Virus record (IMG/VR): IMGVR_UViG_3300045912_000375
Location: 1 to 40,503 of that record
Direction: 5' to 3' (one strand)
Source of the DNA: a virus
DNA: 40,503 nt
Below, piece after piece: positions 1 through 40,503 of this stretch; the stretch's first letter is position 1; every line of letters begins with the position of its first letter. The notes beneath the pieces are model-generated. The model saw nothing but the letters and a program-made list of their open reading frames with translations, was not told the DNA's origin and made no database searches. The position numbers were made by a program, and so were the translations under genes.

Positions 1-127
1 AACGCACTTATGAAATCCGGGGGTGACCTCATCCGAAACTTGGACGACCTGAAGATACTCGCCGGGATGCTGGTCAAGTCCGGCCTGTTGCCCAGCGCCG
101 TTCGCACCCCCGAAGCCGCCGCCGCCA
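1..127. repeat. Terminal direct repeat (circular assembly overlap), left copy
   Basis: Bases 1-127 are identical to 40377-40503. An exact overlap of 127 bases is typical of a circular contig cut open by an assembler rather than a biological terminal repeat. The unique genome is therefore 40376 bp and features must be read across the join. It could also reflect a circularly permuted, headful-packaged phage. Confidence 0.93.
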
Positions 128-759
128 TAATCCTGAAGGGCCGCGAAGTGGGGATGCCCGTAATGGAATCGTTTGCCCTGATCAACGTCATCCAGGGCAA
201 GCCGACTATCGCACCTCAGGGAATGCTGGCCCTGGCCCGGCGCTCCCGCCAGTTGGAAGACATCAAAATCCGAGACGACGGTGAGACCTGCACCGTCGCC
301 CTCAAGCGGGTTGGCGAAGAGCCGCACACCACCACGTTTAGCCAGGCCGATGCTGCGGCGATGGGCCTGGCGGGCAAAGACAACTGGAAGAAACAGCCGG
401 CCGTCATGCGCCAGTGGCGCGCCGTCTCAGCGGCCTGCCGCATCGTTTTCCCGGATGTCATCGGCGGCATGTACACGCCTGAGGAGTTGGGCGCGGACGT
501 GGACGCCGAAGGCGAAATCGTTGACGCGCCGAACGGGGTCATCGAGCGTGAGCGCGAGTTGAATGGTGGCGGCAATGGCGCGGAGCCTATCGTTGACGAC
601 CGCACGCGCTGGGCCGCATTCGTGGCACAGACCGGGGCGACGCTGCTGCACATCCAGGCCGCCTTGGGCGTGGAGAAGGTGAGCGAGTGGCTGGCCGCCG
701 ACCCGGCCCGCACCCTGGACGACGCTATTGGGTTGGTCGAACAACAGGTGACAGCATGA
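1..759 (+). CDS. RecT-family single-strand annealing protein (5' end continues across the circular join)
   Basis: The frame is open from base 1. The natural start is the GTG at 40374, preceded by an AAGGAG site, giving 253 aa; the internal ATG at base 10 has no comparable ribosome site. The protein matches the RecT/phage recombinase pattern: a G-R-E-x-G-M-P-x-M segment followed by I-Q-G-K-P and M-L-A-L-A near residues 45-80, then N-W-K-K near residue 129 and a C-R-I-V-F-P-D-V-I-G-G-M-Y-T-P-E-E stretch near residues 148-165. RecT proteins anneal complementary single strands during phage replication and recombination. Its stop overlaps the next start (ATGA). It is probably paired functionally with the primase, helicase and RusA-like genes downstream; no RecE or lambda-type exonuclease was seen. 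Confidence 0.85.
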   Translation, partial: NALMKSGGDLIRNLDDLKILAGMLVKSGLLPSAVRTPEAAAAIILKGREVGMPVMESFALINVIQGKPTIAPQGMLALARRSRQLEDIKIRDDGETCTVALKRVGEEPHTTTFSQADAAAMGLAGKDNWKKQPAVMRQWRAVSAACRIVFPDVIGGMYTPEELGADVDAEGEIVDAPNGVIERERELNGGGNGAEPIVDDRTRWAAFVAQTGATLLHIQAALGVEKVSEWLAADPARTLDDAIGLVEQQVTA

Positions 760-1016
760 GCAACCCATCCTGGTACGCCGCCTCCGGCCCTGACCCGTAT
801 TACGACGGCGGGGCTAGCCAGGAGCGCGCCGACGCCGCCGAGTGGCTGGCGACGTTCCGCACCTACTCGGCCGGCGACGCCGAGCCGCCCGGCGGCGGCC
901 CTAAGAGTTGGGGCGACCCGCCGGCGCTGGGCGCCTGGGACGCGGTGGTCATGGCGTGGTGGGATTTCCTGGACATCTGCGAGGAGTTGTTTCCCGATGA
1001 GCCGACTGCTGAGTAA
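756..1016 (+). CDS. Hypothetical protein, 86 aa
   Basis: Begins at an ATG that overlaps the stop of the RecT-like gene (ATGA), so translation is probably coupled. It is acidic and rich in Trp, Gly and Pro, with a W-W-D-F-L-D near the C-terminus and no motif I recognise. Its last 20 bases overlap the start of the next gene. A longer reading from 687 is possible but would run deep into the recombinase gene. Function unknown. Confidence 0.7.
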   Translation: MSNPSWYAASGPDPYYDGGASQERADAAEWLATFRTYSAGDAEPPGGGPKSWGDPPALGAWDAVVMAWWDFLDICEELFPDEPTAE

Positions 1017-1623
1017 CATCACTGCCGACAGCCTGTTCAAGTACACGGGCGCGCGCGGCGAAGCCGTCAACGGCGGCAACGGTAAGTGGTTCTTGCCGCA
1101 TGGGTCGCGCCCCGGCAAGTGGATGCCGCCTATCAGCGGCAAGCTGGAGCCGTGCGCCAACGGCTACCACCTGTGCCGGTTGACTGACCTGCTCCAGTGG
1201 AACGGGCCGGCGCTGTGGGTGGCCGAGGCGCGCGGCGAACGGGTAGACGACGATGATAAGATCGTCGTCCGCGAGGCGCGCCTTGTGGCGCGCGTGAAAA
1301 CCTGGAACGAGCGCACCATGCGCCTGTTTGCCTGCGACTGCGCCGAGCGGGCGCTGGGCATGTTCGAGGCGCAGTATCCTGATGACATGCGGCCGAGGCG
1401 TGCTATCGAGACCGCGCGCCGACACGCCAATGGCGAGGCCACGGTGGAGGAGTTGGCCGCCGCCAGGGACGCCTCCGGGGACGCCTGGGACGCCGCCGCC
1501 GCCGCCTGGGCCGCCGCCAGGGACGCCTCCGGGGACGCCAGGGACGCCGCCAGGGCCGCCGAGCGCACATGGCAGTCGGCGCGTCTGCTGGCCTACCTGC
1601 GCGGGGACGTGGGGGCGGCGTGA
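997..1623 (+). CDS. Phage protein with Ala-rich C-terminal repeats (immunity-like/DUF7666-like family)
   Basis: 208 aa. Residues 1-90 resemble the short phage domain often starting with a K-Y-x-G or F-K-Y-T-G motif (DUF7666-like). Residues about 105-140 contain W-N-E-R-T-M-R-L-F-A-C-D-C-A followed by R-R-A-I-E-T-A-R-R-H-A-N-G-E-A-T, a pattern seen in many phage and bacterial proteins annotated as putative immunity or Imm5-like. The remainder is a degenerate repeat of A-R-D-A-S-G-D-A type units, encoded by nearly tandem DNA at 1465-1560. The gene overlaps its predecessor by 20 bases. The role in phage is unknown; the family assignment is from memory of the motif and moderately sure. Confidence 0.7.
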   Translation: MSRLLSNITADSLFKYTGARGEAVNGGNGKWFLPHGSRPGKWMPPISGKLEPCANGYHLCRLTDLLQWNGPALWVAEARGERVDDDDKIVVREARLVARVKTWNERTMRLFACDCAERALGMFEAQYPDDMRPRRAIETARRHANGEATVEELAAARDASGDAWDAAAAAWAAARDASGDARDAARAAERTWQSARLLAYLRGDVGAA

Positions 1624-1628
1624 CTACG

Positions 1629-1700
1629 TGCCAGCGAGATTGACTCTCCGGGTGATGGCCGGCCGGCCTCCCGTGCCCGTTCGATTCGGGCAGCTGGCAA
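1629..1700 (+). other. tRNA-like 3' half (degenerate tRNA or attP-like sequence)
   Basis: Bases 1675-1691 form a canonical T-arm: a 5-bp stem closing a TTCGATT loop, with the conserved G-T-T-C-G-A-T-T-C. TGCCAGC at 1629-1635 pairs perfectly with GCTGGCA at 1693-1699, as an acceptor stem would. No anticodon stem with a 7-base loop can be drawn in between, the D-arm is aberrant, and there is no CCA. It is therefore not a working tRNA; a decayed tRNA, a tRNA mimic or an attachment core are alternatives. Confidence 0.35.
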
Positions 1701-1724
1701 CTGTCTGCGGGGCGGACGTGGTGC

Positions 1725-1753
1725 TTGACGCGCCCGCCGGGTGAGCGTATAAT
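1725..1753 (+). promoter_or_regulatory. Sigma70-type promoter for the first structured leader
   Basis: TTGACG at 1725-1730, a 17-base spacer and a consensus TATAAT at 1748-1753. The expected start of transcription is near 1760, which coincides with the 5' base of the first hairpin of the leader. Confidence 0.8.
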
Positions 1754-1759
1754 GACCTC

Positions 1760-1889
1760 GCCCGCACACACAAGAGCGGGCCGGCTGTGGCAAGCCTCTG
1801 AGTGGCCGCCTTTTTTCACGGTGGCCGGGGAATGGGTTCACTCAGGCCCTTGCCACCCCCGACACCGTGAAGAAAGGCGGTTTTTGTTT
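1760..1889 (+). ncRNA. Structured leader RNA 1: interleaved A-B-A'-B' inverted repeats ending in a terminator
   Basis: About 130 nt between a consensus promoter and the small gene at 1908. A 5' hairpin pairs GCCCGC (1760-1765) with GCGGGC (1776-1781). Arm A (1787-1804) pairs with A' (1839-1856) as 8 bp, a 2x2 internal loop, then 8 bp. Arm B (1806-1823) pairs with B' (1863-1880) over 18 bp including one U-G pair (1814 with 1872) that would be A-C on the other strand, so the RNA is read from the plus strand. B:B' is followed by TTTTTGTTT, as in an intrinsic terminator. The arms alternate A-B-A'-B', so A:A' and B:B' are either a pseudoknot or, more likely given the 1- and 6-base connecting loops, mutually exclusive. 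I infer an attenuator or a small RNA; no known family recognised. Confidence 0.72.
1806..1889 (+). terminator. Intrinsic terminator of leader RNA 1 (B:B')
   Basis: An 18-bp stem (1806-1823 with 1863-1880) is directly followed by a T-rich tract at 1881-1889. The large loop contains arm A', whose pairing with upstream arm A would compete with the terminator. Confidence 0.65.
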
Positions 1890-1907
1890 ACCAGGGGACG
1901 GTGCACG

Positions 1908-2036
1908 ATGACAACGTTCGACCCCCAATTGAGCAGAGCAATTGACCGGGCCATCCTCCGCGTGGAAAACTCGCGTGGGCTGGCCCGTTTCTTTTGGCGC
2001 ATCTGGAAAGCATGGTTGGAAAGGCGCATTCCGTGA
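1908..2036 (+). CDS. Small basic protein, 42 aa
   Basis: Starts at ATG 1908 with AGGGGA at 1893-1898 as ribosome site, 19 bases after the leader terminator tract. The peptide is basic and amphipathic, with a W-R-I-W-K-A-W-L-E-R-R-I-P C-terminus. Its stop overlaps the GTG start of the primase (GTGA at 2033-2036), suggesting that it couples primase translation to the leader. No family recognised; it might be a regulatory leader peptide rather than a functional protein. Confidence 0.6.
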   Translation: MTTFDPQLSRAIDRAILRVENSRGLARFFWRIWKAWLERRIP

Positions 2037-2956
2037 AGCCCGACCCGCGCGTGCCCGCCGCCCTGTTCGCCCGCTACGGTTTCGACGGGGCGCGCTTCGT
2101 CCGCTCAGACCGCAAGAGCGTGCGCGGTCCGTGCCCTATCTGCGGCGGCAAGCGCCGCATGGTTGTGTTTCTGGACCGCCCCAATCCTAACTTCGAGTGC
2201 CTCTGCGGCTACACCGGTTTCATGGATGACAAGTCCCTGACGCCCGACGCCCTGGCAGAATTGAAAGCGAACGCAGAACGAGCGGCGCGCGAACGAGAGC
2301 GGAAAGTGCGGGAACGACTGGCCGAGTTCACCACCGCCGAACTGTGGCAGGAGTGCCACCGCCGTCTGGGAGAGGAGCAGCGCGCCTGGTGGACAGCCCA
2401 GGGCATCCCGCCCGACTGGCAAAATTTCTACCAGCTAGGGTACACGCCCGATCGGCTATTCGTGGGAGACGCCGGCCCGTTCCACCGGCCCGCTTACACC
2501 ATACCGATATTCGCTGAGGGCTGGCAGGCCGTCAACACGCAGTATCGCATCGTCGATCCGCCGCCGGGGTGCGGCAAGTATCGGCAGGAGCCGGGCCTGC
2601 CTGCTGCTGCGTTCCTGAGCAGGCCCGACCTGCCGCTGCCCGACAGCATGATCGTGGTTGAAGGCGCGAAGAAGGCCGCCGTGCTGTGCGCCCGCCTGCC
2701 GAAATCGCCGCAGATCGCAGGGCTGCCGGGCGCGCGCAGTTGGGCCGGCCTGGACGAACGCCTGGCCGAGTGCGGGCGCGTGTGGGTGATGCTCGACCCG
2801 GACGCCAGAGAGGCCGCCTACGCCCTGGCCCGCTCCATTGGCCCAGCCGCCCGCGTCGTAGAAACACCGTGCAAGCCGGACGATTGGACGCTGCGCTACG
2901 GCGCAACGCCCGAACATTTCCGCGCCGCATTCCGCTACGCCAAGCCGGTGAGGTGA
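2033..2956 (+). CDS. DNA primase with zinc finger and TOPRIM-like domain
   Basis: 307 aa from the GTG at 2033, chosen for its GTGA overlap with the preceding stop and an AAAGG site; in-frame starts at TTG 1994 and ATG 2012 are alternatives. A zinc-binding motif C-P-I-C (34-37) with C-L-C (56-58) is followed by a charged helical linker. A TOPRIM-like core follows, with M-I-V-V-E-G-A-K-K-A-A near residues 206-216 and V-M-L-D-P-D-A near 255. This order matches DnaG-type and phage primases, which lay down RNA primers at the replication fork. The TOPRIM part is short and no helicase domain is fused; the separate helicase at 4060 probably completes the set. Transcription most likely depends on the attenuator-like leader upstream. 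Confidence 0.85.
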   Translation: MKPDPRVPAALFARYGFDGARFVRSDRKSVRGPCPICGGKRRMVVFLDRPNPNFECLCGYTGFMDDKSLTPDALAELKANAERAARERERKVRERLAEFTTAELWQECHRRLGEEQRAWWTAQGIPPDWQNFYQLGYTPDRLFVGDAGPFHRPAYTIPIFAEGWQAVNTQYRIVDPPPGCGKYRQEPGLPAAAFLSRPDLPLPDSMIVVEGAKKAAVLCARLPKSPQIAGLPGARSWAGLDERLAECGRVWVMLDPDAREAAYALARSIGPAARVVETPCKPDDWTLRYGATPEHFRAAFRYAKPVR

Positions 2957-2970
2957 TGCTTGACATCGTG

Positions 2971-2979
2971 TGCTATACT
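2971..2979 (+). promoter_or_regulatory. Extended -10 promoter for the second structured leader
   Basis: TGCTATACT matches an extended -10 element (TGnTATAAT). A TTGACA lies at 2960-2965 but only 8 bases upstream, too close to serve as its -35. The predicted start near 2986 falls on the first base of arm A of the leader. Confidence 0.5.
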
Positions 2980-2985
2980 AGAAGT

Positions 2986-3100
2986 GCTTAGGGAATCGGA
3001 GGGCGTGTTTTTGTTCTCCCACATAGAGCCGTTGCTTTGCGCGCGCCCCGATTCCCTAAGCAAGAACCGGAGAACCGCAAGGCAACGGCTTTATGTTTTG
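2986..3100 (+). ncRNA. Structured leader RNA 2: same A-B-A'-B' topology as leader RNA 1
   Basis: Arm A (2986-2999) pairs perfectly over 14 bp with A' (3048-3061). Arm B (3021-3041) pairs with B' (3076-3096) over 21 bp including two G-U pairs (3036 with 3081, 3026 with 3091) that exist only in plus-strand RNA. The arms alternate A-B-A'-B', and B' runs into a T-rich tract (3091-3099), so B:B' resembles an intrinsic terminator and A:A' its competitor. The primary sequence is unlike leader RNA 1 although topology, stem lengths, promoter position and placement before a replication-region gene agree. Connecting loops are 21, 6 and 14 bases, less constrained than in leader 1, so a true pseudoknot is conceivable. 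No known RNA family recognised. Confidence 0.72.
3021..3100 (+). terminator. Intrinsic terminator-like hairpin of leader RNA 2 (B:B')
   Basis: A stem of up to 21 bp (3021-3041 with 3076-3096) whose 3' side merges into TTTATGTTTT. The T tract is broken by A and G, so termination is probably partial, which suits regulated read-through into the gene at 3110. Confidence 0.5.
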
Positions 3101-3109
3101 GAGGGCGCA

Positions 3110-3409
3110 ATGAAGAACTCTCATGGATGGATATATTTTCTGCGCGGCCCTGGGGGATTGGTAAAGATTGGGAAGACCAAACGCGAGCCAACACAAAGGA
3201 TAGCGGAATATTCCCCCCTGCTGCCGTTCACAACTGAACTCATATTGTCAATCCCAGTAACAGACCTGAATCAATGCGAGAGATTGTTTCATTCCATACA
3301 CACGGCTAATCGCGTTCGGGGAGAGTGGTTTAATTTTTCCGATGAGGAACTCAATGCACTGGTTTCTTACTGGGAAGAGAAGAACGCGAACAACGGCTTC
3401 GAGATGTAA
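3110..3409 (+). CDS. GIY-YIG-like protein of the T5orf172/MUG113 type
   Basis: 99 aa from ATG 3110, with GGAGGG at 3100-3105 as ribosome site. Residues 7-22 read W-I-Y-F-L-R-G-P-G-G-L-V-K-I-G-K, the I-Y-F-L...V-K-I-G-K-T signature of the T5orf172 branch of GIY-YIG domains. A conserved Arg follows (Q-R-I-A-E-Y), then a C-E-R-L-F-H helix and the R-G-E-W-F segment with the expected catalytic Glu. Such proteins are putative nucleases of phages and mobile elements, with unknown targets in most cases. Its DNA is visibly poorer in GC than its neighbours, suggesting recent acquisition. It lies directly after leader RNA 2, so the leader may control it together with the replication genes that follow. 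Confidence 0.8.
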   Translation: MKNSHGWIYFLRGPGGLVKIGKTKREPTQRIAEYSPLLPFTTELILSIPVTDLNQCERLFHSIHTANRVRGEWFNFSDEELNALVSYWEEKNANNGFEM

Positions 3410-3410
3410 G

Positions 3411-4070
3411 ATGAGCGTCGTCGCCAGTGCAGCCGTTTGGAAGAACTCGCGTGCAAAGGGCAATCAGTTGTTGGTCATGCTTGCCCTAGCCGACTTCGCC
3501 CGTGACGATGGGCACTGCTGGCCGTCCATTGACACCGTTTCCAAGTATGCTCGTATCGGACGCCGAGCCACGCAACGGGCGATACGTACCCTGGTCGAGG
3601 CAGGCGAACTGTCCATTGACGAAGGCGGGGGGCGGCACAAGACAAATACCTACCGCATTCTAATAATCGAAAAGGGCGTCAAAGAAACGCTGTTTAATTT
3701 GACCGAAAGGGCGTCGTTACTGACCGAAAGGGCGGCCCCAGCGACACCCGATCCGTTATTAACCATTAAGAACCGTAAGGGGCGCAAGCGCACCCCACCG
3801 GTGAAAACTGAAACACCCGAGGCGGTGGAAGCTTACAGGCGGGCAACACAACGCTACCCGAATAAGGCCACTTGGTCGGTGATCTCCGAGACGGTTGGAG
3901 AAGACGTGGCACGCTGGGAAAAGACCGTCGGCGCATACGTCTTGATGGGGTGGAACCCGGCGAACGTGTCTGGGATGCTCGAATACTTCAAACGCGGTGA
4001 GATACCCGCGCCGGGCCAAAAGAACGGCTCGAATACCCATACCGGCATGAGGTTGCCCGATGGCATCTAG
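3411..4070 (+). CDS. Winged-helix replication initiator / helicase-loader-like protein
   Basis: 219 aa from ATG 3411, one base after the previous stop. Residues 1-85 form a typical phage HTH_36-type winged helix: K-G-N-Q-L-L-V-M-L-A-L-A-D-F-A, then H-C-W-P-S-I-D-T-V, then R-A-T-Q-R-A-I-R-T-L and G-R-H-K-T-N-T-Y. A low-complexity linker precedes a helical C-terminal part with W-N-P-A-N-V-S-G-M-L-E-Y. This layout is common for phage replisome organisers that bind the origin and recruit the helicase encoded next. Its stop overlaps the helicase start by 11 bases, supporting coupled expression. Confidence 0.78.
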   Translation: MSVVASAAVWKNSRAKGNQLLVMLALADFARDDGHCWPSIDTVSKYARIGRRATQRAIRTLVEAGELSIDEGGGRHKTNTYRILIIEKGVKETLFNLTERASLLTERAAPATPDPLLTIKNRKGRKRTPPVKTETPEAVEAYRRATQRYPNKATWSVISETVGEDVARWEKTVGAYVLMGWNPANVSGMLEYFKRGEIPAPGQKNGSNTHTGMRLPDGI

Positions 4071-5043
4071 ACCCGAGGCATTCCGGCCGGACGACGTGCT
4101 GTTCACCCCGCCTGAGGCGGCGACGGCGACGGCCGAGGCCCTGGCCTACCGCCGTGAGCACCGGGACGAGGGCATTTACCTGGGCATTCGGGAAGTGGAT
4201 CAGTACCTGACGCCCGTTCTGCCTGACAATCTCGTGACCATCCTGGGCCGGCCGTCGGCTGGCAAGACCGGGCTGATGATGTGGTGGGCGCGGAACGAGG
4301 CGCACAAAATCTATCGGCGCGGCGAAACCGGCAAGGTGGTGGTGTACGTGACCTACGAGCAGGGGGTGGAAGACCTGATGGCTTTCAACGTGGCCGCCGA
4401 CAAGGGCCTGGGCATTGACAGGATGGCCGCCGGAAAGTTGAGCGACGACCAATGGGGCGACGTGATGCGCTCCCTGACCGGCGCGGTGACTCTGCCGCTC
4501 GTCATCATCGGACATAGCGCGCAGAAGCGCCGCCGCCGCCCGCGCCTGACCCTGACCAACGTCGCCGATACCCTGGCCTACATGGTGGACGAATTGAAAC
4601 TGATGCCGCACATGATTTTTGTGGACTACTTGCAGCGCATCCCTGGAGAGAAATATGCAGGCGACCGGCGCATGGAGGTAAGCGAGAACCTCGACCGCTG
4701 CAAGGACGGGGCGCTGGCATTCGGCGCGCCATGGGTGGTGGGGGTACAGGCCAAGCGGGAAGTGGATCAGCGCGCCGTGCCCGTGCCGGCGCTGGCCGAC
4801 GGCCAGGAGACAGCCAACATTGAGCAGGCCAGCGACAAGGTGCTGGGCATCGTGCGCCCGTGCAAGTACCGGAAGGACGGGGAGCAGTTCGGCTCGGTGA
4901 CGGTGCGCGGCAAGAACCAGATGCACATCAGCCTGCTGAAACAGAAGTTGGGGCGCGACAACGAGTCGGCCTGGATCGAGTTCGATCCGGCATATAACCG
5001 GCTGTTGGAGAAAGAGGTACTCGCGTATGACGGCTTGCACTAG
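4060..5043 (+). CDS. DnaB-like / RecA-fold replicative helicase ATPase
   Basis: 327 aa. Walker A is G-R-P-S-A-G-K-T-G (residues 63-71). A Y-E-Q segment follows V-V-V-Y-V-T, and Walker B is M-I-F-V-D-Y-L-Q-R-I (about 184-193). Late motifs include V-G-V-Q-A-K-R-E-V and K-N-Q-M-H-I-S-L-L-K-Q-K. This is the C-terminal ATPase of DnaB-type hexameric helicases; the usual N-terminal primase-binding domain is missing or reduced to about 40 residues. It presumably unwinds the phage fork with the primase at 2033 and the initiator at 3411. The gene overlaps its predecessor and ends with TAG, one of several genuine TAG stops here. Confidence 0.88.
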   Translation: MASRPEAFRPDDVLFTPPEAATATAEALAYRREHRDEGIYLGIREVDQYLTPVLPDNLVTILGRPSAGKTGLMMWWARNEAHKIYRRGETGKVVVYVTYEQGVEDLMAFNVAADKGLGIDRMAAGKLSDDQWGDVMRSLTGAVTLPLVIIGHSAQKRRRRPRLTLTNVADTLAYMVDELKLMPHMIFVDYLQRIPGEKYAGDRRMEVSENLDRCKDGALAFGAPWVVGVQAKREVDQRAVPVPALADGQETANIEQASDKVLGIVRPCKYRKDGEQFGSVTVRGKNQMHISLLKQKLGRDNESAWIEFDPAYNRLLEKEVLAYDGLH

Positions 5044-5079
5044 GTCGCGCGTGTCGGCCCTGCCCGATTGGAGGCTGCG

Positions 5080-5160
5080 GTGAGCGCGCTGGCGCAGGCC
5101 GACGCGGCCCGCCTGCCGCTGGCCGGGCCGGCATGCCGCCGGCGCTGGCCGAACTGCTGA
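5080..5160 (+). CDS. Possible 26-aa peptide in the gap before the 5168 gene
   Basis: GTG at 5080 has a GGAGG site at 5070-5074 and opens a 26-aa Ala/Arg-rich frame. An overlapping short frame (ATG 5133 to TAA 5168) ends on the start of the next gene and reads like a helical C-terminus. The two frames differ by one register, so this may be a small gene broken by a frameshift, or a leader peptide. Weak evidence. Confidence 0.25.
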   Translation: MSALAQADAARLPLAGPACRRRWPNC

Positions 5161-5167
5161 GGGAGTA

Positions 5168-5758
5168 ATGTTAAAACCATCCGCGTCTGAACGGTTGCCA
5201 GAGTTCCGGGCCTACGAAGATTTAGTTGCGTTCTGCCTGGCGGCCCGCGAGCAGCGTGACGACGCCAGCTGGATCATCGGCGACGCCCTGGCCGAGTACA
5301 TCCGGCCCGCGCCCAACGGGGGGCGCCCACCCGCGTGGGCCGAGGGGCGCACCGTCGCTGCCGTGGCCCGCGACCTGGGCATAGCGGCCAGCACCGCCAG
5401 CGGACTGATGCACAATGCCCGCTTCTGGCCGCCGCGCCAGCGCGCCGACTTCCCGCCTCAGGTGAGTTGGTATCGGGCCAGCGAGGCGCGCCGCCGCTGC
5501 GGCTGGCGGCCAACCGCCGGAGATCCGACGCCGGAGCAGCGCGCCCTGGCCTGGCGCTTCATCGGCGAGTACGCCGAAGAGACGCCAGCGCCCGCGCGCC
5601 AGCCGCGCCCGCTGGCCGAGGCGCTGGACGCGGAGCACGCGCGCCTCATGCGCCTGGCCGAGCAGGCGGGGCCGGGCGCGATAGCCGACGCGTTGAAGCG
5701 GGCCTGCTACTACGTGCAGGCGGCCCGGGCGCGGGCAGAGGAGAGTGGACGATGTTGA
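5168..5758 (+). CDS. Hypothetical protein with helix-turn-helix-like segment, 196 aa
   Basis: The N-terminal half contains G-R-T-V-A-A-V-A-R-D-L-G-I-A-A-S-T-A-S-G (about residues 60-79), which reads like a helix-turn-helix. It is followed by R-F-W-P-P-R and S-W-Y-R-A-S-E. The C-terminal part is helical and charged. Start ATG 5168 follows GGGAG in the preceding bases. It sits between the helicase and the RusA-like gene, so a DNA-binding role in replication or regulation is plausible but inferred. Confidence 0.7.
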   Translation: MLKPSASERLPEFRAYEDLVAFCLAAREQRDDASWIIGDALAEYIRPAPNGGRPPAWAEGRTVAAVARDLGIAASTASGLMHNARFWPPRQRADFPPQVSWYRASEARRRCGWRPTAGDPTPEQRALAWRFIGEYAEETPAPARQPRPLAEALDAEHARLMRLAEQAGPGAIADALKRACYYVQAARARAEESGRC

Positions 5759-6189
5759 AAATCCCGCGCTCTTCAGCGGGGTTGAAAATCCCGCGCTCTT
5801 CAGCCCCGCAAGCGGGACCTGCGGCGGGGCTGCGCCTGACGCTGCCCTGGCCCGCGCGCGCCCTGTGGCCGAACGCCCGGCCGCATTGGTCTAGTCGCAG
5901 CCGCGCGGCCGCGGCCCAGCGCGCTGCCGCCCGCCTGCTCGCGCTCGACCACGTCAACCGCAACGGCCCGCCCGACCTGCCGCCGGACGGCCCGCTCAAG
6001 CTGCGCATCACGGCCTGCCCGCCGTCGCGCCGGCGCTGGGACGACGACGGGTTGATCGGAGCGCTCAAGTCGGCTCGGGACGGGCTGGCCGAGGCGCTGG
6101 GCGTGGACGACGTGCGCTTCGCCGTGCAACCGGTGGTGCGTATGCCTGCTGTCCAGGGCGGCCAGGTGGTGCTGGAGATTGGCGGCTGA
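5752..6189 (+). CDS. rusA: RusA-like Holliday junction resolvase
   Basis: 145 aa from ATG 5752, with GAGGAG upstream. After a P-W-P-A-R-A-L-W-P-N-A-R-P-H-W start of the core, the segment P-P-S-R-R-R-W-D-D-D-G-L-I-G-A-L-K-S-A-R-D near residues 89-110 and the L-G-V-D-D motif match RusA nucleases: a conserved Asp triad and a Lys, with the N-L-x-K helix replaced by L-I-x-A-L-K. RusA enzymes cut four-way junctions formed during recombination. The first 18 residues come from two tandem in-frame copies of a 27-base repeat that looks like an inserted palindromic element, so the ancestral start may have been farther downstream. Adjacent to the methyltransferase gene (TGATG overlap). Confidence 0.82.
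   Translation: MLKIPRSSAGLKIPRSSAPQAGPAAGLRLTLPWPARALWPNARPHWSSRSRAAAAQRAAARLLALDHVNRNGPPDLPPDGPLKLRITACPPSRRRWDDDGLIGALKSARDGLAEALGVDDVRFAVQPVVRMPAVQGGQVVLEIGG
5754..5807 (+). repeat. Two tandem 27-base REP-like units inside the RusA-like gene
   Basis: Units 5754-5780 and 5781-5807 agree at the first 24 bases and differ only in the last three (GGG versus CCC). Each starts GTTGAAAATCCC and contains CTTCAG. The units add the peptide L-K-I-P-R-S-S-A-G/P twice. Related sequences occur at 31466-31488 and 39622-39636. Confidence 0.7.
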
Positions 6190-6884
6190 TGCGCCTTCTG
6201 GATTTATTTTCGGGTGCGGGAGGAGCCGCAGTCGGGTACCACCGCGCCGGTTTCGATGAGATTGTAGGCGTGGACAACAGGCCTATGAAACGGTACCCGT
6301 TCGAGTTCATCCTGGCCGACGCGCTGGAGTATTGCCGTGAACACGGCCGCGAGTTCGATGCCATTCACGCCAGCCCGCCCTGCCAAGCGTACAGCGAGGC
6401 TACGCCGGTTTGGGCGCGCGGCAACCATCCCGACCTGATAGCCGAGACGCGCGCGACCATGTCGGCGACCGGCAAACCGTACATCATCGAGAATGTGGAG
6501 AATGCGCGCGCCAAATTGATAGACCCGATCATGCTGTGCGGCACCATGCTTGGCCTGCCGATTTGGCGCCACCGCTATTTCGAGATGTGGCCGCGACCAG
6601 GCCTCCTGACCCCGCCGTGCTGTCACATTCGGCGGCCGATTACCATACATTCCGGATCGCACACGCGCAAGACCTGGCTGCCGGTGCTCGCTTCCGGCGG
6701 CGGGGATGGGAAGAATGCAAAGGGCAGGAACCTAATCCGCCCCCGTGAACGGGTGGACGTCATCCGCTGGGCGATGGGCATTGACTGGATGACGCAAGCG
6801 GAGTTGACCGAGGCTATCCCGCCCGCCTATACCGAGTGGATTGGCCGGCGCCTGATCGAACACCTACAGGAGCATGAGCCATGA
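6189..6884 (+). CDS. DNA (cytosine-5)-methyltransferase
   Basis: 231 aa. Motif I is D-L-F-S-G-A-G-G (residues 5-12). The catalytic loop is S-P-P-C-Q-A-Y-S with Cys65, and the E-N-V motif follows at 101-103 (Y-I-I-E-N-V-E-N). R-H-R-Y-F-E resembles motif VIII (Q-R-R-x-R). The C-terminal half is short and the variable target-recognition region is reduced, as in many phage orphan methyltransferases. It would transfer a methyl group from S-adenosylmethionine to cytosine C5 in DNA. No cognate endonuclease is nearby, so protection against host restriction, or regulation, is more likely than restriction-modification. Start and previous stop overlap (TGATG). Confidence 0.87.
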   Translation: MRLLDLFSGAGGAAVGYHRAGFDEIVGVDNRPMKRYPFEFILADALEYCREHGREFDAIHASPPCQAYSEATPVWARGNHPDLIAETRATMSATGKPYIIENVENARAKLIDPIMLCGTMLGLPIWRHRYFEMWPRPGLLTPPCCHIRRPITIHSGSHTRKTWLPVLASGGGDGKNAKGRNLIRPRERVDVIRWAMGIDWMTQAELTEAIPPAYTEWIGRRLIEHLQEHEP

Positions 6885-7342
6885 GCTACATTATCATCAG
6901 CCGAGACCCCGGCGACGAGACCGTGCCCGTCCCGCCCGACAGCCGGCGCGGCGTGCCCCGCGCCCACGACGCGCTGGACGAGGAGAGACCCATGAGCGAA
7001 GACACCGTAACCCTGAGCGTGACCGTCCCCGCGTCCGCCGCCGCCGCCCTGACGGAGCGCATCGCCGAGTTCGCCGCCGCGCGCAGCTACGAGTTCTCCG
7101 TCACCGAGGACGACGGCTGGTTAGAACGCGAACTAGCCGAGGCGCTGCGCCAGTCGGAGTGGACTCCGCCGTGGCACCCGGTGCCCGCTAACCCGTTTCA
7201 GTGCGACTGGTGCGGGAACTTTGAGCCGGAAGGCCACGCCGCCGACTGCCCGCGCCAGAGTGCCCTCGCCAAGTACGACGCTGTTTACCCGGAGACCGCC
7301 GATGAAACGCTCGCCGACCCGCCGGCCCCGGACCGCGCTTGA
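6881..7342 (+). CDS. Hypothetical protein with C-terminal zinc-ribbon-like motif, 153 aa
   Basis: Begins in an ATGA overlap with the methyltransferase stop. The centre is an acidic, Ala-rich helical stretch. Residues about 118-133 read C-D-W-C-G-N-F-E-P-E-G-H-A-A-D-C, a C-x2-C...H-x3-C pattern suited to binding zinc. Start ATG 6881 is supported by AGGAGC; a second in-frame ATG lies at 6991. The gene overlaps the next one by 41 bases. Function unknown. Confidence 0.65.
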   Translation: MSYIIISRDPGDETVPVPPDSRRGVPRAHDALDEERPMSEDTVTLSVTVPASAAAALTERIAEFAAARSYEFSVTEDDGWLERELAEALRQSEWTPPWHPVPANPFQCDWCGNFEPEGHAADCPRQSALAKYDAVYPETADETLADPPAPDRA

Positions 7343-7556
7343 GTTCCGCGCCGCGTTCGACGCGCCCGGCTTCACCGTCGAGAACGGCCACGGTTCGCAC
7401 GTCAAGGTCTACCGCGAGGGGCGGCTCGTCGCCGTGTTCTGTTGCCACAGCGGGCGCGACCTGTCGCCCGGCCTGCGCGCCAAGTTGTGCAAGGTGTTAG
7501 TCAGGTACGGCCTATTGGCCTGCGCGCTGGCGGCGCTGCTCGCGTGGTGGATGTGA
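7302..7556 (+). CDS. HicA-like protein fused to a C-terminal membrane segment
   Basis: 84 aa. Residues about 18-65 follow the HicA/YcfA fold pattern: G-F-T-V-E-N-G-H-G-S-H-V-K-V-Y (with the G-S-H histidine), then H-S-G-R-D-L-S-P-G-L and a C-terminal helix. HicA toxins are small double-stranded-RNA-binding-fold ribonucleases. Unusually, the protein ends in G-L-L-A-C-A-L-A-A-L-L-A-W-W-M, a predicted transmembrane helix, and no HicB antitoxin partner is adjacent. It could be a membrane-tethered RNase, an inactive binding domain or a repurposed immunity or lysis factor. Start ATG 7302 overlaps the preceding gene. Confidence 0.65.
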   Translation: MKRSPTRRPRTALEFRAAFDAPGFTVENGHGSHVKVYREGRLVAVFCCHSGRDLSPGLRAKLCKVLVRYGLLACALAALLAWWM

Positions 7557-7571
7557 CGAAAGGACAAGACG

Positions 7572-8087
7572 ATGGCTTACGAAAATACGAAGGTGCCCGT
7601 TGCTCAGTCCATGAGCGACATCGAAAAGTTGCTGATTGCGCACGGCGCGAAGGGGATGCAGTGGGCTAAGAGTTGGGAGACGCGAGAAGTAAACGTGCGC
7701 TTTGTCAAGGAAACAGGCGGGGAAATGCGCACCGTGTCTATGACGATTACCATCCCCGACCCGCCCAAGCCCAGGACGGGGGAAGATTATAAAACTGAGT
7801 ACATCCGCAGCGAAGGGTACGTAAAGCGGCCTACCGCCGCCCGCCTGCAACGACTAGTACAGGCCGAGAGGCAGACCTACCGCGCCCTGTACTGGTGGCT
7901 CAAGAGCCAATTCGAGGCGGTGGACTTCGGCCTGCTGACCTTTGAGGATATTTTCCTGTCTCATTTCGAGTGGATGGTGGGAGGTCAGCGCACTACTGTT
8001 GGGGCGCTCATCAAGCCGCGCCTGTCAGATGGATCCAATCTTCTCATGGCCCCGCGTGACGATGTCGTGGAAGGGGAGTACGAATAG
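7572..8087 (+). CDS. Conserved phage/mobile-element protein, 171 aa, unknown function
   Basis: Starts at ATG 7572 after GAAAGGACAAG. The N-terminus M-A-Y-E-N-T-K-V-P-V-A-Q-S-M-S-D-I followed by a K-L-L-I-A-H-G-A-K-G helix resembles a family of uncharacterised proteins I associate with phages and actinobacterial or chloroflexal mobile elements, though I cannot name it. The centre has a beta-rich stretch with M-T-I-T-I-P-D-P-P, and the C-terminal half is helical with Y-R-A-L-Y-W-W-L-K-S-Q-F. Ends with TAG. A structured non-coding stretch follows. Confidence 0.7.
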   Translation: MAYENTKVPVAQSMSDIEKLLIAHGAKGMQWAKSWETREVNVRFVKETGGEMRTVSMTITIPDPPKPRTGEDYKTEYIRSEGYVKRPTAARLQRLVQAERQTYRALYWWLKSQFEAVDFGLLTFEDIFLSHFEWMVGGQRTTVGALIKPRLSDGSNLLMAPRDDVVEGEYE

Positions 8088-8227
8088 CCCCTGCCGCGCC
8101 CGCGACGGGGCGGTCGTCGCCCCCTGATAGTGGGTTGGGCCTTCTGAGCCTCACGTGCGGCAACCATCCGGAAGGGTGCGGCGTGAGCGGCGGCGCGACG
8201 GGGATTCTGTAGCCGAAAGGAGAAACA
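8088..8227 (+). other. Intergenic region with several possible RNA hairpins
   Basis: GGGGCG (8107-8112) pairs with CGCCCC across a 5-base loop. CTCACG near 8151 pairs with CGTGAG near 8183, enclosing about 26 bases rich in GG and CC. A 10-base direct repeat (CGCGACGGGG) flanks both. A GAAAGGAG ribosome site precedes ATG 8228. No terminator T tract and no known riboswitch core recognised. Confidence 0.4.
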
Positions 8228-8473
8228 ATGGGCGCATCACGGAAGGGCTACAACTTGTTCACACGGTTTGGCCGTAAAAACTTTCGACAAGACATCAGGC
8301 ATATAGACTGGCATCTGGTGGTTGAGGATACGTTCATGCCGCTGGTGTGCGCGGCGCTGGGCCACATTGTGTACGATGCCGCCGACCCGTATGAACGCAT
8401 GAACGGCAAGGCCGTGTATGCCTGCCGACGATGCCACACATATCGACCGGAAGTGCAACCGCCGCTCCTATGA
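8228..8473 (+). CDS. Small zinc-binding-like protein, 81 aa
   Basis: ATG 8228 has a strong GAAAGGAG ribosome site. The N-terminal third is basic (N-L-F-T-R-F-G-R-K-N-F-R). The C-terminal third has C-A-A-L-G-H and C-R-R-C-H-T-Y-R-P, plausibly Cys/His metal ligands. It overlaps the next start (ATGA at 8470-8473). Function unknown. Confidence 0.65.
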   Translation: MGASRKGYNLFTRFGRKNFRQDIRHIDWHLVVEDTFMPLVCAALGHIVYDAADPYERMNGKAVYACRRCHTYRPEVQPPLL

Positions 8474-8805
8474 CGCCCTGCCCCTGCGCCGCCGCCGGCC
8501 ACACCCGCCCGGAATGCCGCGCCGGCATCTTCGGCCGGCCCGTCCACGACGCCGACGGCACGCCGCGCCGCGTCTTCCCGCCGCTGCCGTGCTGGCTCGA
8601 CGCCGGTAACCTGCTCTGCCCGGACTGGGCCGCGCCACGCGCGGCCGACGAATTGCGCCTGCGGGCGACGAAGTCCAACTACAGCCAGGGCCGGTCGTGC
8701 GCGACGTGCGGGCGCGCGATCTGCAACCAGAACCGGAGCGGCCTGTGCCAGTCGTGCGTGAACCGCCGCAGCCGGGCGGCGCAACTGGCGCGGGCGCGGG
8801 CATGA
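8470..8805 (+). CDS. Cysteine-rich zinc-finger protein, 111 aa
   Basis: ATG 8470 overlaps the stop of the preceding gene; an ATG at 8431 is possible but lies inside that gene. An N-terminal C-P-C and G-H-T-R-P-E-C cluster and a C-terminal C-A-T-C-G-R-A-I-C with C-Q-S-C give two potential metal sites. The tail is Arg/Ala-rich, consistent with nucleic-acid binding. Unknown function; part of a run of small zinc-binding genes. Confidence 0.6.
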   Translation: MTPCPCAAAGHTRPECRAGIFGRPVHDADGTPRRVFPPLPCWLDAGNLLCPDWAAPRAADELRLRATKSNYSQGRSCATCGRAICNQNRSGLCQSCVNRRSRAAQLARARA

Positions 8806-8812
8806 GCGGCCC

Positions 8813-8986
8813 GTGCCCCGCCGCTATCGCCGCACCCGCTACTGCAATAGGCGAATCGTCACCGTCAACGGCCGGCGCAGACTGTGCCGCCACCGCCAGC
8901 GGCCCGGAACAGGCTACTGCTGGCGGCATCTGGAAGGGAGAAAAATATGTCTGTCCAGCGATTGGACACGCTCAGGAAGTCCCTGA
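8813..8986 (+). CDS. Possible 57-aa Arg-rich Cys/His protein
   Basis: The GTG at 8813 opens a frame with Y-C-N-R-R...L-C-R-H...Y-C-W-R-H, a Cys/His spacing compatible with a zinc site, and very high Arg content. It fills the gap between 8805 and 8947 better than the alternative frame from ATG 8802, which is low-complexity. Its end overlaps the next gene by 40 bases and the ribosome site is weak, so this is tentative. Confidence 0.4.
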   Translation: MPRRYRRTRYCNRRIVTVNGRRRLCRHRQRPGTGYCWRHLEGRKICLSSDWTRSGSP

Positions 8987-9231
8987 GGGAGCAAAGACGG
9001 CTTGGGCGTCGTTGGCGCGATATTGCCGCCGATTACCCCGGCGTCCCGGCGGGGACTTTATGCGCGATTTTTAAGGGGCGTAACCCCAAAAAGCACAGTG
9101 TCCGGGCGGCACTTGGTCTACCCGTCCAGCGGCGGCGCACATTCGAGCAGAACTGGGATGCATGGAAGGCGTGGAAGGCGGCCAACGCCGAGCGCTTGGC
9201 GGATATCGTGGCCTGGGCCGAGGAAAAATAG
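8947..9231 (+). CDS. Phage DNA-binding-like protein with HTH segment, 94 aa
   Basis: ATG 8947 follows GGAAGGGAG. Residues 20-45 (R-W-R-D-I-A-A-D-Y-P-G-V-P-A-G-T-L-C-A-I) read like a helix-turn-helix of the kind found in small phage proteins, followed by basic K-G-R-N-P-K-K. The C-terminus is a Trp-rich helix (W-D-A-W-K-A-W-K-A). Ends with TAG. It may bind DNA as a regulator; targets are unknown, although the promoter at 9282 with its TTAGAA repeats lies immediately downstream. Confidence 0.65.
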   Translation: MSVQRLDTLRKSLREQRRLGRRWRDIAADYPGVPAGTLCAIFKGRNPKKHSVRAALGLPVQRRRTFEQNWDAWKAWKAANAERLADIVAWAEEK

Positions 9232-9258
9232 AACAGAATTAGAACACCAGATTAGAAT
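9228..9258. promoter_or_regulatory. Cluster of TAGAAC/TTAGAA operator-like repeats
   Basis: ATAGAAC (9228-9234), TTAGAAC (9239-9245) and TTAGAAT (9252-9258) occur in the same orientation about one helical turn apart, 24 bases upstream of the -35 element at 9282. The core TTAGAA recurs in the divergent control region at 38533-38570. Confidence 0.45.
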
Positions 9259-9281
9259 GTCTGTGAATTGGTATTTACCTA

Positions 9282-9309
9282 TTGACAACTGAACGAATAG
9301 GTATATAAT
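9282..9309 (+). promoter_or_regulatory. Strong sigma70-type promoter
   Basis: Consensus TTGACA at 9282-9287, a 16-base spacer and consensus TATAAT at 9304-9309. It lies 34 bases before the gene at 9344 in a locally AT-rich stretch. Confidence 0.85.
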
Positions 9310-9343
9310 AACAGCATAACGGTAAGCGCAGAGGAGAAATGAC

Positions 9344-9586
9344 ATGGCAAGCAACAATATCAAGAAGTTTCTGGCCGAAGTTGACAAGCTGGCGAGAGGG
9401 CGTGGAAATCAGCGCTCGGCAATGTTTGCCCGGCGCGCCTATCAGGCAGTTGTGGAAGTGTACGAAATCCGCAATGGTGAGTACGAGCCGCGGCCAGGCT
9501 GCGACACGGCGCATGCCGACCGCCTGATCGAGATGGGTACGACTGAAGCGGTGTACGGCCGGGGCCGGGCACTGCTGTACAAATAA
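9344..9586 (+). CDS. Small phage protein, 80 aa
   Basis: ATG 9344 follows a strong promoter and AGAGGAG. It is helical and basic in the first half (N-N-I-K-K-F-L-A-E-V-D-K-L), with Y-Q-A-V-V-E-V-Y-E-I-R-N in the centre. No family recognised. It is the first gene of a three-gene unit with the paralogue at 9598, so it is likely expressed early and strongly. Confidence 0.72.
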   Translation: MASNNIKKFLAEVDKLARGRGNQRSAMFARRAYQAVVEVYEIRNGEYEPRPGCDTAHADRLIEMGTTEAVYGRGRALLYK

Positions 9587-9597
9587 GGAGACCGACG

Positions 9598-9798
9598 ATG
9601 ACCGCAGAACAAGCAGAAAAACTAGCACGCCTTGCCCTGTCCGCAGTGACGGTGGAAGAACCCGAATCCGTCGCTGACACCACCGTATTATTTCTGAATG
9701 CTGACGGCACGTACAGCGTTGTTGACAACGGTGAAAGCGTGGACGGCCTGACAGCGGATGAAGCCGTCCGCATCATCTGTGAAAACCTGGCCGACTGA
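9598..9798 (+). CDS. Small acidic protein, paralogue of the gene at 38641
   Basis: 66 aa from ATG 9598 (GGAG site). Its second half is closely similar to the 80-aa product at 38641: both contain D-G-T-Y-S-V-x-D-N-G-E-x-V-D-G-L-x-A-D-x-A-V-R-I-I-x-E-N-L. The family is short, acidic and not known to me. Both copies lie behind strong promoters with TTAGAA repeats, suggesting shared early regulation. The pattern could form a small beta-hairpin plus helix domain. DNA mimicry or binding of a host protein is conceivable, but that is speculation. Confidence 0.75.
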   Translation: MTAEQAEKLARLALSAVTVEEPESVADTTVLFLNADGTYSVVDNGESVDGLTADEAVRIICENLAD

Positions 9799-9799
9799 C

Positions 9800-10126
9800 A
9801 TGGCCGGCAAGCCGAATTTCACCGCCAAACTCTCTGACAAGGTCGCACTCTCGACCGCCGCCGCGCGTCTCGGTCTGCTGCAGACGCGCGGCGCGGGCGC
9901 GGGCCGAGCTGGCAGCATCGGCCTGCTGCTCGACCGCATCAGCGCTGGCGAGGCGCTGGTGCTGTTGCACGTCTATGACTTCCCCGAAGATATGCGCGCC
10001 GCCGCCGGACGCATCCGGGCGCTGGCTGAGCGCGCCGACCACTTCGACCAAAACACGCTGCGCGGCCTGGCCGCCGCGCTGGAGCACGCGGCCGAACTGA
10101 AAGCGGTTATCGAAGATCAGCGATAA
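9800..10126 (+). CDS. Helical protein, 108 aa, unknown function
   Basis: ATG 9800 follows the previous stop by one base. The protein is Ala/Leu/Arg-rich and probably all-helical (R-I-R-A-L-A-E-R-A-D-H-F, L-R-G-L-A-A-A-L-E-H-A-A-E-L). The short basic N-terminus G-K-P-N-F-T-A-K is loosely similar in position to the basic start of the gene at 38873, which likewise follows the paralogue. It is the last plus-strand gene before the convergent junction. Confidence 0.68.
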   Translation: MAGKPNFTAKLSDKVALSTAAARLGLLQTRGAGAGRAGSIGLLLDRISAGEALVLLHVYDFPEDMRAAAGRIRALAERADHFDQNTLRGLAAALEHAAELKAVIEDQR

Positions 10127-10148
10127 CCGGCTGCGGGCCGAGCATCTA

Positions 10149-10180
10149 CCGGCTGCCGAAACGGCAGCCGGCGCGCTTTG
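10149..10180 (+). terminator. Hairpin terminator-like structure at the convergent junction
   Basis: A perfect 10-bp stem (10149-10158 with 10162-10171) closes a 3-base loop of AAA and is followed by CGCGCTTTG. The T tract is weak. Its place between converging gene blocks supports a terminator role; 10127-10215 holds no gene. Confidence 0.55.
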
Positions 10181-10215
10181 TTGAGCTTCCTGGACTGGCT
10201 CGCGGCGAAGTACGC

Positions 10216-10440
10216 CTAACCGGCCTGCCGGCCGAGACCGTCTTCGAGCGCGGTCGCGCCGGTGTAGGCCATGAGCGCGGCGATCAGCGCCTGCGCCGCC
10301 TGCCAATGCGTGATCTCGCCCAGTGCCACCCCCTGCGCGATCACCACAACCGCCGCGACCAATGCCCAAAATTTGCGCGACTTTAACAGGCCAAGCGCCT
10401 TGCCGGCCAGTTCCAGTAGATACTGCTTTACGTTGTCCAT
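10216..10440 (-). CDS. Holin-like small membrane protein, 74 aa
   Basis: ATG at 10440 is chosen because AAGGAG lies six bases upstream; a TTG two codons earlier is possible. After a polar N-terminus there is a hydrophobic segment F-W-A-L-V-A-A-V-V-V-I-A-Q-G-V-A and a second, Ala-rich one A-L-I-A-A-L-M-A-Y-T-G-A. Size and topology fit class II/III phage holins, and it ends the late operon directly after the M23 lysin and a secreted protein. Holins make inner-membrane lesions timing lysis; the assignment rests on context. Confidence 0.65.
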   Translation of the reverse strand: MDNVKQYLLELAGKALGLLKSRKFWALVAAVVVIAQGVALGEITHWQAAQALIAALMAYTGATALEDGLGRQAG

Positions 10441-10442
10441 GC

Positions 10443-10976
10443 TCAACTCCTTATCTGTGACGTGCAGTGTCCCGGCCGCTCCTGCTCAGGATACGGCCAG
10501 AACTGCGGATGCCGTTCGCCGCCGTGGTCGAACTGGAGCAGCGGCCGGTACGCCTGCGGCTCGGCCCACGCCGGCGGCGGGCAGGCGCCGAACCACACGA
10601 ACCCCTGCGCTCCGTTCTCGAAGCCCAAGCGCCGCGCCAACGGACGCGGCACTTCCGCTACTTCCCCCAGCAGGTAGATACCCCGGTACGCATGGTGGCG
10701 CGCCATCACGTCCACGACCAAACACGGCCCATACGGCGCGTGGCCCGGCGTCCACACCCACGCGATACTGCCCAGGTGCGCCGGGCTGATCGACGCCAGG
10801 CCGCAACGCTCGCGGTACGGCCCCAAGTCATAGCCGCGAAACCACGCCTGGTCTTCGATCAACTGTGAGCTGCCATAGTTGACCAGCAGGCCCGCCGACA
10901 GGCGCGGCTGGGGCGTCGTCCACGTTGTCACGCTGATCAGCCACGCGCAGCCGACCAGCAGGCACTCGCCGCTCAC
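10443..10976 (-). CDS. Secreted protein, possible double-psi beta-barrel (RlpA-like)
   Basis: 177 aa from GTG 10976. The first 20 residues are hydrophobic with Cys (E-C-L-L-V-G-C-A-W-L-I-S-V-T-T-W), a signal-peptide-like start. The core has G-S-I-A-W-V-W-T-P-G-H, G-P-C-L-V-V-D-V-M-A-R and E-V-A-E-V-P-R-P-L-A-R-R-L-G-F, an order seen in double-psi beta-barrels related to RlpA and 3D domains, which act on peptidoglycan. Overlaps the lysin stop by 4 bases. The fold is an inference from pattern only. Confidence 0.6.
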   Translation of the reverse strand: MSGECLLVGCAWLISVTTWTTPQPRLSAGLLVNYGSSQLIEDQAWFRGYDLGPYRERCGLASISPAHLGSIAWVWTPGHAPYGPCLVVDVMARHHAYRGIYLLGEVAEVPRPLARRLGFENGAQGFVWFGACPPPAWAEPQAYRPLLQFDHGGERHPQFWPYPEQERPGHCTSQIRS

Positions 10977-12130
10977 AGCCCCAGCCAGGGACGCGGATCA
11001 ACGTAGCCCGCGAACCCCGGCGTACCGCCCTCGGCCGGCCGCACCCCGAAGTGCAGATGCGATCCGTCTGCATTGCCGGTGCTGTCCGCCAGACCGATCA
11101 CCTGCCCGCGCGCCACCGTCTCGCCTTGCGCGACCAGCGCCTTCTGCAAGTGCGCGTAGACCGTGACGACCTTGCGGCCGTCAATCACATGCTCAATCCG
11201 CACCTGGTTGCCATAGTTTCCGCCGGACGAAACCTGCGTCACGCGCCCGGCTTCGGCGGCGAATACCCTGCTGCCCAGCGGGGCGCGCAGATCAATGCCT
11301 TCGTGCCCGGCCAGCCCCCACTGCGCGTAATACGCCGGACGCGCCGCCCACGCTTGCGTCACCACCCGGTGCTCAGTCGGCCATGCGAACACCGCCTGCG
11401 GCTGCGGCTGCTCCGCAGGCTTCTCGTGGATGCGGTCGGCCAGCACGTGCAGGCCCAACTCGCGGTTGACCACAACGCGGCGGGTCCAGCCGGCTATCGT
11501 CGCCGGCTGCGAACGGCGCGCCAGTTCCGTGCCCGGCGCGACATGCTTGTACTCGCGTCCGGCGTAGTCGCGGATGATCGCGCCGCCGTACTTGTCATCC
11601 ACGTATACCAGCGCGTGCGGCTCCGGCAGCCACACGATGCCCGGCGGCTCCTTCGGCACGACGGGGGCTGGGCCGTACTTGCGCTGCGCGACTTCCGCCG
11701 CGTGCGGCAGCAGTCGCCCGTCATGCGTCCGCCAACTCTCGTGCTGAAAGTGGTCGCCGTAGACGCAGAAGCAGAACGCGGCAAACACGTCGCGTTCGTT
11801 CCGCATGGTTTCGTAGTAGGCGCGGTACTGGCGCGCCTGCGTGCCGGGCGACTGAAGCGGCGACGAGAATTCGGTGATCGCCAGCGGCTTGCCCGGCGCG
11901 GCGTCGCGCTCGTTCCGCCAGGCTCCGCCCGCGTTGCGATCTGTGGTGTTGTAGCACTCGTAGGCATGCGCCCCGATCCAGTCTGCCGCATCCAGCGCAG
12001 CCCGCGCTTCGCGCAGGAACCAGTCCGAACGGTAACGCACGCCGTGAATGTCGCCGCCCGGCGACAGCCCCGGCCAGCCGAGTTGAATGCCCGCGAATCG
12101 GGCGCGCAGAATGGCGGCGCAGTCCAGCCA
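10973..12130 (-). CDS. Lysin, C-terminal part downstream of amber codon: glycosidase half plus M23 peptidase
   Basis: Same frame as the part at 12131-12505, separated only by TAG at 12133-12131. The first 150 or so residues complete a clan-A glycosidase-like fold, with the presumed nucleophile Glu in A-I-T-E-F-S-S (about residue 212 of the full protein). A linker leads to an M23 zinc metallopeptidase: G-H-E-G-I-D-L supplies His401 and Asp405, and H-L-H-F-G supplies His485. M23 enzymes cut peptide bridges of peptidoglycan, so this is the best endolysin candidate. If not made by readthrough it would need re-initiation; the first plausible codon is GTG 12040, without a clear ribosome site. Confidence 0.75.
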   Translation of the reverse strand, partial: WLDCAAILRARFAGIQLGWPGLSPGGDIHGVRYRSDWFLREARAALDAADWIGAHAYECYNTTDRNAGGAWRNERDAAPGKPLAITEFSSPLQSPGTQARQYRAYYETMRNERDVFAAFCFCVYGDHFQHESWRTHDGRLLPHAAEVAQRKYGPAPVVPKEPPGIVWLPEPHALVYVDDKYGGAIIRDYAGREYKHVAPGTELARRSQPATIAGWTRRVVVNRELGLHVLADRIHEKPAEQPQPQAVFAWPTEHRVVTQAWAARPAYYAQWGLAGHEGIDLRAPLGSRVFAAEAGRVTQVSSGGNYGNQVRIEHVIDGRKVVTVYAHLQKALVAQGETVARGQVIGLADSTGNADGSHLHFGVRPAEGGTPGFAGYVDPRPWLGL

Positions 12131-12505
12131 CTAGGCCGCGAACTCCGCGCCGTTCTGCCAGTTCACCCACATTCCCTCCTGGCGCAAGTTCGGCTCGTTG
12201 TGTATCTCGAACAGACGCACGCCCCTGTCCCAATAGCGGCGCAGTTCATGTTCCCAGTCGCGCGCCGCCTGCCCCCCGGACACGCGCCGTTCGCCCAGGC
12301 CGCCGATGTACAGCCGCGCCAGGATGAGCACATCCTGGCCCAGCACGGCGCGGTAGCGATCCACGTCTTCGACCGGGTTCGCGCCGACCATTGTCTTGAT
12401 CGCTTCGATGCGCGCCACTTTCGCCGCTTCCAGGTCGGCGGCAGTGGCCCCGCCGCTGGCGACGTTGTGCAGTCCCGCCAGGCAGACGGTCGGATAACTA
12501 GCCAC
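12131..12505 (-). CDS. Lysin, N-terminal part ending at an in-frame amber codon
   Basis: 124 aa from the ATG at 12505, followed by TAG and then more than 380 open codons in the same frame (to 10973). It contains the first half of a clan-A glycosidase-like barrel: I-H-N-E-P-N with the presumed acid/base Glu104 lies before the stop, while the nucleophile-like T-E lies after it. The fragment alone should therefore be inactive. The amber codon is one base from TGG, CAG or GAG. It may be a nonsense mutation, an assembly variant or a readthrough site. TAG serves as a normal stop in several other genes here, so global recoding is unlikely. Confidence 0.7.
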   Translation of the reverse strand: MASYPTVCLAGLHNVASGGATAADLEAAKVARIEAIKTMVGANPVEDVDRYRAVLGQDVLILARLYIGGLGERRVSGGQAARDWEHELRRYWDRGVRLFEIHNEPNLRQEGMWVNWQNGAEFAA

Positions 12506-14765
12506 GCATCTTCTCCCGAATCGCGTTCACCCCGGCCAGCGCCGCCCCCGCCGCCGCTTCGATGGCGTCCAACTCCGCGCTGATGTCCGGCAGTTCGCCC
12601 ACCGGCGGCGGCGGCTCGTCATCCGGCGGCGGGGGCGGCGGCTCCGGCTCCCCGTCCAGCCGCACCAGCGTCACGGCGTCCACGAACCAGCCGTTGTTCT
12701 TGAAGCCCCACTTGCCGACCAACTCGAAGCCGATCTCCGCCGTGCCGCCGCCGTGCTGCGCTTCCACGTCCACATTCGTCCACGCGCCGAACGGCGTCTG
12801 CCGCCCGTCCACCAGCCGATCCGCGGCGGCGAACCAGACGCGCAGGATTGTGCCTTCGTAGAAGTCCGGCGAAGGCGGCCCCGGCCGCCGGTCGTTGTTG
12901 TCGTAGTGATCGGGGAATACCGGGACGGTCAGGCGGTAGCGCCCCGGGGGCAGCGTCAACGTCTGCGCGAATGCCGCGCTGGTCGGCGCCCAGCCCTTGA
13001 ATATCTTCAGGCAGCGCCGGCCGTGCCGCACCAGGTGCGCCTCGGGCAGGTTGTCCGGGTGCGTCTTGATGACGATCTCCGGCTGCGCCCATTCCGCGTC
13101 CTGCTTATTCAGGCGCGGCATCCCCGGCCGGGCGTAGCCCTTCAGCGTCCAGCCCGGCGGCAACACGCCGGATACGTCGCCCGGCGGCGACAGGAACGGC
13201 GTGTCCTCGAATGACCAGTTCGCCAGCAGGTTCCCGGCCGGGTCTACGGCCGGCGGCGGGACCGGCGGCGGCGGCGGTTCTACCGGGGGCGGCTCCGGTT
13301 GCGCGGATGGCGGCAGGTCGAAATTCGGAACCGGCTTGCCGTCCCGCACGGCCACCTCCAGGCGGTTTAGAAGCGTCGGCGTCCCGCCATTTTTTACATA
13401 TTCCACATAGCCATGCGACGGCTCGGTCGCGGCCCACAGCGCCGCGCCGTTCACTGCATTGCGCTCGATCTTGAACACCCATGTCCTGACACGGTCGTTC
13501 CAGGAATACGAGACCGCCTTGACGAACCCGCCGCCGAGCCACTCCAGCACCGCATCGTGCCCGTCGCCGCGCTTGAGATAGCCGGTATCCAGGCTCGGCG
13601 CGCGGTAAATGTGATGGCCCGCGCCGTCATGGTGCGCCAGACGCAGTTCGATGTTGCGGTTGTCCTGATCGCCCGGCGGGTTGACAGTGTAGAGTTGCAG
13701 GCGCGTTTCGTCGGCATAGCCGGTTTGACGGCCATCGTCGGGGGTGATGAGGTAATACGTCTTGTCACTGCCGCTGAGCGTGTGCGGGCCGTTGATCACG
13801 GTTGCCAGCGCGCCGCCGGGCAAGTCATACAATGTCTCGCGCTGCACATTAAGCACTGGGCAGTTGCGCGTGGTCTGCACCCGGTCGCCTGGCTTGAACT
13901 TGCTCATGTTTCCATCTCCAGAATCGTCTACTACGCTGCGCTGTTCCGCGATGTACTGCGCCATCATCCCAACCACCGGCTGCCCGGCGATGTCGAACGG
14001 CTGCCAGGCCGGATCGTTGTTGTGACCTTCGGTAAAGACGTAGAACGAATGAAACCAGGAGAACTTGCGCGCCTCGGCGTCGTAGGCGCGCATCAAGTCC
14101 AAGTAGGCTCGATCCGGGTCGGGCTTGCCCGCCCGCCAGCGCGCGTCACGAAACGGCCCCAGCGCGCCGTCCAGTCCCCATTCAGTGATGACTAAGCGCG
14201 GCAGCGACACATTCTGCCAGCGCAGCCACTCGTAGACCTTCAGGCAGCGGCCCAGGTTCCAGCCGTCGATCTCGTAGCCGTACTCGTGCAGACCAAGCAG
14301 ATGGCCGCGTTCGCCCGCGTAGCGCAGCGCCGGCAGGAACGCATCCCAGGTTCCGTTTTCATGCGGCAGCGGCGGACGGCCCGTGCTCCAGTTGCCGATA
14401 CACGCGCGGTAGCCGCGCTCCTCCATCAGCCGCATCCGCTCGATCTCGAACGCGGCGTACCATGCGCCCGCGCCTGCGTCCCAGACGCTCGGCTCGTTCG
14501 GCCCCAGGATGACTGCGCCCGGCGGCACGTGCTGCAAATGCGGCCACTGCACGTCCACCCAGCGGCGCGCCGCGTCCGCGCCGCTCATGTTCGGCCGCCA
14601 ATCGTGTGCGGGGTCGCCGCGTTCCACCCAGCGCCACAGCGTCAGGAACGGCGCGGGGATGGCCGGCGGGTTGGCGTTGACCCACAGTCCGCCCACTGCG
14701 CCCGCGTCGATCAGGCTCTGGCTCGGCCCGCGCCCAAGCCCGTGACTGGACAATTTACTCGGCAT
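12498..14765 (-). CDS. Large virion-associated glycosidase-like protein with Pro-rich linker and carbohydrate-binding-like domain
   Basis: 755 aa. Residues 1-285 resemble a clan-A glycoside hydrolase barrel: L-G-P-N-E-P-S-V (acid/base Glu) and V-I-T-E-W-G-L-D (nucleophile Glu), with L-G-L-H-E-Y-G between. An S-K-F-K-P-G-D-R-V-Q-T segment near 290 resembles an SH3-like start, a middle beta-rich domain follows, then a poly-Pro linker near 485-505. The next domain (N-L-L-A-N-W-S-F-E-D to V-D-A-V-T-L-V-R) resembles a carbohydrate-binding jelly roll, then a second Pro-rich stretch and a helical tail. It could degrade or bind surface polysaccharide during adsorption or lysis. The style is common in Chloroflexota proteins. 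Confidence 0.72.
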   Translation of the reverse strand: MPSKLSSHGLGRGPSQSLIDAGAVGGLWVNANPPAIPAPFLTLWRWVERGDPAHDWRPNMSGADAARRWVDVQWPHLQHVPPGAVILGPNEPSVWDAGAGAWYAAFEIERMRLMEERGYRACIGNWSTGRPPLPHENGTWDAFLPALRYAGERGHLLGLHEYGYEIDGWNLGRCLKVYEWLRWQNVSLPRLVITEWGLDGALGPFRDARWRAGKPDPDRAYLDLMRAYDAEARKFSWFHSFYVFTEGHNNDPAWQPFDIAGQPVVGMMAQYIAEQRSVVDDSGDGNMSKFKPGDRVQTTRNCPVLNVQRETLYDLPGGALATVINGPHTLSGSDKTYYLITPDDGRQTGYADETRLQLYTVNPPGDQDNRNIELRLAHHDGAGHHIYRAPSLDTGYLKRGDGHDAVLEWLGGGFVKAVSYSWNDRVRTWVFKIERNAVNGAALWAATEPSHGYVEYVKNGGTPTLLNRLEVAVRDGKPVPNFDLPPSAQPEPPPVEPPPPPVPPPAVDPAGNLLANWSFEDTPFLSPPGDVSGVLPPGWTLKGYARPGMPRLNKQDAEWAQPEIVIKTHPDNLPEAHLVRHGRRCLKIFKGWAPTSAAFAQTLTLPPGRYRLTVPVFPDHYDNNDRRPGPPSPDFYEGTILRVWFAAADRLVDGRQTPFGAWTNVDVEAQHGGGTAEIGFELVGKWGFKNNGWFVDAVTLVRLDGEPEPPPPPPDDEPPPPVGELPDISAELDAIEAAAGAALAGVNAIREKMRG

Positions 14766-15186
14766 TGTCGCCCAGCTCCCCTACCTGCGCCCGCAGCGCC
14801 ACGATCTCGCGCGCCTGGCTCTCGATGCGCTGCTCCTGCGCCGCGATCTGGTTCATCAGCAGTTCATTCTGCTGCTCCAACTCGCGCACCCGCGCCTGCT
14901 GGCTCTGCGCATCTGCCTGCCACACGCGCACCTGTTGCCGCAGCGCCGTTATCTCCTGCTCCAGGTCGTTCACCCGCGCCAGCAGCCCGGCGCGCTCCAC
15001 TTCGCGGTCGCGCGCCGCCATTGCCTCGGCGATCAACTCGCGCGCTTTCTGCTCCGTCAGCGCCGTCGTGCCGTGCCGCTGCCCGTTGCCATTGTGCCGC
15101 CGCTGAACAATGCCTAAATACGCGAGGATGGCCGTCATCATCACCCCAATCGCGCCGACGATGGCCACGGCGACCTCATTCGACAC
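14755..15186 (-). CDS. Membrane-anchored coiled-coil protein (spanin/Rz-like or tail accessory)
   Basis: 143 aa from GTG 15186. An N-terminal hydrophobic helix (V-A-I-V-G-A-I-G-V-M-M-T-A-I-L-A-Y-L) precedes about 100 residues of heptad-rich coiled coil ending in V-G-E-L-G-D-N. Topology is N-in with a long periplasmic or cytoplasmic coil, as in i-spanins, but a host with a single membrane would not need one. It lies in a cluster with a holin-like protein at 15176 and the lysin genes, which favours a lysis role. Overlaps both neighbours by about 11 bases. Confidence 0.6.
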   Translation of the reverse strand: MSNEVAVAIVGAIGVMMTAILAYLGIVQRRHNGNGQRHGTTALTEQKARELIAEAMAARDREVERAGLLARVNDLEQEITALRQQVRVWQADAQSQQARVRELEQQNELLMNQIAAQEQRIESQAREIVALRAQVGELGDNAE

Positions 15187-15469
15187 CGCGCCCCCGGCGG
15201 CTGAGGATCGTCATGGCGTCGGTCGCTGCCCGCGTCGCCACCGCCAGCAGCAGAAGCGCGCCGGCCGCCGACACCGGCCGGCCCAGACCGAACGCGAGAT
15301 AGGCCAGCACTACCAACTGGAACAGGCGCGCCGGGAGCGCTAGCAGGCGCACGCCCCAGCCGCGCCGCCGCTCGCGCAGCACGAGCAGGGCCAACTCGAT
15401 AGCGCACGCCGCCAGCGCCAGCAGCGGCAGGGCATGCAACAGGGTCGGCGGCCAGTCCAGCGTCGTCAT
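15176..15469 (-). CDS. Holin-like membrane protein, 97 aa
   Basis: Three hydrophobic stretches can be seen: L-L-H-A-L-P-L-L-A-L-A-A-C-A-I-E-L, F-Q-L-V-V-L-A-Y-L-A-F-G and A-A-G-A-L-L-L-L-A-V-A-T-R-A, separated by an Arg-rich loop (R-E-R-R-R-G-W), with a basic C-terminus. Size and three-segment topology fit a class I holin. Overlaps the preceding and following genes, so it is cotranslated with the tail-tip and lysis genes. Confidence 0.62.
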   Translation of the reverse strand: MTTLDWPPTLLHALPLLALAACAIELALLVLRERRRGWGVRLLALPARLFQLVVLAYLAFGLGRPVSAAGALLLLAVATRAATDAMTILSRRGRGVE

Positions 15470-16284
15470 ATCCCGTACAACACCCGCCCCTGCGCGAACA
15501 GGGCTTCCACCGTCTCATCGTGGATGGCGGCTGCGCACAGGCCCGCCAGGCCGACCTTGCCGTCCCAGTAGGTGCTGGGCGTATCCTGCGCCCCGATGCG
15601 CAAGCCGGCCGTCGTGCTATCGAAGATCGTCGCCGGGATGCTGGTCGTGTTCGTAAACTTCCGCAGCCCGGTTGCCGCGCTGCCCACCCACAGATCGAGC
15701 GACGTAGACGGGGTAAACCGCATGGCGATGAAGTACCAGACCCCGGTCGTTACCGAACTTCCGCCGTCGTCAATCAGGGTTAGGTTCGTGCCGTCGGTCG
15801 AAATCACCGCCTGCCAGGTCGGCGTGCCGTTGATGCCCATGTTCCAACAGCGCTGATTGCCGCCGGGCAGGAACCGGCCCATCAGGCGGTTGCCGGTCGT
15901 GACCGTCGCCGCCGCCGGGTTGCACCAGGCGAATTGAAACAGGTCGGTCGTGATGCGGATGCCCGTCTCGACCGTGCGTTGGAGATTGTGCGAACTGGCC
16001 GCCGTGAAATTCAAGTGGGGCACGTCGGGCAGGCCGGCGACCTGCGTCACCCCGGCGGTCGGCGGCCCATTCAGGGTCAGCACGCGCGCCTGGCCCGACA
16101 GGTCAATCACCTGGGCGGTCGCGCTGTTGCCGACGTAGCCGATGTGCGGCGCGATGAGCAGGCGCAGGCCCGGCAGGGCCAGGGCATTGGCGATCAGCCG
16201 GCCCCAGGCGAAGTCGCCCCGGTAGAAGGTCAATAAATCCTGGTTCAGGTTCGCCGCGCGCGGGTTGCGGCTGCGTCCTGCCAT
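15466..16284 (-). CDS. Concanavalin A/LamG-like lectin-fold tail protein
   Basis: 272 aa. An N-terminal phage-specific segment is followed by a beta-rich domain with G-V-W-Y-F-I-A-M-R-F, L-D-L-W-V-G and G-L-R-I-G-A-Q, the strand pattern of LamG/concanavalin-like domains in phage receptor-binding proteins. It ends with E-A-L-F-A-Q-G-R-V-L-Y-G. Such proteins bind host surface glycans. It overlaps the next gene upstream by one base and lies among tail-tip genes. Confidence 0.72.
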   Translation of the reverse strand: MAGRSRNPRAANLNQDLLTFYRGDFAWGRLIANALALPGLRLLIAPHIGYVGNSATAQVIDLSGQARVLTLNGPPTAGVTQVAGLPDVPHLNFTAASSHNLQRTVETGIRITTDLFQFAWCNPAAATVTTGNRLMGRFLPGGNQRCWNMGINGTPTWQAVISTDGTNLTLIDDGGSSVTTGVWYFIAMRFTPSTSLDLWVGSAATGLRKFTNTTSIPATIFDSTTAGLRIGAQDTPSTYWDGKVGLAGLCAAAIHDETVEALFAQGRVLYGI

Positions 16285-16643
16285 CAGTCTGTCACCGTAT
16301 TCACGAATCCGTGCACGATCACCACGTCCGCCGCCGACGCAAACGCGCGGACGATCAAGCCGTTTTGCAGCACCAGGCCGGGCACGACAAGCATCAGCCC
16401 GCTCTCCGGCGGCACAGTCTGCTCGATCAAGTCATCCGGGCTGGTGGTGCCGCCGAACTCAATCGTCAGTTTGCGGGCGGTCGTGTCGCTGTTGACCGCC
16501 CACAGCCAAAGCTCGTCCCACGTGCCCGCCGAGGTGTCGGCCACCGCTGTGTGGATCGTGGTGCCGGCGCTGGCCGTGGCCGCGACCTTGATACCCCGGC
16601 CGCTGGTAGACCCCGAGAGTTTGCGCTTGTAGGCAATAGCCAT
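16284..16643 (-). CDS. Small beta-rich tail protein, 119 aa
   Basis: Starts with M-A-I-A-Y-K-R-K-L-S-G and consists mainly of predicted strands (W-D-E-L-W-L-W-A-V-N-S, L-I-V-R-A-F-A-S-A-A-D-V-V-I-V-H-G). The pattern is typical of small phage tail or head accessory proteins of jelly-roll type. No catalytic motif. Position between the lectin-like and large tail proteins suggests a tail-tip component. Confidence 0.65.
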   Translation of the reverse strand: MAIAYKRKLSGSTSGRGIKVAATASAGTTIHTAVADTSAGTWDELWLWAVNSDTTARKLTIEFGGTTSPDDLIEQTVPPESGLMLVVPGLVLQNGLIVRAFASAADVVIVHGFVNTVTD

Positions 16644-16644
16644 T

Positions 16645-17961
16645 TCAGGTCATCACCTGCTGCAAAAGGAAGTCCGGATGAGTCACGTGCTTTGCGCTCG
16701 CCGCCCACTCCGCCGTCAGCGCGTGCTCCGGCGAGCCGGCCCGCACCCGCGCCCAGCGCGCGTTAACGCCGTAACTGATCACGCCGATGCTGCCCGGCCC
16801 GTGCGTGTCGTCGTCCACCGCGATCTTGAGATGCACCGCCTCAAAGTGGTTGCCGGGCGTGCTGCGCGCATAGGCCCGCAGCGTCACCGTCCCGTCCGCT
16901 GCCACGTCGCGCGTCAGACCGAGATAGTAGACCGTGTTCGGCGCGCAGACGTAGGCCGCGCTGCCGATCTCCGTGTCCACCCCGCCGCTGCGCTCGTACA
17001 ACTTCACCGCGTCGTTGGCCGTGTCCAGCGCCAGCACATAGCCGTTGTTGCCGTCCTGAGCGCAGAACAGCAGGCCCGCCGCCCCGTCCTCGCGCAGCAA
17101 TACCGCCGCCGCGTAGTGGCTGCGCGCCGTGTAGTCGCCCTGCCGAATAGCAACGTACACTTCGGTCGCGTGGCTCTTCAACTGCGCCAGGGCATACGCC
17201 TGACCGGGCATGTCCTGGAGGATCGTCCAGTGGACGCCGTTGCCGTCCGCGTCCGTGAAGCGCCAGCGCCCGCCGGTCGCATTCGGCACGTCCGGGTCGA
17301 GCGGGTCGGCCTTGACGATTTGCAGGTTGTCGATTACTCCCCACCGAGGATCGAAAACATCCTCCACCTGATAAGACGCAGCAACAACAAGAGCATCGAC
17401 TTGAGTCCAATCGAAAAATAAGTCATTGAACAATGATCTCTTTATGGCTATGAAATTCGGCCCGGAGGACCACGCTCCTGATCCACCAGCGCTATAAAGT
17501 GCTATTTCATTTGGAACATCTTTAAATGACACAGCGGTATTCAAGTCGGGCGCGTCTCGGAGGTATAGATAGAACACTAAAAAATCGTCATCGGTAAATC
17601 GTCCCTCGCTATCTAGATCAACTGGCGGATCAAATTTAGCTTGGAATGACACTGCACCTGTTCCGCCGCCGCTGCCTTGTTCTACTCTACGATTTCCGTA
17701 GAAACCCTCCACATGATATTCGCTGTTTGCATTGTAGTTAAACCATTCGCTTGGAATGTCAGCGGTAGATATTGTTAGCCACTTCAGCGCCGTGCTGGCG
17801 TTCTGCGCCAACTCCGGGCCACCCAAGTCGGCGAAGTCGTCCTGCACCGTGTCTACCCGCGCCGCCGCGTCCGCCGCGCGCGAACCTGCCACGCGCCCCA
17901 ACTGCCGCAGCACGCGCAGCTTCTCGTCTATCGTCCAAATTTTCCCCGACTGTGGCGGCAT
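16645..17961 (-). CDS. Tail-tip/receptor-binding-like protein with an AT-rich inserted domain
   Basis: 438 aa from ATG 17961, five bases after the upstream stop; extending upstream to 18060 would overlap that gene. Residues about 1-58 form a helical base. Residues about 60-207 (a beta-rich domain with F-Y-G-N-R-R-V-E-Q-G-S-G-G-G-T and D-D-D-F-L-V-F-Y-L-Y-L-R-D) are encoded by DNA at roughly 17340-17785 that is clearly poorer in GC than both flanks. The C-terminal 230 residues resemble a LamG-like sandwich (N-G-Y-V-L-A-L-D, V-K-L-Y-E-R). This looks like mosaic exchange of a host-recognition domain. Confidence 0.7.
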   Translation of the reverse strand: MPPQSGKIWTIDEKLRVLRQLGRVAGSRAADAAARVDTVQDDFADLGGPELAQNASTALKWLTISTADIPSEWFNYNANSEYHVEGFYGNRRVEQGSGGGTGAVSFQAKFDPPVDLDSEGRFTDDDFLVFYLYLRDAPDLNTAVSFKDVPNEIALYSAGGSGAWSSGPNFIAIKRSLFNDLFFDWTQVDALVVAASYQVEDVFDPRWGVIDNLQIVKADPLDPDVPNATGGRWRFTDADGNGVHWTILQDMPGQAYALAQLKSHATEVYVAIRQGDYTARSHYAAAVLLREDGAAGLLFCAQDGNNGYVLALDTANDAVKLYERSGGVDTEIGSAAYVCAPNTVYYLGLTRDVAADGTVTLRAYARSTPGNHFEAVHLKIAVDDDTHGPGSIGVISYGVNARWARVRAGSPEHALTAEWAASAKHVTHPDFLLQQVMT

Positions 17962-17966
17962 GGTCG

Positions 17967-19553
17967 TCAGTCCGTGGGATACCCCAGCGTGGCGTTGATG
18001 GTGAAGTCGCGCCAGTCCTGCTGGCCGCGCGCGCGCGGCCGCCACTGCCCGCCCGCGCACTCCGCTTCCTCAACGAATGTCCGCACCGGGCCGCCCGTCA
18101 CCGGGTCGAATGCCAGCGGGTCGCCGTCGCGCACCCACATGCCCACCGGGCAGGTCGTCGCGTCCACCTCGCGGCGGTTCGCGTCCAGCAGCCGCCCGTC
18201 CGGCAGGTACACGAAGTCGCCGGCGGCCGTCGCGGCCGGCTCCGGCCGGATGCGCACGCGCCTGTCCGGGCGCACTTCGACCAGCACGCGCCGCTGGTTG
18301 GTCGTGCCCGCCTTGATCAGCAGCTGCAATTCGTCCAGCGCGTTCTGATCCGGCTCTCTGTCCGTGGTGAACTCGATCCCGCTCGCCGCTTCCACGTCAT
18401 ACCCCGTGATGAACTCGCCCATCGTCGTCGCGATCAGCCCGATCAACTCCGTGCTGTCCAGGATGTCCCACAGCGCGAACCCGATGTCGGCGTTCGGCGA
18501 CCGCGAGCGGAATGTGTTCTCGCCCGCGCGCTGATACAGCAGCGTCCCGCCGGTGTAGCCCATGCCCTCGTCGGCGGCGACTTCCACCCCGCCCGACCAG
18601 CCGCCGCGCCCGTACCCGGCCCAATACGTTGTGCTCGTGTTCGCCGTCTGCTGGCTGGAGAACAGGAACGGCAGCCACGAGAACTCTTCCGAGATCGTGC
18701 TTGGATGCCGCCGCGCCGATACCGCGATGCTGGTCGTCGGCGTGGCTCCGCTGCGGAACCGAGCGTCCACCCCGACGCTGCTCAGCGCGTCCGGCGCGGC
18801 GGTGCGCCGCATGTAGAACGCCATGATACGGAACGTAACCGTCGCCGGCACGGTGAACGACTGGTAGACCGCGGTCGCCGCGATATCCTGCGTCCCGTCC
18901 GATGCTTTGATAAACAGCGGCATGAGCGCGGCTGGGTTCTCGAACTGATACCCCGCCCGCACGAGCGAGAACCGCTCCAGGTGCCGCCAACCCAGCGTGT
19001 TCCACCAGCCCCGGCACAGCAGGCGCCCGCCGCGTTCGCCCGCGCTGCCCGGCAGCCACTCGCGCTGCGGGTTCTGCAACCGCGCCAGTTCGCTGTCGCG
19101 GTAGTTCTGCGCGCTGCCCGCCGTTGCCTTCGCCATGTGCAGCATGAGCTCGCGCCGCCCGTAGCCGTTCGGGTCCACGCCCGCGCCATATACGCTCCAG
19201 CCGGTGCTGTCCACCTTGCCCGCTTCGTCGCCGTACTCGTGCGCATAGTCCACGCGCACGCGGTTGTACAACCCGGCCAGCGTCACGCTCTCGACCATGC
19301 TGCGCGCCCGCCATTCGGCCGTCTCGACGTAGCCCCACCAGACCGGTTCGCCCTTGTCGTTGTAAATCACCACCGGGCAGCGCAATAGCCCCGCCAGGTG
19401 GCGCAGTTCCGCCGGCGAACCCATGACGATGATCTCGGCCGTATGCGGGCCGCCGACGGCGCGGTGCGAGTAACGCCCGGCCGTGAAACGCAGGCCGCCC
19501 GGCACGTCGGCCGGCCCTGCCGCAAAGTTGCGCCTGCCGATGAAGACCTGCAC
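17967..19553 (-). CDS. Large tail protein (baseplate/tail-tip, Tal-like)
   Basis: 528 aa. It begins M-Q-V-F-I-G-R-R and includes P-V-V-I-Y-N-D-K-G-E-P-V-W-W-G-Y-V-E-T, the kind of segment seen in siphovirus tail-tip proteins with a gp27-like hub: a statement that a field is displaced, then a beta-barrel with W-G-Y-V. The C-terminal part (V-L-V-E-V-R-P-D-R-R-V-R-I-R-P) also fits such hubs. It directly follows the distal tail-like gene. Role inferred from position and pattern; it presumably links the tail tube to the receptor-binding proteins. Confidence 0.68.
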   Translation of the reverse strand: MQVFIGRRNFAAGPADVPGGLRFTAGRYSHRAVGGPHTAEIIVMGSPAELRHLAGLLRCPVVIYNDKGEPVWWGYVETAEWRARSMVESVTLAGLYNRVRVDYAHEYGDEAGKVDSTGWSVYGAGVDPNGYGRRELMLHMAKATAGSAQNYRDSELARLQNPQREWLPGSAGERGGRLLCRGWWNTLGWRHLERFSLVRAGYQFENPAALMPLFIKASDGTQDIAATAVYQSFTVPATVTFRIMAFYMRRTAAPDALSSVGVDARFRSGATPTTSIAVSARRHPSTISEEFSWLPFLFSSQQTANTSTTYWAGYGRGGWSGGVEVAADEGMGYTGGTLLYQRAGENTFRSRSPNADIGFALWDILDSTELIGLIATTMGEFITGYDVEAASGIEFTTDREPDQNALDELQLLIKAGTTNQRRVLVEVRPDRRVRIRPEPAATAAGDFVYLPDGRLLDANRREVDATTCPVGMWVRDGDPLAFDPVTGGPVRTFVEEAECAGGQWRPRARGQQDWRDFTINATLGYPTD

Positions 19554-20990
19554 TCACAGCCCCCGCCTGCGCGGGCGGTAAAACACCCGCACCGTCGCCG
19601 CGCGCGCGATATCCGCCGCGTTGTCGGTCGTGTCCCACCAGAAATGCAGCTTCTGGTCAACGCCCGGCCACAACATGAACGGCATGGCGTTGTGCGCTCC
19701 AGCCCAATAGTCCGGGACCCAGTCGCCGCCGGCGCGCGTCCCGGCCCGCAGGCGCGGCCAGTCGTCCAGCCCGTCCAGCAGCAGCGTCGCGTTGGCGGCC
19801 AGGCCGAAGGAAGTCTTCGGCTCGGCCCGCACGTAGCCGCCCGCGCCCAGCTCGTCTATGCTGTCCTGCACCGGCAGCAGCGCCAGGAAGTCCAAACTGA
19901 ACGTGCCGCCCGCCGCGCGTTCGGCCGTCAGTTCCAGCGTCAGCGCCGCCGCGTCCTCGCCGGCCGGGATCGTCTCGGGCGGTATCTGGATCGTCTCAGA
20001 GCCGACGACTTGCAGCACCCGCGCCGTATCGCCGGTGTAGCGGTGCGGCTGCTGCCACAGCGTCAGGCTGTTGGAGACGAGCCGCAGGCGCAGGAACGTC
20101 GAGGCCGGCAGCAGCGCCGCCGCCCGCACGCGGATCAGCGCCAGGTAGTGCCCGCCGGCCAGCGCGTCCACGTCCGCCGCCGACAGCGGCCAGGAGAACG
20201 CAGCCGCCTCGCTGTTCGTCAGCGTGTAACTGGCATACTCGCCGCCGCTGTTGCCCGCTTCGGCGCTGCCGGTCTTGCCGGTCGCGTCTTCAGCCTCAAA
20301 TACCAGCGGCGCGTTGTCCACATCGCCCAGCGCGTGATGAGCCGCGTACACATAGCGCACGCGCGGCGTGCCGGCGGTGGCGTTGGTGAACTCGACCCGC
20401 GCCGGCGCAGGCAGGTCGCCGGTCACGTCCGCCGCCGCGATCTTGACCCAGTTCGTGTTCACGGCCGGGGCTGTTCCAACGCCGTCGGCGCAGTTGAATA
20501 TCGCCAGGCCGCCGGTCGTCGCCACGCCGGACGTAGTGACGTTGGCATTGCACAGCGGCAGCTCGGACTCGCTGTCCGCTTCCCAATAGTTGGCGCGCGT
20601 CCAGGTGATGGTCGCCAGCAGCGCGTCCTGCTGCCAGCCGCGTCCGAGCGTGAACCCGTGCAGTTCGATCTGCCCGTCCAGCAGCGGCGACCGGAATGCC
20701 GCGTGCGAGCCGCTGCGTTTCCATTCCACGTAGGCCCGCTCGGTGCGCCCGCCGCTGGCCCCAAACCGTTTCGCCCACTCAAACAGATTCGTCTTCTCGC
20801 CGGCGGCGTCCAGGTGATCGAAGATATCCTTGCTCGTGACGTTCAGCCGCCGCACTTCCAATGACTCGGTGGTCGTCGCATTGCCGGCCGGGCCGGACAC
20901 GCCCCAGCCGATCACCTGCTCCGGCGCGCTCGTCAGTGCAACGTTCAGGCTGCCGCAGACGATACGCAGCGTCCACGCCGGGGTCGTCAT
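19554..20990 (-). CDS. Distal tail-like structural protein
   Basis: 478 aa, next to the tape measure gene, where siphoviruses usually encode the distal tail protein. The first 130 residues could be the N-terminal belt domain (L-E-V-R-R-L-N-V-T-S-K-D, T-W-T-R-A-N-Y-W-E). The centre is an inserted beta-rich domain (Y-V-Y-A-A-H-H-A-L-G, L-A-L-I-R-V-R-A-A-A), and the end has V-R-V-F-Y-R-P-R-R-R. It overlaps the tape measure stop by 4 bases. Larger than a minimal Dit, in keeping with evolved Dits carrying carbohydrate-binding insertions. Confidence 0.66.
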   Translation of the reverse strand: MTTPAWTLRIVCGSLNVALTSAPEQVIGWGVSGPAGNATTTESLEVRRLNVTSKDIFDHLDAAGEKTNLFEWAKRFGASGGRTERAYVEWKRSGSHAAFRSPLLDGQIELHGFTLGRGWQQDALLATITWTRANYWEADSESELPLCNANVTTSGVATTGGLAIFNCADGVGTAPAVNTNWVKIAAADVTGDLPAPARVEFTNATAGTPRVRYVYAAHHALGDVDNAPLVFEAEDATGKTGSAEAGNSGGEYASYTLTNSEAAAFSWPLSAADVDALAGGHYLALIRVRAAALLPASTFLRLRLVSNSLTLWQQPHRYTGDTARVLQVVGSETIQIPPETIPAGEDAAALTLELTAERAAGGTFSLDFLALLPVQDSIDELGAGGYVRAEPKTSFGLAANATLLLDGLDDWPRLRAGTRAGGDWVPDYWAGAHNAMPFMLWPGVDQKLHFWWDTTDNAADIARAATVRVFYRPRRRGL

Positions 20991-22510
20991 TGGCGGTACT
21001 CGCGCACCTGCCGCGCAAACTGCATTGTCCAGGCCGCCACGTCAATCGGCGTGTTGAACGTGTTGTGGTTGTTCACAATCAGGCCGCCGCCGCCCGGCGC
21101 CACGAAACCCTCCGGCCCGCGTTCGCCCACCGTGTAGGCCCGCCCGCCCGCGACCAGCCCGCCGCCCTGGCGCGGCCCGGCGGGCGTACCCGCCGGCGGC
21201 GTGAACCCGCCCGGCAGGCTCGGATACGTCGCCTCAATGTTGATGCGCCAGGGATTGTTCGTCAGGATTGCCAATTGCCGCTTGATTTCCTTCAGGCGGT
21301 CTTCGATATTCTTCGCCGCCCCTGCTGCCGTATCGAAGTCCTCTTGCAGCCCGGCGATGGCCTCGCCGAACGCCGCGATATCGCCGGTCTTGGCGAACTC
21401 CTGCGCGATGCCCTCGATGGTCGTCTTGTAGTCGAATGCGACCTGGCGGCCCGTACCCAACTTCTCGTCCACCACGCCCAGGGCCGTGCGCAGGTCTTCG
21501 CCCTTGACGCCAGCCGCCTCTAGCGCCCGTTCCAGGTCGGCCCCAGCCGTCTCGGCCCAGCCCTGGCTGGCCGCCTTCGCCGCATCCAGCGCAGACGCCA
21601 GTCCTTCCGCCTCGCCGCGCAGCTCGGCGATCAGGCTCTTCTGCCGGATGATGGGCGTGTTCGCCTGTTCCATCGCCTGCCCGGCAGCCGCGAATGCGCC
21701 CGCCAGCCCCGTCCAGCGGTCGCCATAAGCCTGCACCGAACGCTGCCCGGTGTCGAGCGCGTTATTCAGTCCATATTGCTCTTCCAGCAGGCCGCGCACG
21801 AACTCGCGCTGGCGCGTGCCGCGGTTGATAAATTCCGTGATGGCCGGCAGCAGGTGGTTCGCCAGTCCGATCATGGCCGACATGAACGAGTCGTTCAGGT
21901 CGTTCATGGCGATCTCGTACTCGCGCGCCGCCTGCACGGCGTCGCCGCTCATCACCAACCCGGCTCGCTCGACTTCCTGGCCCATTTCGCGGATGCCGGC
22001 CGCGCCGATCTCCATCAGCGGCCCCAGCTCCGCGCCCGAGCGCCCGAAGTTGTCCAGCAGGAACTTCGTCCGCTCAATCGGCGACTGGATGGCGTTATAC
22101 TCGTCCGCCAGGCGCGCGATGCCCTCGACGGTCGGGTCTACGCCCTTGCGAATGGCCGCCGTCAATGCCGTATTCAGCGTGCCGAACGATATCTCCAGGT
22201 TGTTGGCGACGGCAATCAGGCGCGAAGACTCTTCTGCTGTCGCCCCGATGTTGCGCGCCAGGTCGCGCGTCTGTTTGGCGTAGGCGACAGTCGGGCCGAT
22301 GATCTCGTCGTAAACGCCCTTCAGCGTCTTGAGCGCGCCTCCGGCCAGCGCCAGAGTGCTGCGCAGCTCGGTGAATTGCAGGTTGGACTGTTTGGTTGAC
22401 TCGGCGGCCTTCTTGGTCGCGCCTTCCAGGTCGCCCAGGCGCGTGTTGACCTGCGCGATGCCTTTGACCGCGTCGTCTACCGCCGCTCGAATCTCAAGCT
22501 CAATTGCCAT
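20987..22510 (-). CDS. Tape measure protein
   Basis: 507 aa, mostly helical. It starts with A-I-E-L-E-I-R-A-A-V-D-D-A-V-K-G-I-A-Q-V, the classic tape-measure opening, followed by coiled coil, a hydrophobic stretch (S-A-M-I-G-L-A-N-H-L-L-P-A-I), more coiled coil, and a Gly-rich C-terminus with G-G-R-A-Y-T-V-G-E-R-G-P-E, a motif typical of phage tape measures. At about 0.15 nm per residue this predicts a tail near 75 nm. It follows the frameshifted chaperone gene with an 11-base overlap, the conserved siphovirus order. Confidence 0.9.
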   Translation of the reverse strand: MAIELEIRAAVDDAVKGIAQVNTRLGDLEGATKKAAESTKQSNLQFTELRSTLALAGGALKTLKGVYDEIIGPTVAYAKQTRDLARNIGATAEESSRLIAVANNLEISFGTLNTALTAAIRKGVDPTVEGIARLADEYNAIQSPIERTKFLLDNFGRSGAELGPLMEIGAAGIREMGQEVERAGLVMSGDAVQAAREYEIAMNDLNDSFMSAMIGLANHLLPAITEFINRGTRQREFVRGLLEEQYGLNNALDTGQRSVQAYGDRWTGLAGAFAAAGQAMEQANTPIIRQKSLIAELRGEAEGLASALDAAKAASQGWAETAGADLERALEAAGVKGEDLRTALGVVDEKLGTGRQVAFDYKTTIEGIAQEFAKTGDIAAFGEAIAGLQEDFDTAAGAAKNIEDRLKEIKRQLAILTNNPWRINIEATYPSLPGGFTPPAGTPAGPRQGGGLVAGGRAYTVGERGPEGFVAPGGGGLIVNNHNTFNTPIDVAAWTMQFARQVREYRQ

Positions 22511-23101
22511 CGGCCGCCTTCATTGCGTCCACCAGCAGGCGGTGGTCGTCGGGGTGCGCCCTGGCCCACGCGGCCCAGTCGTCGCTGTCTGCGCGCGCCT
22601 GGTAGGCCGCCACGATGCGTTCGGCCAGCAGCTGCGCCTTGATCTCGGCATAGCTCAGCGCGCGGCCGTACACCGCCTGCGTCCCCAACCGGTCTACCAG
22701 TTCGGCCAGCACCAGCTCGGACGGCTTCGGCCCGGCGCCTGCCGCGTAGGCATAGGCGCGGGCCTTCACCCGTTTGGGTCGGCGTCCGCCGCCGTGATCA
22801 GCGCCGTCGTCTCGCGCAACAGCCACGCGATCAATTGCGAGGACGCCGCGCGCGGCGTCGCCGGAAACGTCTCGGGCGTGTACTGCTGTCCGCCATTCAG
22901 GTTCCACGTCTCGATGCAGGCGCACAGGCCCGGCAGCAGCGCCTGCTCGGCGCGCGATGCGTCGGGCTCGTCCTGGTCGATCAGGTCGCGCATAGCCGTC
23001 ACCGCATCCTGCCACGCCAGGAACTGCGGGAACGTCAGCGGCTCGGCCAGCGTCACCGTGCCGGGGAACTGCGCCACCGGCGACGTGATCACGCGGCCCA
23101 T
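22500..23101 (-). CDS. Tail assembly chaperone, -1 frameshift extended form (G-T analogue)
   Basis: Made by joining the frame of 22766-23101 to the overlapping frame that ends at 22500. The switch site is C-CCA-AAC on the minus strand (plus coordinates 22772-22778), a perfect X-XXY-YYZ heptamer four to ten bases before the TGA of the short form. After the slip the protein continues R-V-K-A-R-A-Y-A-Y-A-A-G and about 85 further residues, including Y-A-E-I-K-A-Q-L-L-A-E-R and D-D-H-R-L-L-V-D-A. Lambda gpG/gpGT and most siphoviruses encode this pair before the tape measure. The extension recruits tail-tube subunits. Confidence 0.82.
22766..23101 (-). CDS. Tail assembly chaperone, short form (G analogue)
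   Basis: 111 aa from ATG 23101; a TTG three codons upstream is possible. Helical with F-L-A-W-Q-D-A-V-T-A-M-R-D-L-I-D and W-N-L-N-G-G-Q-Q-Y-T-P-E-T, a pattern I associate with phage tail chaperones. The stop lies just after the CCCAAAC slippery site. It coats or protects the tape measure during tail assembly and is absent from the finished virion. Confidence 0.82.
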   Translation of the reverse strand: MGRVITSPVAQFPGTVTLAEPLTFPQFLAWQDAVTAMRDLIDQDEPDASRAEQALLPGLCACIETWNLNGGQQYTPETFPATPRAASSQLIAWLLRETTALITAADADPNG

Positions 23102-23102
23102 A

Positions 23103-23606
23103 TCACGCAAGTCCAGTCGTGCCCCAGCCCGGCACGGCGCCGGGGAACGGCTTGACGCGCGCGCTGTACTTCTCGCCCTCCACCTGGTACTTGGTCAGCA
23201 CGTAGCCCTGGTTGGCCGATGGCGAGACGATGCCGAACACCGGCTCGCCCGTCTCCCAATAGTGGCGCACGCCGAATTTGACGCAGAAGCCCAGCGGCGT
23301 GGCGAACGCCGGAGCGGACAGCGGGGCCAGCACCGTGTGCGATCCGGACAGCGCCGGGGCCGCGCCCGAGGCCGCCGCCGTCGTGACCGGGCTGCTGTCC
23401 CACGGGCCGCCGAATTCGATCTCGGCTTCCGGGTGGTTGGCGAGATAGCCCTTTACCTGGTCTTGGAACGCGGTCAGATCGACTTCGTCGTATACGAAGC
23501 CGACCGGCGACAGCGTGTCCACCGGAATGTCGCGCGGTGTGCCGCCGCTGTCGTCGATGACAACGTTCAGCCAGCGGGTGACCGTCCTGCCTGTCTGTGG
23601 CGCCAT
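23103..23606 (-). CDS. Tail tube protein paralogue (167 aa)
   Basis: Shares an N-terminal block with the next gene upstream: R-T-V-x-R-W, then G-x-V-Y-D-E-x-D-L-T-A, then V-K-G-Y-L-x-N-H. These match the beginning of the 252-aa product at 23620 with the same spacing, so the genes are tandem paralogues. Beta-rich with V-K-F-G-V-R-H-Y-W-E-T-G-E in the second half. Position just before the chaperone pair fits a major tail (tube) protein; one of the two may form the tube and the other a decorated or capping ring. Confidence 0.7.
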   Translation of the reverse strand: MAPQTGRTVTRWLNVVIDDSGGTPRDIPVDTLSPVGFVYDEVDLTAFQDQVKGYLANHPEAEIEFGGPWDSSPVTTAAASGAAPALSGSHTVLAPLSAPAFATPLGFCVKFGVRHYWETGEPVFGIVSPSANQGYVLTKYQVEGEKYSARVKPFPGAVPGWGTTGLA

Positions 23607-23619
23607 AGCCTATGCTCCT

Positions 23620-24378
23620 TTAGCCCCTGAAGAATGCCATTACGAACGCGACTTCGGTCGCGTCGTCCAGAGTCAACTGCCAGCGCAGGTAGCGCCGGAC
23701 GGTATCGGTCGTGGCGCGCACAATGCCGTGTACGCCCGCCGCCATCGTGATATTTCCGGTCGCGCAGCCGGTCAGCGGCGCAAAGCTGGCGTCCAGGTTC
23801 GTCTCCGCGTCCTCGACCAGCAGTTCCGCGTCGCCATCGCCCGCCAGGACGTGGTACAGCATGTAGCCGCCGTGCGCTGACGGCCCGCCGTTGTCGTCTA
23901 TCCCGATCTGGTCGTTGGCTGCGTCTTCCGCGCCCTCGGCATGCAGCAGACAGCCGAACGCCCGGTAGTGGTTGGGGAACTCGGCGTCCGCCGCCCAGCC
24001 CATGAACGGCACGGTGAACGCGATGCCGCCGCCGTCGTCCACCGCCTGCCCCGCGCCCTGCTGGAACTGCCCGCCGAAGCACACATCTCCCGCCTGCGGC
24101 TCGGCCAGCTGCCCGAAGGCGGCCAGGAACGTGCGCCGCGCGCCCTCGGCGGCAATGGTGTGCAGGCCCGCCGGGTCGGCGTTGTCCATGAGTCCATTCA
24201 GCACGTCTACGTTGACCTGGTAATGGTTCGGCAGATAGCCCTTGACCGGGTCGGACAGCGCCGTCAGGTCGGCCTCGTCGTAAACAATGCCCAGCGGCCC
24301 CAAGCTGCGCGCATTACCCGAGACGTTGTACCCGTCCAGCCAGACGCGCGTCCACCGGCTAACCGTTCGTCCGCTCAT
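23620..24378 (-). CDS. Major tail protein-like, longer paralogue (252 aa)
   Basis: Begins at ATG 24378, overlapping the upstream stop. It shares the opening motif with the 167-aa paralogue at 23103 but has an extra central domain (V-P-F-M-G-W-A-A-D-A-E-F-P-N-H-Y, L-L-H-A-E-G-A-E-D-A-A-N-D-Q). It ends in Y-L-R-W-Q-L-T-L-D-D-A-T-E-V-A-F-V-M-A-F, a pattern frequent in phage tube or decoration proteins. Likely a virion tail component; which paralogue forms the tube cannot be told from sequence alone. Confidence 0.7.
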   Translation of the reverse strand: MSGRTVSRWTRVWLDGYNVSGNARSLGPLGIVYDEADLTALSDPVKGYLPNHYQVNVDVLNGLMDNADPAGLHTIAAEGARRTFLAAFGQLAEPQAGDVCFGGQFQQGAGQAVDDGGGIAFTVPFMGWAADAEFPNHYRAFGCLLHAEGAEDAANDQIGIDDNGGPSAHGGYMLYHVLAGDGDAELLVEDAETNLDASFAPLTGCATGNITMAAGVHGIVRATTDTVRRYLRWQLTLDDATEVAFVMAFFRG

Positions 24379-24836
24379 GCCGCCTCCATCAGGTCGCGCA
24401 CATTCACGCTGATGACACAACCGTGAAACAGCGTGCCCGCCGCATCCACGACCGGCCCGAACTGCGGAATGCCGCTGACCTGGTGCTCGTGCGCCGCGCT
24501 CAAGATCGTCGTCGCCAGCGCCAGCAGCACCGCCGCCGCCTTCGTCACCATTGCCGCGTAGCCCTCGAACAGGCTGTGGCCCTCGGCGACCGGCGCAAAG
24601 TAGAAGTTGTAGTTCAACGTATAGCGGCACGACTTGCGCGCCGCCGCCGGCCCGCCGAACGACTCTTCTTCCACGCTCAAATTCGTCACGAAATTGTCCG
24701 GCCGTGGGGCCAGCAGCGGGCAGTCCTGCGGATTGACGCTTTCAGGTATCTTGCCCGCGTCGCGCACGTTCACGCCGCTGATGTTCAGCGCAGCAATGGC
24801 CGCCGTGACGGTCGCGATTTTGACGCTCTCAGCCAT
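24375..24836 (-). CDS. Tail completion/terminator-like protein, 153 aa
   Basis: A mixed alpha/beta protein: an N-terminal helix with K-I-A-T-V-T-A-A-I-A-A-L, the motif C-P-L-L-A-P-R-P-D, then long strands (C-R-Y-T-L-N-Y-N-F-Y-F-A-P-V) and an Ala-rich helix. Size and position between the head-tail connector and tail tube genes match the tail terminator (lambda gpU-like) slot. It overlaps the tube gene by 4 bases. Assignment by synteny. Confidence 0.62.
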   Translation of the reverse strand: MAESVKIATVTAAIAALNISGVNVRDAGKIPESVNPQDCPLLAPRPDNFVTNLSVEEESFGGPAAARKSCRYTLNYNFYFAPVAEGHSLFEGYAAMVTKAAAVLLALATTILSAAHEHQVSGIPQFGPVVDAAGTLFHGCVISVNVRDLMEAA

Positions 24837-24837
24837 C

Positions 24838-25752
24838 TCAACCCGTCGCCTGCCGCAGCGCGCCGAGCGCCGCCAGCCGGCCGCGTATCCACTTGCTCAC
24901 ATCCTTCGGCGTCTGGAACGAATTGCCGCCGATGTTCAGCACGTCGCCTACCGGGTTATTCTTCAGCCGCTGGTACGCTACTACCGCCTCTTTGCAGATA
25001 GTCATGATGGCCGGGCTGTGCCAGCGGTAAATGACGCTGCCGTTGTCGTGCGCCGCCGCCGTCGAGCCGTTCACACCGCGCCGCACCGTGACGGTATCGG
25101 TAGACCCAGTCGTTACCGAGACTACATACAGGTATTCGCTATCGATGCGCAGCAGGTCGCCGGCCCGCACCCGCCCGGTCGTGCAGGCGAACGTCGTCGC
25201 GCCAGTCGTGGCGATGGCCGCCGTCAGCGCGCCCAGGGTGTCGAGCCAAGCCGCGCCGTAGTCCGGGTGCCAGCCCCACACCCCGCGCAGTTGGATCGCC
25301 TGCCGGTACTCGCCCGCGGCCGTCGGCAGCCAGCCCGCGCTGGCGCCGTTCGCCAGCAGCAGGAACAGCTTCGGCGTCTCGTTCGGCGGCTCCAACAGAT
25401 AGTCGGCGCTGACGATCTCGCTGTCGTCGCCGTTGGTCAGTTGCAGCGCTTCCAGCAGCGGCGCGTCGAAGCGCAGGTAGTTGCCGCCGCCCCCGCTGCC
25501 CTTGCGCTCCAGGTGCGGGCTGTAGATGTCATCGGCGTACCACGCGCCGGGCGCGCTACGCGCCGCAGGCGTGTCGAAGCGGCGCGTCTCGATGCTCGGC
25601 CCGAACCGCTGCCCGGCGATCTCTTCCATCTCGCGCGACGTGGACTGGATCAGGTCGGTGTACAGCAGGTCGTGCGACGTGGCGGTAGACCCCACATAGT
25701 TGCGGATGTCGGCCAGCGTCGTCAGGTCGGCAAAGTAGGCCATCTCAGTCAT
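24838..25752 (-). CDS. Head-tail connector-like protein, 304 aa
   Basis: The N-terminal segment (L-A-D-I-R-N-Y-V-G, L-L-Y-T-D-L-I-Q-S-T-S-R-E-M-E-E-I-A-G-Q-R-F) is the helical start typical of gp6/gp15-type adaptors. A beta-rich insertion of about 180 residues contains D-L-L-R-I-D-S-E-Y-L-Y-V and V-R-R-G-V-N-G-S. The C-terminal helix (I-C-K-E-A-V-V-A-Y-Q-R-L) completes the adaptor. Start ATG 25752 overlaps the upstream stop by 8 bases; ATG 25743 is the alternative. It would join the portal ring to the tail. Confidence 0.7.
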   Translation of the reverse strand: MTEMAYFADLTTLADIRNYVGSTATSHDLLYTDLIQSTSREMEEIAGQRFGPSIETRRFDTPAARSAPGAWYADDIYSPHLERKGSGGGGNYLRFDAPLLEALQLTNGDDSEIVSADYLLEPPNETPKLFLLLANGASAGWLPTAAGEYRQAIQLRGVWGWHPDYGAAWLDTLGALTAAIATTGATTFACTTGRVRAGDLLRIDSEYLYVVSVTTGSTDTVTVRRGVNGSTAAAHDNGSVIYRWHSPAIMTICKEAVVAYQRLKNNPVGDVLNIGGNSFQTPKDVSKWIRGRLAALGALRQATG

Positions 25753-26398
25753 CCCGCCAGCGGCGCAGCGTCAGCCACTGCTGCCCGGCCAGCGTGAACG
25801 GATAGCGGCTGTACGGCGCGCCGGTCGCCCACAGCAGGAACGGCAGCGACAACTGGTCGGCCGGCGTCCAGCGCAGGCACTCGGCCCACCATGCTTCGTT
25901 CAGCGCGGCGACCGCCTGGTCGTGGTGCCGCCGCGCGATGCTCGTGCATTCCAATAGTGGAACCTGATCGGCGTAGCCCAGGCCGTAATACGTATTCACT
26001 TGCTCCGCCAGCGGCAGGCCGGCGTACTTGGGATGCGTCGTCGCCGCCAGTTCCTCGCGCACCGTCCGCCGCCAGCGGTGCGGGTAAAACACCTGTCCCG
26101 CACCGTTCAGATATTCCAGGCATTGCAACAGGCTAGCGTGCGCCTGCCAGCCCGCGTCGATCCAGATCGAAACATCGGCATCGGGGAACAGTCGGTGCGG
26201 GTGCAGTTTCGGCCACTTGGCCGCCATGCGCGGATCGGCGTGCGCGTATGGCAGTGGGCGCACGTCCCAGCCCGGCGCGGGCGCGTCCGGCGTGTCCGTG
26301 AAGGCGACGCACAGCGCGTCCACGGCCGGCGCGGGCGGTATCTCGGGATAGTAACCGCCGGCCAGGGCGGTGTAGATCACCGCGCGATGCGCTGCCAT
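25745..26398 (-). CDS. Glycosyltransferase-like protein (DUF616/TOD1-type)
   Basis: 217 aa from ATG 26398; an upstream start at 26410 is possible. V-I-Y-T-A-L-A-G-G-Y, then R-M-A-A-K-W-P-K-L-H-P-H-R-L-F, D-V-S-I-W-I-D-A-G and H-R-W-R-R-T-V-R-E-E-L follow the pattern of the DUF616/TOD1 glycosyltransferase-like family, with a D-x-D-like W-I-D acid. It is the last gene of a four-gene sugar-transfer set inside the structural operon and may modify virion proteins or, less likely, host surface sugars. Confidence 0.72.
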   Translation of the reverse strand: MAAHRAVIYTALAGGYYPEIPPAPAVDALCVAFTDTPDAPAPGWDVRPLPYAHADPRMAAKWPKLHPHRLFPDADVSIWIDAGWQAHASLLQCLEYLNGAGQVFYPHRWRRTVREELAATTHPKYAGLPLAEQVNTYYGLGYADQVPLLECTSIARRHHDQAVAALNEAWWAECLRWTPADQLSLPFLLWATGAPYSRYPFTLAGQQWLTLRRWRDD

Positions 26399-27138
26399 TT
26401 GCCGCCCCAACGCTGTTCCATCAGTTCCGTGCTCGGCCCCCAGTTATCATTGCGCCCGTCTACCGAAGTCGTCGGGTGGCCTTCGTGGTGCCACACCAGC
26501 GCATTCCGGCACAGCGCCACGCGCCAGCCCGCCGCCTTCAGGCGCAGGCCATAATCGATGTTGTGATGGAAATACAGTTCATCCCAAAACACGCCCACCT
26601 GATCGCTGGCCGCCCGCCGCACCAGGTACAGCACCTCTTCCGTCGCGTCGCAGTAGTGCAGATCGGGCGCGTCGTCCAGGCTGCCGGCCCAGGCGTCGAA
26701 CGCGGCGCGTTCGCGTCCGCCCGTCTCGTTCAACTCGCGCCGAATATCCGGCGGGAACGCAGCGATGCTCCACGGCCAGCCGCCCGCCTGGTACGCCGCC
26801 GACACCCACGCCAACTGCGGGTCGGCGTCCAGCGCCGCAACGAGCCGGCGCAGGCACGAACGCGCCGGCGCGATGTCGTTGTTGCCCAGCAGCACATAAT
26901 CGCCCCCGGCCAACCGCCAGCCCAGGTTCGCGCCGGTCACGTAGCCCGTGTTGCGCGGCACATGCAGCACCGTCGCCTGCGCCGACCATTCCAGCATCCA
27001 GGCCCAGTCCTCCGCGCACGAGCCGTTATCCACCAGCACATAGTCGTCCGGCGTCACGTCGCCCCCGGCCAGCGCCGCCAGCGCGACCTGCATCAGCGCC
27101 GGCTGCCCGTACTGCCGCAATACCGCCGTGACATTCAT
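26377..27138 (-). CDS. GT2 family glycosyltransferase
   Basis: 253 aa from ATG 27138, chosen because the GT-A fold begins there; a GTG at 27198 would overlap the upstream stop and add 20 residues. Y-V-L-V-D-N-G-S-C (nucleotide-sugar binding), H-V-P-R-N-T-G-Y-V-T-G-A-N-L-G, D-Y-V-L-L-G-N-N-D-I-A with the N-N-D acid triad, and Y-F-H-H-N-I-D-Y-G-L-R-L-K-A-A-G (the catalytic base region) are the standard GT2 landmarks. Likely transfers an activated sugar to a phage structural protein. Overlaps the next gene by 22 bases. Confidence 0.85.
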   Translation of the reverse strand: MNVTAVLRQYGQPALMQVALAALAGGDVTPDDYVLVDNGSCAEDWAWMLEWSAQATVLHVPRNTGYVTGANLGWRLAGGDYVLLGNNDIAPARSCLRRLVAALDADPQLAWVSAAYQAGGWPWSIAAFPPDIRRELNETGGRERAAFDAWAGSLDDAPDLHYCDATEEVLYLVRRAASDQVGVFWDELYFHHNIDYGLRLKAAGWRVALCRNALVWHHEGHPTTSVDGRNDNWGPSTELMEQRWGGKWQRIAR

Positions 27139-27194
27139 GCCTTCACCGCCAGCCACGCGCCGAAATTCATCCAACGCCAGAAACAGTCCACAAG

Positions 27195-27914
27195 TCACGC
27201 CGGCTCACGCTCGGCCTCTTCGACCTGCAATTCCACGCCCATCTCGCGCAAGCCGTCCACGCCCCACTTCTCAACCAGCTTCTGCAAGTTGGCCGATAGC
27301 AGCGCGTTCAAGTCCTGCCGGAACGTCTGGTGCATTTTGTGCTCGACCCATGCGCGCTCCTGCACCAGCAGCCGCCAGCCTGCCGCCCGTAGCCGGAACG
27401 AGTAGTCCCAGTCCTCGTAATTGCCCGGCGAGAACCGCTCGTCCAGGAAGCCGACCTTAGCCGCCGCCTGCTTGCGGAACGCAACCGCGAACCCGATCAG
27501 CAGCGGCGCTTCCAGCAGTTGCGTGCCCGGCGCTTCCCGCCGCTGGAACCCGTAGACGTTGTTGGACACCGCGCCCACCGCCCCAACATCAGCGTCCGCG
27601 AACGGCGACAGCAGCGCGTCCAACCAGCCGGCGGTCACTTCCGTGTCGTTGTTCAGCCATACCAGGAACGGCGCGGGCTGCATGAACGACGCCGCCATGC
27701 CCAGGTTCACGGCGCGCACAAAGCCGCACGGGCGCGGTACATGCAGCAGCGTCAGGGTCGGGTAGTCTTCCAACAGGCGCGCCAGCGGCTCTACCGCCGT
27801 GCCGTTGTCCACGTAGATCACGTTGGCCGCGGGCGAGTGCTGTTCCAAGCTGCGCAGACAGCGGCGCAGCAGCGGCAGGTTGCCGTAGCCGGGGATGATG
27901 ATGTCAACGTTCAT
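27195..27914 (-). CDS. GT2 family glycosyltransferase
   Basis: 239 aa. D-I-I-I-P-G-Y-G-N-L-P-L-L start, V-I-Y-V-D-N-G-T, F-V-R-A-V-N-L-G-M, F-L-V-W-L-N-N-D-T-E-V (acidic triad) and F-S-P-G-N-Y-E-D-W-D-Y-S-F-R-L-R-A-A-G (E-D catalytic motif) give a full GT-A fold. It resembles the enzyme encoded next at 26377, so the pair may be an old duplication. A cytosolic modifier of virion protein or nucleotide-linked sugar is inferred. Confidence 0.86.
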   Translation of the reverse strand: MNVDIIIPGYGNLPLLRRCLRSLEQHSPAANVIYVDNGTAVEPLARLLEDYPTLTLLHVPRPCGFVRAVNLGMAASFMQPAPFLVWLNNDTEVTAGWLDALLSPFADADVGAVGAVSNNVYGFQRREAPGTQLLEAPLLIGFAVAFRKQAAAKVGFLDERFSPGNYEDWDYSFRLRAAGWRLLVQERAWVEHKMHQTFRQDLNALLSANLQKLVEKWGVDGLREMGVELQVEEAEREPA

Positions 27915-28665
27915 CAGCAGCCGCCTTCCGGCTCTTGGCTAGATACTCTGCAACCCGCCCGTTCGGCGCCGGGGCCTCGGACGGGACGGCCGTCACTTCC
28001 ACCGTCGCCGGGTCGCCTACATCCTGCGGATGGTCGGCCAGCCACTGATGCCAGGACGTGCTGTCTATCGTCGCCCCGGTCAGGTGCGGTATCTCAAACG
28101 TGCAGTCTACGTGATGCGGAATGCCCGCCTGCTCGCAGATGTCGCCGAAGTAGATATCCTCGGACGGATACACCTCCGAACCGCGCGGGTAGGTGTAGCG
28201 GAAGAACGGCGGCGGGAACCCGGCCGCTTCCAGCGCGTCGAACACCCAGCGCCGGATGGCGATACAGCCGGTGCCGACGGTAGCGCACTGGATCAGGCCC
28301 GCCGGCCATTCGGAGACCCGCGCCAGGTTGCCGTCCAGCTGGCGCACGAAGAAGCACGGATAGAACGGCTCGCCGCGCCGGAACGCCAGCGCGCCCACGA
28401 CGCCCTCGTTCCACGCGACCAGGCGGTCGATCACGTCCGGCGGGTACAGGTGGTCGTTGTCCAGCATGACCAGCGCGTCCTGCGGATCGGTCGCCTGATC
28501 GCGGAATAACTTGACGAATTGGTTGCGCGCCCAGTCGGTGCGCGAGTACGGCCAGCGCAGACGCACATGGCCGCGCGCGCCGGCGACCAGCGCCACGTCC
28601 AGCAACGACTGCACCGCGTAGTCGCTCGTATTGCGCTCCAGCGGCACGGCCCAGTAAACGGTCAT
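27904..28665 (-). CDS. Glycosyltransferase-like protein, 253 aa
   Basis: From ATG 28665. Y-W-A-V-P-L-E-R-N-T-S-D-Y, D-A-L-V-M-L-D-N-D-H-L-Y-P-P-D-V (D-x-D motif), A-L-A-F-R-R-G-E-P-F-Y-P and Y-P-S-E-D-I-Y-F-G-D (catalytic E-D region) fit a GT-A enzyme of the kind seen in phage and Chloroflexota genomes. The C-terminal 40 residues are a Pro/Ala-rich tail. It is the first gene of the glycosyltransferase set, about 100 bases after the decoration-like gene. Confidence 0.8.
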   Translation of the reverse strand: MTVYWAVPLERNTSDYAVQSLLDVALVAGARGHVRLRWPYSRTDWARNQFVKLFRDQATDPQDALVMLDNDHLYPPDVIDRLVAWNEGVVGALAFRRGEPFYPCFFVRQLDGNLARVSEWPAGLIQCATVGTGCIAIRRWVFDALEAAGFPPPFFRYTYPRGSEVYPSEDIYFGDICEQAGIPHHVDCTFEIPHLTGATIDSTSWHQWLADHPQDVGDPATVEVTAVPSEAPAPNGRVAEYLAKSRKAAADER

Positions 28666-28763
28666 GGCAGTTGTGTCCCCTCGCACGCCCCTGGGTGAGC
28701 GCCGGGCAGGCCGCAGGGGAACGGCTCTTCGGGGCCAGCACCCTAGCCCGGCGCAAGACGGGC

Positions 28764-29138
28764 TTAGCTCGCGCGCTTCTCCACCAGCGCCGCGACGTGG
28801 CCGACAAACTTGTCCGTCCCGCTCGGCACCCACACCACGCGCAGATAGCGCCGGGTCGTGGCGACGTGCGTCGTGAACGACCCGCTGGTCGTCATTGCGA
28901 TGGTGGCGATGGTCTCGCCGTCGTTGCCGCCGGACGTGGTCGCGTGCTGGATCAGCACGCTAAACGTCCCGGCCAGCTCGGTCGGCACCAGGCTGCCGAC
29001 GATCTTCATCTCGCGCCGGCCGACGTTGGCATACCCGACGCCGATGTCCACCGCATCGCCGGTGGTGCGGCCGTCGTCGGTCGTCGCCGCAATGGGCGGG
29101 CCGTAGATCGGCACGTAAGCAAGGCTCTTCTGATTCAT
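28764..29138 (-). CDS. Head decoration-like small structural protein, 124 aa
   Basis: Lies directly downstream of the capsid gene, with its own AGGAG ribosome site. Entirely beta-rich: F-S-V-L-I-Q-H-A-T-T-S-G-G-N-D-G, Y-L-R-V-V-W-V-P-S-G-T-D-K-F. This is the pattern of small phage proteins that report asymmetric noise around a mean in jelly-roll decoration proteins (often annotated only as hypothetical virion proteins). Placement supports a capsid-surface role and makes it a possible target of the neighbouring glycosyltransferases. Confidence 0.62.
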   Translation of the reverse strand: MNQKSLAYVPIYGPPIAATTDDGRTTGDAVDIGVGYANVGRREMKIVGSLVPTELAGTFSVLIQHATTSGGNDGETIATIAMTTSGSFTTHVATTRRYLRVVWVPSGTDKFVGHVAALVEKRAS

Positions 29139-29161
29139 GAGATTGGCTCCTATCGAACTCG

Positions 29162-29192
29162 GGGGCGGGCTGCCTGCTAACCCGCCCGCCCC
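29162..29192 (-). terminator. Hairpin between capsid and decoration-like genes
   Basis: A 9-bp GC stem (29162-29170 with 29184-29192) around a 13-base loop, without a T tract. It may reduce transcription or protect mRNA ends between capsid and decoration genes. Confidence 0.35.
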
Positions 29193-29215
29193 GTCATGGT
29201 CTCAGGCCCGCCGGG

Positions 29216-30556
29216 TTAGGTGGCGGAGATCTTCAGCAGACGGACTTTGTACGGCTCGGCCAGCTGGCCGCCGAAGCGCATCCGCAGCAGGAACAGCTTC
29301 TGATCGGTCTGGGCGTACAGCTCATCCAGCACGCGCACGGTCATGCCGACGCGCTCGGCCATCACGTAGCCGCGGTGGTCGCCGAAGCTGATCGGAAACG
29401 AGTTGGTGGTCAGAGTCGGCGCGTGCTCGGTGATGACCAGCGGCATTCCCAGCAGACGCGGCTGCACCACGACCGAGCCGTCCTGCTGCACGCTGCCCAG
29501 GCCGCCGCCGAACATGTCGGACGCCTGCCACATGAAGCGGTTGTTGCCGTCGGCCAGCTGCGCGACCTGCCGCGCGCTATCGGAGTTCATGACAAACTTG
29601 CCGTTGCGACGGTACTGCGCCGGCGTCTTCCAGTACAGGTCGGAGATGCCCAGCGTCGTCACCTCGGCCGCGGCCAGCCCTGGCACGTAGTTCACCTTCG
29701 CCGCCGTGTTGCTGAAAAGCCCTTCCGGCTGGCCCGAGCCGGTGCCCTGGGCGATGTAGAACTCCACGTCCTGCATGATGTTCTCGCGGAACAACTGCGC
29801 CACGAACGACAGCACATCCACCGCGCCGTCCTCGATGAGCGAGTTGGACACCAGCTGCGAGGCCATCGCCAGGTTGACCGGGATGCGCTGCTCGCCGAAG
29901 GTCTGGTCGGTGACGAGGTGGCTGGTCGCCGAAGCCGGCACTTCGCCGGTAAACGTCAGGCGGTGCGGGGCCGTGTACTTGTCGTCGGTGGTGTAGTTCA
30001 CCGTCGGAAACACGATCACGTCGCGCGTCGTCGGTTGGCGCCGCACGATGTCCACCAGACCGGTCAGGCCCGGCTCTTTCTTGAGCACTTCGGCCTGGAA
30101 GTCCTCCGGCACCAGGAACCCGCCCTCGGTCGCCACGGTCTCGCCCAGCGCCTTTTTGGAGTCCTTCGCCTTGATATTTCCTTCGGCCAGAATCTTGCGG
30201 TCGTTGACGTTCAACTGGCCCTGCCCGTAGCGCAGATAGGCCTCGAAGGCGCTCTTGTAAGCGCGCTTGGCCGCCGCCTCCTGAGCGCGCTGCTCCTGCT
30301 CGCGGTCTTCGGGCGTGGTGATCTCCTGGCCGAACGCCTTCTGCGCGGCGGTCGGGCCGGCGCTGCCCTTCAGCCACGACTTGAGCGCGGCGCCGTCTTC
30401 GTAGGCCGTGACCAGATCGCGCAACTGCTTGCCTTCGGCGGTCAACGCCTTGTAGGTATTGATATCGTTTTCGTTCTTCTTCTCCAACTGCTCAATCGTC
30501 GCCATCTCGTTGGCGATTTCCCTGAGCCGGTCGTAATGCGCTTTGATCTCGCTCAT
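29216..30556 (-). CDS. Major capsid protein, HK97 fold with N-terminal delta domain
   Basis: 446 aa from ATG 30556 (AGGTG site). Residues 1-120 are a charged coiled coil (the delta or scaffold domain), normally removed by the prohead protease encoded just upstream. The core carries T-E-G-G-F-L-V-P-E-D-F near residue 140, R-R-Q-P-T-T-R-D-V-I-V-F-P, D-V-E-F-Y-I-A-Q-G-T-G-S-G-Q-P-E-G-L near residues 285-300, and L-L-G-M-P-L-V-I-T-E. All are landmarks of HK97-like capsid proteins. It overlaps the protease stop by 4 bases. Confidence 0.92.
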   Translation of the reverse strand: MSEIKAHYDRLREIANEMATIEQLEKKNENDINTYKALTAEGKQLRDLVTAYEDGAALKSWLKGSAGPTAAQKAFGQEITTPEDREQEQRAQEAAAKRAYKSAFEAYLRYGQGQLNVNDRKILAEGNIKAKDSKKALGETVATEGGFLVPEDFQAEVLKKEPGLTGLVDIVRRQPTTRDVIVFPTVNYTTDDKYTAPHRLTFTGEVPASATSHLVTDQTFGEQRIPVNLAMASQLVSNSLIEDGAVDVLSFVAQLFRENIMQDVEFYIAQGTGSGQPEGLFSNTAAKVNYVPGLAAAEVTTLGISDLYWKTPAQYRRNGKFVMNSDSARQVAQLADGNNRFMWQASDMFGGGLGSVQQDGSVVVQPRLLGMPLVITEHAPTLTTNSFPISFGDHRGYVMAERVGMTVRVLDELYAQTDQKLFLLRMRFGGQLAEPYKVRLLKISAT

Positions 30557-31464
30557 AGCACACCTGCCTTGCGTTTGATAGACATGCCGATTGTGAGTAG
30601 GTCGGCGGGTATCTCGACTCCCGGCGCGCCCTCCGGCGCTGCTGATCCGCCCTCCGGCGGATCGGGTATCTCCACACCCAATGCCTTCCAGCGCGGCGAG
30701 CCGGCCTCCAACATGCGCGGCTCGCACGGGGTGGTCGTCAGCGCGGCCGCGAACAGCGGCCACTGCGCCAGCCAGACCGCGCCCGACTTGACCGGCTGGC
30801 GGATCACATACTGCGGCGCGCTATCGCTGGATGTGCCCAGCACGCGCTGTGAAATAAGTTTGTCAATGGCCTTGCGAAACCGGTGCGCCCGATCAAGCTG
30901 CGCCACGTACCAGCGGCCGACTTCGTCGTCGCCGAACTCATGTATCTGGCCCACCAGCGGGCTGCTTTTCAGTTTGGGGTCGAGCGCGTGATCCCACGTC
31001 AGCGGACGCGGCAGGGATAGAGTGGTATCCCAGAAGTCGGTCTTGGCCGTGAAGAACTCGCGCTCCAGGTCTACCCGCTCCGGGTCGCCCCACAGCGCCA
31101 GGTAGCCGCGAATGTCGTCCGGCCCGACCGCCTTCACGGCGGCCACGTCGCGCAGCCACTGCTCATTGTGCGGCAGGCGCAGCGCCTTGATATAGGTCAG
31201 CGCGGGCGGGTCGAAGCGCACGGCTTTGCCGTATTCGTCATCCGGCCCCGGCGCTTCGTGGTTGCAGACCGCGCCATGCTGCACGGCCATGTCGTGGATC
31301 GCCTGCATCCCGGACGCTTTGGCAGCCGACTCGCCGGCGTACAGCGCCGCCATGTGATCGCGCGCTTCCTGGGCCGTCGCGTGACACCCGCCCGCGATAG
31401 GCGCGTCCTCGCCCTCTTTAGCGACGCAGTGCTGGCCGTCTTTGGTAATGATGTGCCAGGGCAT
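30553..31464 (-). CDS. Prohead maturation protease (HK97/S78-like)
   Basis: 303 aa. The N-terminal 50 residues (C-V-A-K-E-G-E...G-G-C-H-A-T, A-L-Y-A-G-E) match a short leader domain common in phage prohead proteases. The catalytic part includes I-R-G-Y-L-A-L-W-G-D-P, L-T-W-D-H-A-L-D with His159, and L-G-T-S-S-D-S-A-P with the Ser212-215 region. It processes the capsid delta domain and itself during head maturation. Its ribosome site lies within a REP-like hairpin and follows a terminator at 31504-31548, so expression may be limited relative to upstream genes. Confidence 0.87.
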   Translation of the reverse strand: MPWHIITKDGQHCVAKEGEDAPIAGGCHATAQEARDHMAALYAGESAAKASGMQAIHDMAVQHGAVCNHEAPGPDDEYGKAVRFDPPALTYIKALRLPHNEQWLRDVAAVKAVGPDDIRGYLALWGDPERVDLEREFFTAKTDFWDTTLSLPRPLTWDHALDPKLKSSPLVGQIHEFGDDEVGRWYVAQLDRAHRFRKAIDKLISQRVLGTSSDSAPQYVIRQPVKSGAVWLAQWPLFAAALTTTPCEPRMLEAGSPRWKALGVEIPDPPEGGSAAPEGAPGVEIPADLLTIGMSIKRKAGVL

Positions 31465-31465
31465 G

Positions 31466-31488
31466 GTTGAAAATCCCCTTCAGGGGGG
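31466..31488. repeat. REP-like palindromic unit before the protease gene
   Basis: GTTGAAAATCCCCTTCAG followed by GGGGG shares its first 12 bases and the CTTCAG core with the units at 5754-5807. CCCC and GGGG pair in a small hairpin; on the minus strand it contains the protease ribosome site GAAGGGGA. Confidence 0.6.
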
Positions 31489-31503
31489 CCGTTCTCCCGA
31501 TAA

Positions 31504-31548
31504 ATAAAAACGGCCCGCTCCCGCCGCTGGCAAGCGGCAGTGCGGGCC
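31504..31548 (-). terminator. Intrinsic terminator between the 70-aa gene and the protease gene
   Basis: On the minus strand GGCCCGC (31548-31542) pairs with GCGGGCC (31518-31512), with an inner GCCGCT/AGCGGC stem, followed by GTTTTTATTTA. It is a good intrinsic terminator by structure and could act as an attenuator within the head operon. Confidence 0.75.
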
Positions 31549-31577
31549 TCGCAAGGCAGTATTCAGTTAGGGCCGGG

Positions 31578-31790
31578 TCAGTCTATCGGCCCCCGCTGGA
31601 CGGGCATAGCCTTCAGCAACTGCCAGGCCGCCCCGTCCAGGTTGACAACAATAGTACACCGGTTCCCATTCTGCCGCAAGTCCACCGCCGCGCGGGCCAA
31701 TTCCAGCGCCCAGCGCGGCAGCGGCGGCGGCTCCGGCTCGCGGAAAGCAGCGCGCGCTTCTGCCGGGGGCGCGTCCAGGATGCGCGTCAC
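31578..31790 (-). CDS. Small protein, 70 aa
   Basis: Starts at GTG 31790 in a GTGA overlap with the upstream stop. A Pro-rich N-terminus precedes a helix (L-P-R-W-A-L-E-L-A-R-A-A-V-D-L) and a strand (R-C-T-I-V-V-N-L-D-G). No family recognised. It is the last gene before the terminator at 31504. Confidence 0.6.
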   Translation of the reverse strand: MTRILDAPPAEARAAFREPEPPPLPRWALELARAAVDLRQNGNRCTIVVNLDGAAWQLLKAMPVQRGPID

Positions 31791-32266
31791 AGACCCAGCC
31801 TTTGCGCCAGGCGGTCGATCCACGCCGCGAATATCTCCATGATGCGCCCGATCTTCTCCAGCGCTACGTCCTCCAACTTGCGCCAGCCACCCGCTGCCAT
31901 GTAGGCGCTCTCGCCGCCGGCCAGATAGCGCGCATACGACGCCCGGTTGCCGACAAATGTCGAGTAGCCGCGCTGCTCGACGTAGAACTGCGACCCGTAG
32001 CGCTCGCTGCGCCCTTGCCCGCGCACATACGGTATCTCGCCGCGCCCGATGGCCGCCATGACGTAGCGCCGCTGCGCGTCCGACTTGAACCCGGCCGCGA
32101 ACTGCGGCGCGTGATACTCCGGCGGGTAGTTGCGCAGGCCGGGCGAATCAACGATCTCCTCGCCCGCTTCTCTGCCCGCCGCGCCAAGGGTGTCCGCCAG
32201 CTCCAACGGCATTTGCTCGAACGCCGCCCGCGCCTTGTCCAGGTTATGCAGCGTGATAGTGATCAT
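31787..32266 (-). CDS. HK97 gp10-like head-tail joining protein
   Basis: 159 aa. The N-terminal helix A-R-A-A-F-E-Q-M-P-L-E-L-A-D-T-L and the later G-R-G-E-I-P-Y-V-R-G-Q-G with Y-G-S-Q-F-Y-V-E-Q-R-G resemble the gp10/neck family or Mu gpG-like virion proteins. Position between the Mu gpF-like protein and the protease is somewhat earlier than the usual gp10 slot, so another head-morphogenesis role is possible. Confidence 0.62.
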   Translation of the reverse strand: MITITLHNLDKARAAFEQMPLELADTLGAAGREAGEEIVDSPGLRNYPPEYHAPQFAAGFKSDAQRRYVMAAIGRGEIPYVRGQGRSERYGSQFYVEQRGYSTFVGNRASYARYLAGGESAYMAAGGWRKLEDVALEKIGRIMEIFAAWIDRLAQRLGL

Positions 32267-33114
32267 TTGATCTTCGTCCGCGTCCCGAGCCAGCAGCGGC
32301 AGTTCGGGTGCAGCGGCGGCCCCTGCACGCCTTCCGGATCGTCTGACCCGTCCGCGCCCCAGCCGCTGTCGATGTCCACCGCCATGCCATGCAGCGGGCC
32401 GCAGAGCGGGCAGACGCGGCTGTCGTTGTTCGTGAACCAGGTCTTGATCACCCGCACGTCCGGGTAGGTTGACGCCAGTTCACGCCCGGCCAGCAGCTGC
32501 CCCTCGGCATATGCGCCGGTGATCTCCGTCACCGCCACGCGCTCCGCGCGCTCCACTCCGAATACGCCGTCCAACTCGCGCGCCACGTCGGCCACGGTGT
32601 AGCCCGGCGTCTCGATGAACGCCTGCACCTGTTCCAGTACCGCCTGGCGCGTCGTGTCATTCACCTGGCCCAGCAGTTCCGGCGCGCGTTCCCGCGCCCA
32701 GCGCTGGGCATTGCGGTTGACCAGCGTTGTATCCAGAATGCCCATGTCACCCAGCCGCACGCCGCCTTCAACCGCGTCCGTCAGCAGCAGCAGCAGCGCC
32801 GATGGTATCTCGTCATCGTCCAGCCAGCCGCCCAGGTTGTAGTCCAACCAGTCTTCCGCCGCGTTCTTCTGCGCCCTGGGCGGCGGGCGCGTCGCCAGCG
32901 CATCCAATAGCCGCTGCTGTTGGCCGCGCAGCAGGCGCCGCACGAGCGCGGCCAGCCGCTTCTGCGTCCGCTCTTTCTCCGCCACGCCCGGTTCGGCCGG
33001 GTCGCGCGCGAGCGCCTTCAGGTCGTCCGGCAGCGGCAGGCCGTCGGCGTCCAGACGCGCAATCGCGGCGCGCACCGCCTGCTGCAACAGCCGGTGCGGC
33101 GGCATGTCGGTCAT
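32263..33114 (-). CDS. Phage head morphogenesis protein (Mu gpF-like)
   Basis: 283 aa from ATG 33114, overlapping the stop of the 36-aa membrane gene. The C-terminal half carries the gpF signature: V-A-V-T-E-I-T-G-A-Y-A-E-G-Q, then T-W-F-T-N-N-D-S-R-V-C-P-L-C-G-P-L-H-G and P-P-L-H-P-N-C-R-C-W. These Cys/His motifs bind zinc in the SPP1 gp7/Mu gpF family, which occurs in few copies inside the head near the portal. It ends in T-R-T-K-I-K, overlapping the next gene by 4 bases. Confidence 0.88.
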   Translation of the reverse strand: MTDMPPHRLLQQAVRAAIARLDADGLPLPDDLKALARDPAEPGVAEKERTQKRLAALVRRLLRGQQQRLLDALATRPPPRAQKNAAEDWLDYNLGGWLDDDEIPSALLLLLTDAVEGGVRLGDMGILDTTLVNRNAQRWARERAPELLGQVNDTTRQAVLEQVQAFIETPGYTVADVARELDGVFGVERAERVAVTEITGAYAEGQLLAGRELASTYPDVRVIKTWFTNNDSRVCPLCGPLHGMAVDIDSGWGADGSDDPEGVQGPPLHPNCRCWLGTRTKIK

Positions 33115-33221
33115 TTCTGCTTCTGGTATAGATATTCTATCAGCACCGGCCAGATGAACATGCCCAAGAACAAGCCGGCGCCGGCGCCGATAACGAACAG
33201 CCCCCATTCAGAGCCGTTCAT
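33111..33221 (-). CDS. 36-aa single-transmembrane micropeptide
   Basis: From ATG 33221, overlapping the end of the previous gene, to TGA sharing bases with the gpF-like start. Almost all of it is one hydrophobic helix (G-L-F-V-I-G-A-G-A-G-L-F-L-G-M-F-I-W-P-V), ending in Y-L-Y-Q-K-Q-K. Too short for usual gene callers. Tight coupling on both sides supports translation; function unknown. Confidence 0.6.
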   Translation of the reverse strand: MNGSEWGLFVIGAGAGLFLGMFIWPVLIEYLYQKQK

Positions 33222-33420
33222 GCAACTGCTCCCAGAATTCAAACGGCGGCGGCGGGTAATACCGAAAATCAACAGTACTGGCCGTCGTCAGAGGCGTATC
33301 CATCAAGAACACGCCGCGTTGTTCCTGGCGCATGTCCGGAAACGGCGCGCTGCATGATACACACCTGCGGCTGTCATGCCAGTCGCGCAAATCCGAGCCG
33401 CAATATGGACAAGTATTCAT
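33208..33420 (-). CDS. Zinc-ribbon protein, 70 aa
   Basis: N-terminal C-P-Y-C-G-S-D and C-V-S-C-S-A-P give a four-Cys zinc ribbon within the first 25 residues. The remainder is polar with Y-Y-P-P-P-P-F-E-F-W. It overlaps both neighbours (start 4 bases into the 83-aa gene). Function unknown. Confidence 0.68.
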   Translation of the reverse strand: MNTCPYCGSDLRDWHDSRRCVSCSAPFPDMRQEQRGVFLMDTPLTTASTVDFRYYPPPPFEFWEQLHERL

Positions 33421-33668
33421 TCCAACTTCTTCAACTCGGCGCGCAGGATGTCCAGCAGGTGCGCCGGCACCACCATCGCGTTCGCCATGTGCGGCGCGGG
33501 CAGGGCCGCGCTCAGCGCCACACGCGCTGCGGCGAGCGCAGCGGCATGGTCGGGCTCCGAGCGCAGTTCCTGCGCCGGCGCCGCCGGCGGCGCAATCTCC
33601 GCGGTGGGCGGAGTTTCAAGCGGCGGCGAGTCGTCCACTGGTTTCATTGCCGTCTTGCGTCGCGTCAT
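33417..33668 (-). CDS. Pro/Ala-rich small protein, 83 aa
   Basis: Starts one base after the portal stop. A Lys/Arg-rich N-terminus, a Pro-rich middle (P-P-L-E-T-P-P-T-A-E-I-A-P-P) and a C-terminal helix with H-L-L-D-I-L-R-A-E-L-K-K-L. It could be a head accessory or scaffolding-like peptide. No family recognised. Confidence 0.6.
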   Translation of the reverse strand: MTRRKTAMKPVDDSPPLETPPTAEIAPPAAPAQELRSEPDHAAALAAARVALSAALPAPHMANAMVVPAHLLDILRAELKKLE

Positions 33669-33669
33669 G

Positions 33670-35229
33670 TCAGGCTCCTTTCACTGCGGCCGCCGCCTCG
33701 CGCAGCGCGGCGATCAACTCATCATATTCACTCTGCGGCATATAGCGATCAAAAACCGCGCGCATTTCATCCGGCGTTTTGGCCGCCAGCACCTCATCGT
33801 GCATATGCTCATAACCGACCAGCAGCGGCGGCGGTTCGCCATGCGCTATCGCGTCTGCCGCCTGCTTGCGCCAATTTCTCAATGCTTTCTGCGTCTGCGC
33901 TATGGTCGGCGTGTCCAACTCGCGCGGCCGGATCGGGGGACTGCCCGCCGCCAGGTCGCCCGCCATTTGCCCGCCGCCGGGGACGCCCTGGGCCTGGGCC
34001 GGCTGCGGCTCCCCGCCCACGTCCGGCCCGGCGATGAACACCGGCTTGTTGTCCACCGGGTCTAGCCCCATCTCCTCGCGCGCCTCGTCGCGCGTCGTCA
34101 AGCCCGCCTTCGCGCTCTCGATAGCCCGCGCCCAGCGCGCCGTGCGATCCTCTTGCAGCGCCTCCACGTCGGCCGTATCAAAGCGCGCCGCCAGTTTGGC
34201 CTGGCTGCCGCCGTACAGCGGCAGCAACTGCTGCGTGATCTCGCTGCTGTACCAACGCCAGCGAGATGTGACCGGCCCCTGATAAAACGCCAGCCGCGCC
34301 TCTTTATAGTTCGAGTAGGTCGCCCGGTCGAGTCCGATCTTGGCCCCGACCATGATCGCCGGCACATCGAAGACCGAGCAGATGCGCGCCTCGCTGCGCG
34401 CGTCCAGGTCGGGGAACGACATGTCGCGCATGGACATTTGCAACTGCTGATACTCCAGGCCCTTGCCCAGGATGGCCGGCGCGCCCCAGTTGCCGATGCC
34501 GCCGTGCTGTTCCATCCACATGCGGCGCAGCGCGCGCGCGCTCGCCTCGTCCACGTTCTGGTCGGTCTTCAGCAGGCCATTGACAATAGCGCCGTTCTGG
34601 AAGAAGACCTTCAGAAAGTCGGTGTTGGCGTTGTCCACGCTGATGACGCGCAGGGCCACGGCGGTGCGCGACAAGCCCCTCAGCATCGGGAAGAGGGGAT
34701 CGAATTCTTGCAGGATGAGACAGCGCTCGGCGGGGATGTAGGATTCCTGCTCGCCCGGCGGCCGGTAGATGACGTATTCCAGCGGCTTGTAGTTGCCGCG
34801 CTGGAATGAGCACCAATCGGGGCGTAGCGGCCACAACTTGAGCGGCTCGCCCAGCCGGTTGACCTCGCACTCCCACACGGCGAAACCGGCGGTGTCCACA
34901 TATATCTCGGTAGCCGACCAGAACTCTGTCTCGCCCATCGCGTCGTTCGGGTGCGCGATCAGCGCGCGCAGCGGGTGGTCTTCGACCTCTTCGGGGCTGG
35001 CGCGGTCACTGTCGTCATAGATGCGCAGGGTCGCTTCGGAGATGGCGTCGGCGCGCTTGCTGATGCAGGAGAATACCAGCTCATTAAAGCGGTAACCGGT
35101 GCGCGCCAGTTGGTAGGGCGACGGCGCCGGGTACTGGGGTACGGTCGTCTCCCAAGCGGGCCACAGCCGCGAGAGCGTCTTCCCGCGCGCGCGGGCGATG
35201 GTCTGCTTGAGACTGTCGAATATGCTCAT
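33670..35229 (-). CDS. Portal protein (HK97-type)
   Basis: 519 aa. L-V-F-S-C-I-S-K-R-A-D-A-I-S-E, D-H-P-L-R-A-L-I-A-H-P-N and W-S-A-T-E-I-Y-V-D-T-A-G open the family pattern. L-Q-E-F-D-P-L-F-P, V-F-F-Q-N-G-A-I-V-N-G, and Y-S-N-Y-K-E-A-R-L-A-F-Y near residues 300-310 follow in the order of HK97-family portals. The C-terminal 120 residues are a Pro-rich linker and helices. The dodecameric portal is the channel for DNA entry and exit. Ribosome site GGAG. Confidence 0.92.
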   Translation of the reverse strand: MSIFDSLKQTIARARGKTLSRLWPAWETTVPQYPAPSPYQLARTGYRFNELVFSCISKRADAISEATLRIYDDSDRASPEEVEDHPLRALIAHPNDAMGETEFWSATEIYVDTAGFAVWECEVNRLGEPLKLWPLRPDWCSFQRGNYKPLEYVIYRPPGEQESYIPAERCLILQEFDPLFPMLRGLSRTAVALRVISVDNANTDFLKVFFQNGAIVNGLLKTDQNVDEASARALRRMWMEQHGGIGNWGAPAILGKGLEYQQLQMSMRDMSFPDLDARSEARICSVFDVPAIMVGAKIGLDRATYSNYKEARLAFYQGPVTSRWRWYSSEITQQLLPLYGGSQAKLAARFDTADVEALQEDRTARWARAIESAKAGLTTRDEAREEMGLDPVDNKPVFIAGPDVGGEPQPAQAQGVPGGGQMAGDLAAGSPPIRPRELDTPTIAQTQKALRNWRKQAADAIAHGEPPPLLVGYEHMHDEVLAAKTPDEMRAVFDRYMPQSEYDELIAALREAAAAVKGA

Positions 35230-35254
35230 AGCCTACTCCCCGCCGCGCCGTGCC

Positions 35255-35416
35255 CTAACGGCTGCTCAACACCCGTTCGACAATCGCCATCGCCCAGACT
35301 GCGCCGACGACGATGCCCGCCCCCACGCCGCTGGCGAACAGGAACACCGCCCGCCGGCGCAGCACGAAGTACAGGACCAACCCCGCGATGAAGATGCCGA
35401 TGCCCCATGCGTCCAT
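35255..35416 (-). CDS. 53-aa membrane protein with two hydrophobic segments
   Basis: ATG 35416 to TAG 35255. I-G-I-F-I-A-G-L-V-L-Y-F-V-L, then R-R-R, then F-L-F-A-S-G-V-G-A-G-I-V-V-G-A-V-W form a helical hairpin with a positive loop. It fills the gap between the terminase and portal genes. Function unknown; it could be a pinholin-like or membrane-remodelling peptide. Confidence 0.6.
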   Translation of the reverse strand: MDAWGIGIFIAGLVLYFVLRRRAVFLFASGVGAGIVVGAVWAMAIVERVLSSR

Positions 35417-35427
35417 GTTTAGCCCTG

Positions 35428-36693
35428 TCACCACAATTGCAGCCGGCCTTCGTCCACGGCCTTCAGCGCCAGCGCCAGCGACATGACCCGGTCGTCGTGC
35501 TGCCCGTCCGGCGCGCCGTAGCGCGGGCGGCCGGTGTGCTCGTTGCGCTGCATCTCGTAGGCGCGCAATTCTCCGGCATACTCGACCGGCGCGGCCAACT
35601 CGCCGCGCTCCAGCGCCAGCGCCAGACTCTCGATCAGCGGCGGCTTGCTGGTGGCGGTCGTCTCGAAGCCGGACACCGGCAAGCCGCCGCGCTGCAACTC
35701 TTCCAGGTTTGGCTCGCCGATGCTGTTGCTCTCGACCAGGATGTGCATAGCGCGCCAGCGTTCGGCCATGAGCGCCAGCCGCTGCCGCTGCACATGGTAG
35801 TCGATCTGGTTGAACCTGTCCCAGTCCACCACGACGCGATGCTGGCGGCAGGCGGCGGTGATGACAGTGAAGTCGTTCCGCTTGCCCCAGTCCACGCCGA
35901 GCACGACCTGGCAGTCCTTATGATCGTCCGGCGCGGCCGGCGCGGCGACCGTGCAGCAGGCTTCGATGTTGCGGAACACCGCGCCCGCGTCCTGGATGAA
36001 CTCCGCGCCCAGCTCCTGGCGGAACAGCCGCTCGGGCATGTCGGCGCGGGCGGCGTCGATCTCGGACTGCGGAATGTCCGGGTTCGTCCACGTCGGGAAC
36101 GTCCAGGCAGCCCAGTCTGGCGCGTCGGCAGCGGCGTGGTACAGGTCGTGGAACCAGTCGATGCCGCGCGGGGTCGAGAGGAACATAGCCCAGCCCTGGC
36201 GGTCGGCCAGCGCCGGGCGCAGCACCTCGCGCCAGGCGCGCGCGGCAACGTCGCGGCACTCGTCTATGACCAGGCCGTCCAGCCCGGCGCCGCGCAGGCT
36301 GTCCTCGTGGTCGGCGGACTTCACCCATATCTCGCTGCCGGTCGGGGCGATCACGCGGCGTCGGCTCTCGGACACCTGCCAGCGGCCGCCAACGGCAGCG
36401 CGCAGCATATCCCAGCCCGTCTGGCCCATCGGCCCGGTCGGCCATACCCACCACAGCAGGCGGCGGCGGGCGTCCTCGGCGGCGCGGATCAAGGCGTGTA
36501 ACGCGGTGGACGACTTGCGCCAGCGGCGGCCGCAGTTGAGCACGCGGTAGCGGGCGGGGCTGGCCAGCACCGTGTCCTGGCCGGGGTGGGTGGTCGGCAG
36601 CGGCACGCGGCCCGCGCCGGTCGCGGCGGCGCGCAGGCGGGCGGCGGCCAGCGCGTAGCGCGCGTGCGGTGTGAGAGATTGGAGAAGCGTCAC
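35428..36693 (-). CDS. terL: Terminase large subunit
   Basis: 421 aa from GTG 36693, with AAGG upstream. ATPase part: a Walker A-like C-G-R-R-W-R-K-S-S (54-62) with the non-standard Arg-rich form common in terminases, and Walker B L-V-I-D-E-C-R-D (about 141-148). The C-M motif is replaced by F-L-S-T-P-R-G (residues 171-177). Nuclease part: G-V-D-W-G-K with Asp268, V-E-S-N near 320, and D-G-Q-H-D-D near 396-401 (RNase H fold acids). It packages DNA into proheads using ATP and cuts the concatemer. Its start overlaps the stop of the repeat-encoded ORF at 36690. Confidence 0.92.
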   Translation of the reverse strand: MTLLQSLTPHARYALAAARLRAAATGAGRVPLPTTHPGQDTVLASPARYRVLNCGRRWRKSSTALHALIRAAEDARRRLLWWVWPTGPMGQTGWDMLRAAVGGRWQVSESRRRVIAPTGSEIWVKSADHEDSLRGAGLDGLVIDECRDVAARAWREVLRPALADRQGWAMFLSTPRGIDWFHDLYHAAADAPDWAAWTFPTWTNPDIPQSEIDAARADMPERLFRQELGAEFIQDAGAVFRNIEACCTVAAPAAPDDHKDCQVVLGVDWGKRNDFTVITAACRQHRVVVDWDRFNQIDYHVQRQRLALMAERWRAMHILVESNSIGEPNLEELQRGGLPVSGFETTATSKPPLIESLALALERGELAAPVEYAGELRAYEMQRNEHTGRPRYGAPDGQHDDRVMSLALALKAVDEGRLQLW

Positions 36694-36908
36694 TTAAAAC
36701 CCTTGCCTCGCCAAGCCGTGCCTGGCCCTGCCTGGCCGAGCCTAGCCGTGCCGCGCCTGGCCCCGCCAGGCCCAGCCAGGCCCCGCCCCGCCGCGCCAAG
36801 CCCGGCCCCGCCCGGCCGCGCCCTGCCACGCCGTGCCCCGCCTCGCCTCGCCGTGCCGGGCCGTGAGATGCGCAGCTCGGACACTTCCAGTGCGCTAAGT
36901 TGCGTCAT
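36690..36908 (-). CDS. ORF spanning the CCNNG array between the terminase genes
   Basis: An open frame runs from an ATG inside the end of the small-terminase gene (36908; an earlier ATG is at 36914) to TGA at 36690, overlapping the GTG of the large terminase. After M-T-Q-L-S-A-L-E-V-S-E-L-R-I it encodes eleven repeats of the type R-x-G-x-A. Start-stop overlaps on both sides look like coupling, but the array keeps CC and G fixed even at silent positions, so the open frame may be a by-product of the DNA pattern. Translation uncertain. Confidence 0.35.
   Translation of the reverse strand: MTQLSALEVSELRISRPGTARRGGARRGRARPGGAGLGAAGRGLAGPGGARRGTARLGQAGPGTAWRGKGFK
36701..36865. repeat. Array of 33 uninterrupted CCNNG pentamers
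   Basis: Every five bases from 36701 to 36865 read CCNNG with no exception (33 units, 165 bp). The middle two bases vary widely (TT, TC, AA, GT, TG, CT, GA, TA, GC, CC, AG, CA, CG, AC, GG). Fixed positions with free middles argue for selection on a spaced pattern rather than recent slippage. It lies exactly between the terminase genes, where packaging sites are common. Confidence 0.9.
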
Positions 36909-37386
36909 CAGCAATCTCCACCCCCGGCGCGAGCGCGAACAGTTCAGCGGCCAGGTCGTCGCCCAGCTCGGCGCGCACCTGCTGCGGCGTCACCTGGCCG
37001 GCGCGCAGCAGCGTGACGATCTCGGCCTGCCAGATGGCCACATCGACAGGCTGCGTCACCTTGCCGTCGATGCGGTCGAGCACCTGGCCGAACAGCGCCG
37101 GCGACGGCTCGTTCATCAGCTCCAGCAGAGCGCGCGCGGCGATGATGGCGGCCAGCGGCAGCGGGCCTTTGGACTTCTTGAACTCGGCGGCATATACGGC
37201 GCAGGCGGCGGCGGCTTCCGCGCCCGTCATCCGGGCGAACTCGTTCAGCCAGTAGGCGATGCTGGCCTTCTGCTTGGGACGGCCGCCGGGGTTGGGCGAC
37301 GGGCCGCCCTTGCGCCAGCGTCCGTTTTCGTCGCGTGTAATCTGCGTGTTGTCAGGTTTCGCGGTGGATTTGCGCTTGGCAGCCAC
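36895..37386 (-). CDS. terS: Terminase small subunit-like protein (DUF5681 motif)
   Basis: 163 aa. The N-terminus has R-D-E-N-G-R-W-R-K-G-G and P-N-P-G-G-R-P-K, the DUF5681 signature often seen next to phage terminase genes. It is followed by helical segments (W-L-N-E-F-A-R-M-T-G-A, A-I-I-A-A-R-A-L-L-E-L-M) and F-G-Q-V-L-D-R-I-D-G-K-V-T-Q. Position directly upstream of terL and size support the small terminase, which recognises the packaging site. Ends with TAG. Confidence 0.72.
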   Translation of the reverse strand: MAAKRKSTAKPDNTQITRDENGRWRKGGPSPNPGGRPKQKASIAYWLNEFARMTGAEAAAACAVYAAEFKKSKGPLPLAAIIAARALLELMNEPSPALFGQVLDRIDGKVTQPVDVAIWQAEIVTLLRAGQVTPQQVRAELGDDLAAELFALAPGVEIADDAT

Positions 37387-37395
37387 GCTACCCCC

Positions 37396-38007
37396 CTACC
37401 CCACTGCCCCGGCGGCGTGTTCCGCCTGTTCCGGCGCGGCATAGTGCCAGCAGTCAGCAATGGCGGCGCGGGGCAGGGGGGGCAGGTCGAGCTCGCCGGC
37501 GTATACGGCGCGGTAGAGCTCCGGCACCGTCCAGCCGGCCGCGCAGTAAGTGCCGTCGTCCTCGATGCGGACAGCGCCGGCGTCGGCCAGGGCGTGGGCG
37601 CAGGCCATCCAGCGGCGGGCACTGATATCCAGGTAGCGCCAGCTCCAGATGCGGCGCGGATCGCGTTCGGCGGCGGGCAGGGCGGCGTTGTGCTGGCGGC
37701 AGCGGGTGAGCAGGTCGAGCACGGCGGCGCGGGCCAGGTCGGCGGGCGGGTCGTCCGGGTCGCTGGCGCCGGCAGGCGGAGCATAGGCGGCATACGCGCG
37801 CGCCATGCGCTCGACGTGGTGAGCGTGGGCGTCGAACAGAATAACCGGCACGAACAGCAACAGAGGCATCAGGCCGACACAGAAGGCGACGGCCTGGATG
37901 CGGCTGTCGGCGATCAAGCCGGTGGCGGCGGAGGTGACGAGCACAACGCCGATGACAATCCAGCCGGGGCGTATTGTGCGACCGTCGGACAACTGGTAAG
38001 AAAACAT
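37396..38007 (-). CDS. Membrane protein with N-terminal transmembrane pair, 203 aa
   Basis: Residues 14-32 (W-I-V-I-G-V-V-L-V-T-S-A-A-T-G-L) and 40-60 (F-C-V-G-L-M-P-L-L-L-F-V-P-V-I-L-F) are membrane helices. A soluble domain of about 140 residues follows, with W-S-W-R-Y-L-D-I-S-A-R-R-W and C-A-A-G-W-T-V-P-E-L-Y, possibly a winged-helix-like fold. It is near the start of the late operon, before the terminase genes. Function unknown. Confidence 0.65.
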   Translation of the reverse strand: MFSYQLSDGRTIRPGWIVIGVVLVTSAATGLIADSRIQAVAFCVGLMPLLLFVPVILFDAHAHHVERMARAYAAYAPPAGASDPDDPPADLARAAVLDLLTRCRQHNAALPAAERDPRRIWSWRYLDISARRWMACAHALADAGAVRIEDDGTYCAAGWTVPELYRAVYAGELDLPPLPRAAIADCWHYAAPEQAEHAAGAVG

Positions 38008-38009
38008 TC

Positions 38010-38090
38010 TTACCAGACACCTATGCCGCGGCCGATCAGCAACAGGCCGACCACGAGAACAACGAGTAGAAACACTTCGATAGCAGTCAC
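38010..38090 (-). CDS. 26-aa transmembrane micropeptide
   Basis: GTG 38090 overlaps the upstream stop (GTGA) and TAA 38010 lies two bases before the next start. It encodes one hydrophobic helix (F-L-L-V-V-L-V-V-G-L-L-L-I-G) with a short polar tail. Coupling on both sides supports translation; the peptide is too short to assign. Confidence 0.5.
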   Translation of the reverse strand: MTAIEVFLLVVLVVGLLLIGRGIGVW

Positions 38091-38407
38091 CGGGCGCGGG
38101 CAGCGACCACAGCGGCCGGCTGCGGCGTCAGGGCGAACGCACCTTGATTGGCGACCACGGCCAGGACGAACACGCGCAGCAGGCCGACCGCGCCGGCCTG
38201 GTCGCAGGTGGCGGCCAGCGGCAGGAGCTGGACGCCGGCGCAGGCCTGGCCGAACGCGGCCAGGGATACGAGCGCCAGCAGACCGGCCATAATCAGGCGC
38301 TTGTACTCGGACGCCAGCCCGGCGAAGCGGGCATTTAGGCCTGGGATGTACGAGAATGCCAGCGAGAGGATAGCGCCAGCGAGAAGTGCGAGGGTATCCA
38401 CATCCAT
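38087..38407 (-). CDS. Holin-like membrane protein, 106 aa
   Basis: From ATG 38407 (AGGTGAAAC site). Three hydrophobic stretches: L-A-L-L-A-G-A-I-L-S-L-A-F, I-M-A-G-L-L-A-L-V-S-L-A-A-F and V-G-L-L-R-V-F-V-L-A-V-V-A-N-Q, with Y-I-P-G-L-N-A-R-F between. Resembles small phage holins in size. It is the first gene of the minus-strand late operon, unusual for a holin, so another membrane role is possible. Confidence 0.65.
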   Translation of the reverse strand: MDVDTLALLAGAILSLAFSYIPGLNARFAGLASEYKRLIMAGLLALVSLAAFGQACAGVQLLPLAATCDQAGAVGLLRVFVLAVVANQGAFALTPQPAAVVAARAR

Positions 38408-38423
38408 TGTTTCACCTGTGTGC

Positions 38424-38474
38424 GGGGCGCGGCCAGGAGAGAGCGCACCCCAGCGCCGGCGGCAGCCGCGCCCC
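38424..38474 (-). other. GC-rich 5' leader hairpin of the late operon
   Basis: GGGGCGCGG at 38424-38432 pairs perfectly with CCGCGCCCC at 38466-38474 (9 bp). In minus-strand RNA it would lie in the 5' leader, 17 bases before the 38407 start codon, where it could affect mRNA stability or translation. Confidence 0.4.
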
Positions 38475-38495
38475 ATCCCGGCCGCCGATGGCTCC

Positions 38496-38524
38496 AGTAT
38501 TGCACAGTTCGGGCGCGGGCGCAA
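38496..38524 (-). promoter_or_regulatory. Candidate promoter of the minus-strand late operon
   Basis: On the minus strand TTGCGC (38524-38519) is followed after 17 bases by AATACT (38501-38496), preceded by TGC. It is a weak match to sigma70 elements but the only candidate I see ahead of the long late operon. It could require activation. Confidence 0.35.
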
Positions 38525-38532
38525 GTCCACAA

Positions 38533-38582
38533 GTTAGAAATTCTAACCACAGCGTAGGCTAATTCTAACCGGAGCGTAGGGT
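38533..38582. promoter_or_regulatory. Operator-like palindrome and tandem 22-bp repeats between divergent operons
   Basis: GTTAGAAATTCTAAC at 38533-38547 is a perfect 7-1-7 palindrome. Two tandem 22-bp direct repeats (38539-38560, 38561-38582) agree at 19 positions, each holding AATTCTAACC and AGCGTAGG. They lie just upstream of the plus promoter and 9 bases from the candidate minus promoter, well placed to bind a regulator of both. Confidence 0.65.
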
Positions 38583-38589
38583 AAAACGC

Positions 38590-38619
38590 TTGACACTGCC
38601 CGGATTTATGTGATAAATT
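38590..38619 (+). promoter_or_regulatory. Sigma70-type promoter for the 38641 operon
   Basis: Consensus TTGACA at 38590-38595. The -10 is either TAAATT at 38614-38619 (18-base spacer) or the extended TG-T-GATAAA at 38609-38617 (16-base spacer). Confidence 0.72.
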
Positions 38620-38640
38620 AGGAGCATAGGAGAAACGACG

Positions 38641-38883
38641 ATGAAAAAGCACACGGAAAGCACAGTCATGAAGACCTATGCTGCGTGGCTCGAAAAACTG
38701 GCGATGGAGGCCGTCTCCGCCGCCGACAGTGATGGGTACCCGGTTGCAGATGCTACCGTGGTATTCAAAAATGACGACGGCACCTACTCCGTTTGCGACA
38801 ACGGAGAGGGCGTCGACGGCTTGGATGCGGACGGCGCTGTCCGCATCATCGTCGAGAATCTTAGCGGCCGAGATGGCAACTAA
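38641..38883 (+). CDS. Small acidic protein, paralogue of the gene at 9598
   Basis: 80 aa from ATG 38641 (GGAG site); an in-frame ATG at 38668 is an alternative. Residues 40-72 match the 9598 product with few changes (F-K-N-D-D-G-T-Y-S-V-C-D-N-G-E-G, then D-G-L-D-A-D-G-A-V-R-I-I-V-E-N-L). An extra N-terminal helix (T-Y-A-A-W-L-E-K-L-A-M-E-A) aligns loosely with that of the other copy. It is the first gene of the plus-strand operon, behind a strong promoter, so probably immediate early. Function unknown. Confidence 0.75.
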   Translation: MKKHTESTVMKTYAAWLEKLAMEAVSAADSDGYPVADATVVFKNDDGTYSVCDNGEGVDGLDADGAVRIIVENLSGRDGN

Positions 38884-39100
38884 GCCCACAGGCCGGCCCG
38901 TCGGCCGTCCGCAAACGACAGTAACGCTACGGGTCGGCCAGGTGCTCGGCCTGTGGCGGCAGTATGCGAATGGCCGCAGCCGCCTGGAGCTGTTCCGGGT
39001 GGCTAGCGTGACCGGCAAGCGGTCGGGCAGCATCATTCTGACGCTGGAGACGGACGAGCCGGGGCCGATGGAGTGGCACAGTGAAGCGCCGCCGGAATGA
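38873..39100 (+). CDS. Small protein with AT-hook-like motif, 75 aa
   Basis: ATG 38873 overlaps the paralogue gene by 11 bases. Residues 4-13 read K-P-T-G-R-P-V-G-R-P, a tandem G-R-P pattern like an AT-hook, followed by a beta-rich core (V-T-L-R-V-G-Q, G-S-I-I-L-T-L-E-T-D). A DNA-binding or architectural role is plausible. It overlaps the next gene by 20 bases. Confidence 0.65.
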   Translation: MATKPTGRPVGRPQTTVTLRVGQVLGLWRQYANGRSRLELFRVASVTGKRSGSIILTLETDEPGPMEWHSEAPPE

Positions 39101-39299
39101 CCTGATTGGTCTGGCGCACGACGTGGCCGCCGCTCTGGCGGTGCTCCAGTTCGCGGCGGGGCAGTACGGGTACGACCCCGACTGCCCCGGCCAGTTGGCG
39201 GCGTTCCTGGATTTCGTCCAGGACCACGCTGGTTCGCCGCCGCCGCCGCCTGAAGACTGGTACCAATTTCCTATCGACTCCGGGGCCGACCCGGAGTAG
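39081..39299 (+). CDS. Small protein, 72 aa
   Basis: A basic start (K-R-R-R-N-D), an Ala-rich helix, then G-Y-D-P-D-C-P-G-Q-L and a Pro-rich D-W-Y-Q-F-P tail. ATG 39081 lies inside the preceding gene. Ends with TAG. No family recognised. Confidence 0.55.
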   Translation: MKRRRNDLIGLAHDVAAALAVLQFAAGQYGYDPDCPGQLAAFLDFVQDHAGSPPPPPEDWYQFPIDSGADPE

Positions 39300-39419
39300 G
39301 ATACATCTACCGCCGGCGGAAGTCCCCCTCGGAGATCCCTGTGGGATGGGAGCCCAGGTGCAGGCTACCGCCGGCGGCCGCAGGTCCCGCAAGGCGGGGC
39401 GGACACAAGGAGAGAAACC
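39300..39419 (+). other. Intergenic leader with repeated GC palindromes
   Basis: CTACCGCCGGCGG occurs twice (39307-39319, 39365-39377), each containing the self-complementary CCGCCGGCGG, so the copies can pair with each other or fold alone. Between them ATCCC-TGT-GGGAT forms a small hairpin; after them CCCGC-AAG-GCGGG forms another. AAGGAG precedes ATG 39420. No promoter seen. Confidence 0.45.
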
Positions 39420-39677
39420 ATGAAACCTCAACTCGATCTCTACCAGGCGCACATCCTGGCGGCGACCACCGCCGACCGCCTGGCCGACCGCTGCGAGACG
39501 GCGCAGGAAGCGGCGGTGGTGTACCACCGCACGTACCGGCAGATATTCGAGCAGCACCAGCCGGAAAACCGCTGCAATTGCCCGGATTGCCGGTCGAAGA
39601 TCCCGTTTACGGGGCGGAACGTCCCCTTCAGGGGGGCGCGCAGGGCGGGGCGGCTGGGATACATCTGGAGCGAGTAA
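39420..39677 (+). CDS. Small Cys-containing protein, 85 aa
   Basis: Start ATG 39420 with AAGGAG. The N-terminal two thirds are helical (H-I-L-A-A-T-T-A-D-R-L-A-D). R-C-N-C-P-D-C-R near residues 51-58 is a compact Cys cluster that could bind metal. The last 20 residues are encoded partly by the REP-like palindrome at 39622-39636, suggesting that an insertion extended or replaced the original C-terminus. Confidence 0.62.
   Translation: MKPQLDLYQAHILAATTADRLADRCETAQEAAVVYHRTYRQIFEQHQPENRCNCPDCRSKIPFTGRNVPFRGARRAGRLGYIWSE
39622..39636. repeat. REP-like palindromic core within the 85-aa gene
   Basis: TCCCCTTCAGGGGGG is identical to the core of the unit at 31466-31488 and pairs CCCC with GGGG across TTCA. 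Confidence 0.5.
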
Positions 39678-39678
39678 C

Positions 39679-40158
39679 ATGTTCCCCTGGACCAGACACG
39701 AACCCGCAACTGAGCGCGAGCGATACCTGGAATACGAACTGGAGCGCGAACGCGACGCGGCGCGCCGGCGCGAGCAGGAAGCGGACGAGCAGCGAGCCGC
39801 ACGCCGGCGCGAGTGGCGCGAAGCCAGCGAACGCGAGTGGCGGACCGCCTCCGACTGGCCGGAGGCCCTGCGCAAACAGGCCTACCTGTTCGCCCGTGAA
39901 TTTGACCCGACCGACGAGTTCCAGTGGTTCGAGCACGGCGCGGCTGCCTGCGATAGGGCGCTGGTCATCTGGACCGAAGTGGCGGCGGCGAAACAGGCCG
40001 AGTTGGACGCCCTGCGCGCGCAGATCGCCGCCGTCCAGCACTCGATCCGCCTAGAAGTGGCTGACCGCCTGGAGGCCGAAGCGACGGGGCGCGCCGGGTG
40101 GCGCATGGTTGCTGTAGCCATCCGGGAAGAAGAGCCGGAACGCTGGCTGGACTGGTGA
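39679..40158 (+). CDS. Charged coiled-coil protein, 159 aa
   Basis: Residues 8-58 are an Arg/Glu-rich helix (E-R-E-R-Y-L-E-Y-E-L-E-R-E-R), probably a coiled coil. A more globular centre follows (F-D-P-T-D-E-F-Q-W-F-E-H-G), then a second helix. No family recognised. Its stop overlaps the next start (TGATG). Confidence 0.62.
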   Translation: MFPWTRHEPATERERYLEYELERERDAARRREQEADEQRAARRREWREASEREWRTASDWPEALRKQAYLFAREFDPTDEFQWFEHGAAACDRALVIWTEVAAAKQAELDALRAQIAAVQHSIRLEVADRLEAEATGRAGWRMVAVAIREEEPERWLDW

Positions 40159-40358
40159 TGGACATGCCCGCCGCCGAGGCCATCCGCGTAGCCGCCGTCG
40201 TGCTGGCCCTGTTCTCGGAGATGCCGAAGCGAGTTGCGCTGCGCTCCGTTCGGACCCTGTTGGCCCGCTGCTCCGAGACCTTCGGCCTGGCCTGGCTGTG
40301 GCTCGGCCGGGATAGGCTCAACGACACCCCGCGCAAACCGCGCGGGCGGAACGACTGA
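40158..40358 (+). CDS. Small protein, 66 aa
   Basis: ATG 40158 overlaps the upstream stop. It has a hydrophobic N-terminal helix (A-I-R-V-A-A-V-V-L-A-L-F) and a basic C-terminus (R-K-P-R-G-R-N-D), so it may be membrane-associated or DNA-binding. It directly precedes the RecT-like gene. Confidence 0.58.
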   Translation: MDMPAAEAIRVAAVVLALFSEMPKRVALRSVRTLLARCSETFGLAWLWLGRDRLNDTPRKPRGRND

Positions 40359-40373
40359 CACAAGGAGAACACC

Positions 40374-40503
40374 GTGAACGCACTTATGAAATCCGGGGGT
40401 GACCTCATCCGAAACTTGGACGACCTGAAGATACTCGCCGGGATGCTGGTCAAGTCCGGCCTGTTGCCCAGCGCCGTTCGCACCCCCGAAGCCGCCGCCG
40501 CCA
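40374..40503 (+). CDS. 5' end of the RecT-family gene (continues at base 1)
   Basis: GTG 40374 with AAGGAG eight bases upstream begins the frame that continues at base 128 of the window (the overlap ends at 40503). It supplies the N-terminus M-N-A-L-M-K-S-G-G-D missing or shortened in the copy at the start. The CDS is one gene in the circular genome. Confidence 0.88.
   Translation, partial: MNALMKSGGDLIRNLDDLKILAGMLVKSGLLPSAVRTPEAAAA
40377..40503. repeat. Terminal direct repeat, right copy
   Basis: Exact copy of bases 1-127, which closes the genome into a circle of 40376 bp. Confidence 0.93.

What the first reader, a model, noticed from the sequence alone, without database searches (positions are those of the whole stretch)
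2974..3100. Leader RNA 2: an independent RNA with the same A-B-A'-B' plan before the GIY-YIG/initiator/helicase genes
Seen: A 2986-2999/A' 3048-3061 (14 bp perfect), B 3021-3041/B' 3076-3096 (21 bp with two G-U pairs that require plus-strand RNA), B' running into TTTATGTTTT; the predicted +1 is the first base of A. The sequence is unrelated to leader 1, yet topology, position after an extended -10 promoter and position before a replication gene are shared. Inference: either a phage-specific class of attenuators controlling the replication genes one by one, or two small RNAs. The repetition of an unusual topology within about 1.2 kb makes chance unlikely.
Basis: partly seen in the sequence, partly recalled or inferred. 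Interest (0 to 1): 0.85.

Follow-up and report, generated by a model that had tools for sequence, protein, structure and literature searches.

The report
Interleaved-hairpin leader switch in phages
A roughly 110-base RNA leader in front of phage replication genes can fold into either of two interleaved hairpins, one of which looks like a stop signal for transcription, and the same layout recurs with unrelated sequences in several other phages, with paired mutations preserving both hairpins in one phage group.

Summary
In this complete circular 40.4-kb phage genome, leader 2 (start about 2985) has A 2985-3005/A' 3042-3062 and B 3021-3041/B' 3076-3096 in A-B-A'-B' order, then a T-rich end, a Shine-Dalgarno and the GIY-YIG gene. 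It is the strongest interleaved pair in the genome and beats all 2000 local shuffles. It is not alone: the plan promoter, A at +1, B, A', B', T-tract, gene recurs with unrelated sequences in five further contigs among about 2 Mb of terminase-related phages, in L166, and in cultured Flavobacterium phages, where both stems show compensatory changes. None matches Rfam. A:A' and B:B' share no bases, but in three members connecting loops of 0-1 nt exclude both full stems at once: a two-state switch rather than a fixed pseudoknot. By computed energies A:A' forms first and B:B' overtakes it only when B' is almost complete. Best reading: a phage transcription attenuator whose antiterminator encloses the terminator's 5' arm instead of pairing with it. 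Architecture and recurrence are shown; termination, which state prevails in vivo, and the trigger are inferred or unknown.

The parts
2971..2979 (+). Extended -10 promoter element TGC-TATACT of leader 2; predicted +1 at 2985-2986
   Evidence: sequence; consensus match only
2985..3005 (+). Arm A (5' end of the transcript)
3006..3020 (+). Loop L1, 15 nt; its UUCUCCC (3014-3020) can pair with the GIY-YIG Shine-Dalgarno in the B state
   Evidence: fold
3021..3041 (+). Arm B (5' arm of the presumed terminator hairpin), lies in the A:A' loop
3042..3062 (+). Arm A'
3063..3075 (+). Loop L3, 13 nt
3076..3096 (+). Arm B' (3' arm of the presumed terminator), ending in TTTATGT
3091..3099 (+). T-rich end TTATGTTTT (presumed release site)
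   Evidence: sequence; interrupted T-tract, not a strong consensus terminator
3100..3105 (+). Shine-Dalgarno GGAGGG of the GIY-YIG gene, paired in the B-state fold
3110..3409 (+). GIY-YIG (T5orf172/MUG113) gene
   Evidence: Pfam PF13455, PF10544
3411..4070 (+). O-like replication initiator gene
   Evidence: PHROG 391 and others
4060..5043 (+). DnaB-like helicase gene
   Evidence: Pfam PF03796
1725..1753 (+). Promoter of leader 1 (TTGACG-17-TATAAT), +1 about 1760
1787..1805 (+). Leader 1 arm A (A' 1838-1856)
1806..1880 (+). Leader 1 terminator hairpin B 1806-1829 / B' 1857-1880, followed by TTTTTGTTT

Best explanation
Leader 2 is one member of a sequence-diverse class of phage transcription attenuators. 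Transcription starts at the first base of A. As A' leaves the polymerase it pairs with A and closes a loop that contains B. B' then emerges and must pair with B to make the terminator; but B sits in a loop closed by a long helix and B' is tethered to the polymerase, so B:B' cannot wind fully unless A:A' opens. A:A' is thus an antiterminator that shares no base with the terminator and blocks it by enclosing its 5' arm. If A:A' is prevented or undone (a factor on A or A', altered elongation), B:B' forms, transcription stops and a leader RNA of about 110 nt is released; in leader 2 the B state would also hide the GIY-YIG Shine-Dalgarno. Shown: the four arms, order, position between promoter and gene, recurrence in other phages, compensatory conservation of both stems in the Flavobacterium subgroup, computed order of folding. 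Inferred: that B:B' terminates, that the states exclude each other on leader 2 itself, that the A state is read-through. Unknown: the trigger.
For: Stems and chance. Same plan in G016 twice, G003, L076, G002, G024, L166. Of 88 promoter-to-terminator leaders 6 have an interleaved A at the floor p 0.01, none between 0.01 and 0.05, and A starts within 1 nt of predicted +1 in all six. Promoter-blind: 14 of 213 long-loop terminators in TerL-related phages, 0 of 22 in bacterial contigs. Covariation of both stems in nine Bacteroidota-phage leaders: 100% paired, 5 pairs changed on both sides, 0 of 500 shuffles reach the score. Loops of 0-1 nt in window L1, G024 and L076 exclude both full stems together. 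A:A' is the better fold until B' is nearly out in 10 of 11 leaders (leader 2 in detail). Shine-Dalgarno pairing in the B state.
Against: No transcript or termination data. The T-tract of leader 2 is interrupted (TTTATGTTTT) and the terminator scanner did not list it. L076 keeps A:A' as best fold throughout. Nested folding energies ignore pseudoknots, and leader 2's loops (15 and 13 nt) do not by themselves exclude a partial pseudoknot. Leader 2 has no detectable homologue, so covariation is shown only for a subgroup related by plan, not by sequence. With looser promoter settings weaker hits blur the low-p tail.
Confidence: 0.6

Rival explanations
1. Dual-purpose leader of the IsrK / P4 SeqA-CI kind: the terminated RNA of about 110 nt is a stable small RNA that acts in trans, on its own read-through mRNA or on an incoming relative, by offering A' (or A) to a nascent leader and forcing the B state. 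Free divergence of the arms with retained pairing would be a self-recognition code.
For: IsrK and P4 are phage leaders with a terminated and a read-through form in which a short RNA acts on the long one (PMC4825925). Arms are unrelated between leaders and between phages; in Flavobacterium phages of the same hosts 3 of 8 A pairs changed in a compensated way.
Against: P4 shows no interleaved element in the same scan; no Rfam match. The Flavobacterium phages that carry it are described as virulent (PMC7077304), so prophage immunity is not needed. No RNA data.
Confidence: 0.2
2. Constitutive stable pseudoknot RNA: both stems coexist and form a nuclease-resistant small RNA or mRNA cap; no switching.
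For: In leader 2 loops of 15 and 13 nt leave room for at least a partial pseudoknot; 5' end at +1 lies in a helix in most members.
Against: Loops of 0-1 nt in window L1, G024 and L076 cannot span a full helix of 12 bp or more; A:A' and B:B' are close in energy in several leaders, as for a switch.
Confidence: 0.1
3. DNA-level element (protein-binding dyads, cruciform or origin) rather than RNA.
For: Long inverted repeats near replication genes.
Against: G-U pairs on the + strand only, fixed polarity of promoter, arms, T-tract and start codon in every member, covariation including G-U states.
Confidence: 0.05
4. Coincidence: an ordinary leader hairpin plus an ordinary terminator that happen to interleave.
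For: Each stem alone is a common kind of element; the bacterial control is small.
Against: 0 of 2000 shuffles for either leader, recurrence with A at +1, covariation of both stems.
Confidence: 0.05

Closest known systems
Classical transcription attenuators, including antisense-controlled plasmid rep leaders (pT181, pIP501; general knowledge)
   Same: Leader between promoter and gene with two exclusive folds, one an intrinsic terminator; often before replication genes
   Different: There the antiterminator pairs with one arm of the terminator; here A:A' and B:B' share no base and interleave
IsrK of Gifsy-1 and the P4 SeqA/CI leader (PMC4825925)
   Same: Phage leader RNA with a terminated short form and a read-through long form upstream of regulatory or replication genes
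   Different: P4 has no interleaved element in the same scan; trans action is unknown here; no Rfam match
H-type pseudoknot riboswitches (preQ1, SAM-II; general knowledge)
   Same: A-B-A'-B' order of pairing segments
   Different: Those have short stems, long enough loops, a conserved ligand pocket; here stems are 8-31 bp, sequences unrelated, some loops 0-1 nt
HK022 put antitermination RNA (general knowledge)
   Same: Phage leader RNA that lets polymerase pass terminators in cis
   Different: put consists of non-interleaved hairpins that act on polymerase; not tested here

Membership tests
Transcription attenuator (broad kind) | Leader between promoter and start codon with a terminator-like hairpin plus T-tract | tested here: met
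   leader 1, G016, G002, G024, L166 clear; leader 2 has an interrupted T-tract
Transcription attenuator (broad kind) | Two alternative folds that exclude each other | tested here: inconclusive
   loops of 0-1 nt exclude coexistence of full stems in three members; leader 2 itself not decided
Transcription attenuator (broad kind) | Regulated termination in vivo or in vitro | not testable with these tools
   no expression data
Classical antiterminator/terminator pair | Antiterminator uses bases of the terminator stem | tested here: not met
   A 2985-3005/A' 3042-3062 and B 3021-3041/B' 3076-3096 are disjoint; same in the other members
Static H-type pseudoknot | Loops long enough for both stems to coexist | tested here: not met
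   L1 = 1 and L3 = 0 in window L1, L3 = 0 in G024, L3 = 1 in L076
Rfam families | Match above gathering score at the leaders | tested here: not met
   none at leaders 1 or 2 or at the leaders in eight other loci
IsrK / P4 SeqA-CI | Short terminated RNA acts in trans on the read-through transcript | not testable with these tools
   no RNA data; P4 genome shows no interleaved leader

The most novel reading that the evidence does not exclude
A widespread class of phage leader RNAs defined by topology rather than sequence: the 5' end of the transcript closes a loop around the 5' arm of the terminator, so antitermination works by keeping two strands from winding, and the arms diverge freely as private codes that prevent cross-talk between neighbouring leaders and related phages.
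Probability: 0.35. Interest if true: 0.85.

Novelty: new variant of a known kind. Interest (0 to 1): 0.72.

Why it matters
Searches for regulatory RNAs rely on conserved sequence and nested pairing, so a class held together only by interleaved topology would be missed; no Rfam family and no paper I could find describes it. If it works as proposed it is a different way to build an antiterminator (enclosing the terminator arm instead of pairing with it) and would show how some phages meter replication and GIY-YIG genes. Cultured Flavobacterium phages carry a covarying version, so it can be tested in a published phage-host system.

Tried and rejected
Homologues of leader 2 or of its GIY-YIG, primase-like or helicase proteins: none close in viral contigs or phages (helicase only below 30%). 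TerL-related contigs carry other replication modules. Leader tied to its downstream gene: rejected, homologues of L166's ParB/methyltransferase lack it and Flavobacterium leaders precede different genes. Relatives in bacterial genomes by protein or leader pattern (four chance matches) gave nothing. My first repeat finder missed the leaders because stems were over-extended into each other; corrected before use. P4 as precedent: not interleaved. Interleaved hits without promoter and T-tract, inside genes or at convergent gene ends (for example L145, L104, L111), were not counted. Mir-type Rfam matches below gathering score are hairpin noise. Literature searches found no description; most subscription journals are not held.

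Full report
What was checked. The window is a complete circular phage genome (127-bp identical ends; virus record of 40,503 bases). The + strand replication region runs RecT, two small genes, leader 1, a small ORF and a primase-like gene, leader 2, GIY-YIG, O-like initiator, DnaB-like helicase; late genes lie on the other strand. Leader 2 is as described: A 2985-3005/A' 3042-3062 and B 3021-3041/B' 3076-3096, an extended -10 with +1 at the first base of A, B' running into TTTATGTTTT, then GGAGGG and the ATG at 3110.

Chance. It is the only interleaved pair with perfect stems (G-U allowed) of 12 bp or more in the genome, exceeds every one of 60 whole-genome shuffles, and 0 of 2000 local shuffles reach leader 2 or leader 1.

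Is it alone? I fetched 80 TerL-related viral loci and most of the long contigs behind them, about 2.05 Mb. Scanning both strands for interleaved stems found, besides the window leaders, an element in G016 (locus L115) with the same anatomy: TTGACA-17-TAGATT, +1 at the first base of A (20 bp), B, A', B' running directly into a T-tract, then AAGGAGG and an ATG. G016 has a second one 1.26 kb downstream; the window's two leaders are 1.23 kb apart. Others are G003/L094 (before a GIY-YIG gene of the same T5orf172/MUG113 type), L076 (before a GIY-YIG homing endonuclease with NUMOD3), G002/L092 (before a 680-aa ORF without family match) and G024/L059 (before a DnaD-like helicase loader). L166, before a ParB/methyltransferase fusion, came from a GIY-YIG search. 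The arm sequences are unrelated between phages.

A quantitative test. Of 88 promoter-to-terminator leaders in the 2.05 Mb, tested for an interleaved A:A' against shuffles of the non-terminator parts, 6 reach the floor p of 0.01 and none lies between 0.01 and 0.05; although A was allowed anywhere in about 75 nt, it starts within 1 nt of the predicted +1 in all six. With looser promoter settings weaker hits appear in the low-p tail, so the list is strong members plus noise. A promoter-blind test on long-loop terminators gives 14 of 213 in this set, 7 of 80 in the GIY-YIG and Flavobacterium set (with duplicates and some likely noise) and 0 of 22 in 313 kb of bacterial contigs, a small control.

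Evolutionary evidence for both stems. Flavobacterium phage mumin6-4 has a shorter version before its helicase gene; 47 phage records match it and three sequence types were compared. A/A' reads GUGGAACG/CGUUCCAC, GUGAGACG/CGUCUCAC and GUGAGAAG/CUUCUCAC. A pattern search added six IMG/VR relatives. On the nine-sequence alignment all 184 cells pair, 5 pairs have changes on both sides (3 in A, 2 in B), the covariation score is 0.228 against 0.122 in shuffles (0 of 500 as high), and shifted pairings fall to 35-54%. The sequences are related, so cells are not independent events, but changes on both sides in each of two interleaved stems are hard to get otherwise. In this subgroup A starts about 8 nt after the presumed start: same plan, not a proven homologue of leader 2.

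Which fold, when. In window leader 1, G024 and L076 loops that would have to cross a helix are 0-1 nt, so both full stems cannot coexist. In 10 of 11 leaders the lowest-energy fold of the growing RNA is A:A' and flips to B:B' only when B' is nearly complete. For leader 2 the A state is about 10 kcal/mol or more better until 12 of 21 B' bases are out, and the states lie within about 2-3 kcal/mol at the end. Because B is then in a closed loop and B' is held by polymerase, I infer that A:A' acts as antiterminator; this topological step is inference. In the B state of leader 2, UUCUCCC next to B pairs with the Shine-Dalgarno next to B', a possible second layer of control that I noticed only in this leader.

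What it is called. No Rfam family matches. It works like an attenuator, but it fails the usual definition of overlapping antiterminator and terminator, and the class fails that of a static H-type pseudoknot. Nearest functional precedents are IsrK of Gifsy-1 and the P4 SeqA/CI system (PMC4825925), where terminated phage leader RNAs act on read-through transcripts; P4 shows no interleaved element in the same scan. The Flavobacterium carriers are described as virulent isolates (PMC7077304), so an immunity role is not required.

Limits. No transcript, termination or mutant data; no close relative of leader 2; energies without pseudoknots; promoters by consensus; a literature library without most subscription journals.

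Noticed in passing
window 28688-28753 (-): Rfam int-alpA RNA (RF02996) above gathering score, lying between structural genes and not beside an integrase or alpA gene.
   Followed up: partly
window 1-127 and 40377-40503: Identical 127-bp ends: the record is a complete circular or circularly permuted genome.
   Followed up: yes
window 2957-3409; L094 5938-6713 (-); L076 552-1355: In all three leaders that precede GIY-YIG genes the gene's frame is open through the whole leader, back to 24-28 nt before the predicted start; in window leader 2 an SD-like GGAGGG plus TTG at 3011 lies in that frame. Of the others only window leader 1 does so.
   Followed up: partly
window 997-1623: Imm-5-like protein with Ala/Trp/Asp-rich repeats; L166, which also carries the leader, encodes a similar one at 2762-3400, suggesting related hosts.
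   Followed up: no
L111 16569-16714: Interleaved long perfect repeats between genes in a TerL-related phage contig (G015), without the promoter and start-codon context of the leaders.
   Followed up: no
L186 160-194; L166 15818-15883 (-): Rfam DUF805b RNA and DUF3800-VIII RNA in phages that also carry the leader.
   Followed up: no
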